A stretch of 64,000 nt of DNA from Gammaproteobacteria bacterium. GTDB taxonomy: Bacteria > Pseudomonadota > Gammaproteobacteria > Burkholderiales > Burkholderiaceae_B. The stretch is from the NCBI GenBank assembly GCA_018815245.1, contig JAHIXK010000002.1, positions 186,001 to 250,000 of the forward strand. The letters run 5' to 3'. Positions 1 through 64,000 of this stretch are shown one piece after another; the first letter of the stretch is position 1, and each line of letters begins with the position of its first letter. The notes beneath the pieces were generated by a model. It made no database searches, was not told the DNA's origin, and saw nothing but the letters and a program-made list of their open reading frames with translations. A program made the translations under genes and the position numbers.

Positions 1-1515
1 GCACTTGGTCTGGCCATGTTGGTGTTGGTCATCAGTACCCTTTGCAGCCGTTGGATTAGCAGATCTATTACACAGCCACTTGACGAAATCACAGTCAGTG
101 CAGAGCATTTGGCCGAGGGTAATTATGATTGGCGTCTTCCAGAAAGCAGCATACGGGAAATTAACCAGCTCGCTTTCACTTTCAATCACATGGCAAAAAG
201 CCTGCAGGAATGGGACAAAGTAATTCGCCGAACGGCATACAAAGACCAACTGACTGGCTTGGATAACCGCTCTTACCTCAGCGTCGCCCTTCGGGAGCGC
301 ACAGAAACAGCTCGCGAACCCCTGAGCATTGTGACCTGGGGGATCGACAACCTCGACAGCATCAACGAAGTACTGGGCCATGATGTTGCCGACAACGTAT
401 TGATAAAAGTGGCACGCAAAGCCAGCCGCACATGCCGGGAAAGCCTGGTAATTGCACGACTGGAGGGCAATGTGTTCTGCGTATTGCTGCCTCGCTCAGA
501 ATTAGACGAATTTCTGAGCAAACACACAATGAAACGACTGCTCAACAGTTCCATGCGCATTCAAGGCTACCAATTGGATATTCAAAGCCATGCCGGACTG
601 GCACACTACCCAGAACACGGCCAATGCCCGGATACGCTAATGAGGCGTGCTGAAATTGCACGCCAATTGGCCAAAAAGACGCGTCAAACCATCATCACAT
701 TTGAACAGCGCATGGAACAGCGATCCGCCAACCGCCTGGAGCTGATCGCCCAGCTTCGAAAAGCCATTACCGACGAGGAGTTTTGCCTGTACTTCCAACC
801 CAAATTAAACCTTCGGACCAACAGCATCAACCAGGCAGAGGTTCTGCTTCGCTGGAACCACCCCACACACGGGCTGATTGCTCCGGGGGCGTTTATTGAA
901 CTGGCTGAGCAAACCGGCATGATCCGGGAAATCACGCGGCTGGTATTGAAGCAAACCTACGCCATTATCAGCCTGTGTGCCCACCAAAACATTCGCCTGT
1001 CCGTGAACTTGTCAGCCATGGACCTTGAAGACAACAGCCTGATTGATTTTGTGAGGCAGTTGCACCGGGAACAACCTGATGCCTCGCGGCACATCATGCT
1101 TGAAATTACAGAAAGCGCGGCCATGCGAGACCCCGAACAAGCACTGGAAATTTTGAACCAGTTGGCCTCCATCAACTTTCAAATTGCCGTAGACGACTTT
1201 GGCACAGGCTATTCCTCACTGGCTTACCTGAAACGTTTTCCCGTGACCGAACTGAAAATAGACCGATCACTGGTACAGGGCGCAGACTTTGACACCGATG
1301 GCCAAATCATCCTCGAATCAACCATCGAGATGGGGCATATCATGGGCTTGCTGGTGACCACTGAAGGCGTGGAAACACAGGCCGAATTTGAACTGGTTAA
1401 AAAGCTTGGAGCCGACTACGTTCAGGGCTTCTGGTTGTCAAAACCCATGCCTTTTGATGAATTCAAGTTGAAACACCTTGTGGGCAACCACGACCAACTG
1501 GTTCAACACCTGTAA
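1..1515 (+). CDS. HAMP-GGDEF(degenerate)-EAL protein, 5' end outside the window
   Basis: Putative cyclic-di-GMP phosphodiesterase anchored in the inner membrane. The reading frame is open to base 1 and begins inside a hydrophobic helix (ALGLAMLVLVIS), so the true start and a sensor region lie upstream. A HAMP-like linker follows at about residues 20-75 of the visible part. The GGDEF domain (about 80-245) has RLEGNVF where GGDEF should be, so it should not make c-di-GMP. The EAL domain (about 255-500) keeps most catalytic elements: AEVLLRW (EVL instead of EAL), SVNLSAMDL, EITESAAM, the loop-6 DDFGTGYSS, ELKIDRS, TTEGVET and YVQGFW. Hydrolytic activity is therefore likely but not proven. A degenerate GGDEF of this kind often acts as a GTP-sensing regulator; that is family knowledge, not visible here. 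Confidence 0.88.
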   Translation, partial: ALGLAMLVLVISTLCSRWISRSITQPLDEITVSAEHLAEGNYDWRLPESSIREINQLAFTFNHMAKSLQEWDKVIRRTAYKDQLTGLDNRSYLSVALRERTETAREPLSIVTWGIDNLDSINEVLGHDVADNVLIKVARKASRTCRESLVIARLEGNVFCVLLPRSELDEFLSKHTMKRLLNSSMRIQGYQLDIQSHAGLAHYPEHGQCPDTLMRRAEIARQLAKKTRQTIITFEQRMEQRSANRLELIAQLRKAITDEEFCLYFQPKLNLRTNSINQAEVLLRWNHPTHGLIAPGAFIELAEQTGMIREITRLVLKQTYAIISLCAHQNIRLSVNLSAMDLEDNSLIDFVRQLHREQPDASRHIMLEITESAAMRDPEQALEILNQLASINFQIAVDDFGTGYSSLAYLKRFPVTELKIDRSLVQGADFDTDGQIILESTIEMGHIMGLLVTTEGVETQAEFELVKKLGADYVQGFWLSKPMPFDEFKLKHLVGNHDQLVQHL

Positions 1516-1573
1516 ACCACGCAAATAGCACGGCAATTTCATTGAAGCTTTCCCCGAGCAGGCGCCGCTTCGC

Positions 1574-1579
1574 TATGAT
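1574..1579 (+). promoter_or_regulatory. candidate -10 box for nadB
   Basis: TATGAT lies about 42 bases before the nadB ATG at 1621. No good -35 hexamer stands 16-18 bases upstream, so this is a weak prediction from sequence alone. Confidence 0.3.
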
Positions 1580-1620
1580 GTTGTGACGACAATTCACACA
1601 ACGCACACATCACAGTGAAA

Positions 1621-3222
1621 ATGAAACAATTCGACGTCGCCATCATCGGCAGCGGCTTGGCAGGACTTACCACCGCCCTGCAATTGGCAGACAAACTCAA
1701 AGTGGCCATCATCTGCAAACGATCGGTGTCCGATTCCGCCAGCCGCTGGGCGCAAGGAGGCATTGCCGCAGTGCGCGACCCAGCCGACAGTGTAGAGGAA
1801 CACGTGCAAGACACCCTGGTAGCAGGTGGCGGCTTGTGTGAACGGGATGCTGTGCAGTTCATTCTGGAAAACGCATCCAAATCAATCGACTGGCTGGTGG
1901 AACAAGGCGTACCATTTTCCCGTGAAGACGAAGAAGGCCCCAGCAACACCGAACCCAACGGCTTTCACCTGACCCGCGAAGGTGGGCACAGCCGCAGGCG
2001 TATTTTGCACGTGGCAGACGCCACCGGCGATGCCGTACAAACCACGCTGGAAGCCAAAGCACGCAACCACCCCAACATTCAATTGTTTGAACACCACATG
2101 GTGATCGACCTGATCACAGGTGACCGGCTCAGCGAGAAAAAGGCCGGCATTTTGGGTGCGTACGTTCTGGACGAGCAATCGCAACGCGTGCTTACCCTGA
2201 CCTGCCCTTATATCGTGCTGGCCTGCGGCGGCGCGGGCAAGGTTTACAACTACACCACCAACCCGGATACCGCCACTGGCGACGGCATTGCCATGGCCTG
2301 GCGGGCTGGTTGCCGAATTTCAAACATGGAATTCATTCAGTTCCACCCCACCTGCCTGTACCACCCTTACGCAAAAAGCTTTTTGATCACTGAAGCCGTG
2401 CGTGGTGAAGGCGGATTGCTGAAGCTGCCCGACGGCACCCGCTTCATGCCGGAACACGACGAGCGTGCCGAGCTTGCGCCGCGAGATGTAGTGGCCCGCG
2501 CCATTGACTTTGAAATGAAGAAACGTGGCCTTGATTGCGTGTACCTGGACATCAGCCACGAACCAGCCGAAAAACTGAAAAAGCACTTCCCGACCATTTA
2601 CAAGCGCTGCCTGGAACTGGGCATTGATATCACCAAGCAAGGCATTCCAGTGGTGCCCGCGGCGCACTACACATGCGGCGGCGTGGTGACCGACCACAAT
2701 GCCCGCACCGACATTCCTGGCCTGTACGCCGTGGGTGAAACAGCCTACACCGGCCTGCACGGCGCCAACCGCCTGGCCAGCAACAGCTTGCTGGAATGTG
2801 TGGTGCTGGGGCAAGCCGCGGCCAACCACATTCTGACCAAACCCCACCGCGAAACCATGGGCCTGCCCGACTGGGATGAAAGCCGCGTGACCGACCCCGA
2901 CGAAGAAGTGGTCATTTCCCACAACTGGGCAGAACTTCGCCAAACCATGTGGAACTACGTGGGCATTGTGCGCACCGACAAACGCCTGGAGCGCGCGCAG
3001 CATCGCATTCAACTGCTTCGCGAGGAAATTCTGGAGTTTTACAGCAACTTCCGCGTAAGCCGCGACCTACTTGAACTGCGTAACCTGGTGGATGTGGCCG
3101 ATCTGATTGTAACCAGCGCATTGAGCCGCAAGGAAAGCCGTGGTTTGCACTTCAGTGCCGACTACCCCAGTACATTGCCCAAGGCATTTCCAACAGTGTT
3201 GCAGCGACCTAAGAAGAAGTAA
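1621..3222 (+). CDS. nadB: L-aspartate oxidase
   Basis: Flavoenzyme that oxidises L-aspartate to iminoaspartate, the first step of de novo NAD synthesis; the product goes to NadA. The N-terminal dinucleotide fold is seen as [12 protein letters not shown] at residues 5-16. The FAD/substrate segments [21 protein letters not shown] and [14 protein letters not shown] are typical of the succinate dehydrogenase/fumarate reductase flavoprotein family, and the C-terminal helical domain is present. The length of 533 residues is normal. I chose ATG 1621; a GTG two codons upstream (1615) is in frame. nadB faces nadC across about 330 bases, so it is transcribed apart from nadA-nadC. The NadB assignment rests on these motifs and on the adjacent nadA and nadC. 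Confidence 0.95.
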
Positions 3223-3421
3223 GTTTGCTCCATCCGCTTCAATCGGCGGGTGTTTGCTCAATCGACGCGAATCCCAATCACTCGCCTGAAAATCTGGCTT
3301 TCCCTTTTTGAAACTCACACTGACTCAATCTGCTCGACAAAACGAACGGTCGATCGGATTGTCAGCCTGCGGCTGAACGCCCCGTTTGAATCAGGGCTTC
3401 AATGCTCGCCTGCTGGCGACA

Positions 3422-3456
3422 CCCAAGACCCGACCATCTTTCTTGTCGGGCTTGGG
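3422..3456. terminator. strong hairpin between convergent nadB and nadC
   Basis: CCCAAG plus CCCGAC pair with GTCGGG plus CTTGGG, with one bulged A and a ten-base loop. There is no long T run on either side, so it could be a factor-dependent or bidirectional terminator. Confidence 0.5.
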
Positions 3457-3472
3457 TGAATTGAATGCCATT

Positions 3473-3528
3473 ATTCAACAAGGGATTAAGCGGTTTTCAG
3501 TTCGGAACGGGCAACCCTAACGAGTTGG
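3473..3528. repeat. dispersed intergenic repeat, copy A
   Basis: These 56 bases match 38198-38254 with about nine differences including one gap. The shared core includes ATTCAACAAGGG, CGGTTTTCAG, CGGGCAACCC and ACGAGTTGG. It lies between nadB and nadC and does not code. Confidence 0.55.
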
Positions 3529-3550
3529 CTCCTTTAATGGCAACATGCCC

Positions 3551-4417
3551 TCAATCCAACACCCGCAGCGAATAATCCACCGCGGCAATGTCTTTGGTCA
3601 GCGAGCCAATCGAAATACGGTCAACGCCGGTTTCAGCAATCGCGCGCACCGTTTCTTCATTTACCCCACCAGAAGCCTCCAGAATGGCCCGGTTCTTGTT
3701 CAACTCCACCGCCACACGCATGGCTTCCAAGCCAAAATTGTCGAGCAATACAGACTTGGCCCCTGCCCGCAAAGCCTCCTCAAGTTGCACCAGACTTTCC
3801 ACCTCAATTTGAACCGGCACATGTGCCGCACCCAAGGCATCCGCATTGGCCAGCACTTGTGCAATGCCACCTGCGGCCGCAATGTGGTTTTCCTTGATCA
3901 AAATGCCGTCGTACAAGGCCAGGCGCTGATTCAACCCACCGCCCACACGCACAGCGTACTTCTGCGCCAGGCGCATGCCAGGCAACGTTTTCCGGGTGTC
4001 CAGAATCGACGACTTGGTGCCTTCAATCAAGTTTACAAAATGGCGGGTGCGGGTGGCCACTGCGGAAAGCAGCTGCACATAGTTCATTGCCGATCGTTCT
4101 GCAGTCAGCAGGGGTCTGGCAAACGCTTCAATTTCACACACCACCGTGCCGGGCTGAACCTCCTGCCCTTCCGTCACTTGCCAGCGCACCTGTGAGTCCG
4201 CGCACAGGGCGCTGAACACACCATTGAACCAGTCCTGCCCACACACCACCGCTTTGTCGCGGCACAGCAACTGCGCCTTGCAGCGCTTGCCCTCGGGCAC
4301 CAAAAGGCCCGTCCAGTCGGTGTTGCCCATGTCCTCGGCAATGGCATCGTGCACATTTTTCAGCAAGGCCAACTCAAGCGCAGGCCCAAAAGATTGAAAC
4401 AATTCAGAACGGCTCAT
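3551..4417 (-). CDS. nadC: nicotinate-nucleotide pyrophosphorylase (quinolinate phosphoribosyltransferase)
   Basis: Converts quinolinate and PRPP to nicotinate mononucleotide, the last de novo step before NadD. The 288 residues match the family length. Visible signatures are the phosphoribosyl-binding [11 protein letters not shown], the [13 protein letters not shown] segment, the acidic strand pair VQIEVESL and SVLLDNF, and the glycine-rich [11 protein letters not shown] near the C-terminus. The start ATG overlaps the stop of nadA by four bases (ATGA), so the two are translationally coupled in one transcript. It converges on nadB. Confidence 0.96.
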
Positions 4418-5565
4418 GCTGGCCCCACCCCCTTGTGTGCCTGCTCAAGACGACCCTGGCCACGTGGCCCTGAAATGCCATGCGTTTTTGCGAAATCCAG
4501 CATTCGATCCATGCAACGGTAGGCTTGCTTGCCAAGCACAGCGTCCACATGCACCTCACCCAAGCCGGTGTCGAAGCCATTTTTCAACACATCACGCAGA
4601 TTTTTCAACCCATTCATGGCCATCCAAGGGCAATGTGCACAACTTTTGCAAGTGGCCGAATTGCCGGCAGTGGGGGCTTCAAGCAACGTTTTGCCCGGCG
4701 CAAACTGACGCATTTTGTGCAAAATGCCGTTGTCAGTGGCAACAATGTATGTGTTCACGCCAGGTGTTTGCGTGGCCTTGATCAACTGCGTGGTAGAACC
4801 CACCACATCGGCCAAAGCCACCACATCAGCCGGCGATTCCGGGTGCACCAACACCATGGCTTCGGGGTATTGGGCTTTCAGCATTTTCAGCTCTTCAGCC
4901 TTGAACTCATCGTGCACCAGGCAAGAGCCCTGCCACAACAGCATGTCGGCACCGGTCTGCTTTTGAATGTATTGACCCAAATGACGGTCGGGTGCCCAAA
5001 TCAGCTTCTCCCCCTTCGCATACAAATGACCAACAATGTCCAATGCAATGCTGGAAGTGACCATCCAGTCTGCCCGGGCTTTCACCGCAGCACTGGTGTT
5101 GGCGTACACCACCACCGTGCGGTCAGGGTGCTGGTCACAAAAAGCAGTGAACTCGTCTGAGGGACACCCCAGATCGAGTGAACAGGTGGCGTCCAGATCG
5201 GGCATGAACACCCGTTTTTCCGGGTTCAAAATCTTGCTGGTCTCACCCATGAAACGCACACCAGCCACCACCAGGTTCTGCTGCTTGCTTTCACGGCCAA
5301 AACGCGCCATCTCCAGTGAATCAGATACACAACCTCCGGTTTCTTCGGCCAAGTCCTGCAATTCTGAATCGACGTAATAATGCGCCACCAACACGGCATC
5401 ACGTGCCTTGAGCAAGTTTTTGATCTCCGCTTTCAGCGTGATCCGCTCATCGGCACTGGGTTGCTGCGGCACCCGCGCCCAAGCCTGCGAAGGCTTACAA
5501 CTGGCGGAGGGGTTCGCTTGCACGGGGAGATCGAACTCCACAGGCTTGATATCTGCTTGCTTCAC
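4414..5565 (-). CDS. nadA: quinolinate synthase A
   Basis: [4Fe-4S] enzyme that condenses iminoaspartate with dihydroxyacetone phosphate to quinolinate. It is 383 residues long, the longer proteobacterial form with a leader of about 45 residues before the core. The core shows [31 protein letters not shown], the strand [14 protein letters not shown] and the C-terminal cysteine motif [13 protein letters not shown]; three of these cysteines should carry the cluster. The only suitable start is GTG at 5565, since nearby ATGs are out of frame. It forms an operon with nadC. Confidence 0.95.
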
Positions 5566-5600
5566 TGAAACGCTCGATGCATGGCATTGAAACCCTGCAT

Positions 5601-5630
5601 TTTACACTTCTGGATCAAGAAAATCCTCAA
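5601..5630 (-). promoter_or_regulatory. candidate promoter for nadA-nadC
   Basis: On the minus strand TTGAGG (5630-5625) and TGTAAA (5606-5601) stand 18 bases apart, ending 36 bases before the nadA GTG. Each hexamer matches the sigma-70 consensus at four of six bases, so the call is tentative. Confidence 0.35.
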
Positions 5631-5775
5631 CTTTCAGGACGGAGTAACTCTGTGAACTTTCCCCAGCAAGAGGTTACTTAGTTGAAGCATTTAGACAATG
5701 CTGCAACGCACATAGCTTAAGCGCTAAATTTTACTTTGCATTTTTATTTTTTTGACAAATCTTGGAGCAATTCTT

Positions 5776-6351
5776 ATGTTCAAACAAACTGTTCGAACCC
5801 TCTCAATCTTGGCAGCACTTTTTTCAATTCACACAGCGGCTTCTGCAACTTGCACAGGCACAGACTGCCAGGTAGACGTAAGTGGCAGCTTCGATTTCTC
5901 ACTGGGCGAAAACACCAATGGCATTTACGTTCAGAAAAACGTGGGCACCAACACCGCCATCGTTGACCTGAGCCGCGTAGTAATGCGCGACAACGGTGAC
6001 GTAGCCGCCAATGCAACTGCTATTGGCAACAACATGAGCGTGACCTTGGGCGCAGGTTCCACCGCGCCAATTCGTCACGTTTCCCAAAGCAACTACGGCG
6101 ACCAGACTGCAAGCGTTCGTTTGCAGCAGAGCCACCTGTCTGTTACTGGTGAAGTTACGCTTGAAGCGATCAGCATCGGCAACAACTTCAGCCTGAGCCT
6201 GGACAACACCAGCTTGAGCGAATTGTCTGTTGCCCAGTGCAACGTAAGCGACAACGTGGCCCTTACTTCTTTCGTTTGGGATCCAACAAAGCTGACAGCC
6301 AATGCCACTGCGATTGGCAACAACATTTCAATTGGCGGCGTACGTCCTTAA
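5776..6351 (+). CDS. secreted protein with repeated ATAIGNN motif (HfaD/HfaA-like adhesin subunit candidate)
   Basis: No enzyme domain is recognisable. The 191-residue protein has a clear signal peptide (FKQTVRTLSILAALFS, cleavage near ASA-TC at residue 24), so it is exported. The mature part is rich in Asn, Ser, Thr and Val and carries three related units: ANATAIGNNMSVTLG (79-93), EAISIGNNFSLSLD (130-143) and ANATAIGNNISIGG (175-188). Alternating hydrophobic and polar residues in these units suggest beta-strand stacking, as in amyloid-like surface proteins. It has three Cys. I start at ATG 5776 because TTGGAG stands eight bases before it; a TTG at 5752 is in frame but lacks a site. The next two genes encode a similar small protein and an HfaB/CsgG-like lipoprotein. 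The Hfa-type role is inferred from motif and context. Confidence 0.72.
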   Translation: MFKQTVRTLSILAALFSIHTAASATCTGTDCQVDVSGSFDFSLGENTNGIYVQKNVGTNTAIVDLSRVVMRDNGDVAANATAIGNNMSVTLGAGSTAPIRHVSQSNYGDQTASVRLQQSHLSVTGEVTLEAISIGNNFSLSLDNTSLSELSVAQCNVSDNVALTSFVWDPTKLTANATAIGNNISIGGVRP

Positions 6352-6360
6352 TTGAATTTT

Positions 6361-6427
6361 TTGCCCCGGGCGAACTACCTTACTAGTCAGTTTTATGTTT
6401 CCAGAGGTTGCCCGGGGCAATCTTTTC
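6361..6427 (+). terminator. long-range stem-loop between the two ATAIGNN-protein genes
   Basis: An 11-base perfect stem (TTGCCCCGGGC, 6361-6371, with 6410-6420) closes a 38-base loop and is followed by TCTTTT. It could be a partial terminator or an RNA-stabilising stem giving unequal expression of the first gene and the next two. Confidence 0.5.
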
Positions 6428-6464
6428 AAATATACCCAAGTTAAACAACCATTGAAAAAATCGA

Positions 6465-6785
6465 ATGAAAAAAACAGCCGTGTTCATCACCATGTTTGCC
6501 CTTCAAGCAAGCAACACATACGCCCAAACATTTGAAGGCAACGTCAACACATTCGAAACCCCTTTCGGCATGAAAAGCGTTACCGATATTGATACACCTG
6601 CCGGCACACGTCGCGATGCAAACTTCAATCGCACCCAAATTGAGGCACCAGGCCTGGGCTTTTCCGCCACTGCCATCGGCAACCTGATCAATGTTCAAAC
6701 AGACGGAAACAACAACACCGTGGTGATCAATGCAACCCAAATTAACAGCGGCCCACAGAACGCCACGCTAGACGGTGGCTTTTAA
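6465..6785 (+). CDS. small secreted protein, HfaA-like holdfast-anchor candidate
   Basis: Exported protein of 106 residues with a signal peptide (MKKTAVFITMFALQASNTYA, cleavage about residue 20). The mature part ends in a patch of FSATAIGNLINVQTDG followed by NNNTVVINATQINSG, the same Ile-Gly-Asn signature as the gene upstream. From memory this resembles the holdfast attachment protein HfaA of stalked alphaproteobacteria, a small amyloid-like surface protein exported by HfaB. No strong ribosome site precedes ATG 6465. The next gene is an HfaB/CsgG-type lipoprotein 43 bases downstream, the hfaA-hfaB order known in Caulobacter. Function in this organism is inferred. Confidence 0.68.
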   Translation: MKKTAVFITMFALQASNTYAQTFEGNVNTFETPFGMKSVTDIDTPAGTRRDANFNRTQIEAPGLGFSATAIGNLINVQTDGNNNTVVINATQINSGPQNATLDGGF

Positions 6786-6828
6786 CCCATCACCACTTTC
6801 GTTACTGAATACTGAAAAGGTTTTTACT

Positions 6829-7944
6829 ATGTCTTGCCATCCATTACACAAAATTGCATTCATCATCGCAATGGCTGCATCAGCCAGCGCTTGTACAACG
6901 CTTCCTTCGTTCAGCAAAGCCGAGTACGTCAGCCCTTTTGATGGAGCAAGCGTAGTAGAAAATACCACGCGTTACAGCAGCGCACTTGAGTGCCTCAAAC
7001 CCATGATCGGCGGACGCGGGCCATCGGCAAAGCGCTTTGCCGTGGGCCGTGTTAGCGACTTCACCGGGAAAGAAGACCTTGTCAACGGCAAGCGAATCTC
7101 GCAAGGTGCCGCCCTTATGGTCATATCAGCCTTGGCCAAAACAGGTGTTCCAATTGTGGAACGCTTTGACACCAGCATCGCCGACATGGAATTGAAGTAC
7201 GCTGACAACAAACTGATCACCGACAACCCCGAGGGCAAAGCACACCGTCAAATTTTATCCGCTTCCCTACCCGGTTCGGATTACCACATTGTTGGCGGCA
7301 TCACCGAGGTGAATTACAACATCCGCAGTGGTAGCCTTGAAACATCATTCCGCTTTATCGGCGCAGCCGCCCGTTACTTCGTAATGAACGTGGCCGTTGA
7401 CTTGCGCGTGGTGAATACCAAAACCCTGGAAGTTGTAAATACACAAAGCCTGCAGAAACAAATTATCGGTACCGAATTAAATGGTGGTTATTTCCGTTTG
7501 TTCTCTGATGGCTTGGCTGATGTTAATGCAGCGGAACGCACCCAAGAACCCATTCAGAAAGGTTTGCGCATGGTTATTGAGCATGCAGTGTTCAAAATGA
7601 TGACAGAAATGAACAATGTGCCTGCCGCAAACTGCTCAAAAATGACCACAGCAGCCACAACGACACCAGCAAAGCAGGCCATCAACCCGATTGTGCTGAC
7701 TCCACCGCCAACAGCCAATGGCGCAACCGAAGAAGCAAGCGTACAGATCGATCCGTACACTGGCGAAATTGTTCGGGGAAACAGCCCTACCGGAACAGCC
7801 CAGACAAAACCGCAAGGTGAAACAATTGGTTTAAAGGGACTATTCGGATCTTCTGCAGCACCTACACCTCAAGACGCAAGTGATAACACGAAGCGCGAAA
7901 TGCAAGAAAAGTTGCTATGGGGTAACAGGCCTCAAATTCGGTAG
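6829..7944 (+). CDS. CsgG/HfaB-family outer-membrane lipoprotein
   Basis: Probable secretion channel or assembly lipoprotein in the outer membrane, exporting the two small proteins encoded upstream. The 371-residue product starts at ATG 6829, eight bases after AAAAGG. Its signal peptide ends in a lipobox, ASA-C22. The body (about 45-270) fits the CsgG fold: a strand such as KRFAVGRVSDFTGK, then ISQGAALMVISALAK, VPIVERFDTSIADMELKY, DYHIVGGITEVNYNI, VAVDLRVVNTKTLEVVNTQS, and a closing helical stretch. In CsgG and HfaB these segments build the nonameric channel. The last 90 residues are Pro/Thr/Ala-rich and low in complexity. No other curli genes are nearby, so HfaB is the closer analogue. A bidirectional terminator follows. 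Confidence 0.78.
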   Translation: MSCHPLHKIAFIIAMAASASACTTLPSFSKAEYVSPFDGASVVENTTRYSSALECLKPMIGGRGPSAKRFAVGRVSDFTGKEDLVNGKRISQGAALMVISALAKTGVPIVERFDTSIADMELKYADNKLITDNPEGKAHRQILSASLPGSDYHIVGGITEVNYNIRSGSLETSFRFIGAAARYFVMNVAVDLRVVNTKTLEVVNTQSLQKQIIGTELNGGYFRLFSDGLADVNAAERTQEPIQKGLRMVIEHAVFKMMTEMNNVPAANCSKMTTAATTTPAKQAINPIVLTPPPTANGATEEASVQIDPYTGEIVRGNSPTGTAQTKPQGETIGLKGLFGSSAAPTPQDASDNTKREMQEKLLWGNRPQIR

Positions 7945-7966
7945 CACTTCGATCAAAAAATCAGAC

Positions 7967-8001
7967 AAAAAAAGCCTCAAATTAATTTGAGGCTTTTTTT
8001 T
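7967..8001. terminator. bidirectional rho-independent terminator
   Basis: A perfect 20-base palindrome, GCCTCAAATT and AATTTGAGGC at 7974-7993, has an A run on the left and eight Ts on the right. It ends both the CsgG-like gene on the plus strand and the CorC/HlyC-type gene on the minus strand. Confidence 0.93.
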
Positions 8002-8025
8002 ACACTTTTGCACCTACAAAGGCCG

Positions 8026-9330
8026 CTATTCGGGCAACTCACGGTCATTATCAACAATCAAAGTCGCCAACACCTTGTCGATTCGCTTCTGGTCCATGTC
8101 CACCACCTCGAATTTCCAGCCATCCCAGTCCACCGTATCGCCAGTGGCTGGCAAACGCCCTGTTAACAGCATCATCATGCCACTCAAGGTGTGGTAACGG
8201 CCTTTCTCTTCCTCAGGAACGTTCTTAATATTTAAAGTGTCCTTCAGCTCCAGAATAGCGATGGCACCGTCGAGCAACCAGGAACCATCTTCCCGCTGCA
8301 CGGCCCATGAGTCTTCCTTGTTGTGAGGCGTGAACTCGCCAGTCAAGGCTTCCATCAAATCATGCAGGGTCACAATGCCCTCAAGCTCGCCATATTCGTC
8401 AATCACGAATGCGATGTCCATGTTGTTACTTCGGAACTGGGTCAGCAGCTCCATCCCCGTCAGGGTTTCAGGAACAAACACGCATTGCTGCAAATTGGTT
8501 GAAAAGTCGGGCATTTTGCCCTGAGCGGCATAAGCCAAGGCCTGTTTGGCATGAATTACACCAATCAGATTGTCCAGATTGCCATCCACCACCGGGAAGC
8601 GTGAATACTCCGACTCAATGACTCGCTTCAGGTTTTCCTCCTGCGGCAGGCGAATATCCAGATACAACACGTCCGAACGGGGAATCATGAGCGATCCCAA
8701 CTGGCGATCGTCCAGACGAAATACATTGCGCAGCATGGTGTGTTCGCTGCTTTCAATAACCCCGGAAACAGAACCCTCATCCAGCATGGCGTGAATTTCT
8801 TCTTCGGTCACGCCATTGTCCATGTTCTCTTTCACACCCATAATGCGCAGCAAACCGCGCGTGGAAAAAGACAAAAACATCACAAAGGGGCGGGTGGCAA
8901 TTGCCAGAAAGTGCATGGGCCTTGCAACCAAACGGGCAATGGCTTCCGGGTTAAGCTGCCCCAAACGTTTGGGCACCAGCTCGCCGATCACAATGGCCAC
9001 GTAAGTAACGCCAATCACCACGATGGCAGTGGAAACCACGTCAGTCATCGCAGCTTCCAAACCAAACGTTTGAAGCCAAATGGCCAAGGGCTTTGCCAGC
9101 ACCGCCTCACCGACAATACCGCTGAGCACACCAATGGACGTAATACCAATTTGAACAGTGGACAAGAACTTTGTGGGATCTTCAGACAATTTAACCGCAA
9201 CTGCAGCCGATTTGTCCCCTTCTGAAGCCAACTTCACCAAACGCGCCTTTCGGGCAGTAACCAGTGCAATTTCGGACATGGCAAAAAGGCCATTGGTCAC
9301 GATCAATCCGAGCAGAATCAGCACTTCCAT
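8026..9330 (-). CDS. HlyC/CorC (CNNM/TlyC) family membrane protein
   Basis: Inner-membrane protein of the UPF0053 family, related to Mg/Co efflux and resistance proteins. Its 434 residues show the family order. A DUF21/CNNM transmembrane domain comes first (about 1-195, with LILLGLIVTNGLFAMSEIAL, then VQIGITSIGVLSGIVGEAVL and GVTYVAIVIGELVPKRLG). Next is a CBS-domain pair (about 210-340, including SLMIPRSDVLYLD, RFPVVDG, LIGVIHAKQAL and IAFVIDEYGELEGIVTLHDL). A C-terminal CorC_HlyC domain (about 350-425) ends the protein. AAGGAG stands eight bases before ATG 9330. The transported ion cannot be read from sequence; the older name hemolysin is historical. It converges on the CsgG-like gene and shares its terminator. 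Confidence 0.9.
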   Translation of the reverse strand: MEVLILLGLIVTNGLFAMSEIALVTARKARLVKLASEGDKSAAVAVKLSEDPTKFLSTVQIGITSIGVLSGIVGEAVLAKPLAIWLQTFGLEAAMTDVVSTAIVVIGVTYVAIVIGELVPKRLGQLNPEAIARLVARPMHFLAIATRPFVMFLSFSTRGLLRIMGVKENMDNGVTEEEIHAMLDEGSVSGVIESSEHTMLRNVFRLDDRQLGSLMIPRSDVLYLDIRLPQEENLKRVIESEYSRFPVVDGNLDNLIGVIHAKQALAYAAQGKMPDFSTNLQQCVFVPETLTGMELLTQFRSNNMDIAFVIDEYGELEGIVTLHDLMEALTGEFTPHNKEDSWAVQREDGSWLLDGAIAILELKDTLNIKNVPEEEKGRYHTLSGMMMLLTGRLPATGDTVDWDGWKFEVVDMDQKRIDKVLATLIVDNDRELPE

Positions 9331-9534
9331 GTGAATTCTCCTTGCGCAAAGTGCGCAACCAAGGCGGCAAGCGCAAGGCTTGATTGACCATTGTCAGGCT
9401 GGAAGGGCTTTTTGAACTGGTGCGCTAAACGCGCTTTGAAGGGGGTTGCCAATGAAGGCGTGGTGAAGTTTGAGCAACTTCGACAACTGGAACTATCCAT
9501 AAACGGTCGGGAAAGGCCCGAGCACTCCTGTAAT

Positions 9535-9576
9535 AAAAAAACACCGCCTAATCGTACAAAGACGAAGGGGCGGTGT
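9535..9576 (-). terminator. rho-independent terminator of thiC
   Basis: On the minus strand ACACCGCC (9576-9569) pairs with GGCGGTGT (9548-9541), followed by a T run (the A run at 9534-9540 on the plus strand). It sits 18 bases after the thiC stop. Confidence 0.9.
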
Positions 9577-9594
9577 CAATTTATCTTTTAAAAA

Positions 9595-11562
<1,968 letters not shown>

Positions 11563-11620
11563 TCATGCTGCATGCAAAAACATTCCACCCAGCCACCCCA
11601 AAGGAGCAAAGCCCGTGAAA

Positions 11621-11697
11621 CGCTTCCTGCAAACAGCATTATCTGCACAGGTGTGAGGGTTTTTCTCACCCGGCAACAATTTGCCAGGACCCCTGCG
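11621..11697 (-). promoter_or_regulatory. TPP riboswitch (THI element) of thiC
   Basis: Read on the minus strand, the leader shows CAGGGGTCCTGGC, then GGGTGAGAAAAACCC (the conserved CUGAGA/ACCC region), then ACCTG, CAGATAATGCTG and GCAGGAAGCG, the 3' half that closes P1. Order and spacing fit the thi-box. It should repress thiC when TPP is bound. The expression platform is not obvious; the roughly 110 bases to the start codon could sequester the ribosome site. Confidence 0.9.
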
Positions 11698-11802
11698 TTA
11701 AACTTTATCAAGCCCAAAGTATAGGCTTGCCGCATTAAGACCTCAATACGCGATCTACACAAGCGGCTCTTTTTGTTCAACTTTTTCGGATCACGCAATT
11801 CA

Positions 11803-12363
11803 ATGGGTAACAGACTTAGTTCAATCACCACCCGCACAGGCGACGACGGTACAACAGGCCTTGCCGACGGTAGCCGTTTGGCCAAAAACGACCTGCGCGT
11901 ACACGCCATGGGCGATGTCGATGAATTGAACAGCCACATTGGCTTGATACTGACTGAAGCGCTTCCCGAACGACTGGCCACCGAACTCACCCGCATTCAA
12001 CATGACCTGTTTGATTTGGGCGCAGCCCTGTGCATGCCAGGCTTTGATGTGTTCCCGCCGCAGGCCGTTGCCCGCCTTGATGATCTGATCAAGGAATTTA
12101 ACGAGCCCCTGCCCCGCCTTGAAGAATTCATTTTACCGGGCGGCAGCAAGGCCTCGGCCTACACACACATCGCCCGCACGGTGTGCCGCAGGGCTGAACG
12201 GGTGCTGGTGGATCTGAATCAACAACAAAAACTGCCTGAAGATTTATTGCTGTATTTGAACCGATTGTCGGACTTTCTGTTTGTGGCATCGCGCTGGATT
12301 CACCACAAGAAAGGTGTACGCGACGTGCAGTGGAAAAAAGGCTTCAACCGCCCGCAGGAATAA
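11803..12363 (+). CDS. cob(I)yrinic acid a,c-diamide adenosyltransferase, PduO type
   Basis: Adenosylates cob(I)alamin with ATP to make adenosylcobalamin. The 186-residue protein carries the PduO-type N-terminal ATP motif TRTGDDGTTGLADGSR (about 9-24). It also has the helix-bundle signatures VDELNSHIG, HDLFDLGAAL, FILPGGSKASA and RTVCRRAERVLV, and the C-terminal LNRLSDFLFVASRWI. I start at ATG 11803; an in-frame TTG at 11773 would add ten unlikely residues. It is divergent from thiC and converges on the COG4389 gene with 12 bases between. A cobalamin riboswitch and BtuB-like receptor elsewhere in the window suggest the cell scavenges the vitamin. Confidence 0.93.
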   Translation: MGNRLSSITTRTGDDGTTGLADGSRLAKNDLRVHAMGDVDELNSHIGLILTEALPERLATELTRIQHDLFDLGAALCMPGFDVFPPQAVARLDDLIKEFNEPLPRLEEFILPGGSKASAYTHIARTVCRRAERVLVDLNQQQKLPEDLLLYLNRLSDFLFVASRWIHHKKGVRDVQWKKGFNRPQE

Positions 12364-12375
12364 GGCAGTAATTAA

Positions 12376-14439
12376 TTACTTAACCTCGGTTTTGGCAGGC
12401 ACTGCAGCATTGGGCCGTTGTTGCTGCACCGAGTCTTTGGGCGGGTAGAAAAATTCGCCAGGGGTCATAAAAAACCGCTTTGCGATCCGCCCGGCAAGTG
12501 CCAGGCTTTCCAGTCTGCGAACGCCCCGCGCACGCAAGGCCGTGAAAAACGCCAAACTGAAGCTGACCCCCAAATTCACCATGCCGATCAAAAACACACC
12601 GACAGCAGCCACAGCCACTTCCCAACCACCGATCACAAACTCATGGGCCTGGATGCCATAGGCCATGTTGGCGGCGGCAAAGGTAATGTGGCGAATGTCG
12701 ATGGGCAAACCCAAAATCAAACCCACAAACCCGGCCGAACCCAACATGCAACCAAAAAAGAAGTTGCCCGCCAATGCGCCGGTGTGCTTGCTAAGGTAGT
12801 CAGCAAGCTTGTTCAGGCGCACCACTCCGAGACGCCGGCGCAACCAAAGCACTTTGCGGATTCGATCAGGAATGCGGTAGTAAATCGACAAATTGTCGTA
12901 ATAACCCGCAATGACACCCGCCAGAAACAGAAAAATACCTGCAATTGCCGCATGTGGCAGGGCTGCCGACAGCAAGGGGTGCAGTTCCAGCAGCATTTTT
13001 TCGCCCTTCTCCAAGCCCACGGGCGGCTCGCCCAGCAGGAAGGTTAGCCCCACCGCTACGGCAGTCGCCGTGGCAAAAGCGGGCAACACATTGCCCCAAA
13101 TCGAAATGAACTGGGTTCGGGCCACCTGTGTAATCAATTCCACCACCCGGTCTGCAGAACTCAACCGGCCATTGGCCGCGTCCACCGCCGCGGCAATTCG
13201 CGCTGCAGTCATCGCCGGCTGTTTGGTGGCAATGGTGAAACCCAGCAAGTGGATAATCACAAAGCCAATGCCGTAGTTCAGGCTGAAAAACACCGCTTCC
13301 CAGAATGGCGGCAAATGCCAACTGGAAATACCTGCCTTGAATAGAGACAATAAGGCAATGATGATGCCGGCACCCATGGCCGCACGCGCCATTTTCCAGT
13401 ATTCAGAGCGGGTTTCAGTGGCGTACTTTTCACCAGACTGGCTGGCGTGTTCCGTGATACGCAAGGCCAATTTATCGGTCAAGCCACGCCACAAGTCGCT
13501 GATGGAGTGCTTGCGGTTTTCTTCCTTGGTCAAGGTGCAGAAAAACTGAACACAAGTGCCCACACGGTTTTCTGTGGGCAACGCACCCAACAACTGCAAC
13601 AGGCGACGCATGCGGTTAATCGACTGTTCCAGCCGAATCAGCTGCATGCTCAAGGTAACTGAAATGCCCTGCACGCGGGCCTGGGCGTATGCCTTTTTAA
13701 TTTGCACCTGGCATTGGTCCAACAACACATCCTGATGGTCGCCCAAATCGTGCAGGGGCTCCATGTTGCTAAGCTTTTCATGCGCCTGACCAATCATGTT
13801 GCGCAATTCCAGATGCTGCTCGACGAACGGCGACGTGTGGCGTTCAGCAATACCCAAACAACGAACCACTTCGGAATCTATGCCCAAGGCGGCAATGCGC
13901 ACAGCCAACATTTCCATGGCTTCCAGCATTTCGTGCTGAATTCGCTTCCACAAGGGCATGGCGGGGTCAAGCCACTCCAGCACGTGAAACAGACGGGTCC
14001 AACTGGCCACGCTGATGGATTCCAGCCATTCATGGTCATTGGATTTGGTGAACACCAGGCTTAGGGATTCACGCACGGTCTTGTCTTCCACCGTGGCAGG
14101 CAGCAGGCGTTGAAAAATTCGGTTTTTCATGGCCTGGCCAAAGGTTTCATTGCCCAGAATACCCAGTTCTGCAAAGGTGTAGCGGTAACGCGATTCTTTC
14201 AGAAATTGCTCAAGATAGCCCTTGACCTGAACACGCAGGTCGTTGGATTGCTCAAGCGCTTCCACCAGCATGGAAAATCGCCGCTCGATCTCGAAATCAG
14301 AGCCGGGAGCCCCTTCGCGAAACCATTCCATAAGGTGGCACAGGTGGACGATGTCCGCCTCGTGCTCGCCATCTGGCCCCATCCCGTTCAGGATGGTCAG
14401 CAGCGCACCTCGAATGTTGTAGTTTGGGTTCGTTGCCAT
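12376..14439 (-). CDS. COG4389 membrane protein, usually named site-specific recombinase
   Basis: Family PF10136, labelled site-specific recombinase in databases, but I see no recombinase catalytic motif. The first 330 residues are soluble and helical. The rest holds several hydrophobic segments: AAMGAGIIIALLSLF, AVFFSLNYGIGFVIIHLLG, VLPAFATATAVAVGLTFLLG, HAAIAGIFLFLAGVIAGYY, FFFGCMLGSAGFVGLILGL, and VAVAAVGVFLIGMVNLGVS. This makes it a multi-pass membrane protein of 687 residues. Homologues occur in many beta- and gammaproteobacteria as stable chromosomal genes, so DNA recombination is doubtful. ATG 14439 is the first codon of a clean frame. It stands alone between the adenosyltransferase and glnS. 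Actual function unknown. Confidence 0.85.
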   Translation of the reverse strand: MATNPNYNIRGALLTILNGMGPDGEHEADIVHLCHLMEWFREGAPGSDFEIERRFSMLVEALEQSNDLRVQVKGYLEQFLKESRYRYTFAELGILGNETFGQAMKNRIFQRLLPATVEDKTVRESLSLVFTKSNDHEWLESISVASWTRLFHVLEWLDPAMPLWKRIQHEMLEAMEMLAVRIAALGIDSEVVRCLGIAERHTSPFVEQHLELRNMIGQAHEKLSNMEPLHDLGDHQDVLLDQCQVQIKKAYAQARVQGISVTLSMQLIRLEQSINRMRRLLQLLGALPTENRVGTCVQFFCTLTKEENRKHSISDLWRGLTDKLALRITEHASQSGEKYATETRSEYWKMARAAMGAGIIIALLSLFKAGISSWHLPPFWEAVFFSLNYGIGFVIIHLLGFTIATKQPAMTAARIAAAVDAANGRLSSADRVVELITQVARTQFISIWGNVLPAFATATAVAVGLTFLLGEPPVGLEKGEKMLLELHPLLSAALPHAAIAGIFLFLAGVIAGYYDNLSIYYRIPDRIRKVLWLRRRLGVVRLNKLADYLSKHTGALAGNFFFGCMLGSAGFVGLILGLPIDIRHITFAAANMAYGIQAHEFVIGGWEVAVAAVGVFLIGMVNLGVSFSLAFFTALRARGVRRLESLALAGRIAKRFFMTPGEFFYPPKDSVQQQRPNAAVPAKTEVK

Positions 14440-14483
14440 GTTCTAAGTACCTAGTTCGAGGGCTAGTGTACCCGATGAATTGG

Positions 14484-16301
14484 CTATTTACTCCAACTGT
14501 CCTTCAGCGTTGTGGCACGGTTAAACACCGGGGCATTCAGCGTGTGGTCTTTCAAATCAGGCACGAAGTAACCATGCCGCTCGAACTGGTACACCGTGCC
14601 TGACCATGCATCTTTCAACCCAGCTTCAAGATAAGCCTGCACCTCTTTCAGTGAATTGGGGTTCAGACTGTCCATGAAATTCTTGCCGCCTGAGTCGGGA
14701 TGCTCTTCAGTGAACAATCGGTCATAAAGGCGCACTGTGGCGGGCAGACAATCCTCTGCATCCACCCAGTGAATATTGCCTTTTACCTTGTAAGCATCAG
14801 CGCCGGGCGTGCCAGACTTGCTATCCAGAAACACTTGGGCGTGGACGGCAATCACCTTGCCGTTTTCATCTTTGTCGCAGCATGTGCATTCAATTACATA
14901 GCCGTAACGCAGGCGCACTTTGTTGCCAGGGAACAAACGGAAAAACTTTTTCTCAGGATTCTCCTGAAAGTCTTCGGCTTCAATCCACAAACGTTTGCCG
15001 ATGGTGAACTGGCGCACGCCCCACTGGGGCTGGTGCGGGTGAACCGGGGCAGTGCACATATCGGCCCAATCGTCGTCCACGTTGTCCAGAATCAGCGGAA
15101 TGGGGTCCAGCACTGCGATGGCTCGGCGGGCCACGGGGTCCAGCGTGTCGCGCAAGGCACCTTCCAGCACAGAATAGTCAATCCAGGAATCGGACTTTGA
15201 TACCCCTATGCGGGCGCAGAACAATTGAATGGCAGCGGGTGTATAACCACGGCGGCGCAAGCCCACAATGGTGGGCATGCGGGGGTCGTCCCAGCCGCTC
15301 AGCTTGTTCTCGGTCACCAATTGCTGCAGCTTGCGCTTGCTGGTTACTACGTAACTCAGGTTCAAGCGGGCAAACTCAATTTGTTTGGGTAGCGGATGGC
15401 CAAACAAGGGCTTGAGCACCGTGCCATCGGCGGCGGTGTGTTCACGCGCCAAATTGGCCAGCAACCAGTCGTAAAACGGGCGCTGATCTTCAAATTCAAG
15501 CGTGCAAAATGAATGGGTGATGCGTTCCAGCGCATCTTCAATGGGGTGCGCGAAGGTGTACATGGGGTAAATACACCAATCGTCGGCCGTGCGGTGATGA
15601 AAGGCGCGGCGAATTCGATAAATGGCCGGGTCGCGCATGTTCATGTTGGGGCTGGCCATGTCGATTTTCGCACGAAGCACCGCTGCACCATCGGGCAGGT
15701 CGCCCGCGCGCATGGCGCGGAAACGGGCCAGGCTTTCCGCGGCTGGGCGGTTGCGGAACGGCGAATCAACACCCGCTTGTGTCAGCGTGCCACGGCTTGC
15801 ACGCATGTCGTCCGCATTCTGTTCATCCACGTAAGCCAAACCAGCCTGAATCAGAAATTCAGCGGCCTGGTACATGAACCCAAAATAATCGCTGGCGTAG
15901 TACAGGTTGTCGTCGCCAAAGTTCTCCCACTTGAAACCCAGCCAATTCACCGCGTCCAGAATGGAGTCAGCAAACTCTTCACTTTCTTTCTCGGGGTTGG
16001 TGTCGTCAAAACGCATGTGGCACGCGCCACCGTATTCCTTGGCCAAACCAAAATTGATGAAAATGGCTTTGGCATGGCCCACATGCAGGTAGCCGTTGGG
16101 TTCGGGCGGAAAGCGCAGGCGAATGGCTGCGGGGTCGGCGGGAGCGCCTTCGTGCACATCGGCCCCACCGGGTTTTCCGGCCCATGGGCGCGACTGGTAC
16201 TCAGGCTTTTTCAAGTCCGCATCAATAATGTTGCGAAGGAAATTGGAGGCTGGGGCGTTGTCGGCCCCAGCGGCGGTGTTTTTGTTTGCAGAATCAGACA
16301 T
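14484..16301 (-). CDS. glnS: glutaminyl-tRNA synthetase
   Basis: Class Ic aminoacyl-tRNA synthetase that charges tRNA-Gln. The HIGH region is PEPNGYLHVGHAKAI (about residues 65-79) and the KMSKS loop is VTSKRKL (about 320). The catalytic domain includes MRFDDTNPEKE and TADDWCIYPMY, and the C-terminal anticodon-binding beta barrels run from about 370. Length is 605 residues from ATG 16301, which has GGAT seven bases upstream; a GTG two codons earlier is less likely. The N-terminal 30 residues are low in complexity. No neighbour shows a functional link. Confidence 0.96.
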   Translation of the reverse strand: MSDSANKNTAAGADNAPASNFLRNIIDADLKKPEYQSRPWAGKPGGADVHEGAPADPAAIRLRFPPEPNGYLHVGHAKAIFINFGLAKEYGGACHMRFDDTNPEKESEEFADSILDAVNWLGFKWENFGDDNLYYASDYFGFMYQAAEFLIQAGLAYVDEQNADDMRASRGTLTQAGVDSPFRNRPAAESLARFRAMRAGDLPDGAAVLRAKIDMASPNMNMRDPAIYRIRRAFHHRTADDWCIYPMYTFAHPIEDALERITHSFCTLEFEDQRPFYDWLLANLAREHTAADGTVLKPLFGHPLPKQIEFARLNLSYVVTSKRKLQQLVTENKLSGWDDPRMPTIVGLRRRGYTPAAIQLFCARIGVSKSDSWIDYSVLEGALRDTLDPVARRAIAVLDPIPLILDNVDDDWADMCTAPVHPHQPQWGVRQFTIGKRLWIEAEDFQENPEKKFFRLFPGNKVRLRYGYVIECTCCDKDENGKVIAVHAQVFLDSKSGTPGADAYKVKGNIHWVDAEDCLPATVRLYDRLFTEEHPDSGGKNFMDSLNPNSLKEVQAYLEAGLKDAWSGTVYQFERHGYFVPDLKDHTLNAPVFNRATTLKDSWSK

Positions 16302-16347
16302 CAGCACATCCTGTTGGCGAATGCGCTGATGTTAGCAAAAACGAGCC

Positions 16348-17637
16348 TTAGGCAGCGGCCAAAGCCTCACCCTTCTTGGAAGAAATTCCAGTAAATGCGA
16401 AATCAAGCTCGGGCTGCTTGCCATTCATGATGGATGCAATGGAACGTGCAGAGCCACAAGAATGCGTCCAGCCCAGTGTTCCATGGCCTGTATTCAAGTA
16501 CAGGTTCGGGATTTTCGACAGGCCAATGTAGGGCACATTCGAAGGGGTGGCTGGGCGCAAGCCCGTCCAGTACACCGCCTTTTCAGGGTCGGCCATGCCA
16601 GGGAACAGTTCCATGACGCGGCGGGTAATTGCCTTGCAACGGACATCGTTCAGTTCAGTGCTGTAACCATTCAATTCGGCGGTGCCGGCAATGCGCAGCT
16701 TGTCGCCCAAGCGGCTGAACACCAGTTTGTACTCGTCGTCTGTCAGGCTTACCTGGGGCGCTTTGCTGGCATCATCGATTTGCAATGTGGCTGAATAACC
16801 CTTGGCTGGGTAGATCAGCAGGTCGACGCCCAATTCCTTCACCAGCATGGGGCTGTAGCTGCCCATGCACAGCAGGTACTTGTCGGCTTTCAGAACTTGC
16901 ACCTGGCCATCGGCACCACGCACGCGCACACCGCTGATTTGGCCGCCTTCACTATCAAGGCCCAGAATGGCCGTGTCGTACTTGAACTCAACGCCCTTTT
17001 CCATGCACAGCTTGGCAAGGTTCTGTGTAAACACATGTGCGTCGCCGCTTTCATCGGCATCGGTGAATGTTGCACCGGCAATTTTATTTTTGATGGTGGC
17101 CAATGCAGGCTCCAGACGAACCGCATCATCGGCACTGATCACTTTGCGGTCACAGCCAAATTCACGCATGATTTCTGCGGGTTCCAATGCCTCGTCAAAT
17201 TCTTGCTGGTTAGTGTAGAAATGCAAAATGCCTTTGGTCAGGCAGTTGTATTCAATGCCGGTCTCTGAACGCAGTTCTTGCAAGGTGCTGCGGCTGAATG
17301 TGCCCAGATTCACCATTTGAATGATGTTGTGGCGGGTTTTCTCCGGGGTGCATTCACGCAGAAACTGCATGCCCCAACGCCACTGGCGTGCATCGGCACG
17401 CAGGCGGAACAACAAAGGTGCATCTTCTCGCATCAGCCACTTCAGCACTTTTTTAGGGGCGCCGGGGTTGGCCCAGGGTTCGGCATGGGAAACGGAAATT
17501 TGGCCGCCGTTGGCAAAAGAAGTTTCCATGCCGGCGGCCGGCTGACGATCCACCACTGTGACGTCAAAACCTTCTTTTTTCAAAAACCAGGCGGAAGTTA
17601 TGCCGGTAACACCAGCACCAAGAACAATAGCTTTCAT
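16348..17637 (-). CDS. dadA: D-amino acid dehydrogenase
   Basis: FAD enzyme of the inner membrane face that oxidises D-amino acids (classically D-alanine) to oxo acids and ammonia, feeding electrons to quinones. The N-terminus MKAIVLGAGVTGITSAWFL is the FAD fold, followed by VVDRQ and ETSFANGGQISVSHAEPWA, characteristic of DadA. The C-terminal WTGLRPATPSNVPYIG and LYLNTGHGTLGWTHSCG complete the DAO fold. Length is 429 residues from ATG 17637; the frame extends upstream into the riboswitch but that part is not protein. A tandem glycine riboswitch precedes it, implying a role in glycine or linked amino acid turnover. Substrate is inferred from family. Confidence 0.9.
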   Translation of the reverse strand: MKAIVLGAGVTGITSAWFLKKEGFDVTVVDRQPAAGMETSFANGGQISVSHAEPWANPGAPKKVLKWLMREDAPLLFRLRADARQWRWGMQFLRECTPEKTRHNIIQMVNLGTFSRSTLQELRSETGIEYNCLTKGILHFYTNQQEFDEALEPAEIMREFGCDRKVISADDAVRLEPALATIKNKIAGATFTDADESGDAHVFTQNLAKLCMEKGVEFKYDTAILGLDSEGGQISGVRVRGADGQVQVLKADKYLLCMGSYSPMLVKELGVDLLIYPAKGYSATLQIDDASKAPQVSLTDDEYKLVFSRLGDKLRIAGTAELNGYSTELNDVRCKAITRRVMELFPGMADPEKAVYWTGLRPATPSNVPYIGLSKIPNLYLNTGHGTLGWTHSCGSARSIASIMNGKQPELDFAFTGISSKKGEALAAA

Positions 17638-17660
17638 GAGAAACAGGCTCCACAAACAAT

Positions 17661-17695
17661 AAAAAGGGCTTTCGGCAACGCGTGCCTTTGAGCCC
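17661..17695 (-). terminator. terminator-like expression platform of the glycine riboswitch
   Basis: On the minus strand GGGCT (17695-17691) and AGCCC (17670-17666) enclose a smaller GGC/GCC stem and are followed by five Ts. It lies between aptamer 2 and dadA, so glycine binding probably prevents it from forming. Confidence 0.7.
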
Positions 17696-17886
17696 CTCTC
17701 TGTCCGTTTGCCTGAAAGATTCACAACGGTTTGCGTTGCTTGCCTCTTCGGCGGCTGTACTTACGCGGCGATTGGCCGCGCACAGCGCTCTCCAGATTTG
17801 AATTTCTGAACCTGTACTGAAGCCTGAGCGTTCATGGGGATTGCGCCTTCGGCGAACTGGCGCAGGTGCGCGCCAGTTACTCTCCA
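17692..17886 (-). promoter_or_regulatory. tandem glycine riboswitch upstream of dadA
   Basis: Two aptamers lie head to tail on the minus strand. The first starts with GGAGAG (17885-17880), then CGCCGAAGGCGCAA and CGCTCAGG. The second starts with GGAGAG (17793-17788), then GCCGCCGAAGAGGCAAG, CTTTCAGGCAAACGGACAGA and GAGGGG. A short linker joins them. This is the cooperative two-aptamer architecture normally controlling glycine cleavage genes; here it controls dadA. Confidence 0.92.
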
Positions 17887-17949
17887 GATTCAGCTTTCAA
17901 TTGTACTACCGGGGATCTGGAGAAGCCAGTCTAAATCAGAAGTTGTTTT

Positions 17950-18393
17950 TTACCTGGTTTTTAATGCATCGCGAATTTCACGCAATAAAAGCACATCTTC
18001 TGGCGTGGGTGCAGGTGCTGTGGGCGCCGCTTCCTCTTCTTTAACCAATGCCTTAGTCAGCTTGCTGACCTGCCGCACCATCATGAAGATAATGAATGCC
18101 AAAATAATAAAATTGATCAGTACGGAAATAAAACTGCCGTAGGCCAACACAGGAATGCCTGCCGCCTTCACAGCAACCAGGGTGGGCTCTACGCCTGCCG
18201 GAATTTCGGCCAAAGGCAAATAAAGGTTGGAAAAGTCCAGTTTGCCAAAAATACGTCCTACGATCGGCATGATCACATCGTCAACCAGACTTTTCACGAT
18301 GCCGCTGAATGCACCACCGATAATCACGGCCACGGCCAGATCAATCACATTGCCTTTCACGGCGAAAGCTTTGAAATCGTTAAGCAAACCCAC
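17950..18393 (-). CDS. mscL: large-conductance mechanosensitive channel
   Basis: Inner-membrane channel that opens under high membrane tension and releases solutes after osmotic downshock. The 147 residues show the N-terminal amphipathic helix and TM1 ([20 protein letters not shown], about 6-25, with the conserved GNVIDLAV). A periplasmic loop and TM2 follow ([20 protein letters not shown], about 86-105). The charged C-terminal helix follows an Ala/Pro/Glu linker ([15 protein letters not shown]). It lies on the minus strand upstream of the glycine riboswitch and is divergent from yebC; no operon partner is evident. Confidence 0.96.
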
Positions 18394-18532
18394 GCTGCCT
18401 CCTGAATTGTTAAATTATACGAATCGCCAGTACCCGCGCAGATTATCGCCGTGGAATCCTTTCCGGGCAATACGACAGGTACGCTGTGGTGATAAAATCG
18501 CACCTCTTTGATTCAACAACAGAAAGTGAGCC

Positions 18533-19258
18533 ATGGCAGGACACAGTAAATGGGCCAACATTCAACACCGTAAAAACCGCCAGGATGAAAAGCGCGGCAA
18601 GGTGTGGACGAAAATCATTCGTGAGGTGACCGTGGCGGCCCGCGTAGGTGGTGGCGACGTGGCTACCAATCCGCGTTTGCGCCTGGCCATGGAAAAAGCT
18701 GCCGATGCGAACATGCCCAAAGACAACGTGTTACGGGCCATTGCCAAAGCAACGGGCGAAGCCGAAGGTGTTAGTTACGAAGAAATTCGTTACGAAGGTT
18801 ATGGCGTAGGTGGTGCGGCGGTGATTATCGACTGCATGACCGACAACAAGGTGCGCACCGTGGCCGAAGTTCGCCACGCGCTGACCAAACACGGTGGCAA
18901 TTTGGGCACCGACGGCTCGGTTTCCTTCATGTTCAAACACTGCGGCCAGTTTATTTTTGCTCCCGGCAACAGCGAAGACGCAATCATGGAAGTGGCACTG
19001 GAAAACGGTGGCGACGACGTTGTGGCATCTGAAGATGGTGTCATCGAGGTGACCTGCCCCGTGCCTGAATTTCATACCCTGAAAACCGCATTTGAAGCCG
19101 CAGGCATGAAGTTCGAGAACGCTGAACTGACCATGAAGCCAGCCAGCGAAACTGAACTGGAAGGCGACGACGCCATTCGCATGCAGAAAATTATTGACAT
19201 GCTGGAAGACCTGGACGATGTGCAACAAGTTTACACCAACGTGATCATCAACGAATAA
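18533..19258 (+). CDS. yebC: YebC/PmpR-family protein (transcriptional regulator or translation factor)
   Basis: Cytosolic protein of 241 residues with the YebC start [20 protein letters not shown], the helical [13 protein letters not shown]-type region ([17 protein letters not shown]) and the acidic C-terminal domain. The family includes the transcriptional regulator PmpR, and more recent work links YebC proteins to translation through polyproline; which applies here cannot be decided. ATG 18533 is preceded by AAAGTGAG. It is the first of fourteen co-directional genes and lies 21 bases before purD. Confidence 0.93.
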
Positions 19259-19279
19259 AAAGTACGGAGTACCGCAAAC

Positions 19280-20551
19280 ATGAAAATTTTGGTGATTGGA
19301 TCAGGTGGCCGCGAGCACGCCATGGCGTGGCGAATTTGCCGAACCCCGGGCGTAACAAAGGTATTCGTAGCGCCCGGCAATGGCGGTACTGCCCTTGAAA
19401 CCAAAATGGAAAATATATCCATCAGCGACTTGAATGCGCTTGCGGATTTTGCCGAGAAAGAACAGGTACACCTAACTGTAGTTGGCCCGGAAGCTCCGCT
19501 GGCTGCCGGTGTGGTTGACTTGTTCCGCCAGCGCGGCTTGCGTATTTTTGGTCCAGCCAAACTGGCTGCCCAACTGGAAAGCTCGAAAGACTACGCAAAA
19601 TCCTTCATGAAGCGCCACAAAATTCCCACCGCGGAATATGAAACATTCACAGATGCCGCCAAGGCCCACGACTATGTGAATGCAAAGGGCGCCCCAATCG
19701 TGATCAAGGCCGATGGTTTGGCCGCGGGCAAGGGCGTGGTTGTCGCCATGAGCACAGACGAGGCACATCAAGCCATCGACGACATGTTGTTGGGCAACAG
19801 CATGGGCAGTGCTGGCTCGCGTGTGGTGGTTGAAGAATTTCTGGAAGGTGAAGAAGCCAGCTTTATCGTGATGGTCGATGGAGTCAATGCCCTGGCCATG
19901 GCCAGCAGCCAGGACCACAAACGCCTGCTGGACGGAGACCAAGGCCCCAACACCGGCGGCATGGGCGCCTACAGCCCTGCCCCAGTGGTTACACCCACCA
20001 TGCACGCACGCGTGATGCGCGAAGTGATTTACCCCACCATTGCCGGCATGAAAAAAGATGGCCTGGTGTACACCGGCTTTTTGTATGCCGGTTTGATGAT
20101 CGACGACAACAACGACATCAAGGTACTGGAATTCAACTGCCGCATGGGCGACCCTGAAACGCAACCCATCATGATGCGCCTGAAAAGCGATTTCGTGAAT
20201 TTGCTGGACCACGCCATTGACGGCACGCTGGACAAAGTAGAAGCCGAGTGGGACCGTCGCACCGCTTTGGGCGTGGTGATTGCTGCGCACAACTACCCGC
20301 AAACCCCACGCACTGGCGACGAAATTACCCTGCGCGCTGAGGCCAGCGATGAGGCCGTTGTATTCCATGCCGGTACGGTTGAAAAAAACGGCAAGGCAGT
20401 CACAGCAGGCGGGCGGGTACTGTGTGCCACCGCCTTGGGCGACACTGTGCGCCAGGCCCAGGCCAAAGCCTATGAACTGGTAGACACCATCGGCTTTGAT
20501 GGCATGCAGTTCCGCAGCGACATTGGCTACCGCGCCATCAATAGAAAATAA
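19280..20551 (+). CDS. purD: phosphoribosylamine--glycine ligase
   Basis: ATP-grasp enzyme joining phosphoribosylamine and glycine to GAR, the second step of purine synthesis. The N-terminal MKILVIGSGGREHAMAW is the family signature. PIVIKADGLAAGKGVVVA (about 141-158) is the ATP-grasp loop. DQGPNTGGMGAYSPAP and LEFNCRMGDPETQ carry catalytic and metal-binding residues. The length of 423 residues is standard. It follows yebC by 21 bases and precedes hemF by 27, so it is likely in the same transcript. Confidence 0.97.
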   Translation: MKILVIGSGGREHAMAWRICRTPGVTKVFVAPGNGGTALETKMENISISDLNALADFAEKEQVHLTVVGPEAPLAAGVVDLFRQRGLRIFGPAKLAAQLESSKDYAKSFMKRHKIPTAEYETFTDAAKAHDYVNAKGAPIVIKADGLAAGKGVVVAMSTDEAHQAIDDMLLGNSMGSAGSRVVVEEFLEGEEASFIVMVDGVNALAMASSQDHKRLLDGDQGPNTGGMGAYSPAPVVTPTMHARVMREVIYPTIAGMKKDGLVYTGFLYAGLMIDDNNDIKVLEFNCRMGDPETQPIMMRLKSDFVNLLDHAIDGTLDKVEAEWDRRTALGVVIAAHNYPQTPRTGDEITLRAEASDEAVVFHAGTVEKNGKAVTAGGRVLCATALGDTVRQAQAKAYELVDTIGFDGMQFRSDIGYRAINRK

Positions 20552-20578
20552 TTCGAAAACAAGCAGGGCAAAGCAACC

Positions 20579-21490
20579 ATGACGTCAACTGAGCTGAACC
20601 AGGTGAAGCAATACCTTCAAAGACTGCAAACCAGCATTGTTGAAGGCATTGGCCAGTTCGAAAGCAAACCGTTTTTGAACGACAGTTGGGAGCGCGCAGA
20701 AGGGGGCGGCGGTTGCAGCCGCGTACTGGAAGAAGGCAGCCTGCTTGAACGCGGCGGCGTGAACTTCAGCCATGTGATGGGCGACAAACTGCCCGGTTCT
20801 GCCACAGCCAGCCGCCAAGGCTTGGCCGGTGCCAGTTTCGAAGCCATGGGTGTTTCGCTGGTGTTTCACCCACGCAACCCCTATGTGCCCACCGTACACA
20901 TGAATGTGCGCCTGTTCGCTGCCACCACGGTGGAAGGTGAATCGGTGTGGTGGTTTGGCGGCGGCATGGATTTAACCCCCTACTACGGCTTCGAGGAAGA
21001 CGCAAAGCACTTTCACCAAAGCTGCAAAAACGCGCTTGACCCCTTTGGTGCGCAATACCACGCCAAATTCAAAAAATGGTGCGACGAATATTTCTACCTG
21101 AAACACCGCAAAGAACCCCGCGGCGTGGGCGGTGTATTCTTTGATGATTTTTCCGAGCTGGGTTTCGAGCAAAGCTTCGCCATGACGCGCAGCGTGGGCG
21201 ATTCATTCCTGAAAGCCTACCTGCCCATAGTCGAGCGCCGCATGAACATGGCCTATGGTGAACGCGAACGCGACTTTCAGGCTTATCGCCGTGGTCGCTA
21301 CGTGGAATTCAACCTGGTATTTGACCGTGGAACCCTGTTTGGCCTGCAAAGCGGCGGGCGCACCGAATCAATCCTGATGAGCATGCCGCCGCAAGTGAAA
21401 TGGCGCTACGACTGGCAGCCTGAAGCGGGCAGCGCCGAAGCAAGGTTGTACACCGATTTTCTGGTGGACCGCGACTGGCTGGCAGCTTAA
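20579..21490 (+). CDS. hemF: oxygen-dependent coproporphyrinogen III oxidase
   Basis: Decarboxylates coproporphyrinogen III to protoporphyrinogen IX using oxygen, a step of haem synthesis. The 303-residue sequence shows the family block [14 protein letters not shown], the [18 protein letters not shown] active-site region (about 121-138), [16 protein letters not shown] (about 179-194), and [20 protein letters not shown] near the end. All major conserved segments are intact. Only three bases separate its stop from the nadD start, so translation is probably coupled. Confidence 0.97.
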
Positions 21491-21493
21491 TCC

Positions 21494-22144
21494 ATGGCCA
21501 GCCGTCAAATCTGCATCATCGGCGGCACGTTCAACCCCATTCACATGGGGCATTTGCAAATGGCGCGCTCGGCCCAGGCCCAATGCATGGCCGATGAAGT
21601 TTGGTTCATGCCCGCAGGCCAACCTTGGCAAAAACCCAACGCCGATCTTGCAGCAGCCGATGTACGCAAACACCTGGTTGAGCTGGCCATTGAAGGCGTC
21701 CATTCCTGGCGCGTGGAGCCTTTCGAAATTGAACATGAAGGCTCCACCTACACCGTTGATACGCTGGAAAAGCTCTCAGAAAAGCACCCCGACCACAAGT
21801 TTTCCTTTGTAATTGGCGCGGATCAACTGGACAACCTGACCAGCTGGAAACATTGGCAAAGCCTGTTCGATTACGCCCGCATTGGCGTGGTTGACCGAAC
21901 GCAGTGGGGGGACTTCAAGGTACCCGAGGCTTTAAAACGACACTTGCTGCAAGATCGCTTGTTTCGCATACCCATGCCCAGCGTGAACATCAGTTCAACT
22001 CAAATTCGCCGGCAATTCGAGCTACTGGCCTCACCCAACACGGAAATGGCCGAGACCGCCCGCTCCAAGCTGGAAGCCAACCTGCCTGCCACCGTGTTCA
22101 AGTACCTGCTCAAGCACCCAGTTTATGGTCGCGCCCAGCCCTGA
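21494..22144 (+). CDS. nadD: nicotinate-nucleotide adenylyltransferase
   Basis: Adenylates nicotinate mononucleotide to deamido-NAD, linking NadC product to NAD. The 216-residue protein has the nucleotidyltransferase motif GGTFNPIHMGHLQMA (about 9-23), FVIGADQLDNLTSWKHW and the C-terminal SSTQIRR. The start ATG lies three bases after hemF. With nadA, nadB and nadC in the same window, only NAD synthetase is missing from the de novo route. Confidence 0.95.
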   Translation: MASRQICIIGGTFNPIHMGHLQMARSAQAQCMADEVWFMPAGQPWQKPNADLAAADVRKHLVELAIEGVHSWRVEPFEIEHEGSTYTVDTLEKLSEKHPDHKFSFVIGADQLDNLTSWKHWQSLFDYARIGVVDRTQWGDFKVPEALKRHLLQDRLFRIPMPSVNISSTQIRRQFELLASPNTEMAETARSKLEANLPATVFKYLLKHPVYGRAQP

Positions 22145-22186
22145 AAGTTGTTAGAATTCAGGCAATTAACAAACCTTTGGAATTGC

Positions 22187-22609
22187 ATGGAATTGCGTAA
22201 ATTACAGCGCGTCGTGATTGACGCCCTCGAAGACATCAAGGCACAAGACATCGCCATCTTCGACACGACCCACCTTACCGGTGTTTTTGACCGGGTGGTC
22301 ATCGCCTCGGCCTCTTCAAACCGCCAAACCCGCGCTTTGGCCAACAACGTTCGTGAAAAAACAAAAGAAGCTGGCGGTGAAGTATTCAGCACCGAAGGTG
22401 AAGACACGGGCGAATGGGTTCTCGTGGATTTGGGTGATGTGGTGGTGCACCTGATGCAACCCGCCATTCGCGAGTACTACAACCTGGAAGAAATTTGGGG
22501 TGACAAGCCAGTGCGCGTGAAGTTGAACCCGCACAGCCTGAGCAAGCCCATGCCCGGTGTGGACTACTTCCCACAGCAGGCCGAGGCTTATTCGAGCCAG
22601 TACAACTAA
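22187..22609 (+). CDS. rsfS: ribosomal silencing factor
   Basis: Binds ribosomal protein uL14 and blocks subunit joining in stationary phase. The 140 residues match the RsfS/Iojap fold: ELRKLQRVVIDALEDIKAQD, FDTTHLTGVFDRVVIASASS, NRQTRALANNV, the Trp/Asp block GEWVLVDLGDVVVHLM (about 86-101) and REYYNLEEIWGD. I place the start at ATG 22187; the frame also runs upstream to TTG 22148 but those residues do not fit the family. The nadD-rsfS-rlmH order is conserved widely in bacteria. Confidence 0.95.
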   Translation: MELRKLQRVVIDALEDIKAQDIAIFDTTHLTGVFDRVVIASASSNRQTRALANNVREKTKEAGGEVFSTEGEDTGEWVLVDLGDVVVHLMQPAIREYYNLEEIWGDKPVRVKLNPHSLSKPMPGVDYFPQQAEAYSSQYN

Positions 22610-22623
22610 AAACTCTTCCTGCT

Positions 22624-23094
22624 TTGAAAATCCATGTCATCGCCCTGTCTCACAAAATCGAGCCATGGGCGCAACAAGCGGTTGACCAGTTCCAGAAGCG
22701 TTTTCCGAACGACTGGAAATTGACCCTCAAAGAACTGAAACCTGAAGACCGGTCTGCGGGCAAGCCTGTGGACCAAATTCTCGCCAAGGAAGCCGAGCGC
22801 ATTCGTGCGGCCATACCCAACGGCGCACGGGTTGTGGCACTGGATGAACGGGGGGAACGCCACACCAGCAAAGCGTTGGCAGAGCAACTTCAGAAATGGC
22901 ACAACAGCAGTGAAACCCTTTGCTTGTTAATTGGCAGCGCCGATGGTCTTGATGAAAACCTGAAACAACAATGCCAGGGCATGTGGCGCCTTTCTGACCT
23001 GACCCTGCCCCATGCACTGGCCCGCGTATTGCTGGTAGAGGCGCTGTACCGGGCATTTTCCATTACCATTGGGCACCCGTACCACCGCGAGTAA
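22624..23094 (+). CDS. rlmH: 23S rRNA (pseudouridine1915-N3)-methyltransferase
   Basis: SPOUT methyltransferase acting on the assembled 70S ribosome at helix 69. The 156 residues include the family start KIHVIALSHKIEPW, ALDERGERHTSKALAEQL (about 77-94), LCLLIGSADGLDENLK and the C-terminal knot LPHALARVLLVEALYRA followed by HPYHRE. Translation must start at TTG 22624: no ATG lies nearby in frame and the family N-terminus begins right there. It follows rsfS by 14 bases. Confidence 0.95.
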   Translation: MKIHVIALSHKIEPWAQQAVDQFQKRFPNDWKLTLKELKPEDRSAGKPVDQILAKEAERIRAAIPNGARVVALDERGERHTSKALAEQLQKWHNSSETLCLLIGSADGLDENLKQQCQGMWRLSDLTLPHALARVLLVEALYRAFSITIGHPYHRE

Positions 23095-23103
23095 GTTTGC
23101 ATC

Positions 23104-23757
23104 ATGAACACACCCGTTCGCCCAGAACACAGCGGTTTGCCCACAACAGTGTGGCTTGCCTCACGCAGCCCGCGCCGCCTTGAGTTGCTGCAAACCCTGG
23201 GCTTGGATGTGAAAGTATTTCTGGCCCAAAACAGCCCGGAAGCCGAGACCTTGGAGGCACCCCTCGAGAATGAAGACCCACTGCTTTACGTTCAACGCGT
23301 TACACAACTGAAACTGGATACGGCACTTCAAGCAATGCGTTCGCAGCAATTAAGCGGACTTGTTCTGGCCGCCGACACCACCGTGGCGCTGCACGGTGCC
23401 ATTCTGGGCAAACCACAAAATGCCACGGAAGCACTACAAATGCTTCAACGCCTTTCCAACACCACCCATGAAGTGCATACCGCTGTAGCGGGCACTTGGC
23501 TCAACATGAATGGCAGCAACAACGCCACCAAAAATACCGTTCAAACTTCACATGTCGAGTTTGCAATCCTTCCCGACCACTTCATCCAGGCCTACATCGC
23601 CAGCGGCGAGCCATTTGACAAAGCGGGTGCTTACGGCATCCAGGGGATCGCAGGGCAATACGTTCGTCACATTTCCGGCAGTCATTCTGGCATTATGGGT
23701 TTACCACTGTTTGAAACCAGCGAATTGATGCGCTACATCCAAACAGCGGCCCAATGA
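23104..23757 (+). CDS. maf: Maf-family nucleoside triphosphate pyrophosphatase (YhdE type)
   Basis: Hydrolyses dTTP/UTP or related, possibly modified, nucleotides to the monophosphate, a house-cleaning role. The 217 residues contain LASRSPRRLELLQTLGL (about 19-35), VLAADTTV (about 87-94), HEVHTAVAG, and EPFDKAGAYGIQG followed by FET, the YhdE-type pattern rather than YceF. It is about 20 residues longer than usual, from an N-terminal extension and a short insert around residue 140. It lies nine bases after rlmH. Confidence 0.93.
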   Translation: MNTPVRPEHSGLPTTVWLASRSPRRLELLQTLGLDVKVFLAQNSPEAETLEAPLENEDPLLYVQRVTQLKLDTALQAMRSQQLSGLVLAADTTVALHGAILGKPQNATEALQMLQRLSNTTHEVHTAVAGTWLNMNGSNNATKNTVQTSHVEFAILPDHFIQAYIASGEPFDKAGAYGIQGIAGQYVRHISGSHSGIMGLPLFETSELMRYIQTAAQ

Positions 23758-23804
23758 AGTAACTGAGCAGCAAAAAGAATCGATTAATACCCAAGAAGCA
23801 AAAA

Positions 23805-25283
23805 ATGATCAACGAACAAATACTGGTGAACGTGACACCGCAGGAAACGCGCGTGGCCATTGTTCAGCATGGTGCTGTGCAAGAACTTCACATTGAGCGC
23901 ACGTCCACCCGCGGCATTGTGGGCAATGTGTACCTTGGCAAAGTGGTGCGCGTGCTGCCCGGCATGCAATCGGCCTTTGTCGACATTGGGCTGGAACGCG
24001 CCGCGTTTTTGCACGTGGCCGACCTGTGGGAACACCGCACCTACAACCACCACCAATCCAAACAAAATGGCAATCCGCCGCCCGCCATTGAAAAAATGGT
24101 GTTCGAAGGGCAAACCATTATTGTGCAGGTGAGCAAAGATCCCTTGGGCACCAAGGGCGCACGGCTGACCACGCAAATCAGCCTGGCTGGCCGCATGCTG
24201 GTGCACCTGCCGCAAGACCCGCACATTGGCGTTTCTCAGCGAATTGAAAACGAAGGCGAGCGCGAAGAGTTGCGTGCGAAATTAACCCGCCTGCTGCCTG
24301 AAAACACCGGTGGCTTCATCATTCGCACCCACGCAGAAGAAGCCGCCGACGAAGAACTGACCGCAGATGTGAACTACCTGCGCACCCGCTGGCGCGAGAT
24401 GCTGGAATTGACCCGCACCAAGCCCGCACCCAGCCTCATTTACGAAGACCTGACCATGGCCCAGCGTGTGGTGCGCGACTTGGTCAGCGTGGACACACAA
24501 GCCATTCTGATCGACTCCAAGGAAACCCTGAAAGGCCTGCAAACATTTGCTGAAACGTATGCGCAGGAAACCAAGGACCGCCTGCAACTGCACCAAGGCG
24601 AACGGCCGCTATTCGAGCTGTACAACATTGAAGATGAATTGCAAAAGGCGCTGGGCCGCCGGGTCGATTTAAAATCGGGCGGATATCTGATCATTGACCA
24701 AACCGAAGCCCTGACCACGATTGACGTGAACACTGGTGGGTTTATTGGTGCACGCAATTTTGAAGAAACCGTGTTCAAAACCAACCTGGAAGCGGCCCAC
24801 GCCATTGCCCGTCAATTGCGCCTGCGCAACCTGGGCGGCATCATCGTGATCGACTTCATCGACATGAGCACCGACGAACACAAAAAAGCGGTGCTGGCTG
24901 AACTTCAAAAAGCGCTGGACCGCGACCGCGCCCGAACCAGCGTGACTGATTTTTCCACGTTGGGCTTGGTGGAAATGACACGCAAGCGCACCCGCGAAAG
25001 CCTGGCACATTTGCTGTGCGAACCCTGCCCAAGCTGCCAAGGCAAAGGCCAGGTTAAAACTGCGCAAACCGTGGCCTATGAAATAATGCGGGAGATTGTG
25101 CGCGAAAGCCGCCAGTTCAACCCCAAAGAATTTCGCATACTGGCCAGCCCCGCTGTAATCGACCTGTTTCTGGAAGAAGAAGCGCAGCACCTTGGTATGC
25201 TGGAAGAATTCGTGGGCAAACCGATTACCCTGCAAGTGGACAACCTGTTTGTGCAGGAACACTACGACATTATTTTGACCTGA
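23805..25283 (+). CDS. rng: ribonuclease G
   Basis: Endoribonuclease of the RNase E/G family that trims the 5' end of 16S rRNA and some mRNAs. The 492 residues show an S1-type domain near the N-terminus (STRGIVGNVYLGKVVRVLPG, AFVDIGLERAAFLHV). The DNase I-like catalytic part has TTIDVNTGGFIGARN and GGIIVIDFIDM, giving the two metal-binding Asp. The Zn-link motif is CEPCPSCQGKG (about 405-415). The long C-terminal scaffold of RNase E is absent, hence RNase G. The maf-rng pair is common in proteobacteria; bioF begins six bases later. Confidence 0.95.
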   Translation: MINEQILVNVTPQETRVAIVQHGAVQELHIERTSTRGIVGNVYLGKVVRVLPGMQSAFVDIGLERAAFLHVADLWEHRTYNHHQSKQNGNPPPAIEKMVFEGQTIIVQVSKDPLGTKGARLTTQISLAGRMLVHLPQDPHIGVSQRIENEGEREELRAKLTRLLPENTGGFIIRTHAEEAADEELTADVNYLRTRWREMLELTRTKPAPSLIYEDLTMAQRVVRDLVSVDTQAILIDSKETLKGLQTFAETYAQETKDRLQLHQGERPLFELYNIEDELQKALGRRVDLKSGGYLIIDQTEALTTIDVNTGGFIGARNFEETVFKTNLEAAHAIARQLRLRNLGGIIVIDFIDMSTDEHKKAVLAELQKALDRDRARTSVTDFSTLGLVEMTRKRTRESLAHLLCEPCPSCQGKGQVKTAQTVAYEIMREIVRESRQFNPKEFRILASPAVIDLFLEEEAQHLGMLEEFVGKPITLQVDNLFVQEHYDIILT

Positions 25284-25289
25284 ACAAGA

Positions 25290-26480
25290 ATGAACCTGAG
25301 CCAAGCCAGCCTGCAGCGCCTTGAACTTCTGGCCCAAGACAGCCTGAAGCGTGTGCTGCTGCCCTGCCCCTTGGACCAACGTGCATTCGACTTTTCCAGC
25401 AACGATTATTTGTGCTTGAGCCAACGTGCCGACATTGTTGAAGCCGGTCACGCCTGCGCAGGAAAATACGGCGCAGGCGCCACAGGTTCGCGTTTGTTGT
25501 CAGGCAACCTTGAATGTTTTGAAGAACTGGAAGCGCAAGTTGCCGAATTTAAAAATGCAGAAGCTGCGCTGGTTTTTTCCACCGGCTACCAGGCCAATTC
25601 CACTGGCCTGGCTGCGTTACTCGACAAAAACCTGTGGGGCGGCATGGTGGGTGGCACTGAGCCGCTGGTATTCACCGACCGCTTGAACCACGCCAGCCTG
25701 CACCACGCCTGCCAACTGGCGGGCGTGAAACAGGTTCGGTTTCGCCACAACGACATGGCGCACCTGGCCGAATTGCTGAACAAGCACACCGACTCCACAC
25801 AGCCAAAAATCATCGTTTCAGAAACCGTATTTGGCATGGAAGGCGACCTGCTGCCCATCGATCAACTGGCCGAACTGGCCCTGCAACACAAGGCCGTGGT
25901 GTACCTGGACGAAGCCCATGCCACTGGCGTGTGGGGGCCGCAAGGCCGCGGGCTGGGTGCAATACAACACCCCGCAATCGACACCCTGAAAACCATGGGG
26001 CACTGGGTGATCATGGGTACCTTCAGCAAAGCAGTGGGCGTCAGCGGAGCGTACATTGCGTGCAGTGAAATTTTCAAACAATATTTATTGAACCGCTGCA
26101 CCGGCTTTGTGTATTCCACCGCGCCCTCGCCCTTCGTGATTGGCGCAGTGCGCAAAGCACTGGAAATTATTCCGGGTCTGAACGTGGAACGAGAAACCCT
26201 GCACACCGCTGCTGAAACATTGCGCACCAAGGCGCAGGAACTGGGCTTCGACACGGGCTTGTCCAACACACACATTGTGCCCTTGGTGGTGGGCAGCAAC
26301 ACGGCATGCCTTAAACTGAAAAGCCACTTGCAACAGGCGGGCATTCGTACATCGGCTGTGCGTCCACCCACGGTACCGCCCAATGCTGCGCGTGTGCGCC
26401 TGGCACTGAACACGGGCCACAGCCCCGCAGTGTATGAACAACTGCTACAGGCCTTGGCCAGCTGGAGGGTCAGCACATGA
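25290..26480 (+). CDS. bioF: 8-amino-7-oxononanoate synthase
   Basis: PLP enzyme that condenses pimeloyl-ACP with alanine to 8-amino-7-oxononanoate. The 396 residues carry FDFSSNDYLCLSQ (about 30-42), GAGATGSRLLSG, the PLP-contacting YLDEAHATGVWG (about 204-215), and the lysine segment MGTFSKAVGVSGAYI with Lys near 245. HIVPLVVG and RTSAVRPPTVPPN complete the fold. It opens a six-gene biotin set; its stop overlaps the next start by four bases. Confidence 0.95.
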   Translation: MNLSQASLQRLELLAQDSLKRVLLPCPLDQRAFDFSSNDYLCLSQRADIVEAGHACAGKYGAGATGSRLLSGNLECFEELEAQVAEFKNAEAALVFSTGYQANSTGLAALLDKNLWGGMVGGTEPLVFTDRLNHASLHHACQLAGVKQVRFRHNDMAHLAELLNKHTDSTQPKIIVSETVFGMEGDLLPIDQLAELALQHKAVVYLDEAHATGVWGPQGRGLGAIQHPAIDTLKTMGHWVIMGTFSKAVGVSGAYIACSEIFKQYLLNRCTGFVYSTAPSPFVIGAVRKALEIIPGLNVERETLHTAAETLRTKAQELGFDTGLSNTHIVPLVVGSNTACLKLKSHLQQAGIRTSAVRPPTVPPNAARVRLALNTGHSPAVYEQLLQALASWRVST

Positions 26481-27232
26481 AAAAGCCCGAAATTCAGCAG
26501 GTGCTGCTGATGGCACACGGCTGGGGCTACAACCACCGGTTTTTTGACGCGTTCATCAATTCATTGCCAGCGAACACGCGCGAAACCACCCTGTTCGTTT
26601 GTCTTGAAGCTGGCTACTTTCCCGAACAGGCCAAGGTCGGCCTGATGGTCCAAGTAAACCACGCATGGGTTCACCACCCTGTCGAAGCTTTACATAGCCT
26701 GGTGTTGGCATATGCCGAAGTGCCTTGGCTGGGCTTGGGGCATTCACTGGGATTCTCGAAACTGCTGGATTTCTCAGTGCGTTGGCACAGCCTGTTCAGC
26801 CTGCATGGTTTCACCCGCTTCACCAGCAGCGAACAACACCCGGAAGGAACACCGCCGCGTGTGCTGGCACGCATGATTCAGAAAGCAGAGCAAAACATGG
26901 CCGAAGTGCTGGCCAACTTCCACGCACGCTGTGGCCATATTGCCGACTGGGCCACGCTGAATGAACACACACTGCTGACCGACCTGCGCAGCATGCAACA
27001 ACTGGATACCACAGTTGCCCTGCAAACCGCCCTTGCCCACGGTACAGATTTTTACGCCTGGGCCGGCACAAACGACGACATAGTGCCCTTGCCACTGACC
27101 CAAGCCTGCTTCAACGGCACACTGAACAGCCAGGGCCACACGCTGTACTTACTGGCTGCTGAACACGCACGGTTTGCAAACACGCCTGCGCGGTATACTG
27201 ACACTTTGTTGCCGCTACTTGGCCAGCATTAA
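26477..27232 (+). CDS. BioH/BioG-like alpha/beta hydrolase, putative pimeloyl-ACP methyl ester esterase
   Basis: Position inside bioF-x-bioCDAB predicts that it removes the methyl group from pimeloyl-ACP methyl ester, ending chain elongation. The 251 residues begin with the oxyanion-hole motif LLMAHGWGYNHRFFDAF. The nucleophile elbow is GLGHSLG with Ser near 90, the acid is probably in AGTNDDIVPL (about 196-205) and the His in AAEHARF (about 229-235). Domain layout resembles BioH (HGWG, cap region, late Asp and His). The sequence does not look like a close BioH or a DUF452 BioG, so I leave the symbol empty. The ATGA overlap with bioF shows coupled translation. Confidence 0.72.
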   Translation: MKKPEIQQVLLMAHGWGYNHRFFDAFINSLPANTRETTLFVCLEAGYFPEQAKVGLMVQVNHAWVHHPVEALHSLVLAYAEVPWLGLGHSLGFSKLLDFSVRWHSLFSLHGFTRFTSSEQHPEGTPPRVLARMIQKAEQNMAEVLANFHARCGHIADWATLNEHTLLTDLRSMQQLDTTVALQTALAHGTDFYAWAGTNDDIVPLPLTQACFNGTLNSQGHTLYLLAAEHARFANTPARYTDTLLPLLGQH

Positions 27233-27249
27233 CACCTGCCCGCATTGAA

Positions 27250-28050
27250 ATGTCTGAACACGCCATGCCGCGAAAACTGAACTCTGTATTGGCCGCATCA
27301 AATCGGTTCTCGGATGCCGCACGCGACTACGACCACCATGCACGCGTACAAAAACATGCCGCCCAGCACCTGTGCCACTGGCTCGATCAAATGCTGCCCA
27401 CAAATTTCACCCCCAAGGCCTGTGTGGACGTGGGAAGTGGCACGGGGTTTTTAACCGACCACCTGCTAAACAAATTCCCGGAAAGTGCCGTGCATGCAGT
27501 TGACCTGGCCGAGGGCATGCTGTCTGAATTGCAACGCAAATACCCCACCGAGCGCTTGCACACCCATTTGCTCAATGGTGAAGAACTGGCCGTTGAACAC
27601 CTGTGGGTCCCCAACCATTCATTGTTGGTTTCCGGTATGTGCGCCCAGTGGTTTGGCAACATTGAAGAAGCCATTCGCCGCTGGTTGTCAGTGTCCAACA
27701 CCGTGGCTTTCAGTGTGCTGCTTAACGGGTCATTTCAAGCGTGGGAAACCGCGCACGAAGACACCAACCAAGACAGCGGACTACGGCCACTGCCCAGTGA
27801 CGAGAATTTGCAAGACATCATGAATGCGCTGGTGGCCGAGGGCATTGCCGCCAGCACCGCGCACCACACCAAGGATTTTCTGGACCATCACCCCGATGGC
27901 CTGTCGTTTGCCCGCAGCTTGCGCGCCATTGGCGCGGATCAACCCCGCATGAACCACAAACCAGTGAATTTGCGCAAGGTCATTTCTGCATTGGGCGAAG
28001 CCTGCACCATGAACTACCACGTTGGTTTTTACTACCTGGAACGACCGTGA
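27250..28050 (+). CDS. bioC: malonyl-ACP O-methyltransferase
   Basis: SAM-dependent methyltransferase that masks malonyl-ACP so fatty acid synthesis can build the pimelate chain. The 266 residues show the BioC-type start NRFSDAARDYDHHARVQKHA. The SAM-binding motif is CVDVGSGTGFLTDHLL (about 57-72), followed by VHAVDLAEGMLSEL; later elements are HSLLVSGMCAQWFGN and FSVLLNGSFQAW. It starts 17 bases after the esterase gene and its TGA overlaps the GTG of bioD. Confidence 0.93.
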   Translation: MSEHAMPRKLNSVLAASNRFSDAARDYDHHARVQKHAAQHLCHWLDQMLPTNFTPKACVDVGSGTGFLTDHLLNKFPESAVHAVDLAEGMLSELQRKYPTERLHTHLLNGEELAVEHLWVPNHSLLVSGMCAQWFGNIEEAIRRWLSVSNTVAFSVLLNGSFQAWETAHEDTNQDSGLRPLPSDENLQDIMNALVAEGIAASTAHHTKDFLDHHPDGLSFARSLRAIGADQPRMNHKPVNLRKVISALGEACTMNYHVGFYYLERP

Positions 28051-28676
28051 AACAATTGTTTGTGACTGGAACCGACACCGGCATTGGCAAAACAATCACC
28101 AGCGCCTGGCTGTGCAAACACTGGCAGGCCGATTACTGGAAACCGGTTCAAAGCGGGCTCGATGGCGGCACCGACAGCCAGTGGATTGCCAACCTGAGCG
28201 GCGCTGTTGTGCACCCGGAAACTTATCGATTGACCCAGCCCTTGTCGCCCCATCAAGCGGCAGACATCGATGGCCTTAAAATTCAACTGAGCGACTTCCA
28301 CCTGCCCCAAGCCGAGCGCTTGATTATTGAAGGCGCAGGTGGCTGCATGGTGCCCCTGAACTGGCGCGACACCATGCTTGACCTGATGACACACCTTGGC
28401 AGCTGCGCCCTGCTGGTGGCCCGCAGCGGGCTTGGCACAATCAACCACACCTGCCTGTCGCTGCAAGCCCTGAAAGCGGCCGGAGTGCCTGTTCTGGGCG
28501 TGGTGATGGTGGGCCAACAGGGCCAATTGGGCAGCGCCGCCAATCGCGAAGCCATTGAGCATTTTGGGGAAGTTCCTGTACTGGCGGAACTGCCGCACTT
28601 CAGCACGGTAAACCCCGAAGCGCTGGCTGAATTTGGCATGGCCGAACGCCTTGTTCGTGCACTCAATAGCTTGTAA
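28047..28676 (+). CDS. bioD: dethiobiotin synthetase
   Basis: ATP-dependent carboxylase closing the ureido ring of 7,8-diaminopelargonate. The 209 residues start with the P-loop FVTGTDTGIGKTITSAWL (about 5-22). YWKPVQSGL follows, then EGAGGCMVPLNW (about 93-104) and VARSGLGTINHTCLS. It starts at GTG 28047, overlapping the bioC stop as GTGA, so its translation depends on bioC. All family landmarks are present. Confidence 0.94.
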   Translation: MKQLFVTGTDTGIGKTITSAWLCKHWQADYWKPVQSGLDGGTDSQWIANLSGAVVHPETYRLTQPLSPHQAADIDGLKIQLSDFHLPQAERLIIEGAGGCMVPLNWRDTMLDLMTHLGSCALLVARSGLGTINHTCLSLQALKAAGVPVLGVVMVGQQGQLGSAANREAIEHFGEVPVLAELPHFSTVNPEALAEFGMAERLVRALNSL

Positions 28677-28688
28677 AGCCGCTTGCCC

Positions 28689-30059
28689 ATGAACCTTGCC
28701 AAGAAACAACTTTCCCACGCCGAATTACTTGAACTGGATGCACGGTACTGCTGGCACCCCTTCACGCAAATGCAAACCGCAGCACCTCCCCTTCCTGTGG
28801 TGCGCGGGCAAGGTGAATTTCTGTTTGATGCCCAAGGCAACAAATACTTCGATGCAGTTTCAAGCTGGTGGGTAAACATACACGGCCACAGCAACCCGGT
28901 CATCGCCCAAGCCATTTCAAACCAAGCCCTTGAGCTAGAACATGTCATGTTTGCCGGCGTTACACACCCGCCAGCTGCCCTGCTGGCAGAAAAGCTGATT
29001 CAACATGCACCTGCGCCCATGGCCAAGGTGTTTTATTCCGACAATGGCTCAACTGCCATTGAAGTGGCCCTGAAAATGGCATTTCAGTATTGGCAAAACA
29101 AAGGCATTGCCAACAAAAAGCGCATCATCGCACTTGATGGCGGATACCACGGTGACACCTTCGGGGCCATGGCCACCGGCAAATCCAGTGGCTTTTATGA
29201 CCCTTTTGCCCCTTGGTTATTCAAGGTTGATTTCATACCCACGGGCGTGTGCGCCTGCACCGAAGAAGAAGCCCTGGCCGCGCTGGATCAACTGCTGGCT
29301 GACGGCGCCCGGGAAATCGCTGCACTTGTTCTGGAGCCTCTGATTCAAGGCGCCAGCGGCATGCGTTTCACGCGCCCCGCCCATGTGGCCGAACTGTGCA
29401 AACGCTGTGAGGCGGCTGGTGTGCTGGTTATATTCGACGAAGTGTTCACCGGCTTTGGCCGAACCGGCACCCTGTTTGCAGCCGAGCAAGTGACCCAGTT
29501 TGGCGGACAAGCCGACATCGTTTGCATTTCAAAAGGGCTGACGGGCGGCTTCATGCCCATGGCAGCCACACTGACCAGCCAGGCTGTTTACGATGCATTT
29601 TTAAGCAACAACGTAGGCCACGCATTGCTGCACGGCCATTCCTACACCGCCAACCCACTGGGTTGCGCAGCCGCCCTGGCCAGCATGGCCTTGTTTCATG
29701 ACGAAAGCACCTGGGCGAACATTCGGAAAATTGAAGCCACGCACCAGCGCTGGCTGCCCGCCCTAGCCTGCCACCCTTTGATTGAAAACCCACGGGTGTG
29801 CGGCACCGTGGCGGCCTTTGAGCTAAAATCCAGTCACAGTCAGTGTGGTTCAGGCTACGGTTCCAGTGCCAGTCAATGGATACGCCAAACGTTTCTTGAA
29901 CTTGGCATTGTGGTGCGCCCCTTGGGCAGCACCGTGTATTGGGTGCCACCCTATTGCACCGCGCCCGAAACGCTCGAGAATGCCTACCAAACACTGATAA
30001 ACGTATTACAACGCTGGGGCAGCCTGATTGCACCCAGCCCCGGAAGCGAATTGTTCTGA
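28689..30059 (+). CDS. bioA: adenosylmethionine-8-amino-7-oxononanoate aminotransferase
   Basis: PLP aminotransferase that uses SAM as amino donor to make 7,8-diaminopelargonate. The 456 residues begin at ATG 28689 (a TTG two codons upstream is unlikely) and show RYCWHPFTQMQT (about 17-28), SSWWVNIHGHSNP, FYSDNGSTAIEVALKMA, ALDGGYHGDTFG, FDEVFTGFGRTG (about 249-260), the PLP lysine in CISKGLTGGFMPMA, and HGHSYTANPLGCAAAL. It lies 12 bases after bioD and nine before bioB. Confidence 0.95.
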   Translation: MNLAKKQLSHAELLELDARYCWHPFTQMQTAAPPLPVVRGQGEFLFDAQGNKYFDAVSSWWVNIHGHSNPVIAQAISNQALELEHVMFAGVTHPPAALLAEKLIQHAPAPMAKVFYSDNGSTAIEVALKMAFQYWQNKGIANKKRIIALDGGYHGDTFGAMATGKSSGFYDPFAPWLFKVDFIPTGVCACTEEEALAALDQLLADGAREIAALVLEPLIQGASGMRFTRPAHVAELCKRCEAAGVLVIFDEVFTGFGRTGTLFAAEQVTQFGGQADIVCISKGLTGGFMPMAATLTSQAVYDAFLSNNVGHALLHGHSYTANPLGCAAALASMALFHDESTWANIRKIEATHQRWLPALACHPLIENPRVCGTVAAFELKSSHSQCGSGYGSSASQWIRQTFLELGIVVRPLGSTVYWVPPYCTAPETLENAYQTLINVLQRWGSLIAPSPGSELF

Positions 30060-30068
30060 AGGATCCAC

Positions 30069-31064
30069 ATGGAAAGCCAAATTACCTGGGTTGAAAACAA
30101 AAAACCAACCCCACCCGCTCCCGAGAAGCAGCGCTGGAGCATCGAAGCCATTGAGGCCCTGTTCGCCCTGCCTTTCAACGACCTTATTTTTAAAGCTCAG
30201 CAAGTACACCGCGAACACTTCGATGCCAACACCGTGCAGCTTTCCACCCTGTTGTCGATTAAAACAGGCGGCTGCCCGGAAGACTGCGGCTACTGCCCAC
30301 AATCAGCCAAGTACAACACCGGCGTAGAAGCTGAAAAGCTGATGCCCATCGACGACGTATTGAAAGCCGCCCAAGCCGCCAAAGACAAAGGCGCGACCCG
30401 CTTCTGCATGGGCGCAGCCTGGCGCAGCCCCAAAGACCATCAAGTTGAAGCCGTGGGCGAAATGGTTGCAGCCGTGAAAGCCATGGGACTTGAAACCTGC
30501 GTAACCCTTGGCATGCTGAAAGAAAGCCAGGCCAAACAACTGCAGGAAGCTGGCCTTGATTACTACAACCACAATCTGGATACCTCGCCCGACTTTTATG
30601 GCGACATTATCAGCACCCGCACTTACCAAGACCGCCTGGATACGCTAGATCGTGTTCGCGACGCTGGCATTAAAGTGTGCTGCGGTGGCATTGTGGGCCT
30701 GGGTGAAACTGTGACCCAGCGAGCGGGCTTGATTGCGCAACTGGCCAACATGGCCGAGCCGCCCGAAAGCGTGCCCATCAACAACCTGGTGAAAGTGGAA
30801 GGCACTCCACTGGCCGACAACGACGAAATTGACCCACTCGATTTTGTACGCACAATCGCGGTGGCACGCATTACCATGCCGGGCAGTTTTGTGCGTTTGT
30901 CCGCTGGTCGCGAGAGCATGAGCGAGAGCACACAGGCACTTTGTTTCCTGGCCGGTGCCAATTCGATTTTCTATGGCGAAAAACTGTTGGTAACAGACAA
31001 CCCCGAACTGGAAAAAGACACCCGACTGTTCAAGAAACTGGGCTTAAAGCGCCTTGAGAACTAA
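30069..31064 (+). CDS. bioB: biotin synthase
   Basis: Radical SAM enzyme inserting sulfur into dethiobiotin. The 331 residues contain the cluster motif [10 protein letters not shown] (CxxxCxxC, about 66-75), the [2Fe-2S] ligands in the region [10 protein letters not shown] and [12 protein letters not shown], and [11 protein letters not shown]. The C-terminal RLSAGRE holds the Arg ligand. It is the last gene of the biotin operon; a GC-rich hairpin follows about 75 bases later. Confidence 0.96.
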
Positions 31065-31139
31065 GCTAAAAAAGCCATTGTTTTTAATCAAGAAAACTGC
31101 AATGCCAAGTTTAAATACATGATTCAAATCAATGGTTTG

Positions 31140-31170
31140 GCGGGGCGAAGGCAAGCCTTCTCCCGCTTTA
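31140..31170 (+). terminator. hairpin ending the biotin operon
   Basis: GCGGG (31140-31144) pairs with CCCGC (31162-31166), enclosing GAAGGC/GCCTTC around a two-base loop, followed by TTTAT. It is 75 bases after the bioB stop. The short T run makes it a moderate terminator. Confidence 0.65.
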
Positions 31171-31258
31171 TCCAAGCCAAATTTACGCGCATAATTAAAC
31201 CCTTACATGCGGAACAGCTCAAATTGCTTGAATTGACGCTGCCCAAGGGAATAAAAAC

Positions 31259-31648
31259 ATGAAAAAAATACTACTTTGCGCCTGTGTCGCAATAATGCCC
31301 ACGCTGGCCAGTGCCCAAGCTGGTGGCGTAACACTGGATATCGATGGCCAAAGCCCATTGAGCAAGTGGGGGCGGTGGACAAGTGCCGAAAATGGCGGCC
31401 TGGGCTATGGCTTCAAACTGAACCAGGACCGCAGCAAAACGCCCCTAGGCGCACAATGGGGCACGGGCGACTGGGTATTCAAGCTTAGCCGTGAAGAAGG
31501 CGGCAAGATGCCTGATTTGTTCTTTGGGCTGAAGGTTTCTGAAAATCAATTACAAACCACATCGCTGGGCTGCATGAGCAACAGCGGCAGCGCCACCCGA
31601 TACAGCAGCACCATGTGCGGTGTTCAACTGGACATGAATTTGCAGTAA
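31259..31648 (+). CDS. small secreted protein of unknown function
   Basis: I do not recognise a family. The 129 residues start with a signal peptide (MKKILLCACVAIMPTLASA, cleavage about 19-21). The mature part is Gly/Ser/Trp-rich with short beta-type segments (GVTLDIDGQSPLSKWGRW, LGYGFKLNQD, GDWVFKLS, FFGLKVSEN). Two Cys near the end (C104 and C119) could form a disulfide. No transmembrane helix or lipobox is seen. It lies about 190 bases after bioB, behind the operon hairpin, so it likely has its own promoter. It converges on the porin gene across several terminators. Confidence 0.6.
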   Translation: MKKILLCACVAIMPTLASAQAGGVTLDIDGQSPLSKWGRWTSAENGGLGYGFKLNQDRSKTPLGAQWGTGDWVFKLSREEGGKMPDLFFGLKVSENQLQTTSLGCMSNSGSATRYSSTMCGVQLDMNLQ

Positions 31649-31677
31649 TTGTTTGAATCAAGTTTTAAAAGAGAGAA

Positions 31678-31707
31678 AGCACCTTGAGTCCAAGGTGCTT
31701 TTTTTTC
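31678..31707 (+). terminator. rho-independent terminator after the secreted-protein gene
   Basis: AGCACCTTG (31678-31686) pairs with CAAGGTGCT (31691-31699) around a four-base loop and is followed by seven Ts, ideal for the plus strand. Confidence 0.92.
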
Positions 31708-31733
31708 GCCTGCGCAATTCGCAGGCGAAAAAT
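31703..31733. terminator. second hairpin between convergent genes
   Basis: CGCCTGCG (31707-31714) and CGCAGGCG (31720-31727) form a tight stem flanked by Ts on the left and As on the right, so it can serve either strand, particularly the minus. Confidence 0.75.
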
Positions 31734-31735
31734 AG

Positions 31736-31761
31736 AAAAAGCCACCCGAAGGTGGCTTTTT
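31736..31761. terminator. terminator of the porin gene
   Basis: GCCACC (31741-31746) and GGTGGC (31751-31756) close a CGAA tetraloop with five As before and five Ts after. It works in both directions and lies about 40 bases past the porin stop on the minus strand. A 16-base perfect palindrome at 31779-31794 follows. Confidence 0.9.
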
Positions 31762-31801
31762 CAAACTTTGCATTCAAACCAAGCTTAAGCTTGGCATTGA
31801 A

Positions 31802-32902
31802 TTAGAAGTTGTGACGCAGACCAATTGTGAAGTTGTCCTGGTCTGTTTCAGCACCAGATGCTTTTACTTCAGTGTTCAGACGGTTGTAACCCACGTATGT
31901 ACGTGTACGCTTGCTCAGGTCGTAGTAGTAAGCAATCTGAACTTGAGTAATATCAGAAGCAGCAACCAAATCGTTGCGCTCTGCATCAGCGTACATACCA
32001 AACACGCCGCTGTTCGCGCTCAAAGGCAGAGTTGCAGACAAAGCATATTCAGTGTTGCTGTCTTCGCCGTTTGCATTGGCTGCGTACAGGTTCTTCTGGG
32101 CAACCAAGCCACCAACAGAGAACGTACCGAAGTTGTATGTAGCAACACCCTGAATAACTTGCTCAACACCAGAAGTCGCGTTCAATGTGTTCTGAGTGCG
32201 TTCTTGTGAATCGATGGATTGCAAGCCACCACCAACTGTCAACGCACCAACTTTGTAAGTTGCAGCGATTTCAGTTGAACGTGTGTCGTTTTCTTTGTTG
32301 GCCGCGCCTACGTTGTTTGCCGCATTGTCTGTGCCGTTGCTCAAAGCGTGACGAGCATTAACCTGTACACCAGCGAAAGTTGCCGCATAACCGAAGGAGT
32401 TACCAACGCGCTGTTCACGGGTAATGGCTTGGCCTGTACCCGCATTTGTTGAACCAACTGTAGTCAAAGGACCACCGTTGTTTGATACAGAACCGATCAA
32501 GGAAGCCTGGTTGTACAAAGGGGCTTGTGAATCGTTACCGCCGTCTTGTGAACCGATTACGAACAGGCCATATGCACCCTTCAGGCCCAAATAGGCGTGA
32601 CGAGTAGACAAAGGACCAGCTGCGCCAGCAGAGCCTGAGGCTACGTTGTCAGAATCAACACCGAATTCGTAGGCGAAAATCGCGCTCAAACCACCGCCCA
32701 GATCTTCCTGACCCTTGATACCGAAACGTGAGGATGCATCTTCAACTACGAAGTTGCCACCAGCGTCAACGCCGGCAGCTTCAGTGGATTGGTGATCCAG
32801 AGTTTGGTGTACACGACCATACAAAGTTACATTTGATGAATCAGCAAATACTGGAGCGGCAAATGCCAGGCCCAGAGCAGCAGCTACTAGCTTCTTGTTC
32901 AT
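31802..32902 (-). CDS. Gram-negative porin
   Basis: Trimeric outer-membrane porin of the Burkholderiales type (OmpC/Porin_4 class), letting small solutes diffuse. The 366 residues have a signal peptide (MNKKLVAAALGLAFAAPVFA, cleavage at 20-21). The first strand is VTLYGRVHQTLDHQ, the following segment is SRFGIKGQEDLGGGLSAIF, and the repeated amphipathic strands end in FTIGLRHNF, with the terminal Phe recognised by the BAM machinery. AAGGG stands seven bases before ATG 32902. Codon use is even, as in strongly expressed genes. It is monocistronic, between a long leader region and its own terminator. Confidence 0.95.
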   Translation of the reverse strand: MNKKLVAAALGLAFAAPVFADSSNVTLYGRVHQTLDHQSTEAAGVDAGGNFVVEDASSRFGIKGQEDLGGGLSAIFAYEFGVDSDNVASGSAGAAGPLSTRHAYLGLKGAYGLFVIGSQDGGNDSQAPLYNQASLIGSVSNNGGPLTTVGSTNAGTGQAITREQRVGNSFGYAATFAGVQVNARHALSNGTDNAANNVGAANKENDTRSTEIAATYKVGALTVGGGLQSIDSQERTQNTLNATSGVEQVIQGVATYNFGTFSVGGLVAQKNLYAANANGEDSNTEYALSATLPLSANSGVFGMYADAERNDLVAASDITQVQIAYYYDLSKRTRTYVGYNRLNTEVKASGAETDQDNFTIGLRHNF

Positions 32903-33194
32903 ATTTCACCCTTATTAGTGTTGGTTGAATCTTTGCCGCCATTTCTAGCGGCACGAGAGACAATGTACACGGGGACCCTTGGGCCGACCAACCAAATCAT
33001 GGTGCGAGAATCACGAAAACGCCGTTTTTGTCGCTGACGTGCAACAGGCAAAATCGATCGTTCCGATAGTTTTGTGTCATCGCCGATTCGCAAGAATTGA
33101 CCTAAGACCCGCAAAAACCCTTGATTATTAAAAACTTAGAAATAAACAAAACACTTTTCATGCCCAACAAACATACCCAGCAGGGGAGACATCA
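32903..33194 (-). other. long leader/promoter region of the porin gene
   Basis: No gene is seen. On the minus strand a small stem (GCCGC/GCGGC at 32935-32952) lies about 35 bases before the porin start. TTGGTC and TACATT 18 bases apart are a weak promoter candidate roughly 80 bases upstream. The AT-rich part nearest 33150 could hold upstream control sites. Porin leaders are often targets of small RNAs; no specific pairing was identified. Confidence 0.4.
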
Positions 33195-33980
33195 TCAACT
33201 GTCTTTTTTATCCAACACGAGACGATCCGAACGCCCCATTTCAGCGCAAATACGGGTGATATCCGGCGAGAAACTAATCACCCGATCCGCGTAGGCCACA
33301 AAACCCATGGCTTGATGCAAATCAAGCCGCAGCCAGTCTGGGTGGGCTTGAGCCAACCGCCGGGCCTGCAATTTGCCTTTGCCGCAAAGCACCGCCATGG
33401 TGACATGAGCAACACCTTCACGCGCCAAAATGTCTTGGGCCGCTTTCCATTGCGCATCCAGCCCCAGGCTTTGACCCGGCGCATCGCCAAAGACCACCAG
33501 TACTTTCAAGGAATGGGGCGGTGACACGCGGTAGTGCTGTGTAGCCAAGGCCAGGGCCTGCGCTCCGGCTTGCAATTCGGGGCGTGGGCTGGAAAGAAAT
33601 ACAGACAAATCGTGGCAAATAAAGCGACCGGAAACGTTTAACAGCTTCAGGAAATGTTGAAACTGCTTCCCGATCTGGGCAACCGAGACGCCCAAACAAA
33701 GGTCAAGCTGCAAACCCCTCAGCTTTTTGTATTGCACCTTTTTTTCCAGAAAAAAGGACAGGCGGGATTGCGCGGGCCGCCTGGGTTCAAGCGCCCGCAA
33801 TGGAATATAGGCCGAAATACGTTCATCCATTTCAAACAGAAACAGGCTTTCGCGGGGCCCCAGCAACACCCAGTCTGCACCTGGGTACTCCGCCTGAAGT
33901 CCGCCCAAGGCAGCACGCACAGCCAAGGCATTTTCCAAGCCGACGTTAAACCACACACCAATTCGCTTTGCAACTGCCAT
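33195..33980 (-). CDS. glycosyltransferase-9-like protein, shortened
   Basis: Probably a divergent member of the heptosyltransferase (GT9) group. At 261 residues it is about 80-100 shorter than usual. The N-terminal half shows only a loose Rossmann pattern (RIGVWFNVGLENALAVRAAL). The C-terminal half has GT-B features: LKVLVVFGDAPGQSLG, VTMAVLCGKGKLQARRLA and LHQAMGFVAYADRVISFSPD, the position of the GT9 motif with a conserved Asp followed by His, but here the His is missing. Activity is uncertain. ATG 33980 overlaps the TGA of the glycosyltransferase gene upstream (TGATG), so both are made from one mRNA. Confidence 0.5.
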   Translation of the reverse strand: MAVAKRIGVWFNVGLENALAVRAALGGLQAEYPGADWVLLGPRESLFLFEMDERISAYIPLRALEPRRPAQSRLSFFLEKKVQYKKLRGLQLDLCLGVSVAQIGKQFQHFLKLLNVSGRFICHDLSVFLSSPRPELQAGAQALALATQHYRVSPPHSLKVLVVFGDAPGQSLGLDAQWKAAQDILAREGVAHVTMAVLCGKGKLQARRLAQAHPDWLRLDLHQAMGFVAYADRVISFSPDITRICAEMGRSDRLVLDKKDS

Positions 33981-35113
33981 CAAGAACGGCCCAAGCGTGG
34001 TGTTTGAATGGTGTCGATCAGCCCGTCGATATTGCTTTGTTTGCCAAACTGGGCCAATACAGCTTGCTGGCCTTGTGCAGCCATGTCGCGGGCCTTTTGC
34101 GGCTCGGCCAGAACAACGCCCAAGGCTTGAACCCAGGCATCAAGCGCCCCAGGCACATGGGGTGCAGGGCAAACATAACCAGTGATGCCACTTTGCACGG
34201 TTTCCGGCAAACCACCCACGTTGCTGACCACCACGGGTACGCCAAGACCCAAGGCCTCTATCTGGCTCATACCCAGTGGCTCGTAACTCGACGGCATCAC
34301 CAATACGTCTGCCCTTCTAATCAGTGGCGCAACCGGGTTCAGCATGCCGGGCAGCACCACATGCGGCGCCAAACCCAAACGCTGCACCTCGGTTTCAATG
34401 GCTTGGCGGGTTTCACCCTCGCCTGCCCCCACGTACAACAAATTCGGAAAACGTGGCAGCAAAGCCTTGACCACCTGCAGCATGAAACTGTGACCCTTTT
34501 CAACCCTGAACATGGCGGCATGCGCAATAACCGGGCGTTGCTGCAGGTCATTTAACCGCTCGTCCAGTTCAGCGGGCAGGCCAAGTGAGGCAGCAGCGGC
34601 AATGCCTTCGAAATCAATGCCGGGGTACAGCACGCCAATTTTTTCAGGCAGAACTCCGCTGTTTTGAAGCAGTTGATCTTTCAACGCCTGGCTGGGCGTG
34701 AAAGTTTGGTCAAACATCTGGTTGTAAGTAAACGCTTTGGCTGGGCCAGGCTGGTAGGTGCGCATACGGATCAGCCTTGGCCGTGGCTTCAACAAACCCA
34801 CTTTGGCCAGTGCGTGCACTGTGATGGAACAAAGATTGGCATCGTGACTGCTGTGGCACACCACAGCCACAGGTTTGTGTTCACGCAGCAAGGCGGCCAG
34901 TTTCAGCACGCTGGGTGGGTGAATGGCATTGCGAAAAGGGATGTGCTCTACATTCAGGCCAAGCTTGTGTGCTTCTTGCGAAATTCGGCTGCCAAGCCTG
35001 CACAATACATAGGGCACGTACCCTTTGGCTTTCAGGCCTACCGCTTGTTCAAGCAACTGCAGCTCTTGACCGCCGATGTTTTTGGAACTTTCAGAAAAGA
35101 AAATGGGGGTCAT
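33980..35113 (-). CDS. family 4 glycosyltransferase
   Basis: Retaining GT-B glycosyltransferase, most likely adding a sugar to lipopolysaccharide core or another surface glycan. The 377 residues show IFFSESSKNIGGQELQLLEQ at the acceptor side. The donor domain has IAHAAMFRVEKGHSFMLQV, LLYVGAGEGE, VVLPGMLNPVAPLIRRADV, and the exact E-x7-E motif EPLGMSQIE (about 281-289) followed by VVVSNVGGLPETV. It is coupled to the GT9-like gene and divergent from the heptosyltransferase. Substrates cannot be predicted. Confidence 0.88.
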   Translation of the reverse strand: MTPIFFSESSKNIGGQELQLLEQAVGLKAKGYVPYVLCRLGSRISQEAHKLGLNVEHIPFRNAIHPPSVLKLAALLREHKPVAVVCHSSHDANLCSITVHALAKVGLLKPRPRLIRMRTYQPGPAKAFTYNQMFDQTFTPSQALKDQLLQNSGVLPEKIGVLYPGIDFEGIAAAASLGLPAELDERLNDLQQRPVIAHAAMFRVEKGHSFMLQVVKALLPRFPNLLYVGAGEGETRQAIETEVQRLGLAPHVVLPGMLNPVAPLIRRADVLVMPSSYEPLGMSQIEALGLGVPVVVSNVGGLPETVQSGITGYVCPAPHVPGALDAWVQALGVVLAEPQKARDMAAQGQQAVLAQFGKQSNIDGLIDTIQTPRLGRS

Positions 35114-35240
35114 TTGAATTTGAGGGCAAAATTGGTTCGAGTCGCGGTCTATATTCGCTCTATCTTACGCCGTCAGTTTAATGCGCCTTGGTAAGCGCAT
35201 GGGCGTGAATTCACTCTAAACAATCTTGGGCTGAAATACC

Positions 35241-36308
35241 TTGCAAAAAATTCTGGTGATTAAATTAAGACACCATGGTGATGTGCTTTTAACTACGGCG
35301 CTGTACCACGCCCTGTACGATCAGTTTCCGGGCGCGCAAGTGGACACGCTGATTTACAAAGAAACCACGCCCTTGCTACAGAACAACCCGCATTTGAACC
35401 AGGTGTTGTGCATTGACCGCAAGCTGAAAGGCTTTGCGCGCCTGAAAACAGAACTGGGTCTGGTGTTCAAGGTTCGACAAACCCGTTACGACGCCGTGGT
35501 GCATTTGACCGATCAATGGATTGGCGCGCTGGTGGCCCGGTTTTCCAAAGCACCCGTTCGGGTACAAATGGCCTGCGCCAAACGCGACAAAGCCTTGTGG
35601 CACGCATGCTTTACCGACCGTGTTGTACCCCCGGCCCGTGGGCAAGCCCACGCTGTGGAGCTGAATCTGCTGTGCCTGCAGGCTTTGGGCATCAACCCAC
35701 GCAGCATTCGCGGTGAAATGGTACTGCGCCCAAGCCCGGAGAACCTTGAAAAAGCTGATCACATGTTGACCGAACAAGGCATTGGCGAACCGTTTGTTCT
35801 GATTCACCCTGCCGCACGCTGGCCCTTCAAATGTTGGGAAGACGACAAGTTTGCAGACGTGGTGGTGCACCTGCTTAAAAAAGGTTTGCATGTGGTGTTA
35901 ACTTGTAGCCCCGACCCGGTTGAGATGGCCACCACAGCGGAAATTGAACAGCTGGCACGCAACAGGCTTGGCGCGGCTTCAGGGAAACTGGGGAAGTTGG
36001 TGAACGTGGGTGGAAAAATGAGCCTGCCTTTACTGGCGGCCTTGCTGAAACTGTGCAAATTCTATGTGGGTGTGGATTCAGCGCCCATGCACATGGCCGC
36101 AGCATTGAATGTGCCACAAGTGGCCTTGTTCGGCCCTTCCTGGGTGCAGGAATGGCGACCTTGGTCAGACAAAGCAACGGTGATCTATGCGGGTGATTAT
36201 GGGCCTCTGCCCCACCCTGACAGCATTAATACCGACGACCCCACGCGCTTGTTGGCCGCAATCCCCACCGAGGTGGTCATTCAATCTGTGGACAAACTGG
36301 TCGACTAA
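35241..36308 (+). CDS. heptosyltransferase-family protein (WaaQ/RfaQ-like, GT9)
   Basis: Probable lipopolysaccharide core glycosyltransferase. The 355 residues begin at TTG 35241 with KILVIKLRHHGDVLLTTAL, the heptosyltransferase start; no ATG exists nearby in frame. The second half has PFVLIHPAARWPFKCWEDDK (donor-binding region) and YVGVDSAPMHMAAALNVP, the intact Asp-Ser-x-x-x-His motif missing in the neighbour at 33195. The start KLRHHGDVLL suggests heptosyltransferase III, but the acceptor is unknown. Its stop overlaps the msbA stop by three bases tail to tail (CTAA). Confidence 0.87.
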   Translation: MQKILVIKLRHHGDVLLTTALYHALYDQFPGAQVDTLIYKETTPLLQNNPHLNQVLCIDRKLKGFARLKTELGLVFKVRQTRYDAVVHLTDQWIGALVARFSKAPVRVQMACAKRDKALWHACFTDRVVPPARGQAHAVELNLLCLQALGINPRSIRGEMVLRPSPENLEKADHMLTEQGIGEPFVLIHPAARWPFKCWEDDKFADVVVHLLKKGLHVVLTCSPDPVEMATTAEIEQLARNRLGAASGKLGKLVNVGGKMSLPLLAALLKLCKFYVGVDSAPMHMAAALNVPQVALFGPSWVQEWRPWSDKATVIYAGDYGPLPHPDSINTDDPTRLLAAIPTEVVIQSVDKLVD

Positions 36309-38059
36309 GTTTGCGATTGATTCTGAATGGAATGCAGGTAATGGTACTTGCCTTGCATGGCCAACAACTCTTGGTGGGTGCCCTGCTCAATCAGCTTGCC
36401 TTGGTCCAGCACAATGATGAAATCGGCCGTGGTCAAGGTGGAAAGGCGGTGCGCAATCACCAGGGTTGTGCGGCCGTGGCGCAAGCGTTCCATGTCTTCC
36501 TGAACTTCGCGCTCGGCTTCGGAATCCAGCGCAGAAGTGGCTTCATCCAGTATCAATATGGGTGCGTTTTTAAGAAAAGCGCGGGCAATTGAAATACGCT
36601 GGCGCTGGCCACCTGACAGGCGCAGGCCATTGTCGCCCAACACGGTATCAAGCCCGTTTTCCAGCTTTTCAATAAAGGGCAAGGCGTTGGCCATGCGGGC
36701 TGCTTCCAGTATGGCTTCGTCGCTGGCACCCCGCATTTCGCCATAAGCAATGTTGTTGCGCACGGTGTCATTCAACAAATGACTTTCCTGAGTAACCACT
36801 GCAATTTGGCGACGAAGGCACTGCAAATCCCATTGCTTCAAATCAACACTGTCCAGTTTCACCACACCGCTTGATGGGTCCAGAAAGCGCGGAAGCAAGT
36901 TGATCAACGTAGACTTGCCCCCACCGGAAACACCCACAATACCCACCGTTTGGCCGGGTTTCACCCACAAATTGATGCTATTCAGTGTGGGGGCGTCTGC
37001 ACCAGGGAATGACAAACTGACACCGTTGAACTCGATGTAACCCAGGGCACGGTCCGTGGTGTGGGTACCGCTGGAGCTTTCGATGGAGCGATCAACCACA
37101 CGAAATACGTTGTCTGCCGCCGCCAGGCCCTTTTGCAATTGCTGGTTGATATTGGTGAGACGCTTGACCGGGGCCAGCAGCATCATCATCGCGGTCATGA
37201 AGGAAGCAAAATCGCCCGCGGTCATGCTGTTGCTTTCAGCCAGAATGCCTGCGAAATAAACCACCGCAGCCACGGCCGCAGCCAGTATCCACTGAACAAT
37301 CGCAGAGTTCGCTGCACTGGTGGCCACAAGCTTCACGCGCGACTTCATGATTTCATCTGCGCTTTTCATGAAGCGCTCGGTTTCTACTTTCTGTGCACCG
37401 TAAATCTTGATGATTTTTTGAGCACCAATCACCTCGGAAATGCTTTGAACCAAGTCTGCATGTGATGTTTGGGCGCTGTGTGCAAAACGATTCAAACGCT
37501 TGGCAGCCACAGACACACCAATTGCAATCAGCGGCAAAATGCCGAAGCAAATCAGGGTGAGCTGCCAATTGGTGTACAACAAAATTGCCATCAAGCCGAT
37601 CACGATAGCCCCGTCTCTAATCAGCACGGTGATGATGTTGAACCCCGCTTCAGTCACCGCGTCTACGTTGGTGGACACTGTGGATATAATTTTGCCTGCG
37701 GGCTGCTCGACAAAATAGGCGTTTGGAAAACGCAAGATGCGAGAAAGCATGTCGAAACGAAGGTCGTGAACCACCAGGCCCGCCAGCTTGGCACTGCAGT
37801 ATTCATTGATGTAAGTGGCCAAGCCGCGAACAAGAAACAGCACGATGATGATAACGGGCAACCACTTGGCCAACTCGGTGCGTTCACCCGAAAAGTTCTC
37901 GTCGATCAGCGGTTTCATGAGGCTGGCGAACAGGGGCTCGGTAACGGCGGCAAACACCAAAGCAATCAGCGAGGTGGTGAACAGCGGCCAATAGCGCAGG
38001 CTGTAGGAGAGCAGGCGCTTGTAAAGGCCTTTGGCGGTGTAATCGGTGATTTCTGGCAT
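36305..38059 (-). CDS. msbA: lipid A export ATP-binding/permease protein
   Basis: ABC half-transporter that flips lipid A-core across the inner membrane as a homodimer. The 584 residues start at ATG 38059 (MPEITDYTAKGL); the frame extends upstream without a fitting N-terminus. Six transmembrane helices fill about 20-310 (PLFTTSLIALVFAAVTEPLF, LPVIIIVLFLVRGLATYI and so on). The ATPase part has Walker A GVSGGGKST (about 375-383), signature LSGGQRQRISIARA and Walker B LILDEATSALD, plus H-loop AHRLSTL. Placement next to LPS glycosyltransferases supports the role. It is convergent and overlapping with the heptosyltransferase gene. Confidence 0.92.
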   Translation of the reverse strand: MPEITDYTAKGLYKRLLSYSLRYWPLFTTSLIALVFAAVTEPLFASLMKPLIDENFSGERTELAKWLPVIIIVLFLVRGLATYINEYCSAKLAGLVVHDLRFDMLSRILRFPNAYFVEQPAGKIISTVSTNVDAVTEAGFNIITVLIRDGAIVIGLMAILLYTNWQLTLICFGILPLIAIGVSVAAKRLNRFAHSAQTSHADLVQSISEVIGAQKIIKIYGAQKVETERFMKSADEIMKSRVKLVATSAANSAIVQWILAAAVAAVVYFAGILAESNSMTAGDFASFMTAMMMLLAPVKRLTNINQQLQKGLAAADNVFRVVDRSIESSSGTHTTDRALGYIEFNGVSLSFPGADAPTLNSINLWVKPGQTVGIVGVSGGGKSTLINLLPRFLDPSSGVVKLDSVDLKQWDLQCLRRQIAVVTQESHLLNDTVRNNIAYGEMRGASDEAILEAARMANALPFIEKLENGLDTVLGDNGLRLSGGQRQRISIARAFLKNAPILILDEATSALDSEAEREVQEDMERLRHGRTTLVIAHRLSTLTTADFIIVLDQGKLIEQGTHQELLAMQGKYHYLHSIQNQSQT

Positions 38060-38154
38060 GCAGCGTGAACGTGGATTGAATGGTCGCAGTTTACACGGTT
38101 GTGATTCGCCTGTTTGTGTTGGTCGATCCAATCAGCGCGAGTGCCAGTCGCTCG

Positions 38155-38254
38155 CCAACTCGGCAGTGGGTTTGCCTGATTCGGTGAGCAAGAATACATT
38201 CAACAAGGGAAATGGCGGTTTTCAGTGCGGAATCGGGCAACCCCGACGAGTTGG
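38155..38254. repeat. imperfect 100-base palindrome between dnaE and msbA, holding repeat copy B
   Basis: The left arm 38155-38182 (CCAACTCG ... TGCCTGATTC) is the inverse complement of the right arm 38230-38254 (GAATCGGGCA ... CGAGTTGG) apart from a three-base length difference and a few substitutions, leaving a 47-base loop. The right part, 38198-38254, is the second copy of the repeat at 3473-3528. It lies after the dnaE stop and before msbA on the minus strand, and does not code. Confidence 0.55.
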
Positions 38255-38275
38255 AGAAATAAACCGCAGTTTGGT

Positions 38276-41200
38276 CTAGCCAAACACCCACTTGGCATTG
38301 CCCGCCCCCAACCAACCCTGCATTTCAATCAGCAAGTCTTCTTCGGGCCGCACTTTCCATTCACTGCTCAACTGCGCCACGCAAGCAGCCTGGCCGTTGT
38401 GGTAGTCAATTTCAACCAAGCAACCTTGTTCAGGATCACGAAAGGGCTCCAGTATGGCGCGCAATTTTTCTGCATCGGATTGCCCGTTCATGCTGAGGCG
38501 CAAGCGGCTGACAAAATGCGCCCGCGCACTGGCCAGTGAATGCAGATTCTCGGCAGAAATTCGCAAACCACCGGTGTAAGAATCTTCAGACACCTTGCCC
38601 TGCAACACCAACAGCGAATCTTCCTTCAGCAGGTTGCGGTTGGCTTCAAACTGCTCATTGAAAATAGACAATTCGACCTGCGCGGTTGAGTCATCCAGCA
38701 ACACGATTGCCATTTTTCCGCGCTTGGTCATCATGGTGCGAAGCGAAGCAATTACGCCTGCCATCCACACCAAATCGCGACCCGGCGAGAGGTCTTTCAA
38801 CTTCAGTTTTACAAACTGGCGCACTTTGTCTTCGTCGGCTTTGAACAAGTGCCCGCTGAAGTAATAACCCAGTGCCGCTTTTTCATACTGAAGCTTTTCG
38901 CGTTCGCTCCAGGTGGGTACTTCGACCAGTGCAGGTGGTGCGTCTCCGCCCAAGGCCTCGCCAAACAAGCTGACTTGCGCAGCAGTGGCGGCTTGCTGCG
39001 CAGCCCATTCCATGGCCTGGCCTGAACTGGCCAACAACTTGGCGCGGTCGGGGTTCAATGCGTCGAATGCACCAGCGCGAATCAGCGCTTCAATCACCCT
39101 GCGGTTAATTTGTTTGCTGTCGACCCGCTTTACAAAATCAAACAGATCAGTGAACGGGCCATTGGCATTTCGTTCGGTCACGATGGCTTCGCAAGCAGCT
39201 TGCCCGGTGCCTTTCACCGCACCCAAACCATAGCGAATTGCACTGGCGCGTTTTTCGCCATCAATGCGCACCGCAGTAAAACGGAAGTTGGATTCATTCA
39301 CATCCGGGCCCAACATGCTGACCGTGGTACCGGCCTTTTTGCCGGGTACCTGGCACATGGCCATGGCGTCTTCAACAAAGATTTTTACCTTGTCGGTGTC
39401 ATCCATGTCTGAACTCATGGACGCAGCCATGAACTCGGCTGGGTAATGCGCCTTCAACCACGCGGTGTGGTACGCGATCAGCGCGTAGGCTGCCGAGTGC
39501 GATTTGTTGAAACCGTATTCCGCAAACTTTTCCATCAAGTCGAAAAGTTGCTTGGCCACCGCCGGATCTACCCCACGCTCGGTTGCACCGGTCGTGAAAA
39601 TTTCACGCTGCTTGGCCATTTCTTCGGGCTTCTTTTTACCCATGGCACGCCGCAAAAGGTCAGCACCACCCAAGCTGTAGCCCGCCAGAATCTGGGCAAC
39701 CAGCATCACCTGCTCTTGGTAAACAATCACACCGTAAGTGCTTTTCAGAATGCCTTCAAGCTTGGGGTGGAAGTACCATTCGGCGCGCCCCCTGCCGGTT
39801 TTCGAGGTTTCTTTTTTACGGGCAATGAAGTCGTCTACCATGCCCGAACCCAGCGGGCCGGGGCGGTTCAGCGCCATCAAGGCGATGATGTCTTCGAAGT
39901 TGTCGGGCTTCAGCTTCTTTTCCAGGTCTTTCGCAGAGCGCGATTCAGACTGAAACACCGCCGTGGTGTTTCCATCCGAGAATAACTGGTACACCGCAGG
40001 GTCATCAAGCGGCAAGTCTTCCAAACGGAATTCGCGCTGGTCTTCGTAGTTTTCGCGCACCCAGCGCACAGCCCAGTCCAGGATAGTCAGGTTGCGCAGA
40101 CCCAGGAAGTCGAACTTCACCAGGCCCACGGCCTCCACGTCGTCTTTGTCGTACTGCGACACCACAGAATCAGTGGAACCATCGGCACAGTACAAGGGGC
40201 AAAAGTCGGTCAACTTGCCCGGCGCAATAAGTACACCACCGGCATGCATGCCCACGTTCCGGGTCAGGCCTTCAAGGGGCCTTGCCACCGCGATAATTTC
40301 TTTGGCTTCGTCTTCGTTTTCCACACGTTCACGGAACGTGGGTTCGTCTGCCATGGCGCGGTCCAGGTCCCAGGGGTCGGCCGGGGTTTGCGGAATCAGT
40401 TTCGACAGGCCATCGCAATACATATAGGGCATGTCGAGCACGCGGCCTGCGTCACGAATAACCGCCTTCGCACCCAAGGTACCGAAGGTGGCAATTTGGC
40501 TAACCGCATCACGCCCATAGTTTTGCTTCACGTAGTCGATTACGCGGTCGCGGTTGTCTTGGCAAAAGTCGATGTCAAAGTCGGGCATTGAAACCCGCTC
40601 GGGGTTCAAGAATCGTTCGAACAGCAAGTCGTAACGCAACGGATCCAGGTCGGTAATGCCCAATGAATACGCCACCAGCGAACCGGCACCCGAACCCCGA
40701 CCGGGCCCAACTGGCACGCCATTGCTTTTGCCCCAGTTAATAAAATCCTGAACAATCAGGAAGTAACCGGGAAAGCCCATGCCGATAATGGTGTCGCATT
40801 CAATTTTCAAACGCGCTTCATATTCCGGGCGCATTTTTTCCCGTTCCTCAATGTTCGGGAACAGGTGGACCAACCGTTTTTCCAGGCCTTCCTTGGACAA
40901 ATGCACCAGGTAATCGTCCAGCGTCATGCCATCGGGCGTGGGGAATGCTGGCAGTTTGGGTTTGCCCAATTCAAGCGTTAAGTTGCAGCGCTGGGCAATC
41001 CGAATGCTGTTGCGAATGGCACTGGGAATGTCGGCAAACAATTCCGCCATTTCTTGCGCAGTTTTGAAATACTGTTCTTCGGTGAAACGGCGCGGCCTGC
41101 GCGGGTTCGACAATATTTCGCCCTGCGCAATGCACACCCGCGCTTCATGCGCGCGGAAGTCTTCGGGCTTTAAAAACTGAATGGGGTGCGTGGCCACAAC

Positions 41201-41806
41201 CGGCAGTTGCAATTTGGCAGCCAGCTGACAACTTAAATTCACCAGATTTTCAGCCTGGGTAGAACCATCACGTTGGAGCTCGATGTAGTAGCGGCCTTCA
41301 AAATACCGCATGAACTTGCGGGCGGAATCTTCCGCGCGGGCCATGTTGCCGCCCAGCAAAAACTGGCCAATATCGGAATTCACGAAACCTGAAACTGCGA
41401 TCAAGCCCTCGCAGCCCACCTCATCAAACCACTCAAATTTCAAGGTGGCTTTGCCGCGTTTCTGATTGCGCAAAAAGGCACGGCTTAGCAGCTCGCACAG
41501 CTGCAAATAACCAGTGTGGTTTTGCACCAGCAACAGCACACGGGCAGGTTGTTCTTCATCGCGATCGCTTTCGATCCACACATCGCAAGCTGCAATCGGC
41601 TTTACACCCGCGCCACGCGCCTTGCCATAAAACTTGATCAAGCCAAACAGGTTGGACAGATCAGAAATGGCCAGCGCAGGCATACCGCAGCCTGCGGCGG
41701 CCTTCACGGCCTCGCCAACGCGCACCATGCCATCGAGCACCGAAAACTCGGTGTGCATGCGCAGGTGAACAAAAGTGGAAGGCAATGTGGGGGATGGATT
41801 TGTCAT
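38276..41806 (-). CDS. dnaE: DNA polymerase III alpha subunit
   Basis: Replicative polymerase subunit, a type 1 DnaE of 1176 residues. The PHP domain at the N-terminus starts FVHLRMHTEFSVLDGMVRV. The palm carries GRGSGAGSLVAYSLG (about 370-384) and the catalytic PDFDIDFCQDNRDRVIDYV (about 411-430). The thumb/finger region includes MHAGGVLIAP and FDFLGLRNLTILD. A helix-hairpin-helix and an OB fold (LVWMAGVIASLRTMMTKRGK) complete the C-terminus. The start ATG 41806 is clear. It stands alone between msbA and the flavodoxin gene. Confidence 0.97.
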   Translation of the reverse strand: MTNPSPTLPSTFVHLRMHTEFSVLDGMVRVGEAVKAAAGCGMPALAISDLSNLFGLIKFYGKARGAGVKPIAACDVWIESDRDEEQPARVLLLVQNHTGYLQLCELLSRAFLRNQKRGKATLKFEWFDEVGCEGLIAVSGFVNSDIGQFLLGGNMARAEDSARKFMRYFEGRYYIELQRDGSTQAENLVNLSCQLAAKLQLPVVATHPIQFLKPEDFRAHEARVCIAQGEILSNPRRPRRFTEEQYFKTAQEMAELFADIPSAIRNSIRIAQRCNLTLELGKPKLPAFPTPDGMTLDDYLVHLSKEGLEKRLVHLFPNIEEREKMRPEYEARLKIECDTIIGMGFPGYFLIVQDFINWGKSNGVPVGPGRGSGAGSLVAYSLGITDLDPLRYDLLFERFLNPERVSMPDFDIDFCQDNRDRVIDYVKQNYGRDAVSQIATFGTLGAKAVIRDAGRVLDMPYMYCDGLSKLIPQTPADPWDLDRAMADEPTFRERVENEDEAKEIIAVARPLEGLTRNVGMHAGGVLIAPGKLTDFCPLYCADGSTDSVVSQYDKDDVEAVGLVKFDFLGLRNLTILDWAVRWVRENYEDQREFRLEDLPLDDPAVYQLFSDGNTTAVFQSESRSAKDLEKKLKPDNFEDIIALMALNRPGPLGSGMVDDFIARKKETSKTGRGRAEWYFHPKLEGILKSTYGVIVYQEQVMLVAQILAGYSLGGADLLRRAMGKKKPEEMAKQREIFTTGATERGVDPAVAKQLFDLMEKFAEYGFNKSHSAAYALIAYHTAWLKAHYPAEFMAASMSSDMDDTDKVKIFVEDAMAMCQVPGKKAGTTVSMLGPDVNESNFRFTAVRIDGEKRASAIRYGLGAVKGTGQAACEAIVTERNANGPFTDLFDFVKRVDSKQINRRVIEALIRAGAFDALNPDRAKLLASSGQAMEWAAQQAATAAQVSLFGEALGGDAPPALVEVPTWSEREKLQYEKAALGYYFSGHLFKADEDKVRQFVKLKLKDLSPGRDLVWMAGVIASLRTMMTKRGKMAIVLLDDSTAQVELSIFNEQFEANRNLLKEDSLLVLQGKVSEDSYTGGLRISAENLHSLASARAHFVSRLRLSMNGQSDAEKLRAILEPFRDPEQGCLVEIDYHNGQAACVAQLSSEWKVRPEEDLLIEMQGWLGAGNAKWVFG

Positions 41807-41867
41807 CCCTCCATTTTATCCGCAAACGGATATTTGATTACAGCCTATTCACGTCTTGGACAAACTA

Positions 41868-42428
41868 TTAGGCAGACAGCTTCCTCGCAAACTCCGCCAC
41901 CCTACTGCCATAAATTTTTGCAGTTTCCAGGTCAGAAGCAGGCGGAGTCACGTCCGCAGGCGCGTTGTCCGATTGGGTCATCACACCCACCCAGGAACCC
42001 ACGCGGTTCAGCTCATTCACATCGCCTGGCTTTTGGGCACCCGGTGTTGCGCTGCCCACCCAAATCATGCCGTGCTGCATGGCAAAGGTGACGAAGTACT
42101 GCAGGGTGCTAAGTTTGTCGCCACTCATCGACATGGAGTTGGTAAAACCACCGGCAACCTTGTTTTTCCAGCCTTGGTTAAACCACACTTTGCTGGACGC
42201 ATCGGCAAACTTTTTGAAGTCAGCAGACGCGCCACCCATGTAGGTGGGTGAACCGAAAATAATTGCATCGGCCTTGGCCAGAACGTCCCATGCGTCGTCG
42301 TTCACGTCATTGACTGAAATGAGGTGACTTTGAACACCAGGTACTGCGTCTACGCCCTGCTGAACAAACCCGGCCACCTTGGCTGTGTGGCCGTAACCGC
42401 TGTGATAAACAATTGCTACTTGTGTCAT
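41868..42428 (-). CDS. flavodoxin-family NAD(P)H-dependent oxidoreductase (WrbA-like)
   Basis: FMN-binding protein of the flavodoxin/WrbA group, probably a quinone or other reductase in the cytosol. The 186 residues begin TQVAIVYHSGYGHTAKVAGF, where SGYGHT binds the FMN phosphate. FGSPTYMGGASADFKKF and the later AGGFTNSMSMSGDKLSTLQ loop contact the ring. ATG 42428 has AAGGAG eight bases before it. It lies 22 bases after the pirin gene on the same strand, so both may be one transcript answering oxidative stress. The substrate is not predictable. Confidence 0.82.
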   Translation of the reverse strand: MTQVAIVYHSGYGHTAKVAGFVQQGVDAVPGVQSHLISVNDVNDDAWDVLAKADAIIFGSPTYMGGASADFKKFADASSKVWFNQGWKNKVAGGFTNSMSMSGDKLSTLQYFVTFAMQHGMIWVGSATPGAQKPGDVNELNRVGSWVGVMTQSDNAPADVTPPASDLETAKIYGSRVAEFARKLSA

Positions 42429-42450
42429 GTCAACTCTCCTTGATAAAAAT

Positions 42451-43161
42451 TTATGCGGGCAAGTCAAAGAACAACACTTCAGCCTGTCCGCTCACATCAA
42501 AATTCAGTTCACGTTCGCCGCTGATCAGCAAGGCATCTCCGGTTTGCAACAGCACATCACCCACGGTTACTTCGCCCTTGGCCACGTGAAAATAGCCTTT
42601 GCGCGCGGGGTCCAGTTCACGGTGCACGCTTTGCCCGGTTAGTCGACCTGCGTACATTTTTGCGTCCTGGTGAATAAAGGCGATGTTCTTCGCTTGTGCT
42701 TCATTCCTGTCGCCGGTGACCACCAAACCCAACTGGCCCGTGATGCTGCCCACATCCAGATCGTGGTCTTTGTAACCGGGATCAACGCCTGTTACAGAGG
42801 GCTCAATCCAGATTTGCAACAGGTGCGCCACATCGGTTTTGTGCGCATTCATTTCTGAATGGCGAATGCCGGTGCCCGCACTCATGCGCTGGATCTGGTT
42901 GGGCTTGATGGCTGAACCACCGCCCAAGCTGTCCTGATGGCTCAGTTCGCCGCCCAGCATGTAGGTAATAATTTCCATGTCACGGTGGCCGTGCGTGCCA
43001 AAACCTGTTTGCGGCTGAACCCAGTCTTCATTAATCACGCGCAGCGAGCCGAAACCCATGTGCTTGGGGTCGTAGTAGCTGGAAAAAGAGAAGCTGTGAT
43101 AGCTCTCAAGCCAACCATGGTTGGCATAACCGCGTTCGTTTGATTTTCTGATCTGGAACAT
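42451..43161 (-). CDS. pirin-family bicupin protein (YhhW-like)
   Basis: Two-cupin metalloprotein; related E. coli YhhW has quercetin dioxygenase activity. The 236 residues show FGSLRVINEDWVQPQTGFGTHGHRDMEIIT split as an N-terminal cupin with the metal ligands HGH and Glu (about 57-64), then HSEMNA with another His. The C-terminal half ends with GDALLISGERELNFDV. AGGAGG stands just before ATG 43161; the frame upstream is not protein-like. The divergent LysR gene suggests it is regulated by it. The gene for a flavodoxin-like protein follows in the same direction. Confidence 0.9.
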   Translation of the reverse strand: MFQIRKSNERGYANHGWLESYHSFSFSSYYDPKHMGFGSLRVINEDWVQPQTGFGTHGHRDMEIITYMLGGELSHQDSLGGGSAIKPNQIQRMSAGTGIRHSEMNAHKTDVAHLLQIWIEPSVTGVDPGYKDHDLDVGSITGQLGLVVTGDRNEAQAKNIAFIHQDAKMYAGRLTGQSVHRELDPARKGYFHVAKGEVTVGDVLLQTGDALLISGERELNFDVSGQAEVLFFDLPA

Positions 43162-43258
43162 GTTCAACCTCCTGTTGAATGATAGGTTCAGTGTAGGTGG
43201 TGCCATACAGTCAAACAAGGCGTAGAATTTGATGAACTCATTCAAAAAAACTGAATCC

Positions 43259-44170
43259 ATGACCATCAACCTCGACAGCCTTGCTCTGCTTGAATTGATC
43301 GAAGCGCGGGGCAGTTTTGCAGCTGCCGCAGTGGCCTTGAACAAAGCACCCTCGGCCATCACCTACCAATTGCGGCAACTTGAAGAAAGCCTGGATGTGC
43401 TGATCTACGACCGTTCAGGCCACAAAGCCAAATTAACGCCAGCAGGCAAAGCCTTGCTGGAGGAAGGCCGCAAGCTGCTGGAAAGCACCGAGGCACTGAC
43501 CAAGCGCGTGAAAGCGGTGGCCAGCGGCTGGGAAGCCGAATTGCGCATCGTGCTCGATTCCGTGGTGCCGTTCGAGCAAGCAATACCGTGGATACAGGCC
43601 TTTGATGCACTGGAAAGCCCTACCCGGCTGCGCTTTTCCAGCGAAGTGTTGTCTGGCACTTGGGAGGCTTTGTATTCCGGTCGAGCCGACCTCTTGATTG
43701 GCAGCAGGCTTGACCAAAACCAGTTTGCCAGCGCCACGGGTCTTCATATTCAAAGTTTTGGTCAATCGCTGTTTGTATTTGCTGTGGCACCCAATCACCC
43801 ATTGGCCCAAGCACAGGAACCTGTGTGCATCGACACCATTCGCCATTACCGGGCTGTGGCTGTGGGCGACACCTCTCGCAACTTCAAACCGCTCACCTTC
43901 GGCCTGCAAAGTGGGCAGGCCGTGCTGACTGTACCCAACCTGCAAGCCAAAGTGAAAGCACAACTGGCTGCTTTGGGTTGTGGTTGGTTGCCATGGAATT
44001 TGATTGAACAAGAGGTAGCGAATGGCGAGTTGATTGTGAAAAAAACTGAAGACAGCACCCGCCAAAGCAGCCTGTGTTTTGCCTGGCAACGCGGCAGCCA
44101 GGGCAAAGCACTGGACTGGTGGACGAAACACCTGGCCACCGTGCAGTTAAACTTTCAGCCAGCGCAATAA
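43259..44170 (+). CDS. LysR-family transcriptional regulator
   Basis: DNA-binding regulator, likely controlling the divergent pirin/flavodoxin pair across the 97-base intergenic gap, as is usual for LysR genes. The 303 residues (from ATG 43259; ATG 43232 is possible) start with a winged helix-turn-helix. This includes LELIEARGSFAAAAVALN, APSAITYQLRQLEESL and the wing DRSGHKAKLTPAGKALLEEG. The effector domain follows from about 90 with the TTG-type fold GLHIQSFGQSLFVFAVAPNHP. Effector unknown. Confidence 0.9.
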   Translation: MTINLDSLALLELIEARGSFAAAAVALNKAPSAITYQLRQLEESLDVLIYDRSGHKAKLTPAGKALLEEGRKLLESTEALTKRVKAVASGWEAELRIVLDSVVPFEQAIPWIQAFDALESPTRLRFSSEVLSGTWEALYSGRADLLIGSRLDQNQFASATGLHIQSFGQSLFVFAVAPNHPLAQAQEPVCIDTIRHYRAVAVGDTSRNFKPLTFGLQSGQAVLTVPNLQAKVKAQLAALGCGWLPWNLIEQEVANGELIVKKTEDSTRQSSLCFAWQRGSQGKALDWWTKHLATVQLNFQPAQ

Positions 44171-44182
44171 ACCTTCAACCAC

Positions 44183-45094
44183 ATGTCTGCACACGCAAAC
44201 TACATTGGCCGCTTTGCCCCCTCGCCCACCGGGCCGCTGCACCTGGGTTCATTGGCCGCGGCACTGGGCAGCTTTCTGGATGCAAAAGTACACCAAGGGC
44301 AATGGCTTTTGCGCATTGAAGACATCGACGAAGGGCGCTGTGATGCAGCCTCGGTTGAACACATAGTGCATACATTGAAACGCCATGGTCTGCAGTGGCA
44401 AAGCGAGGTGTGGGTGCAATCGCAACGGCATGCTGTGTATCAAGCAGCGCTTAAACAATTGCAAGACAAAAACCTGACCTACCCCTGCGCCTGCACCCGA
44501 AAAGAAATTGACGAGGCCAACTCACACCGAGCCCCCGGCGAAAACCGCATTTACCCCGGCACCTGCCGACACGGTATGCCTGTTGCGCGAGAAGCACGCG
44601 CCATACGTTTCCGCTGCCCAGCGGAACCCGTTCAATGGCACGACCACAGGCTGGGGCAATTCAGCGACGACTTGAACACCAGCAGCGGCGACTTTGTATT
44701 GAAACGGGGCGATGGTTTTTGGGCTTATCACTTGGTGGTGGTGGTTGACGACCTGGCCAGCAAGGTGACCCACATTGTGCGCGGCGAAGATTTAACCGAC
44801 ACCACGGCGCGGCAAATTGCGCTTTGGCAAGCATTGCAAAGCGGGGCCCATGAAAACCACTTCACCCCACCCCCGGCCTACTGGCACCTGCCGGTGATAC
44901 TGGCCGCAGACGGGCAAAAACTTTCCAAACAAACCGGGGCACTGGCAGTGCCTGAACACGACCCAGTACCGAATTTGAACACCGTGTGGCAGCACTTTGG
45001 TTTAGGCAAAATAAAAGCCACTGCTGCTTCGCAGTGGCTTGAATTGGCGACCCCTGTGTGGGCCAACTACCGGTCAGCACAAGCTGCGCGGTAG
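44183..45094 (+). CDS. gluQ: glutamyl-Q tRNA(Asp) synthetase
   Basis: A GluRS paralogue without anticodon domain that attaches glutamate to queuosine 34 of tRNA-Asp. The 303 residues contain RFAPSPTGPLHLGSLAAAL (about 10-28), LLRIEDIDEGR, a Zn-binding pattern in YPCACTRKEI plus GTCRHG, VVVVDDLASKVTHIVRGEDL and the KMSKS-like KLSKQTG (about 248-254). Only catalytic parts exist, which distinguishes it from GltX. A hairpin inside its last 80 bases (45015-45040) serves as terminator for the opposite helicase gene. Confidence 0.92.
   Translation: MSAHANYIGRFAPSPTGPLHLGSLAAALGSFLDAKVHQGQWLLRIEDIDEGRCDAASVEHIVHTLKRHGLQWQSEVWVQSQRHAVYQAALKQLQDKNLTYPCACTRKEIDEANSHRAPGENRIYPGTCRHGMPVAREARAIRFRCPAEPVQWHDHRLGQFSDDLNTSSGDFVLKRGDGFWAYHLVVVVDDLASKVTHIVRGEDLTDTTARQIALWQALQSGAHENHFTPPPAYWHLPVILAADGQKLSKQTGALAVPEHDPVPNLNTVWQHFGLGKIKATAASQWLELATPVWANYRSAQAAR
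45008..45040 (-). terminator. terminator of the DEAD-box helicase inside the gluQ coding region
   Basis: On the minus strand AAGCCACTGC (45040-45031) pairs with GCAGTGGCTT (45024-45015) around a six-base loop and is followed by TTATTTT. It is 70 bases after the helicase stop but lies in the coding sequence of gluQ on the other strand. Confidence 0.75.
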
Positions 45095-45110
45095 GCATTG
45101 GTTACGCAGT

Positions 45111-46754
45111 TCAGTTGCGTGGATTGCCACCCAACAAAAACGCCACAGGCGCAGCAGTTTTGTTCTTGGGTTTGTTATTGCCCGCACCAGGCTGACCGGA
45201 AGCGGCGGCTTCAGCAGCAGCCTTGTCTTCTTTCGATTCCTGATAAGGCTGATTGAACAGCGAGTCTTTCACGCGCGTTTGTGCCAACTTCGCGCGCAGG
45301 CGCTCGTATTCCGCGTCGCGGTGAATTGGCGCATTGTCGTTAAAACGGGCACCCTGATAGGAAGTGTCCCTCGCTGGGCGGCGTTCACGGGCTGGCGCGG
45401 CTTCATCGCCAGTGCGGGTTGGGCGGCGGTCTGAGCGACCCTCGTAAGTGCGCCCCTCGGTGCGGCCTTCACTGCGGCCTTCACTGCCGCTGTCAGAACG
45501 CGAACCGCCCCGACCCTCGCGGCGACCCCGCTCTTCGCGCGGTGCGCGCACGCCTGGAACAAAGCCTTCCAACTCCTCACGCACAAAGGCCTTGTCCACC
45601 AGCTTTTCAATGTCTTTCAAAGCGCGTTCATCGCGCTTGACCACAAACGAATAAGCCGTTCCCTTGGCGCCTGCACGGCCTGTACGGCCAATGCGGTGCA
45701 CATAATCTTCAGGCGTGGTGGGTAAGTCGTAGTTGATCACACACGGCAAATCGGCAATGTCCAACCCACGCGCAGCAACATCGGTGGCAACCAGCACGGT
45801 GACTTCCCCAGCCTTGAAGGCTTCCAGTGACTTGGTGCGTTCCGCCTGGGTTTTGTCACCATGAATGGCGGTGCTGGATACGCCTTGCTTTTCGAGATAA
45901 ATCGCCAAACGGGCCGTACCCAACTTGGTGTTGGAAAACACGATAACCTGGCTTAGTGCTTTGCTTTGAATCAGATGGCACACAGCCATGCGTTTGTCTT
46001 CTTCGCTGTCGAGGGCAAAAATAACCTGCTTGATGTTCTCGGACGTCGCATTGCGGCGCGCCACTTCAATCAACGTCGGTGCCACCATAAAGCTTCTGGC
46101 CAACTTCTGGATTTCAGGCGAAAACGTGGCCGAAAACAACAGGTTCTGCCGGGTTTTGGGCAACAAATTAATAATGCGCTGCAGGTCGGGCAAAAAGCCC
46201 ATGTCCAGCATGCGGTCGGCTTCGTCCAGCACCAGCACCTGCACTTGACCCAAATTAATACTTTTCTGCTGAACATGATCCAACAGGCGGCCCGGGGTGG
46301 CAATCACCAGCTCCACACCGCGGCGCAGGGCCTGAATTTGGGGGTTAATATCAACACCGCCATACACCACGGTTGAACGCAGCGGCGTGAACTTGGCATA
46401 AGTGTGCACGTTGGCAGCCACTTGATCGGCCAACTCGCGTGTGGGCGTCAAAATAAGGGCACGAACCGGGTGGCGGGCTGGCGAGGTATTTTCCGTAGCC
46501 AGCGGCATCAAGCGGTTCAAAATAGGCAGGGAAAAGCCGGCGGTTTTACCTGTGCCGGTTTGGGCTGCGCCCATGACGTCCACGCCAGTCAATACCACTG
46601 GAATGGCTTTGGCCTGAATAGGTGTGGGCTGGGTGTACCCCTGGGCATCGATGGCTTTCTGGATGTCGGGGTGCAGCGCGAAGTCTGCAAAGGTTACATT
46701 CGCGAGTGCGGCTTCTTCAGCAGCGCTGATGGTATTCGGTTCAGTTTGTGTCAT
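45111..46754 (-). CDS. DEAD-box RNA helicase (RhlE-like)
   Basis: ATP-dependent RNA helicase of the RhlE group, acting on structured RNA in ribosome assembly or mRNA decay, often induced by cold. The 547 residues show the Q motif YTQPTPIQAKAIPVVL, Walker A AQTGTGKT, PTRELA, DEAD within VLDEADRMLDMG, SATFSPEIQ, HGDKTQAERT, ATDVAARGLDIADLP and HRIGRTGRAG. After about 385 the tail is low-complexity, rich in Arg, Gly, Glu and Ser, probably an RNA-binding extension. ATG 46754 follows a short AT-rich leader. Gene ends 16 bases from gluQ tail to tail. Confidence 0.92.
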   Translation of the reverse strand: MTQTEPNTISAAEEAALANVTFADFALHPDIQKAIDAQGYTQPTPIQAKAIPVVLTGVDVMGAAQTGTGKTAGFSLPILNRLMPLATENTSPARHPVRALILTPTRELADQVAANVHTYAKFTPLRSTVVYGGVDINPQIQALRRGVELVIATPGRLLDHVQQKSINLGQVQVLVLDEADRMLDMGFLPDLQRIINLLPKTRQNLLFSATFSPEIQKLARSFMVAPTLIEVARRNATSENIKQVIFALDSEEDKRMAVCHLIQSKALSQVIVFSNTKLGTARLAIYLEKQGVSSTAIHGDKTQAERTKSLEAFKAGEVTVLVATDVAARGLDIADLPCVINYDLPTTPEDYVHRIGRTGRAGAKGTAYSFVVKRDERALKDIEKLVDKAFVREELEGFVPGVRAPREERGRREGRGGSRSDSGSEGRSEGRTEGRTYEGRSDRRPTRTGDEAAPARERRPARDTSYQGARFNDNAPIHRDAEYERLRAKLAQTRVKDSLFNQPYQESKEDKAAAEAAASGQPGAGNNKPKNKTAAPVAFLLGGNPRN

Positions 46755-46810
46755 GCACGCATTCTAAGCCTTTTTAATGCTTAATATTTGTGCAATTGCT
46801 TTAAATTTAC

Positions 46811-46835
46811 TTGCTGCACCGGCTGGGTGCAGCAA
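46811..46835 (-). terminator. hairpin downstream of the 2-hydroxyacid dehydrogenase
   Basis: TTGCTGCACC and GGTGCAGCAA pair perfectly (46811-46820 with 46826-46835). On the minus strand it is followed by GTAAATTTAAAG, a weak T region, so it is a probable but not ideal terminator. A second small stem sits at 46852-46867. Confidence 0.55.
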
Positions 46836-46869
46836 ATGTACTTTTCATACAACAGGCTTTCACCTGTCT

Positions 46870-47799
46870 TCAGATATTTTCTGCGATGAACTCGTCCACA
46901 TGCTTGATGGCAATGCGACCAGCGTTGGCCTGTGAGCTTTCAGTACCCCAAGCCACGTGTGGCGTGATGATGCAACGCGGGTGCTGCCACTGCACCATCA
47001 AGTGATCGCGCGCGGGGGGTTCCACGTCCAGCACATCGAGTGCAGCGCCGCCCAGGTGCCCGCTTTCAATGGCCTGTTTCAGCGCATCAAACTGAACCAG
47101 ACCACCGCGTGCGGTGTTGATCAAAATGGCACCCTTTTTCATTCTCGGCAGGGTTTTCGGGCCGATCAAACCACGGGTTTGCTCATTGAGCGGGCAATGC
47201 AGGCTAAGCACATCGCTGTGCGATAAACCGTGCTCGAAAGTGACGTAACCCTCTCGAGGTTTCTCAACGCCCTGGCGCTCGATGTGCAAAATGGTCATGC
47301 CAAAAGCCTTGGCGAACTCAATCAACTTGCCACCAATGGCACCGCTGCCCAGTACACCCAAAGTCTGGGTGTGCAAGCCGCGCATGGGCAACGTGTGCAG
47401 GCAGAAAAAGCGCGATGCGCTCCAGCTGCCATCGTGTACCAAACCCTGCCATTCCGGCACGCGGCGCGTTAGCTGAAGAATGCAAGCCATGGCGTGCTCG
47501 GCAACCGATTCCGGGCCGTAATTCACCACATTGCTTACCTTGACGCCGCGCTCGGCACAGGCTGCCTTGTCCACATTGTCGGTGCCCGTGGCCACCAGTT
47601 GAATCATTTTCAACTGGGGTGCAGCATCCAGTTCAGCAGGGCCAATTTTCACCTTGTTGATGATCAATATTTCAGCGTCCTTGATTCGCTCGTTCAAGGT
47701 ATCCGCCGTGGTGAACGGGTACTCAGTCCAGGTGTGGGAACATTCTGGACGCGGCAGGGGGGTACGTACGGTTTCGCTTTCCAGCCAAACAATATTCAT
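46870..47799 (-). CDS. D-2-hydroxyacid dehydrogenase (glycerate dehydrogenase-like)
   Basis: NAD(P)-dependent oxidoreductase of the D-isomer 2-hydroxyacid family; hydroxypyruvate/glycerate is the likeliest substrate pair. The 309 residues show LNERIKDAEILIINKVKI, the NAD motif TLGVLGSGAIGGKLIEFAKA (about 146-165), PLNEQTRGLIGPKTL, INTARGGLV with the catalytic Arg and ITPHVAWGTESSQA with the catalytic His. ATG 47799 has GGAG ten bases upstream; TTG 47805 is too close to it. No operon partner fixes the substrate. Confidence 0.86.
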   Translation of the reverse strand: MNIVWLESETVRTPLPRPECSHTWTEYPFTTADTLNERIKDAEILIINKVKIGPAELDAAPQLKMIQLVATGTDNVDKAACAERGVKVSNVVNYGPESVAEHAMACILQLTRRVPEWQGLVHDGSWSASRFFCLHTLPMRGLHTQTLGVLGSGAIGGKLIEFAKAFGMTILHIERQGVEKPREGYVTFEHGLSHSDVLSLHCPLNEQTRGLIGPKTLPRMKKGAILINTARGGLVQFDALKQAIESGHLGGAALDVLDVEPPARDHLMVQWQHPRCIITPHVAWGTESSQANAGRIAIKHVDEFIAENI

Positions 47800-47901
47800 G
47801 GGCAATTTCTCCAGTCGAGTTGCTAGAAGGCTACCGCCTAATGGCAGGCTTCGACACTGGGGCTAACCATGAAAAAAGGAGAAGAAAATGCCAGTGATGG
47901 A

Positions 47902-49473
47902 TCAAACCGACACGGACTTCACTTGAGGCTCCGTGACTCCGGCAATTCGATAGCAGTTTTTACCGGACTTTTTGGCTTGGTACATTTGTTCGTCGCTGAT
48001 TTCAAGCAACGCTTGAATGGACGTACCGTGCAAAGGGTGCATGGCCGCACCGATACTACACGACACCGTCAAACCATGATTCTGGCGAATACGCACCAAC
48101 AATTTGTCGCAGGCAAAAGACTCGATGATTCGCTCTGAAATATTCTTGAGCAGTTGTATATTGCAGCGGGCCACAATAATGGCGAACTCATCGCCGCCCA
48201 AGCGCGCCACATAATCCACATTTCGCGTAGCACCTTTTAACAAAGTTGCGCTGGTTTTCAGGATTTGGTCGCCCGCTTTGTGGCCCAACGTGTCATTCAC
48301 GGCCTTAAAGCCGTCCAAGTCAAGGAACATCATGCCCAAAGTTTCGCCCGGCAGCAGGCGAGAAAGCCGTGCCTGCAATGTGATATCAAACCCACGGCGA
48401 TTCAACACGCCTGTCAAGGGATCACGCTCTACTTCGTTGCGCAGGTCCTCCACATTCTTGCGAATACTGACGTCCTCCACAATCAACACTGCATGCGCGC
48501 CCTGCGACTTGTCGTTGTACACGGCGAACCGGAACTGCAATACACGGCCATCGTTAAAATTCAGTTCAATGGGCATTTCGTGATTGCCAAAATAATCGGT
48601 CACCATGTCTTTTAACAGCATGCGCTGCTCTTTCACCACCCCCGCCATCAGCAGTACCTGCTCCAGGCGCACGGGCTTGGCCGGTTGAATGGTTAACTTC
48701 AACATTTTGGCCAAGGCACGGTTCAGGTACAACACCTTGAAATTTTCATCAAGATAAGCCACGCCACTTCCCAGGGAAGAAAGGAGCATGTCCAGCCTGT
48801 TCTTCTCTGACACCGAATTTGCGTGGTTCTCCTCCATCACTTTCATTTGTTGTTCAATGGCCTGCGCCATGCTGTTGAATGCTGCACCCAAACAAGAAAT
48901 TTCATCGCGCCCCCTCACTTCAATGCGCGATTGAATGTTGCCAGACTGCAATTCCATGGCCTTGCTGCGCAAATCTTCCAATCGTGCCGACAAGGTATTG
49001 CCAAGGCCGTACAAAATCATTGAGCATGCAATGGCACTTAACAAAAAAACACCCACAAGGTAGAACACCATTTCATCGCGGCTGCGGTATACCTCGTGTT
49101 GATCAAACAAGATGATCAACTGATGTCCGAGCGTGGGAAGTGCAATAGTCGACAGCAAAGGGGGGGGCAGCTGTTCAGTCGATTTCGGAACCTCCCCCAA
49201 AGTGTACAAAACACCATCCCCGGAATCGATCCAAACCGCAGTCGGTTTGTAGCGGGTGTAAAAATCCCGCACCATAGACGACACCGCATTCATGGAATAG
49301 GTACTGCCAGATCGATGTGCTTGCGTCAATTCGGCCTGAAAACTTTCGCGTGTGCGCTGTAGCTCGGTTTCAGCAACATTGGCCATGTGCGTGTATTGAA
49401 TACCCGTGAAAATGCCACCCAACATCAGTTGGGCCACAAAGGTGGTAAGCAGCCATTTCCATTTAAAAGACAT
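47902..49473 (-). CDS. membrane diguanylate cyclase (HAMP-PAS-GGDEF)
   Basis: Makes c-di-GMP in response to a periplasmic and a cytosolic signal. The 523 residues have TM1 (about 7-27), a periplasmic sensor part of about 110 residues, TM2 (FYLVGVFLLSAIACSMILYG), a HAMP linker (about 155-210), a coiled segment, a PAS-like domain (about 235-345, GSGVAYLDENFKVLYLN) and GGDEF (about 355-515). The active site RLGGDEF is intact. RNVD lies exactly five residues before GGDEF, an inhibitory I-site, so product feedback is expected. ATG 49473 lacks an obvious ribosome site. It is divergent from the tRNA gene. Confidence 0.93.
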   Translation of the reverse strand: MSFKWKWLLTTFVAQLMLGGIFTGIQYTHMANVAETELQRTRESFQAELTQAHRSGSTYSMNAVSSMVRDFYTRYKPTAVWIDSGDGVLYTLGEVPKSTEQLPPPLLSTIALPTLGHQLIILFDQHEVYRSRDEMVFYLVGVFLLSAIACSMILYGLGNTLSARLEDLRSKAMELQSGNIQSRIEVRGRDEISCLGAAFNSMAQAIEQQMKVMEENHANSVSEKNRLDMLLSSLGSGVAYLDENFKVLYLNRALAKMLKLTIQPAKPVRLEQVLLMAGVVKEQRMLLKDMVTDYFGNHEMPIELNFNDGRVLQFRFAVYNDKSQGAHAVLIVEDVSIRKNVEDLRNEVERDPLTGVLNRRGFDITLQARLSRLLPGETLGMMFLDLDGFKAVNDTLGHKAGDQILKTSATLLKGATRNVDYVARLGGDEFAIIVARCNIQLLKNISERIIESFACDKLLVRIRQNHGLTVSCSIGAAMHPLHGTSIQALLEISDEQMYQAKKSGKNCYRIAGVTEPQVKSVSV

Positions 49474-49599
49474 CGTGTCGGGCCAGCAGATTCAATTGAT
49501 TGGTGTCAGTATCCACCCCTTCCGCGCCGCTTTGAATCCCACGAGAGGGGCATCTTTTTGCCGAAAACCAAAAAAAAGACTTATTTCTGCAAAGGGGTG

Positions 49600-49628
49600 T
49601 TGTGTTCAATATTGTTTTTTGACATAAT
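49600..49628 (+). promoter_or_regulatory. candidate promoter of tRNA-Leu
   Basis: TTGTGT (49600-49605) and CATAAT (49623-49628) stand 17 bases apart, ten bases before the mature tRNA 5' end. The close spacing fits transcription starting just ahead of the tRNA. Confidence 0.5.
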
Positions 49629-49637
49629 TACGGGCTT

Positions 49638-49724
49638 GCCGAGGTGGCGGAATTGGTAGACGCGCTGGACTCAAAATCCAGTGGTAGAGATATCGTGCGG
49701 GTTCGATTCCCGCCCTCGGCACCA
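49638..49724 (+). tRNA. tRNA-Leu (anticodon CAA)
   Basis: An 87-base cloverleaf with encoded CCA. The acceptor stem GCCGAGG pairs with CCTCGGC (before ACCA). The anticodon stem CTGGA/TCCAG encloses loop CTCAAAA with CAA at 49672-49674, reading UUG. The T arm contains GGTTCGATTCC. The long variable arm marks a class II tRNA such as Leu. It lies 14 bases before queA, with no terminator between, so the two may be co-transcribed. Confidence 0.97.
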
Positions 49725-49738
49725 GCCCCCAGGACACC

Positions 49739-50827
49739 ATGTCAAAACCCATGAAACTGTCCGAATTCGATTTTAATCTTCCAGAACAGCTTATTGCACA
49801 GCACCCCCCGGAACACCGAGGCGAGTCGCGGCTGCTTGTTTGCCCACAAAAAAAACCGATAGAAGACCACCAGTTTCTGCATGTGCTGAATTTACTGCAG
49901 CCCAACGACGTGCTGGTGATCAACGACACAAAGGTGCTGAAAGCCCGCCTTCAGGGCAACAAGGTAAGCGGCGGAAAAATCGAAGTCATGCTGGAACGCA
50001 TACTGGATGACAAACGCTTCACCGCGATGATTCGCGCCAGCAAATCACCCAAACCCGGCAGCAATGTAGTGCTGGCGGGCGTAGCCACCGCGCGCGTGCT
50101 GGCCAAACACGACATGATGTATGAACTCGAGCTCTTGGAAAGCAGCCTGAGCCTGCCAGAGCTCCTAGACACACATGGTGCCCTGCCCCTGCCCCCCTAC
50201 ATCGAACACAGCGCCAACGCGCAAGACGACGAACGCTACCAAACCGTGTTTGCCCGCGAGCCGGGTGCAGTGGCCGCCCCCACGGCTGGCTTGCATTTCA
50301 CGGAGCAATTGTTGCAACAGGTGCGGGCGCGCGGCGTAAACATTCTTAACCTGACACTGCATGTTGGAGCAGGCACTTTTCTTCCCGTGAAAACCGACAA
50401 TGTAGATGAACACGTCATGCACAGCGAACGCTACACCATTTCCGTAAAGTTGATCGCAGCCTTGCTGAAGTCCAAACAAAGTGGTGGACGCGTTGTCGCA
50501 GTGGGCACCACGTCGCTGCGCGCACTGGAAGCCTGGGCCACAGAAACCGGTTGCGATTTGAATTCACCAAGCGGCCTGGCCAAGGCAGCCGAATTCGCAA
50601 AACAAGGCCACGCTGGCGACACGCAAATATTCATCAAGCCCGGCTATTCGTTCAAAGTAGTCGATCGCCTGATCACGAATTTTCATTTGCCCAAAAGTAC
50701 CCTGTTAATGTTGGTGTCAGCATTTACAGGCAAATCCACAATTTTTACTGCGTACGAGCATGCGATTGCGCAACAATACAGGTTCTTTAGTTATGGCGAT
50801 GCCATGTGGCTTGAACGCTCCGAATGA
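49739..50827 (+). CDS. queA: S-adenosylmethionine:tRNA ribosyltransferase-isomerase
   Basis: Transfers and isomerises the ribosyl group of SAM onto preQ1 in tRNA, giving epoxyqueuosine. The 362 residues show LSEFDFNLPEQLIAQHP, RLLVCPQKK, VINDTKVLKARLQG, PPYIEH, VAAPTAGLHFTEQLL (about 178-192), LHVGAGTFLPVKTDN, and TNFHLPKSTLLMLVSAF. ATG 49739 is chosen; ATG 49751 is four codons downstream. With gluQ in the window, both making and decorating queuosine are represented. Its last bases overlap the next start (ATGA). Confidence 0.95.
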   Translation: MSKPMKLSEFDFNLPEQLIAQHPPEHRGESRLLVCPQKKPIEDHQFLHVLNLLQPNDVLVINDTKVLKARLQGNKVSGGKIEVMLERILDDKRFTAMIRASKSPKPGSNVVLAGVATARVLAKHDMMYELELLESSLSLPELLDTHGALPLPPYIEHSANAQDDERYQTVFAREPGAVAAPTAGLHFTEQLLQQVRARGVNILNLTLHVGAGTFLPVKTDNVDEHVMHSERYTISVKLIAALLKSKQSGGRVVAVGTTSLRALEAWATETGCDLNSPSGLAKAAEFAKQGHAGDTQIFIKPGYSFKVVDRLITNFHLPKSTLLMLVSAFTGKSTIFTAYEHAIAQQYRFFSYGDAMWLERSE

Positions 50828-51708
50828 TTGAATCCGCCTTTCCAATACTGACCCGCGATGGTGCCGCCATTCAAATGATGCACTGGTCGCAAAGCAATGA
50901 AAAACCCCATCTGCACTGGGCGCATGCCACTGGCTTCAACGCCAAAACGTACACCCCCTTGCTGCGTGAACTACTGCCCCACTTTAAAGTGCACACGTGG
51001 GACATGCGCGGACACGGCGAAAGCCGCTCAGCTGGCAACCCAAAAACATTCCGGGGCTGGACCACTTATTACAATGATTTGATTGCCGTGCTTGACCAAG
51101 CCAGTGAACCCATGTGGCTGGCCGGGCATTCCATTGGAGCCACCACCAGCCTGGCGGCAGCCGCCCAGCGGCCCGACAAAGTGAAAGGCCTGATTTTGGT
51201 TGAACCCGTGCTGCTTGACCCCAAACAAGGCTGGGCCTTGCGCCTGGCCAACTGGTTTGGATTTGCCGACCGCATTGCCATGGCCACCGCAGCAGCACGC
51301 AGGCGTGCAAGTTTTGCGTCGCATGAAGAGGCATTTGAAAATTACAGAAGCAAAAAAGCATTCAGCACATGGAGTGATGAATGGCTAAACGCCTATGTAC
51401 AGTACGGCTTCATGACAAATTCAAATAACGAAGTGGAATTGGCTTGCCCACCAAGTTGGGAATCGCTGACCTTCCAGCACACGGAACCCGATGCAGCACG
51501 CTGGATTCGTGACCCCGGCTGCCCCATTCATATTCTTGCCGCTGGCAAAGGTTCCACATTTCCTTCGACCGCACATGCACGCATTCAAAAACGACTTCCA
51601 AAAGCACGCATTGAAGTGATTGCGGATGCCACACACTTTTTGCCGATGGAGCACACCGGGCTGGTTGTGCAACGAATTCGGGAAGTGGCAGGGCTAGGGT
51701 TTAAGTAA
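50824..51708 (+). CDS. alpha/beta hydrolase
   Basis: Serine hydrolase of unknown substrate. The 294 residues carry WAHATGFNAKTYTPLL (oxyanion region), DMRGHGESRSAG and the nucleophile elbow AGHSIGATTSL with Ser near 101. The last His is in ADATHFLPMEH (about 270-280). The acid is likely the Asp in a segment before GCPIHILAAGKGS. The four-base overlap with queA means translational coupling, but no link to queuosine is known to me. A strong terminator follows. Confidence 0.85.
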   Translation: MIESAFPILTRDGAAIQMMHWSQSNEKPHLHWAHATGFNAKTYTPLLRELLPHFKVHTWDMRGHGESRSAGNPKTFRGWTTYYNDLIAVLDQASEPMWLAGHSIGATTSLAAAAQRPDKVKGLILVEPVLLDPKQGWALRLANWFGFADRIAMATAAARRRASFASHEEAFENYRSKKAFSTWSDEWLNAYVQYGFMTNSNNEVELACPPSWESLTFQHTEPDAARWIRDPGCPIHILAAGKGSTFPSTAHARIQKRLPKARIEVIADATHFLPMEHTGLVVQRIREVAGLGFK

Positions 51709-51756
51709 GCGCAGTACGCTTGGCTGAAGGGCTACAAACAGCGTGATTCACAAACA

Positions 51757-51786
51757 AAAAGCCCCGCGATTTCTCACGGGGCTTTT
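51757..51786. terminator. bidirectional terminator after the hydrolase and pntB
   Basis: AAAAGCCCCG and CGGGGCTTTT form a stem around a ten-base loop (51757-51766 with 51777-51786), with an A run left and Ts right. It ends both the hydrolase (plus strand) and pntB (minus strand). Confidence 0.88.
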
Positions 51787-51812
51787 CAAACACGCAGCAA
51801 AAACGATCTTAA

Positions 51813-53258
51813 TCAGTCAACCGCTTTCACCATGTCTTCAATCACTTTCTTGGCATCACCAAACACCATCATGGTTTTGTCCATGTAGAACAGCTCGTTG
51901 TCCAAACCGGCATAACCCGCATTCATCGAGCGTTTGTTCACGATGACTGTTTTGGCTTTGTAGGCTTCCAGAATCGGCATACCGGCAATTGGGCTTTTCG
52001 GATCTTTCGCGGCAGGGTTCACCACGTCGTTCGCACCCAGCACCAACACCACGTCGGTTTGCGCAAACTCGCTGTTGATGTCTTCCATCTCGAACACCTG
52101 GTCATAAGGCACTTCGGCTTCGGCCAGCAACACGTTCATGTGACCAGGCATGCGGCCTGCGACAGGGTGAATTGCATATTTCACGGTCACACCCATGTGG
52201 GTCAGCTTCTCGCTCAGTTCTTTCAGGGCGTGCTGCGCACGGGCCACCGCCAAACCGTAACCGGGAACAATTACCACGGTTTCAGCGTTGGTCAGCAAAA
52301 AGGCCACGTCATCAGACGAACCACTTTTCACGGTCCGTTGCTGGCCGTCACCGGCTGCGCCTGCATCGGCCTCGCCGCCAAAACCACCCAGAATCACGTT
52401 GAAGAACGAACGGTTCATGGCCTTGCACATGATGTAGCTAAGAATTGCACCGGATGAGCCCACCAGCGAACCCGCCACAATCAGCATGCTGTTGTTCAGC
52501 GAAAAACCAATACCCGCTGCAGCCCAGCCGGAATAGCTGTTCAACATCGACACCACCACGGGCATGTCTGCGCCGCCGATTGGAATAATCAACGTAACGC
52601 CCAGAATGAACGCGGCAATGGTCATGATGGCAAACGGTGTCCAGCTTTGTGTGATGGCAAACCAGATGCCGCAACCAATCATCACGATACCCAAAATGGC
52701 GTTCAGTTGATGCTGCCCCGTAAAGCGCACAGGTGCGCCCTGGAACAGGCGGAATTTGTACTTGCCACTTAACTTGCCAAACGCAATGACTGAGCCCGAG
52801 AAGGTAATGGCACCAACGAAAGTACCAATGAACAACTCAATTTTGTTGCCCAGTGGAATGTCGAACGTGCCTTTGGCCGTGATGCCAAACGCATCAGGCT
52901 CGGCCACAGCGGCAATGGCAATGGCCACGGCAGCCAAACCAATCATGCTGTGCATGAAGGCCACCAGTTCCGGCATTTTGGTCATTTCAACGCGCTTGGC
53001 CATCACTGTGCCCAAGCCACCGCCGACCACCAAACCAGCCAGCACCCAGCCCAAGCCGGTTACGGCCGACTGCCCGGCAATTTCAGCCAGTTTGAACACC
53101 AGGGCAATCGTGGTCACGATCGCAATACCCATACCCACCATGCCGAAGGTATTACCCCTGCGGGAAGTGGTGGGGTGCGACAGACCTTTCAAGGCCTGAA
53201 TAAAACAAATTGACGCCACGAGATACAACAGCGTCACCATATTGAAACTAATTTGCAT
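51813..53258 (-). CDS. pntB: NAD(P) transhydrogenase subunit beta
   Basis: Membrane and NADP-binding subunit of proton-translocating transhydrogenase, which makes NADPH from NADH using proton-motive force. The 481 residues have an N-terminal membrane part (about 1-290) with eight or nine helices, e.g. GLGWVLAGLVVGGGLGTVMA and SVIAFGKLSG. The NADP domain follows with VVIVPGYGLAVARAQHALKE, YAIHPVAGRMPGHMNVLLAE, VLVLGANDVVNPAAKD and KRSMNAGYAGLDNELF. It follows the alpha 2 gene by 24 bases. This is the three-gene arrangement known from alphaproteobacteria, unlike the fused pntA of E. coli. Confidence 0.96.
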   Translation of the reverse strand: MQISFNMVTLLYLVASICFIQALKGLSHPTTSRRGNTFGMVGMGIAIVTTIALVFKLAEIAGQSAVTGLGWVLAGLVVGGGLGTVMAKRVEMTKMPELVAFMHSMIGLAAVAIAIAAVAEPDAFGITAKGTFDIPLGNKIELFIGTFVGAITFSGSVIAFGKLSGKYKFRLFQGAPVRFTGQHQLNAILGIVMIGCGIWFAITQSWTPFAIMTIAAFILGVTLIIPIGGADMPVVVSMLNSYSGWAAAGIGFSLNNSMLIVAGSLVGSSGAILSYIMCKAMNRSFFNVILGGFGGEADAGAAGDGQQRTVKSGSSDDVAFLLTNAETVVIVPGYGLAVARAQHALKELSEKLTHMGVTVKYAIHPVAGRMPGHMNVLLAEAEVPYDQVFEMEDINSEFAQTDVVLVLGANDVVNPAAKDPKSPIAGMPILEAYKAKTVIVNKRSMNAGYAGLDNELFYMDKTMMVFGDAKKVIEDMVKAVD

Positions 53259-53282
53259 AAGGTTCTCCAGATCGCTGTTGGG

Positions 53283-53576
53283 TTACTTGTTCTTTTTCTT
53301 GAACATTTCAAGCATGCGGCGGGTGACCAAAAAGCCACCAAACACATTCACGGCGGCCAGCGCAACAGCCAGCACACCCATGAACTTGCCCAACGGCGTG
53401 ACGGTCAGCGCGGCTGCCAGCATGGCACCCACAATCACGATTGCGGAAATTGCGTTGGTCACCGCCATCAAAGGGGTGTGCAACGCAGGCGTTACGTTCC
53501 AGACCACGTGGTAACCCACGTAGATGGCAAGTACAAAAATAATCAGGTTGACCACGGTGGGGCTGATTGCGTCCAT
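53283..53576 (-). CDS. pntAB: NAD(P) transhydrogenase subunit alpha part 2
   Basis: Small membrane subunit of transhydrogenase; in E. coli this is the C-terminal part of PntA. The 97 residues contain three helices: [38 protein letters not shown] and [20 protein letters not shown], ending with a basic tail. ATG 53576 has AAGGAG nine bases upstream; the longer frame is unlikely. It lies 13 bases after pntAA and 24 before pntB. Confidence 0.93.
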
Positions 53577-53589
53577 GTTGGCTCCTTCC

Positions 53590-54717
53590 TTAAGCGTTTT
53601 TGCGTTTGAGTTCGCCACCGGTGCACATCAGGCACGCAGCAACAATGTCGTCTTCCATGTCGATCTTGAAAGCGCCTTCCTGGTCGAAAACAAGCTTCAA
53701 GAAGTCGATCACGTTGCGCGCATAAAGTGCGGAAGCATCCGCGGCCACCATGGCAGCCAGGTTTGCATAACCCACAATTTTCACACCATTCACGTCGACA
53801 ATCTCGTTTAGCTGGGAGAAGGGGCAGTTGCCGCCCTGCTCCACCGCCAAGTCGATCACCACAGAACCAGGTTTCATGGCACGCACGGTTTCTTCGTGCA
53901 GTAGTGTTGGCGCTTTGCGCCCGGGAATCAACGCCGTGGTAATTACGATGTCGCTTTTTATCGCTTTTTCGTGCACGGCAACAGCCTGACGCTTCATCCA
54001 GCTTTCAGGCATGGGGCGAGCATAGCCACCCACGCCCTTGGCAATTTCGCGCTCCTCGTCTGATTCAAACGGCACATCGACAAACTTCGCACCCAGCGAT
54101 TCCACCTGTTCTTTCGTGGCAGGGCGAACATCAGAGGCTTCAATCACTGCGCCCAAACGCTTGGCAGTTGCAATGGCTTGCAAACCGGCCACACCCACGC
54201 CCAGAATCAGCACGCGCGCCGCTTTCACGGTACCCGCGGCGGTCATCAACATGGGCATGAAACGCTGATACACATTGGCAGCAATCATCACGGCTTTGTA
54301 GCCCGCAATGTTGGCCTGTGAAGAAAGCACGTCCATGCTTTGAGCACGCGTGGTGCGCGGCGCAGCTTCCAGTGCGAAGGCGGTTAGGCCAGCCTTGTTC
54401 ATGGATTCAAGCGCAGCATTGTCAAAGGGGTTCAGCATGCCAACCACAACCTGGCCTGCGCGGTAGGCAGACAGCTCGTTTTCCGCAGGTGCACGCACTT
54501 TGAGGATCATGTCGCAGTTACCGATCACGTCCATGGCACGATCAACAATTTTTGCGCCCACGTCTTCATAGGCCTTGTCGGTGATCGAACTGGAAATGCC
54601 GGCGCCAGCTTGAACAAATACGTCGTGTTTTTGAGAAATGAGCTTTTTCACCGTTTCAGGTGTTGCGGCTACACGCGTTTCTCCGGACCGCGTCTCGGCC
54701 GGGATTCCGATTTTCAT
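53590..54717 (-). CDS. pntAA: NAD(P) transhydrogenase subunit alpha part 1
   Basis: Soluble NAD-binding subunit. The 375 residues begin [20 protein letters not shown], followed by [20 protein letters not shown]. The NAD motif is [21 protein letters not shown] (about 169-189, given here as the [14 protein letters not shown] core). Later elements are [29 protein letters not shown] and [23 protein letters not shown] is nine bases before ATG 54717. It is the first gene of the pntAA-pntAB-pntB operon. Confidence 0.95.
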
Positions 54718-54785
54718 GGAACTTCTCCTTGTGGGAAAGCGCTTTTATTTGATGTTTAGGAACTGCAAATACACTGCTGGTGCGG

Positions 54786-54855
54786 ACTATAGCACGGTAG
54801 TATCACCCAATCTAAGGGATAACCACAACCCAGCATCTGACAATTATCAATGTCA
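54786..54855 (-). promoter_or_regulatory. candidate pnt promoter and 18-base inverted repeat
   Basis: On the minus strand TATAGT (54791-54786) is a good -10 box without a clear -35 partner. About 50 bases upstream is TGACA-N8-TGTCA (54838-54855), an inverted repeat whose centre is near -64 of the expected start. It could be a regulator site; half of it resembles an FNR/CRP-type site only loosely. Confidence 0.35.
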
Positions 54856-54929
54856 AAATTCAAATCGTGCCCGTATTCCCTGCATTGAGTGCGTGATCTA
54901 ACCACCAATTTTGAATAGTGAGAAGCGAA

Positions 54930-54949
54930 GGGGTGGTTCTGCCCACCCC
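54930..54949 (-). terminator. hairpin after the TonB-dependent receptor
   Basis: GGGGTGG and CCACCCC pair around a six-base loop just nine bases after the receptor stop. No T run follows on the minus strand, so termination is uncertain. Confidence 0.45.
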
Positions 54950-54957
54950 ATGTTCAA

Positions 54958-56970
54958 TTAAAAATCAAACTGTGCCGTCAACTTGAAATTGCGCCCCGGG
55001 TCCGGGTACACACCCACAGGCTCTACACCCGAGAAAATTGCAAATGCGTTGTAAAACCCCTGGCTGTAGTATTGGCGGTCAAACAGGTTATTCACTGAGA
55101 AAATCAGTTTCATCTGCTCAAACCGATACTTGAACGAAAGGTCTGCCAGTGCATAACCGGGTACCTTGCCTTCTTCGTTCGGTGCATCCAGGTCACCCCC
55201 CAAACGCTGATCAGACTGTGCCGTGAACAAAATCTCGGAATCAAACCGGTCTGAAATTTCATACCCCAAACCAAGCAGTGCCCGATGCGCCGGCACCAGC
55301 GGTACGCGCGTACCGCGCAACTCGCCTGTACGAAATTCGGAATCGGTATACGTGTAGGCAGCGCGCAAATCAACGCGATCGGTCAATGCGGCCGAATGCT
55401 CCATTTCAACGCCCAATCGCTGGGTTTTGTCCAGGTTGATGTTCGTGAAGTTCACGTTGGCAATTTCATCGTCCAGCATGATCTTGAACAGGCGTAGCAC
55501 CTGCTCGGTTTCACCCACCCTGCGTCGGACCCCCATTTCCAGCTCTTTGGACAACTGCGGATTCAGGAAAGTAGCTGGCGAAGGCCTTGATGTGGGATCG
55601 TTTTCATCAATATTGGGCACACGAAAACCTTTGTTGAACTTCGCAAAACCGGTCAGGGAGCCAGTCAACACACGGGAGAAACCAAGTTCATAAGCCTCAA
55701 GATCAATATTTCGCCGGGTTTCGCGATCAGCGGGCACATTAAAGCCCGAGTCGTCCGTGTCAAAACGGAATTGATCAATGCTTTCCAGCCTGTAGCCCAT
55801 GTTCACACGCAAGGTGTCGCTGACCGCCAGATCGTCGCTGATGTGAAACGCTTTTGACTTTTGCTGCCCTTTGGCCACAAAAGTGCCAAACGAGAACAGA
55901 CCCACGGAATCCAGACGCGCATCCTCGAATGCAGCACCCAAGGTCAGCTGGTGAACGCCGCCCAGGCCTTCCATTCTGTCAGAAACAAACATCGACACTT
56001 GGTCTTGCACAAGATCACGCTGACCACGCGGGTTGCCGTCTTTGAAGGTTCGGCTTTGGTCGCGGCGTGACACATCAACACCATAATCAAAGGGCATGTT
56101 GCGTGAACGCAGGTACACGCTGGTCAGGTCGCGTTTGAAAAATGAGAAATCGCCCACATTGCTCGGCGTTGGTTTGGCCTGACGGGGGTTGGCCTTGAAC
56201 TGGGCCAGGCTGAGAGAGCCGGGAAATTGAACATCGCTGGACTCGGTCCCGAATTTCACACCAGCAAGCACCTGGCTGCCCATCCAGGAAAGCCCGGCCA
56301 GCGCGCTGCCAAAATCTTCAGCGCTTCGCTCTCGGTAACCCTCCGTGGCAGACTCGGTCACATCCAGCGTGAACCCGACAGAACCTGCCCCGCCACGCAA
56401 ACCCAGCGTAGTTTCCAGTGAATCATAAGAGCCCACGGACACGGAACCAGTTCCGGACAGGGGCTGGTCAGCTTGGGGTTGCACGGTGACAATTCGAATT
56501 ACACCGCCGGATGCACCATCGCCATAAGCCACCGAGGCGCCACCACGCATGATTTCAATTTGCTCCACAGCACTTAAAGGGATGCTTGAAATTCGGGCGG
56601 TTGCCAACTCTTTTTCGCTGTATCGAATGCCATCAACGATCACAGCAACATTGGTATCGGGACTGGAACCACCAAAACCACGCAGATCAAAGCTTGCATC
56701 ACGCGAACCCACCAGGCCAGACCGGGTGTTCACAAAGCCCAACTTCTGGATCACTTCCGCCAGCGAGGTGTAGCCAGAATTCTCGATTTCATCCCTGGTA
56801 ATCAATGTGGCAGAAGGGGGTACCGCTTGTTTGCTATCGACCAAACGGCTGGACTTGACAACCACAGAAGGCAGATCGCTGCGCCCCTCCCGGCTGGTTT
56901 CGATGGTTTGGGAGAAAGCAGCGCCAGCAACGCACGCCAAAGGAAGCAATACAAAAACAGTTGATTTCAT
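54958..56970 (-). CDS. TonB-dependent receptor, vitamin B12 type (BtuB-like)
   Basis: Outer-membrane receptor, most likely for cobalamin because a cobalamin riboswitch stands in its leader. The 670 residues from ATG 56970 have a signal peptide (MKSTVFVLLPLACVAGAAFS). The plug domain has VVVKSSRLVD near the TonB box position, LITRDEIENSGYTSLAEVIQ, FDLRGFGG, VAVIVDGIRYSE, IEIMRGGASVAYGDGASGGV. A 22-strand-type barrel follows and ends RNFKLTAQFDF with a terminal Phe. The frame extends upstream to 57081 without a fitting protein start. Specificity is inferred from the riboswitch, not from the barrel. Confidence 0.88.
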   Translation of the reverse strand: MKSTVFVLLPLACVAGAAFSQTIETSREGRSDLPSVVVKSSRLVDSKQAVPPSATLITRDEIENSGYTSLAEVIQKLGFVNTRSGLVGSRDASFDLRGFGGSSPDTNVAVIVDGIRYSEKELATARISSIPLSAVEQIEIMRGGASVAYGDGASGGVIRIVTVQPQADQPLSGTGSVSVGSYDSLETTLGLRGGAGSVGFTLDVTESATEGYRERSAEDFGSALAGLSWMGSQVLAGVKFGTESSDVQFPGSLSLAQFKANPRQAKPTPSNVGDFSFFKRDLTSVYLRSRNMPFDYGVDVSRRDQSRTFKDGNPRGQRDLVQDQVSMFVSDRMEGLGGVHQLTLGAAFEDARLDSVGLFSFGTFVAKGQQKSKAFHISDDLAVSDTLRVNMGYRLESIDQFRFDTDDSGFNVPADRETRRNIDLEAYELGFSRVLTGSLTGFAKFNKGFRVPNIDENDPTSRPSPATFLNPQLSKELEMGVRRRVGETEQVLRLFKIMLDDEIANVNFTNINLDKTQRLGVEMEHSAALTDRVDLRAAYTYTDSEFRTGELRGTRVPLVPAHRALLGLGYEISDRFDSEILFTAQSDQRLGGDLDAPNEEGKVPGYALADLSFKYRFEQMKLIFSVNNLFDRQYYSQGFYNAFAIFSGVEPVGVYPDPGRNFKLTAQFDF

Positions 56971-57180
56971 GGTGTTCACCGCAGTAAACCGCACCCACCG
57001 CGCGGCAAGAAAATTCGCTGGGGTAACACAACACAGGCGGTGATTCAGAACGCGCAACAACACCGATGACTGCAAAGCCACAGTAAGCCACTGAGAAAGG
57101 TTCTAAAGAAACAATGGGTCGCCTGCGCACTGCCTCCCCGCAGCACCAGTCGCTCGCCTGAATGGGACAGGCTGAACGGT

Positions 57181-57360
57181 CAAGGCCGGTATCCGGGCTT
57201 GCAAGTTTTGATGTGTCGCCTTCCCAGTGGCTGCGTGTAAAGCAGCTTTACTACCAGTGGCAAAATGACACACCCGCACTTACTTACCGTTGCGGGGGCA
57301 GCGCAGGCTTGAACCTGCTTCCCGTTTAACTGCGCTCAAAAAATGAGCACAAGCACCTTA
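57181..57360 (-). promoter_or_regulatory. cobalamin riboswitch
   Basis: On the minus strand the leader shows AAGGTGC, GTTAAACGGGAAGC, the B12 box core GCCTGCGCTGCCCCCGCAAC followed by GGTAAG, then CACTGGGAAGGCGACACATC and AAGCCCGGATACCGGCC, all in the order of the cobalamin aptamer. About 210 bases separate it from the receptor start, and this stretch has no further gene. Cobalamin should turn expression off. Confidence 0.93.
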
Positions 57361-57435
57361 ACCCTGCTATTCTAACGTGTTTTTTTAACTCCCAAACCTC
57401 GGCGCACCTAGTTTATGTAGTGCGATTGAAAAGCC

Positions 57436-57951
57436 ATGTCAGAAGTCTGGAAACCCAGCGTTACCGTAGCGGCCATTGTTGAACATCAGGGCAAGTTCCT
57501 GATTGTGGAAGAACACACCACCGATGGCATCAAGCTGAACCAACCCGCAGGCCACCTGGATCCAGGTGAAACGCCGCAGTTTGGTGCTGCCCGCGAGACG
57601 TTGGAAGAATCAGCCTGGGAAGTGAACCCGGTGGGTTTGCTGGGCATCTACATGAGCCGCTACACCAGCTCGCGCACGCTGGAAGATGTCACTTACCTGC
57701 GCTTCGCCTTCGCCGCTGAAGTGGTGAAACACCACGAAGGTCGCGCGCTGGACAACGGTATTATCCGCACCCTGTGGATGACTGCCGAAGAACTGCGCGC
57801 CACCCAAGAACAGCACCGCAGCCCCCTGGTAATGCGCTGTGTAGAAGACTTCCTGAACTGGAAAGCCGGCAAGCAGCCGATTACGCCGCTTGAACACGTG
57901 TACACGCACCCCAGCGTGCTTGCCGGCCCGCTGCCCCCCGGCGTATCGTAA
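57436..57951 (+). CDS. nudJ: NUDIX phosphatase
   Basis: Hydrolyses nucleoside di- and triphosphates; the E. coli homologue also makes HMP phosphate from HMP pyrophosphate. The 171 residues contain the Nudix box G-x5-E-x7-REUxEE as [20 protein letters not shown] (about 40-59). [17 protein letters not shown]-type residues ([16 protein letters not shown]) precede it. The nudJ-mnmA pair is conserved, as in E. coli. The next gene begins five bases later. Confidence 0.88.
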
Positions 57952-57956
57952 GTATT

Positions 57957-59024
57957 ATGGCTAAAACAGTGGTTATTGGCATGTCGGGCGGGGTGGACTC
58001 CTCGGTGTCGGCATGGCTGCTTAAACAGCAGGGTTACAACGTGATTGGTCTTTTCATGAAAAACTGGGAAGACGATGACGATTCAGAGTATTGCTCCAGC
58101 CGTCAGGATTGGCTGGACGCCGCAAGCGTGGCCGACGTGGTGGGTGTCGACATTGAAGCCGTGAATTTCGCAAGCGAGTACAAAGACCGCGTGTTCTCGG
58201 TGTTTCTCGAAGAATATTCCGCAGGCCGCACGCCCAACCCCGACATTCTGTGCAACAGCGAAATCAAGTTCAAAGCATTTCTGGACCACGCCTACAGCCT
58301 GGGCGCTGATTACATTGCGACCGGCCATTACGCCCGCGTGCGGGAAGTGAATGGCGACTTTCAACTATTGAAAGCGGTAGACCACAGCAAAGACCAATCG
58401 TATTTTCTGCACCGCCTTAACCAGGCGCAGCTTGGCAAAACCCTGTTTCCGCTGGGCGAAACCCAGAAAACCGAAGTGCGTAAAATTGCGCTTGAACTGG
58501 GCCTTGCCAACGCCACAAAAAAAGACAGCACCGGAATTTGCTTCATTGGCGAGCGCCCTTTCCGCGAATTTTTGAACCGCTACCTGCCCACATCCCCCGG
58601 CCCAATTCTGAACGACGAAGGCCTGCAAATTGGCGAACACGTGGGCTTGAGTTTCTACACGCTGGGCCAACGCAAGGGAATCGGCATTGGCGGCCAGAAA
58701 GAAGGCAATGGTGAACCCTGGTTCGTGGCACGCAAGGATTTGAAAAACAACACACTGTATGTGGTGCAGGGGCACGACCACCCCTGGCTTCACCAGAAAA
58801 CACTATCGGCAGAACAGACACACTACATCTCAGGCCTGACCCCGACTGAATTGCAGATGGCCTGCAAAGCCCGCTACCGGCAAGAAGACTCGGCGTGCCG
58901 CTTCAAGCCCACCGAACAGGGTTTCGAGTTGAACTTCGAACAAAGCCAGTTCGCGGTAACGCCCGGCCAAAGTGCCGTGCTTTACCAGGGCGAAGTGTGT
59001 TTGGGTGGCGGGGTCATTGTGTAA
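57957..59024 (+). CDS. mnmA: tRNA-specific 2-thiouridylase
   Basis: Adenylates and sulfurates U34 of tRNA-Lys, Glu and Gln. The 355 residues show the PP-loop [15 protein letters not shown] (about 7-21). The catalytic Cys are in [13 protein letters not shown] (nucleophile) and [12 protein letters not shown] (about 200). Further signatures are [20 protein letters not shown] and [11 protein letters not shown]. The C-terminal beta-barrel follows. It ends 16 bases from the acyltransferase gene, tail to tail. Confidence 0.96.
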
Positions 59025-59039
59025 CCGGTGAACACCCTG

Positions 59040-61115
59040 TCATCCCAGCAAATCCAGAAACCTCTCGGCCACTGGCTTTGACGCGGGACCGTAGAAATGG
59101 TCGCTGTCCGAGAAAACCGGGAAACCGTCCTCTAAATTAAGCCTGAACCCGCCCCTTGGGTCAGATTCCGATAAATAGTAAATATGCGGATAAAACACCG
59201 TCAAGTTCGAGTGTTTGTCCTCCAACGCATTCATGCATGCAAAAATTTGCTTGTTCTCTGCTTCAAATTCTTCTTTCGTTAGCTGACTGTGGGGAATAGT
59301 GCTTTGTCGCGCCCTCAACCAGTAGCTCAAACCTCTTTGAAAGTCCCTGCCAACTTCAGGGGTTGGCCCCCCAAGAACAATTTTTTCTACCCCGAGTTCA
59401 GTTAACCTGGTGATTGTGTTGTCGAGACTTTTACATGCTGACGAAACGTTCTGCTCGACGATTCCCGCTCCATGCGTGCTGGGGCGCGCGATTTGCTGTC
59501 GTTGATCATCATTGGCCAGGTAATACCTGTTCTCCGCTCCGTTGTATTTGATCTCGTTCAGCAAGCTGTATCTGGCGATAATCCCGACTTCTTTAATTGA
59601 GTGCTCTTTGACCAAGGCAAATGATTCTTCAATCACTCGCATACATCGTTCATCCTGCCTGTTGTTTGTAGAGTGAACAAGACCGAGCCCAGGAATACAA
59701 TATCCGCTTGAGACCGATTTCACATTGATGCTTCTCTCGGATGCCTCAGAGTCAACCTGCCCCAGAATCATTGACAAGTGACTGTCACCCATCAATAAAA
59801 CGGACTTGTTTGCGTCGGTATCACCAAGGTCACAGGCAAAACTTTGGGTATCAACTCTGTCCTCGGAGATATGGCACTCCGTATCGTTAAGAAAATCGTA
59901 GTTCTCAAGCGCAGCCAACCTCAAGCGGTCTTGATTCTTCAGTACACCCTCGGTCAAATGCAGCGAATAACCGCCTGAAGACAGTAAGCCAAGCCCTGTA
60001 ACCGCCACGATAAACACCCTGGCCCTGGCGCTCTTGTTAAAAGTGAACTTGAAAGAATCAAAAAGCTTCAGTGCGGAGCCAGTTCGGAATGGGATCTCCA
60101 CGAAATTGACAGTCAATTTGGCCAAGGCTAGTGTTAAAAACACTGCAAACAAGGAAACACCAATGGTTAACTCAATGCCCCTTAGCCGAAGGAAAGCCAA
60201 TATCGGCTGATGCCATAGATAAGCACTGTAGGATATCAGGCCGATGAAAACGAATAATCGGCTGGACAACAAGCGCCCTACGATGTTTTCCCCAGAGCTG
60301 AAAGCAATAATCAGGCACGCCCCAATAACGGGTACGGTCGCATAAACACTTGGAAACGGCACCAAAGTATCGAAGTAAAAAATGGAATAAACAATTGCCA
60401 GAATGCCCAAGACCGAGGCAATTTCCGAAAAACGTCCGGTTCTTTTGTCAGCAGAAAGTTGCTTGGGGAAAAATGCCAGCAAAGAACCAGCCAACAGCTC
60501 CCAAGCCCGGGTTGGCAATAGATAGAAGTTCGCCACAGGCTGGTTTCGCCAACCCCATTCAGCCAACCCAAGCGACAACAACGCCGCCAAGGCTGTTAAC
60601 CAGAAAAGCCTTGATCTACCAAATCGCCAGCAAAGCATGAGAAATAGCGGGAACAGCACATAATACTGCTCCTCGACGGCCAGACTCCAGGTATGAAGAA
60701 GTGGCTCCTCCTCGGCAGCAGGTGCGAAATAGTTTGTTGTTTTCCAGAAAAAGACATTTGATGCAAACAAAGATACCGCAATCATTGCTTGACCGAATCT
60801 TTTAATCTCGCCGGATGCCATCCAAATCACCGCAAACGGCAGGCAACAGACGATGACAAAAAACAGTGCAGGAAGGATTCGCCTCGCTCGCCTCTCGTAA
60901 AATCTGGCGATTGAAAACTTTCCTTGCTCCATTTCTCTCAGGATGATTGAGGTAATCAGGTAACCCGAGATGACGAAGAACACGTCCACCCCGACATAAC
61001 CGCCCGAGAACAGATCAAAGCCCGCATGGAAAAGGATGACTGGAAGTACGGCTACGGCACGCAGACCATCAATTTCAGGGCGATACGCAATAGCCTGATT
61101 GTGATAGGTACTCAT
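59040..61115 (-). CDS. acyltransferase 3 / SGNH-domain protein (OafA/YrhL family)
   Basis: Integral membrane O-acyltransferase that probably acetylates a surface polysaccharide. The 691 residues start with YRPEIDGLRAVAVLPVILFH (about 11-30), containing the family Arg/His, and GGYVGVDVFFVISGYLI. About ten transmembrane helices follow to residue 375. The C-terminal part is a periplasmic SGNH hydrolase-like domain with VLLMGDSHLSMILG (about 443-456), LGGPTPE, and FSDSDHFYG (Asp-x-x-His, near 670). The C-terminal half looks richer in AT than neighbouring genes, suggesting transfer. The glycan target is unknown; no polysaccharide cluster is adjacent. Confidence 0.9.
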   Translation of the reverse strand: MSTYHNQAIAYRPEIDGLRAVAVLPVILFHAGFDLFSGGYVGVDVFFVISGYLITSIILREMEQGKFSIARFYERRARRILPALFFVIVCCLPFAVIWMASGEIKRFGQAMIAVSLFASNVFFWKTTNYFAPAAEEEPLLHTWSLAVEEQYYVLFPLFLMLCWRFGRSRLFWLTALAALLSLGLAEWGWRNQPVANFYLLPTRAWELLAGSLLAFFPKQLSADKRTGRFSEIASVLGILAIVYSIFYFDTLVPFPSVYATVPVIGACLIIAFSSGENIVGRLLSSRLFVFIGLISYSAYLWHQPILAFLRLRGIELTIGVSLFAVFLTLALAKLTVNFVEIPFRTGSALKLFDSFKFTFNKSARARVFIVAVTGLGLLSSGGYSLHLTEGVLKNQDRLRLAALENYDFLNDTECHISEDRVDTQSFACDLGDTDANKSVLLMGDSHLSMILGQVDSEASERSINVKSVSSGYCIPGLGLVHSTNNRQDERCMRVIEESFALVKEHSIKEVGIIARYSLLNEIKYNGAENRYYLANDDQRQQIARPSTHGAGIVEQNVSSACKSLDNTITRLTELGVEKIVLGGPTPEVGRDFQRGLSYWLRARQSTIPHSQLTKEEFEAENKQIFACMNALEDKHSNLTVFYPHIYYLSESDPRGGFRLNLEDGFPVFSDSDHFYGPASKPVAERFLDLLG

Positions 61116-61318
61116 AATTTATTCAGAATGCGGCTGCACGCTCCCAATGACTGGGCAATGCGAGTCTTTTGATTTCACAGACTTTGCATGCCCACACAGG
61201 TTTTCGACATTAAATAGATCGCTCTATTCTATCCAAAAAAAAAGCACTGCTTATTTGCACAGCAATTTCTTCATATGTGAGAAATTCGGACATGCGTCAA
61301 TACCCGCGTCGTGCAGGC

Positions 61319-61341
61319 AAAGCCCCCGAGAAGGGGCTTCA
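61319..61341. terminator. hairpin between the GST and acyltransferase genes
   Basis: AAGCCCC (61320-61326) and GGGGCTT (61333-61339) enclose a six-base loop about 45 bases past the GST stop on the minus strand. The following T content is low, so termination is plausible but weak. Confidence 0.45.
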
Positions 61342-61385
61342 CGCATGTTCTCATGCTGCTACCCGATGATGCGCCAAGGCTCAGA

Positions 61386-61997
61386 TCACTCTGGCTTGGT
61401 GTCCTCGAAACTTGGTCTGCAAGCCAAGCGCTCGGAATACTCATTCAATTCGGGATACAACTCACGCCACTTCAACTCAGGCATGCGGAAATCAAGGTAG
61501 AACAACGCACAACCCACAGTGATGTCGGCCAAGCTGAATTGCTCCGTCAGGTAATAACCCGGGGTGGTTTTCACGCGATGTGAAACCCATGCCAACCCGT
61601 TGTGAATTTTCTGGTTTTGGCGATCAATCCAGGGTTGGCTTACCTTGTCGCCCTCGTGGAATTTCTTTTCCAGAATAATGTCCACCGCTGCCTGGCACAT
61701 ACCCTGCCCCAGCGATTCCATGGTTCGCACCAAGGCACGGTTATTTGGATTGGTGGGAAGCAAGGGCACAGTGGGCATCATGTATTCCAGCATGCCCGAA
61801 ATAACCAGTGAATCAAACACGGTTTGACCACCGTCCAGAATCAGGCAAGGCACCTTGCCCAATGGGTTGTGGTCGGCGATACGGGTGTTTTCGTCCCACA
61901 CGTTTTCCAGAACAAACTCGTACGGAATTTCTTTTTCTTGAAGCTGAACGCGTATTTTGCGCACGAAGGGGCTAGTCAGGGATCCCACTAGTTTCAT
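61386..61997 (-). CDS. glutathione S-transferase
   Basis: Cytosolic GST-fold protein that may conjugate or reduce electrophiles with glutathione. The 203 residues begin KLVGSLTSPFVRKIRVQLQE, the thioredoxin-like domain with the Ser-Pro-Phe-Val-Arg of stringent-starvation-like/YfcF-type GSTs. NPLGKVPCLILDGGQTVFDS contains the cis-Pro and the glutathione-binding Asp-Ser. The C-terminal helical domain includes YYLTEQFSLADITVGCALFY. AGGAG lies seven bases before ATG 61997. It is divergent from purB. The substrate is unknown. Confidence 0.88.
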   Translation of the reverse strand: MKLVGSLTSPFVRKIRVQLQEKEIPYEFVLENVWDENTRIADHNPLGKVPCLILDGGQTVFDSLVISGMLEYMMPTVPLLPTNPNNRALVRTMESLGQGMCQAAVDIILEKKFHEGDKVSQPWIDRQNQKIHNGLAWVSHRVKTTPGYYLTEQFSLADITVGCALFYLDFRMPELKWRELYPELNEYSERLACRPSFEDTKPE

Positions 61998-62164
61998 CAC
62001 AGTTCTCCTAAATACAATCCTGGATGAGATTGCGTCTTGTTTTTTACGACCTGAAAGTGTCTAACAGTTTTACAAATTGAACAAGCGGTATTCCAAAATA
62101 CCACCTCAGACATCACTCTGTCCAAGCAGTTTTGGGCGGGACGGGTTACAATACAAGGCTTTGA

Positions 62165-63585
<1,421 letters not shown>

Positions 63586-63587
63586 AT

Positions 63588-63998
63588 CTAGGGCCTTGCA
63601 AATAATTGCGGGCCCAGTCGGTGGATCAGCCTGTCACTCACGAAGGCATGAATCACCGCGAACTGATCATTGTTAAGCGACTTCAAAGCCAAACCATATG
63701 CAGAAGACGACTGGCCTGCATCCTTCGACTTAGACACAACGTCAGCGCTGCACTCGATCAAGTATTTCCTGTCGTCCAGAACGATCTGGAAAGCAACTAA
63801 AATGCTTTGACCAATCTTCAGGGCAACTTCCCTTGAAAAAAGCAGCTCTAGCCCACCAGTGGACAGGTTGTCTATCACCGCAGCAACAGGCTCAATTGTT
63901 GCAGCACCTGGCTCGCCTGAATTCAATCGGATTGTAGCCGGCAAATCACAGGCAACACGCTTCGCTCGTCGAATGGCCTGTGATTCCAAATGCGTTTC
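63588..63998 (-). CDS. PilZ-domain protein, 5' end uncertain at window edge
   Basis: Probable c-di-GMP receptor. The visible frame has the PilZ ligand pattern: RRAKR (Arg-x-x-x-Arg) near the start and DNLSTGG (Asp-x-Ser-x-x-Gly) about 40 residues later, followed by beta strands (LELLFSREVALKIGQSILVA, KYLIECSADVV). The frame is open to the window edge (63998), and the only start inside is TTG 63989, 133 residues. The true start may lie beyond base 64000. It ends 22 bases from purB tail to tail. Confidence 0.72.
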   Translation of the reverse strand, partial: ETHLESQAIRRAKRVACDLPATIRLNSGEPGAATIEPVAAVIDNLSTGGLELLFSREVALKIGQSILVAFQIVLDDRKYLIECSADVVSKSKDAGQSSSAYGLALKSLNNDQFAVIHAFVSDRLIHRLGPQLFARP

Positions 63999-64000
63999 AT

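Follow-up and report, generated by a model that had tools for sequence, protein, structure and literature searches.

A three-gene cassette of Limnobacter appears to be a compact variant of the Hfa-type system of Caulobacter

A conserved three-gene cassette in Limnobacter

Sequence comparisons indicate that a three-gene cassette of Limnobacter is a compact variant of the Hfa-type system, which was previously known from Caulobacter. The cassette is located in the window, as we call the whole 64,000-nt stretch of DNA that was analysed here. In the reading that we favour and hold to be reasonably probable, its HfaB-type protein exports the two small proteins encoded upstream to form a cross-beta surface anchor, the three genes making up a compact Hfa-type secretion and assembly system.

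The nearest named loci identify the host as Limnobacter (Burkholderiales), with an assembly of 3.2 Mb, in line with a preliminary description of the window that had called it a betaproteobacterium. Three open reading frames on the plus strand were confirmed at 5776–7944, where that description had placed three genes, and all three c-di-GMP proteins which it had mentioned are present in the window, none of them adjoining the cassette. The features are as follows:

5776..6351, plus strand: gene 1, encoding P0001 (191 aa), a candidate short HfaD-type protein with three ~50-residue repeats
6361..6420, plus strand: conserved RNA hairpin in the spacer that separates genes 1 and 2, showing compensatory changes
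6465..6785, plus strand: gene 2, encoding P0002 (106 aa), HfaA-type by sequence
6829..7944, plus strand: gene 3, encoding P0003, a 371-aa lipoprotein of the CsgG/HfaB family and putative outer-membrane pore
7967..8000, no single strand assigned (minus in the scan, plus by eye): terminator-like hairpin, associated with runs of A and T
16-1515: HAMP-GGDEF-EAL protein (c-di-GMP)
47902-49473: HAMP-GGDEF protein (c-di-GMP)
63588-63989: PilZ protein (c-di-GMP)

The preliminary description had suggested mapping the neighbourhoods of homologues, and this mapping returned the same three-gene cassette, with gene content and order kept, in all 12 other Limnobacter/Burkholderiales loci (L002–L013), which argues against a chance arrangement. 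In one of these loci, L010, HfaB is 78% identical. The cassette is flanked on one side by nadB-nadC-nadA in 12/12 loci and on the other by a CNNM-type gene and thiC in 10/12, while L011 has thiC without the CNNM-type gene and L012, a shorter stretch, has neither (gene names and absences by eye). Shared synteny at the nad genes was also considered and was dropped, as nad genes occur only near L014/L077 (one MAG) and L071, and near no hfa-type locus in the remaining non-Limnobacter stretches compared.

An HfaB/CsgG-like lipoprotein and an HfaA homologue

By sequence, P0003 can be placed securely in the CsgG family. It scores 65.1 bits against Pfam CsgG (gathering cut-off 20.8), and a PDB sequence search returned five distinct matches at E≤1, all of which are CsgG, with a best E of 5.8e-9 and a match spanning P0003 residues 131–257. 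Among the NCBIfam holdfast anchor models (NF037934, NF037935 and NF037936 for HfaABD), the HfaB model gave 279.4 bits with a cut-off of 300, so that P0003 just missed the holdfast HfaB equivalog label. The NCBIfam model for curli CsgG gave 38.7 bits, far below its cut-off of 505. The matches to Pfam CsgG, NCBIfam HfaB and the PDB thus agree with the CsgG/HfaB-like nature proposed for gene 3 at the outset. P0003 carries a lipobox-like ASAC, which is seen in 8 of the 13 Limnobacter orthologues including P0003 itself; the rest have ISAC, GSAC, ATAC, SVGC or no match to the pattern. A comparison with PHROGs matched phrog_20175, a family of unknown function.

P0002 has a signal-peptide-like N-terminus and one curlin-like stretch (both by eye), and contains the ATAIGN motif once, as SATAIGNL. 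It is a clear homologue of HfaA, despite a score of 42.3 bits against NCBIfam HfaA that lies below the cut-off of 50. The HfaA model is matched by 13/13 P0002 orthologues at E≤0.1, and a profile of the orthologues matches 14 HfaA rows from other genomes with a profile-profile E of 3.1e-18 (best of 50 column-shuffled control profiles, 0.05), which supports the HfaA-like small protein of the preliminary description. The AlphaFold model of P0002 (pLDDT 48) was too poor for use.

A distantly HfaD-like repeat protein

The product of gene 1, P0001, also starts with a signal-peptide-like stretch (by eye). It contains three repeats of ~50 residues each with the pattern Q-x-N-x-G ... G-N, and an ATAIGNN-type motif occurs three times, as NATAIGNN, EAISIGNN and NATAIGNN. 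Columns that are invariant among 13 orthologues comprise Q53, N55 and G57 with N85 in repeat 1, Q104, N106 and G108 with N136 in repeat 2, and Q154 and N156 with A179, G181 and N182 in repeat 3, together with Cys26, Cys31 and Cys155, and G84 and G135 are nearly invariant.

A P0001 profile matched 11 HfaD rows with an E of 2.6e-7 (best of 50 controls, 0.14); the two rows scored against NCBIfam HfaD reached 366 and 174 bits. A comparable match was obtained to five short repeat proteins, four from Brevundimonas or Caulobacteraceae and one from another genome (E 2.4e-7; best of 50 controls, 0.014). The NCBIfam HfaD model itself does not match P0001 of the window and directly matches just 2 of the 13 P0001 orthologues, both of them divergent. 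Of 16 Limnobacter genomes, two have a hit to this model where gene 1 lies (E 7.7e-8 and 9.6e-7; 32 and 28 bits), and none reaches its cut-off of 100 bits. A separate HfaD profile found nothing in the host's own genome, a result of little weight since it missed P0001 too, and tblastn with P0001 gave no match in plasmids. A repeat model built from Limnobacter only picked up repeat proteins encoded next to HfaB in further groups; its best E was 3.8e-14 (for a nominal 1000 sequences), and the top-scoring of 1000 shuffled decoys reached 0.054. It recovered canonical HfaD in only 1 of the 11 rows at E<0.001. The profile match to HfaD together with the two curated-model matches suggests that P0001 is a short HfaD-type protein, distantly related, in keeping with the HfaD-like partner expected in the preliminary description. 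Of the profiles proposed there for checking the set, CsgG was matched above its cut-off, HfaB and HfaA were matched below theirs, and HfaD was unmatched in the window.

Distribution and phylogeny of HfaB

HfaB was found in 16/16 Limnobacter genomes, in none of them above the NCBIfam cut-off. A sample of the order contained it in 2 of 399 genomes (158 genera, E≤1e-15), both Limnobacter, a sample of the class in 1 of 369 (272 genera, E≤1e-20), the host's own, and a sample of the phylum in 18 of 398 (E≤1e-20), the host's own and 17 others. Seven HfaB records were detected in a plasmid collection, one in Variovorax paradoxus, five in Vibrio alginolyticus and one in Photobacterium ganghwense, and all seven plasmids are predicted to be non-mobilizable. 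On one plasmid each of Variovorax, Vibrio and Photobacterium, HfaB scored 195, 139 and 139 bits. Plasmid-borne HfaB in these three genera rules out Limnobacter as the sole carrier outside the alphaproteobacteria; the set is indeed found outside the stalked alphaproteobacteria, as first described, but it is not unique to Limnobacter. Giant phages of Caulobacter and Brevundimonas also encode an HfaB-like gene beside a related repeat protein.

At 38 of 44 HfaB loci, a repeat or HfaD-type protein is encoded on the strand of HfaB, no more than 3.5 kb away, and an HfaA profile match was found at 33 of 44 (in L069 this is the repeat protein itself); many of the counted proteins also built the profiles, so that the former count is partly in-sample. 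L014, L017 and L018 were taken out of the 44 as duplicates, and L001 and the short L019–L052 were not counted. A fairer test, using the Limnobacter-only repeat model, gave matches in 12 of 32 non-Limnobacter loci. The loci without a repeat partner are L015 and L072, both at contig ends, L067, L068 and L095, which encode a giant protein of 1002–1566 aa instead, and L057, where none was detected by profile and the stretch is uncut. Pfam searches with seven repeat and HfaA proteins from other loci gave nothing above cut-off.

All three Caulobacteraceae genomes searched that have a tandem-HfaB locus (347–361 bits) carry a further, higher-scoring HfaB elsewhere (413–423 bits). In HfaB trees of 45 and 48 rows, Limnobacter forms one clade (100/100, stem ~0.9–1.0), apart from the clade that holds the canonical, the tandem and all named Caulobacteraceae rows. 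Forcing canonical and Limnobacter HfaB together was 17.6 log units worse (p-AU 0.034), and holding canonical and tandem HfaB together was not rejected (p 0.59), with groups that had been named after the first tree and with Caulobacter vibrioides HfaB absent from the trees. In a third tree, from which four long rows were removed and to which two phage rows were added, the Limnobacter clade stays and the deepest forks are unresolved. The position of Limnobacter HfaB would speak for an old divergence or an unsampled donor. A recent transfer from Brevundimonas is unsupported by the trees.

Predicted fold of P0001 and its likeness to FapC

AlphaFold2, run on P0001 with 13 orthologues, produced a best model with a pTM of 0.66 and a mean pLDDT of 69.6, the remaining four models being widely spread (mean pLDDT 67.2, 61.6, 41.6 and 31.8). 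In the best model, residues 1–46 have a pLDDT below 50, and ten-residue blocks from residue 51 average 72–92, with 58 in the last block. The predicted fold has nine strands, i.e., three in each of the three repeats.

A Foldseek search of the PDB returned FapC (9u4u) as the sole match at E≤0.001 (E 1.3e-4, probability 0.99); the next match had an E of 0.28, and a CsgA fibril ranked ninth (0.45). Superposition of P0001 on 9u4u gave TM-scores of 0.28/0.32 and an rmsd of 10.6. The sequence profile of P0001 found no amyloid in the PDB, and a link to FapC by sequence was rejected, there being no sequence match. When the P0001 fold was compared to a viral fold library, one match was obtained as well (E 8.4e-4, TM ~0.25), so that a single fold match near 1e-3 has to be regarded as weak. 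Passages of PMC12392863 describe FapC as having three imperfect repeats, each of which forms one cross-beta layer of five short strands, with conserved Asn/Gln. On the predicted model, a shared architecture of P0001 and FapC is possible, and we do not read it as homology.

A conserved hairpin after gene 1

The hairpin at 6361–6420 has an energy z of -4.3 in the window and of -1.3 to -3.5 in six relatives. When the window was aligned with nine relatives (ten sequences), the 14 pairs of the hairpin could form in 87.9% of cells, and in 7 pairs both sides have changed, compared to a shuffle mean of 2.8. Neither value is reached by any of 500 shuffles, and slid versions pair in 28–60% of cells, although these controls are lenient in that the alignment also served to derive the structure and consists of related sequences. 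L011–L013 have a hairpin of different sequence at the same place after gene 1. We rejected an intrinsic terminator at 6361–6420, as the hairpin is absent from the terminator scan and a T run is missing in most relatives (by eye). The hairpin might rather act as a 3′ protector of the mRNA or as an attenuator, with an excess of gene 1 as the result. The terminator-like hairpin at 7967–8000 is located between the cassette and a convergent gene (8026–9330); the scan listed 3 such sites with a shuffle mean of 3.7, indicating no excess.

Proposed mechanism and alternatives

From the computed family relations, conserved cassette, repeats and hairpin, and from the predicted P0001 fold, we infer a pore, export, stacking, anchoring and a stoichiometry as follows. 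The P0003 lipoprotein would assemble in the outer membrane as a ring like that of CsgG. P0001 and P0002 would exit the cytoplasm via their Sec signal peptides and then cross the outer membrane through this ring. At the surface, each P0001 repeat may fold into one layer of three strands that contains the conserved Asn and Gln. Stacking of these layers, perhaps with the HfaA-type protein as a partner or nucleator, would give a small amyloid-like anchor of cross-beta structure. Such an anchor could hold cells to surfaces, either directly or via a gripped exopolysaccharide, and the hairpin after gene 1 suggests that P0001 is probably the most abundant product. In Caulobacter, the surface location of HfaA and HfaD needs HfaB, and the Hfa relatives form an anchor at the stalk tip (passages of PMC6707917).

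Two alternatives overlap with this explanation, and their probabilities are not meant to add up with its own to one. The product could be a free, curli- or Fap-like fibre, with P0001 as the major subunit and P0002 as the nucleator at HfaB, and with the fibre itself serving as adhesive matrix. The FapC-like three-repeat fold predicted for P0001 would suit such a fibre, as would the leading position of gene 1 before a conserved hairpin that favours its excess. However, the Caulobacter relatives are described as a stalk-tip anchor, and searches of the host's own genome detected no curlin repeat (PF07012, E≤1) and no CsgE or CsgF (PF10627, PF10614; E≤0.1), with matches to the E. coli control in each search. 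We consider a free fibre possible but doubtful. The same searches reject an identity as curli, and extend to the whole genome the earlier remark that no curli genes lie beside the cassette.

The second alternative is a true holdfast-like anchor which tethers a specific Limnobacter exopolysaccharide, in the way that HfaABD secures the holdfast in Caulobacter. In line with this, every Caulobacter anchor protein has a Limnobacter counterpart, and 3/3 Limnobacter genomes examined have a polysaccharide export locus that encodes a long Poly_export and a Wzz-like protein along with other shared genes. The window's genome encodes two Poly_export proteins, and two other Limnobacter genomes one each, of the long form; near the short one, at a second locus, Wza-, Wzc- and CpsD-like proteins (labels by eye) match the Caulobacteraceae locus L093 with E 3.7e-12 to 1e-25. 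However, the short Wza-type protein is confined to the window's genome among the three, a sugar transferase is the sole match at E≤1e-8 to the Caulobacteraceae export loci L091 and L092, and the cassette does not adjoin polysaccharide genes, being located beside nadB-nadC-nadA in 12/12 loci. We regard a specific exopolysaccharide tether as rather unlikely. Comparison with export locus L094 gave no matches, and the export loci of Limnobacter are at most candidate counterparts of an hfs locus.

Although repeats rich in Asn, Thr and Gly may match one another through composition, it is very improbable that P0003 serves otherwise (envelope maintenance) and that the small proteins share mere Asn-rich low-complexity motifs, given that column- and residue-shuffled controls stay far below the real comparisons, that gene order is maintained in every one of the 12 loci, and that the Limnobacter-only repeat model finds matches beside HfaB in other groups.

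Wider meaning

Among the matches listed in a literature search (titles and abstract openings), no Hfa system was found in Limnobacter; Limnobacter and holdfast co-occur in a paper that, by its title, concerns algal epiphytes. No paper joining CcrColossus with CsgG was found. A 2012 curli survey reports two curli systems in Burkholderiales, and a term search of it gave no hit for Limnobacter, Caulobacter or holdfast (passages of PMC3521004).

More generally, HfaB pores and their AIGN-repeat partners might constitute a general class of functional-amyloid system apart from curli and Fap, in which a pore of the CsgG fold would export a layered protein resembling FapC, an idea that we put forward tentatively and with the balance somewhat against it. 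If true, Limnobacter would possess a compact stand-alone form and other forms would reside on Vibrionaceae and Variovorax plasmids, while the giant phages that infect Caulobacter and Brevundimonas would perhaps use theirs to remodel the host surface. In view of the repeat that they share, holdfast anchors and layered functional amyloids may belong to one type of machine. The Limnobacter set is minimal and genus-wide, and the small size of its three-repeat HfaD-type protein, suited to expression and structure determination, would open the anchor structure to direct tests.

Comparison with known systems

With curli (CsgA–G), the Limnobacter cassette shares a pore of the CsgG fold. The exporter of FapC, FapF, is not known to be CsgG-like. 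FapC of Pseudomonas resembles P0001 in its three imperfect repeats and conserved Asn/Gln and is its best fold match in the PDB, whereas it has five strands per layer compared to the three predicted in P0001, and the TM-score is weak.

On the Vibrio and Photobacterium plasmids and in the giant phages, an HfaB-like gene is likewise accompanied, here downstream, by a protein matched by the Limnobacter repeat model; unlike in Limnobacter, no separate HfaA is detected by profile, and HfaB falls into other clades. In Brevundimonas and further Caulobacteraceae MAGs, a second locus of hfa type (L075, L076 and L077) has the same order of a short repeat protein (216–235 aa), HfaA and HfaB, but carries HfaB twice in tandem, both copies grouping with canonical HfaB.

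HfaABD of Caulobacter is resembled part by part, with an HfaB of the CsgG fold, an HfaA with the ATAIGN motif and a secreted protein whose repeat units are of the AIGN type. Nevertheless, the Limnobacter set does not pass as HfaABD, because its proteins stay below the curated cut-offs and its HfaB forms a clade separate from that of the Caulobacteraceae. All three homologies claimed in the preliminary description of an HfaA/HfaB/HfaD-like set stand, that to HfaD as a distant one, while membership and gene order do not carry over: the Limnobacter order is D-like, A, B, whereas the canonical-type loci inspected have A, B, D, and HfaD open frames of ~410–490 aa compare with 191 aa and three repeats in Limnobacter.

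HfaB-type genes in phages, plasmids and a second Caulobacteraceae locus

HfaB-type genes were also found in phages and on plasmids, at the following places in the stretches compared with the window:

L100, 3302–5666: HfaB gene and repeat protein gene, Caulobacter phage CcrColossus (giant phage)
L101, 3288–5893: HfaB gene and repeat protein gene, Brevundimonas phage Kabachok (giant phage)
L095, 5357–16749: HfaB-like gene locus, Variovorax paradoxus plasmid CP063168.1
L096, 7932–9864: CsgG/HfaB family gene locus, Vibrio alginolyticus plasmid
L097, 7992–10005: CsgG/HfaB family gene locus, Photobacterium plasmid

Nine phage records match, including two duplicate entries, and the gene order described here is that of two of the nine, CcrColossus (HfaB score 207 bits) and Kabachok (235 bits). 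After HfaB, these encode a repeat protein of 309 and 355 aa, respectively, which is matched by the Limnobacter repeat model (1.2e-12 and 1.8e-14) as well as by the HfaD model (1.5e-5 and 1.3e-7). The 163–165 aa protein preceding HfaB in both loci gave no match to the HfaA profile.

On the Variovorax plasmid, the HfaB-like gene (195 bits) lies between genes for a 153 aa protein and a 1566 aa “S-layer family” protein. The same stretch carries two EAL-domain genes. In the Vibrio (one of five plasmid records) and Photobacterium plasmids, the CsgG/HfaB family gene is followed by a repeat protein (222/243 aa) and then a protein of 131/154 aa. Three Caulobacteraceae MAGs (L075, L076, L077) harbor a second hfa-type locus with two tandem HfaB paralogues, besides a higher-scoring HfaB elsewhere.

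RNA elements and polysaccharide export

Window, 6361–6420: hairpin between genes 1 and 2 of the cassette
Window, 17690–17805, minus strand: glycine riboswitch
Window, 57167–57375, minus strand: cobalamin riboswitch
L088 (Limnobacter), 8685–16478: polysaccharide export locus

The hairpin retains its place in distant species (L011–L013), with a different sequence there. A TonB-dependent receptor gene (54958–57081, minus strand) begins shortly downstream of the cobalamin riboswitch.

The export locus, common to all three Limnobacter genomes examined, encodes a long Poly_export protein, a Wzz-like protein and proteins of ∼230 and ∼950 aa, an arrangement which we take to resemble Yjb.
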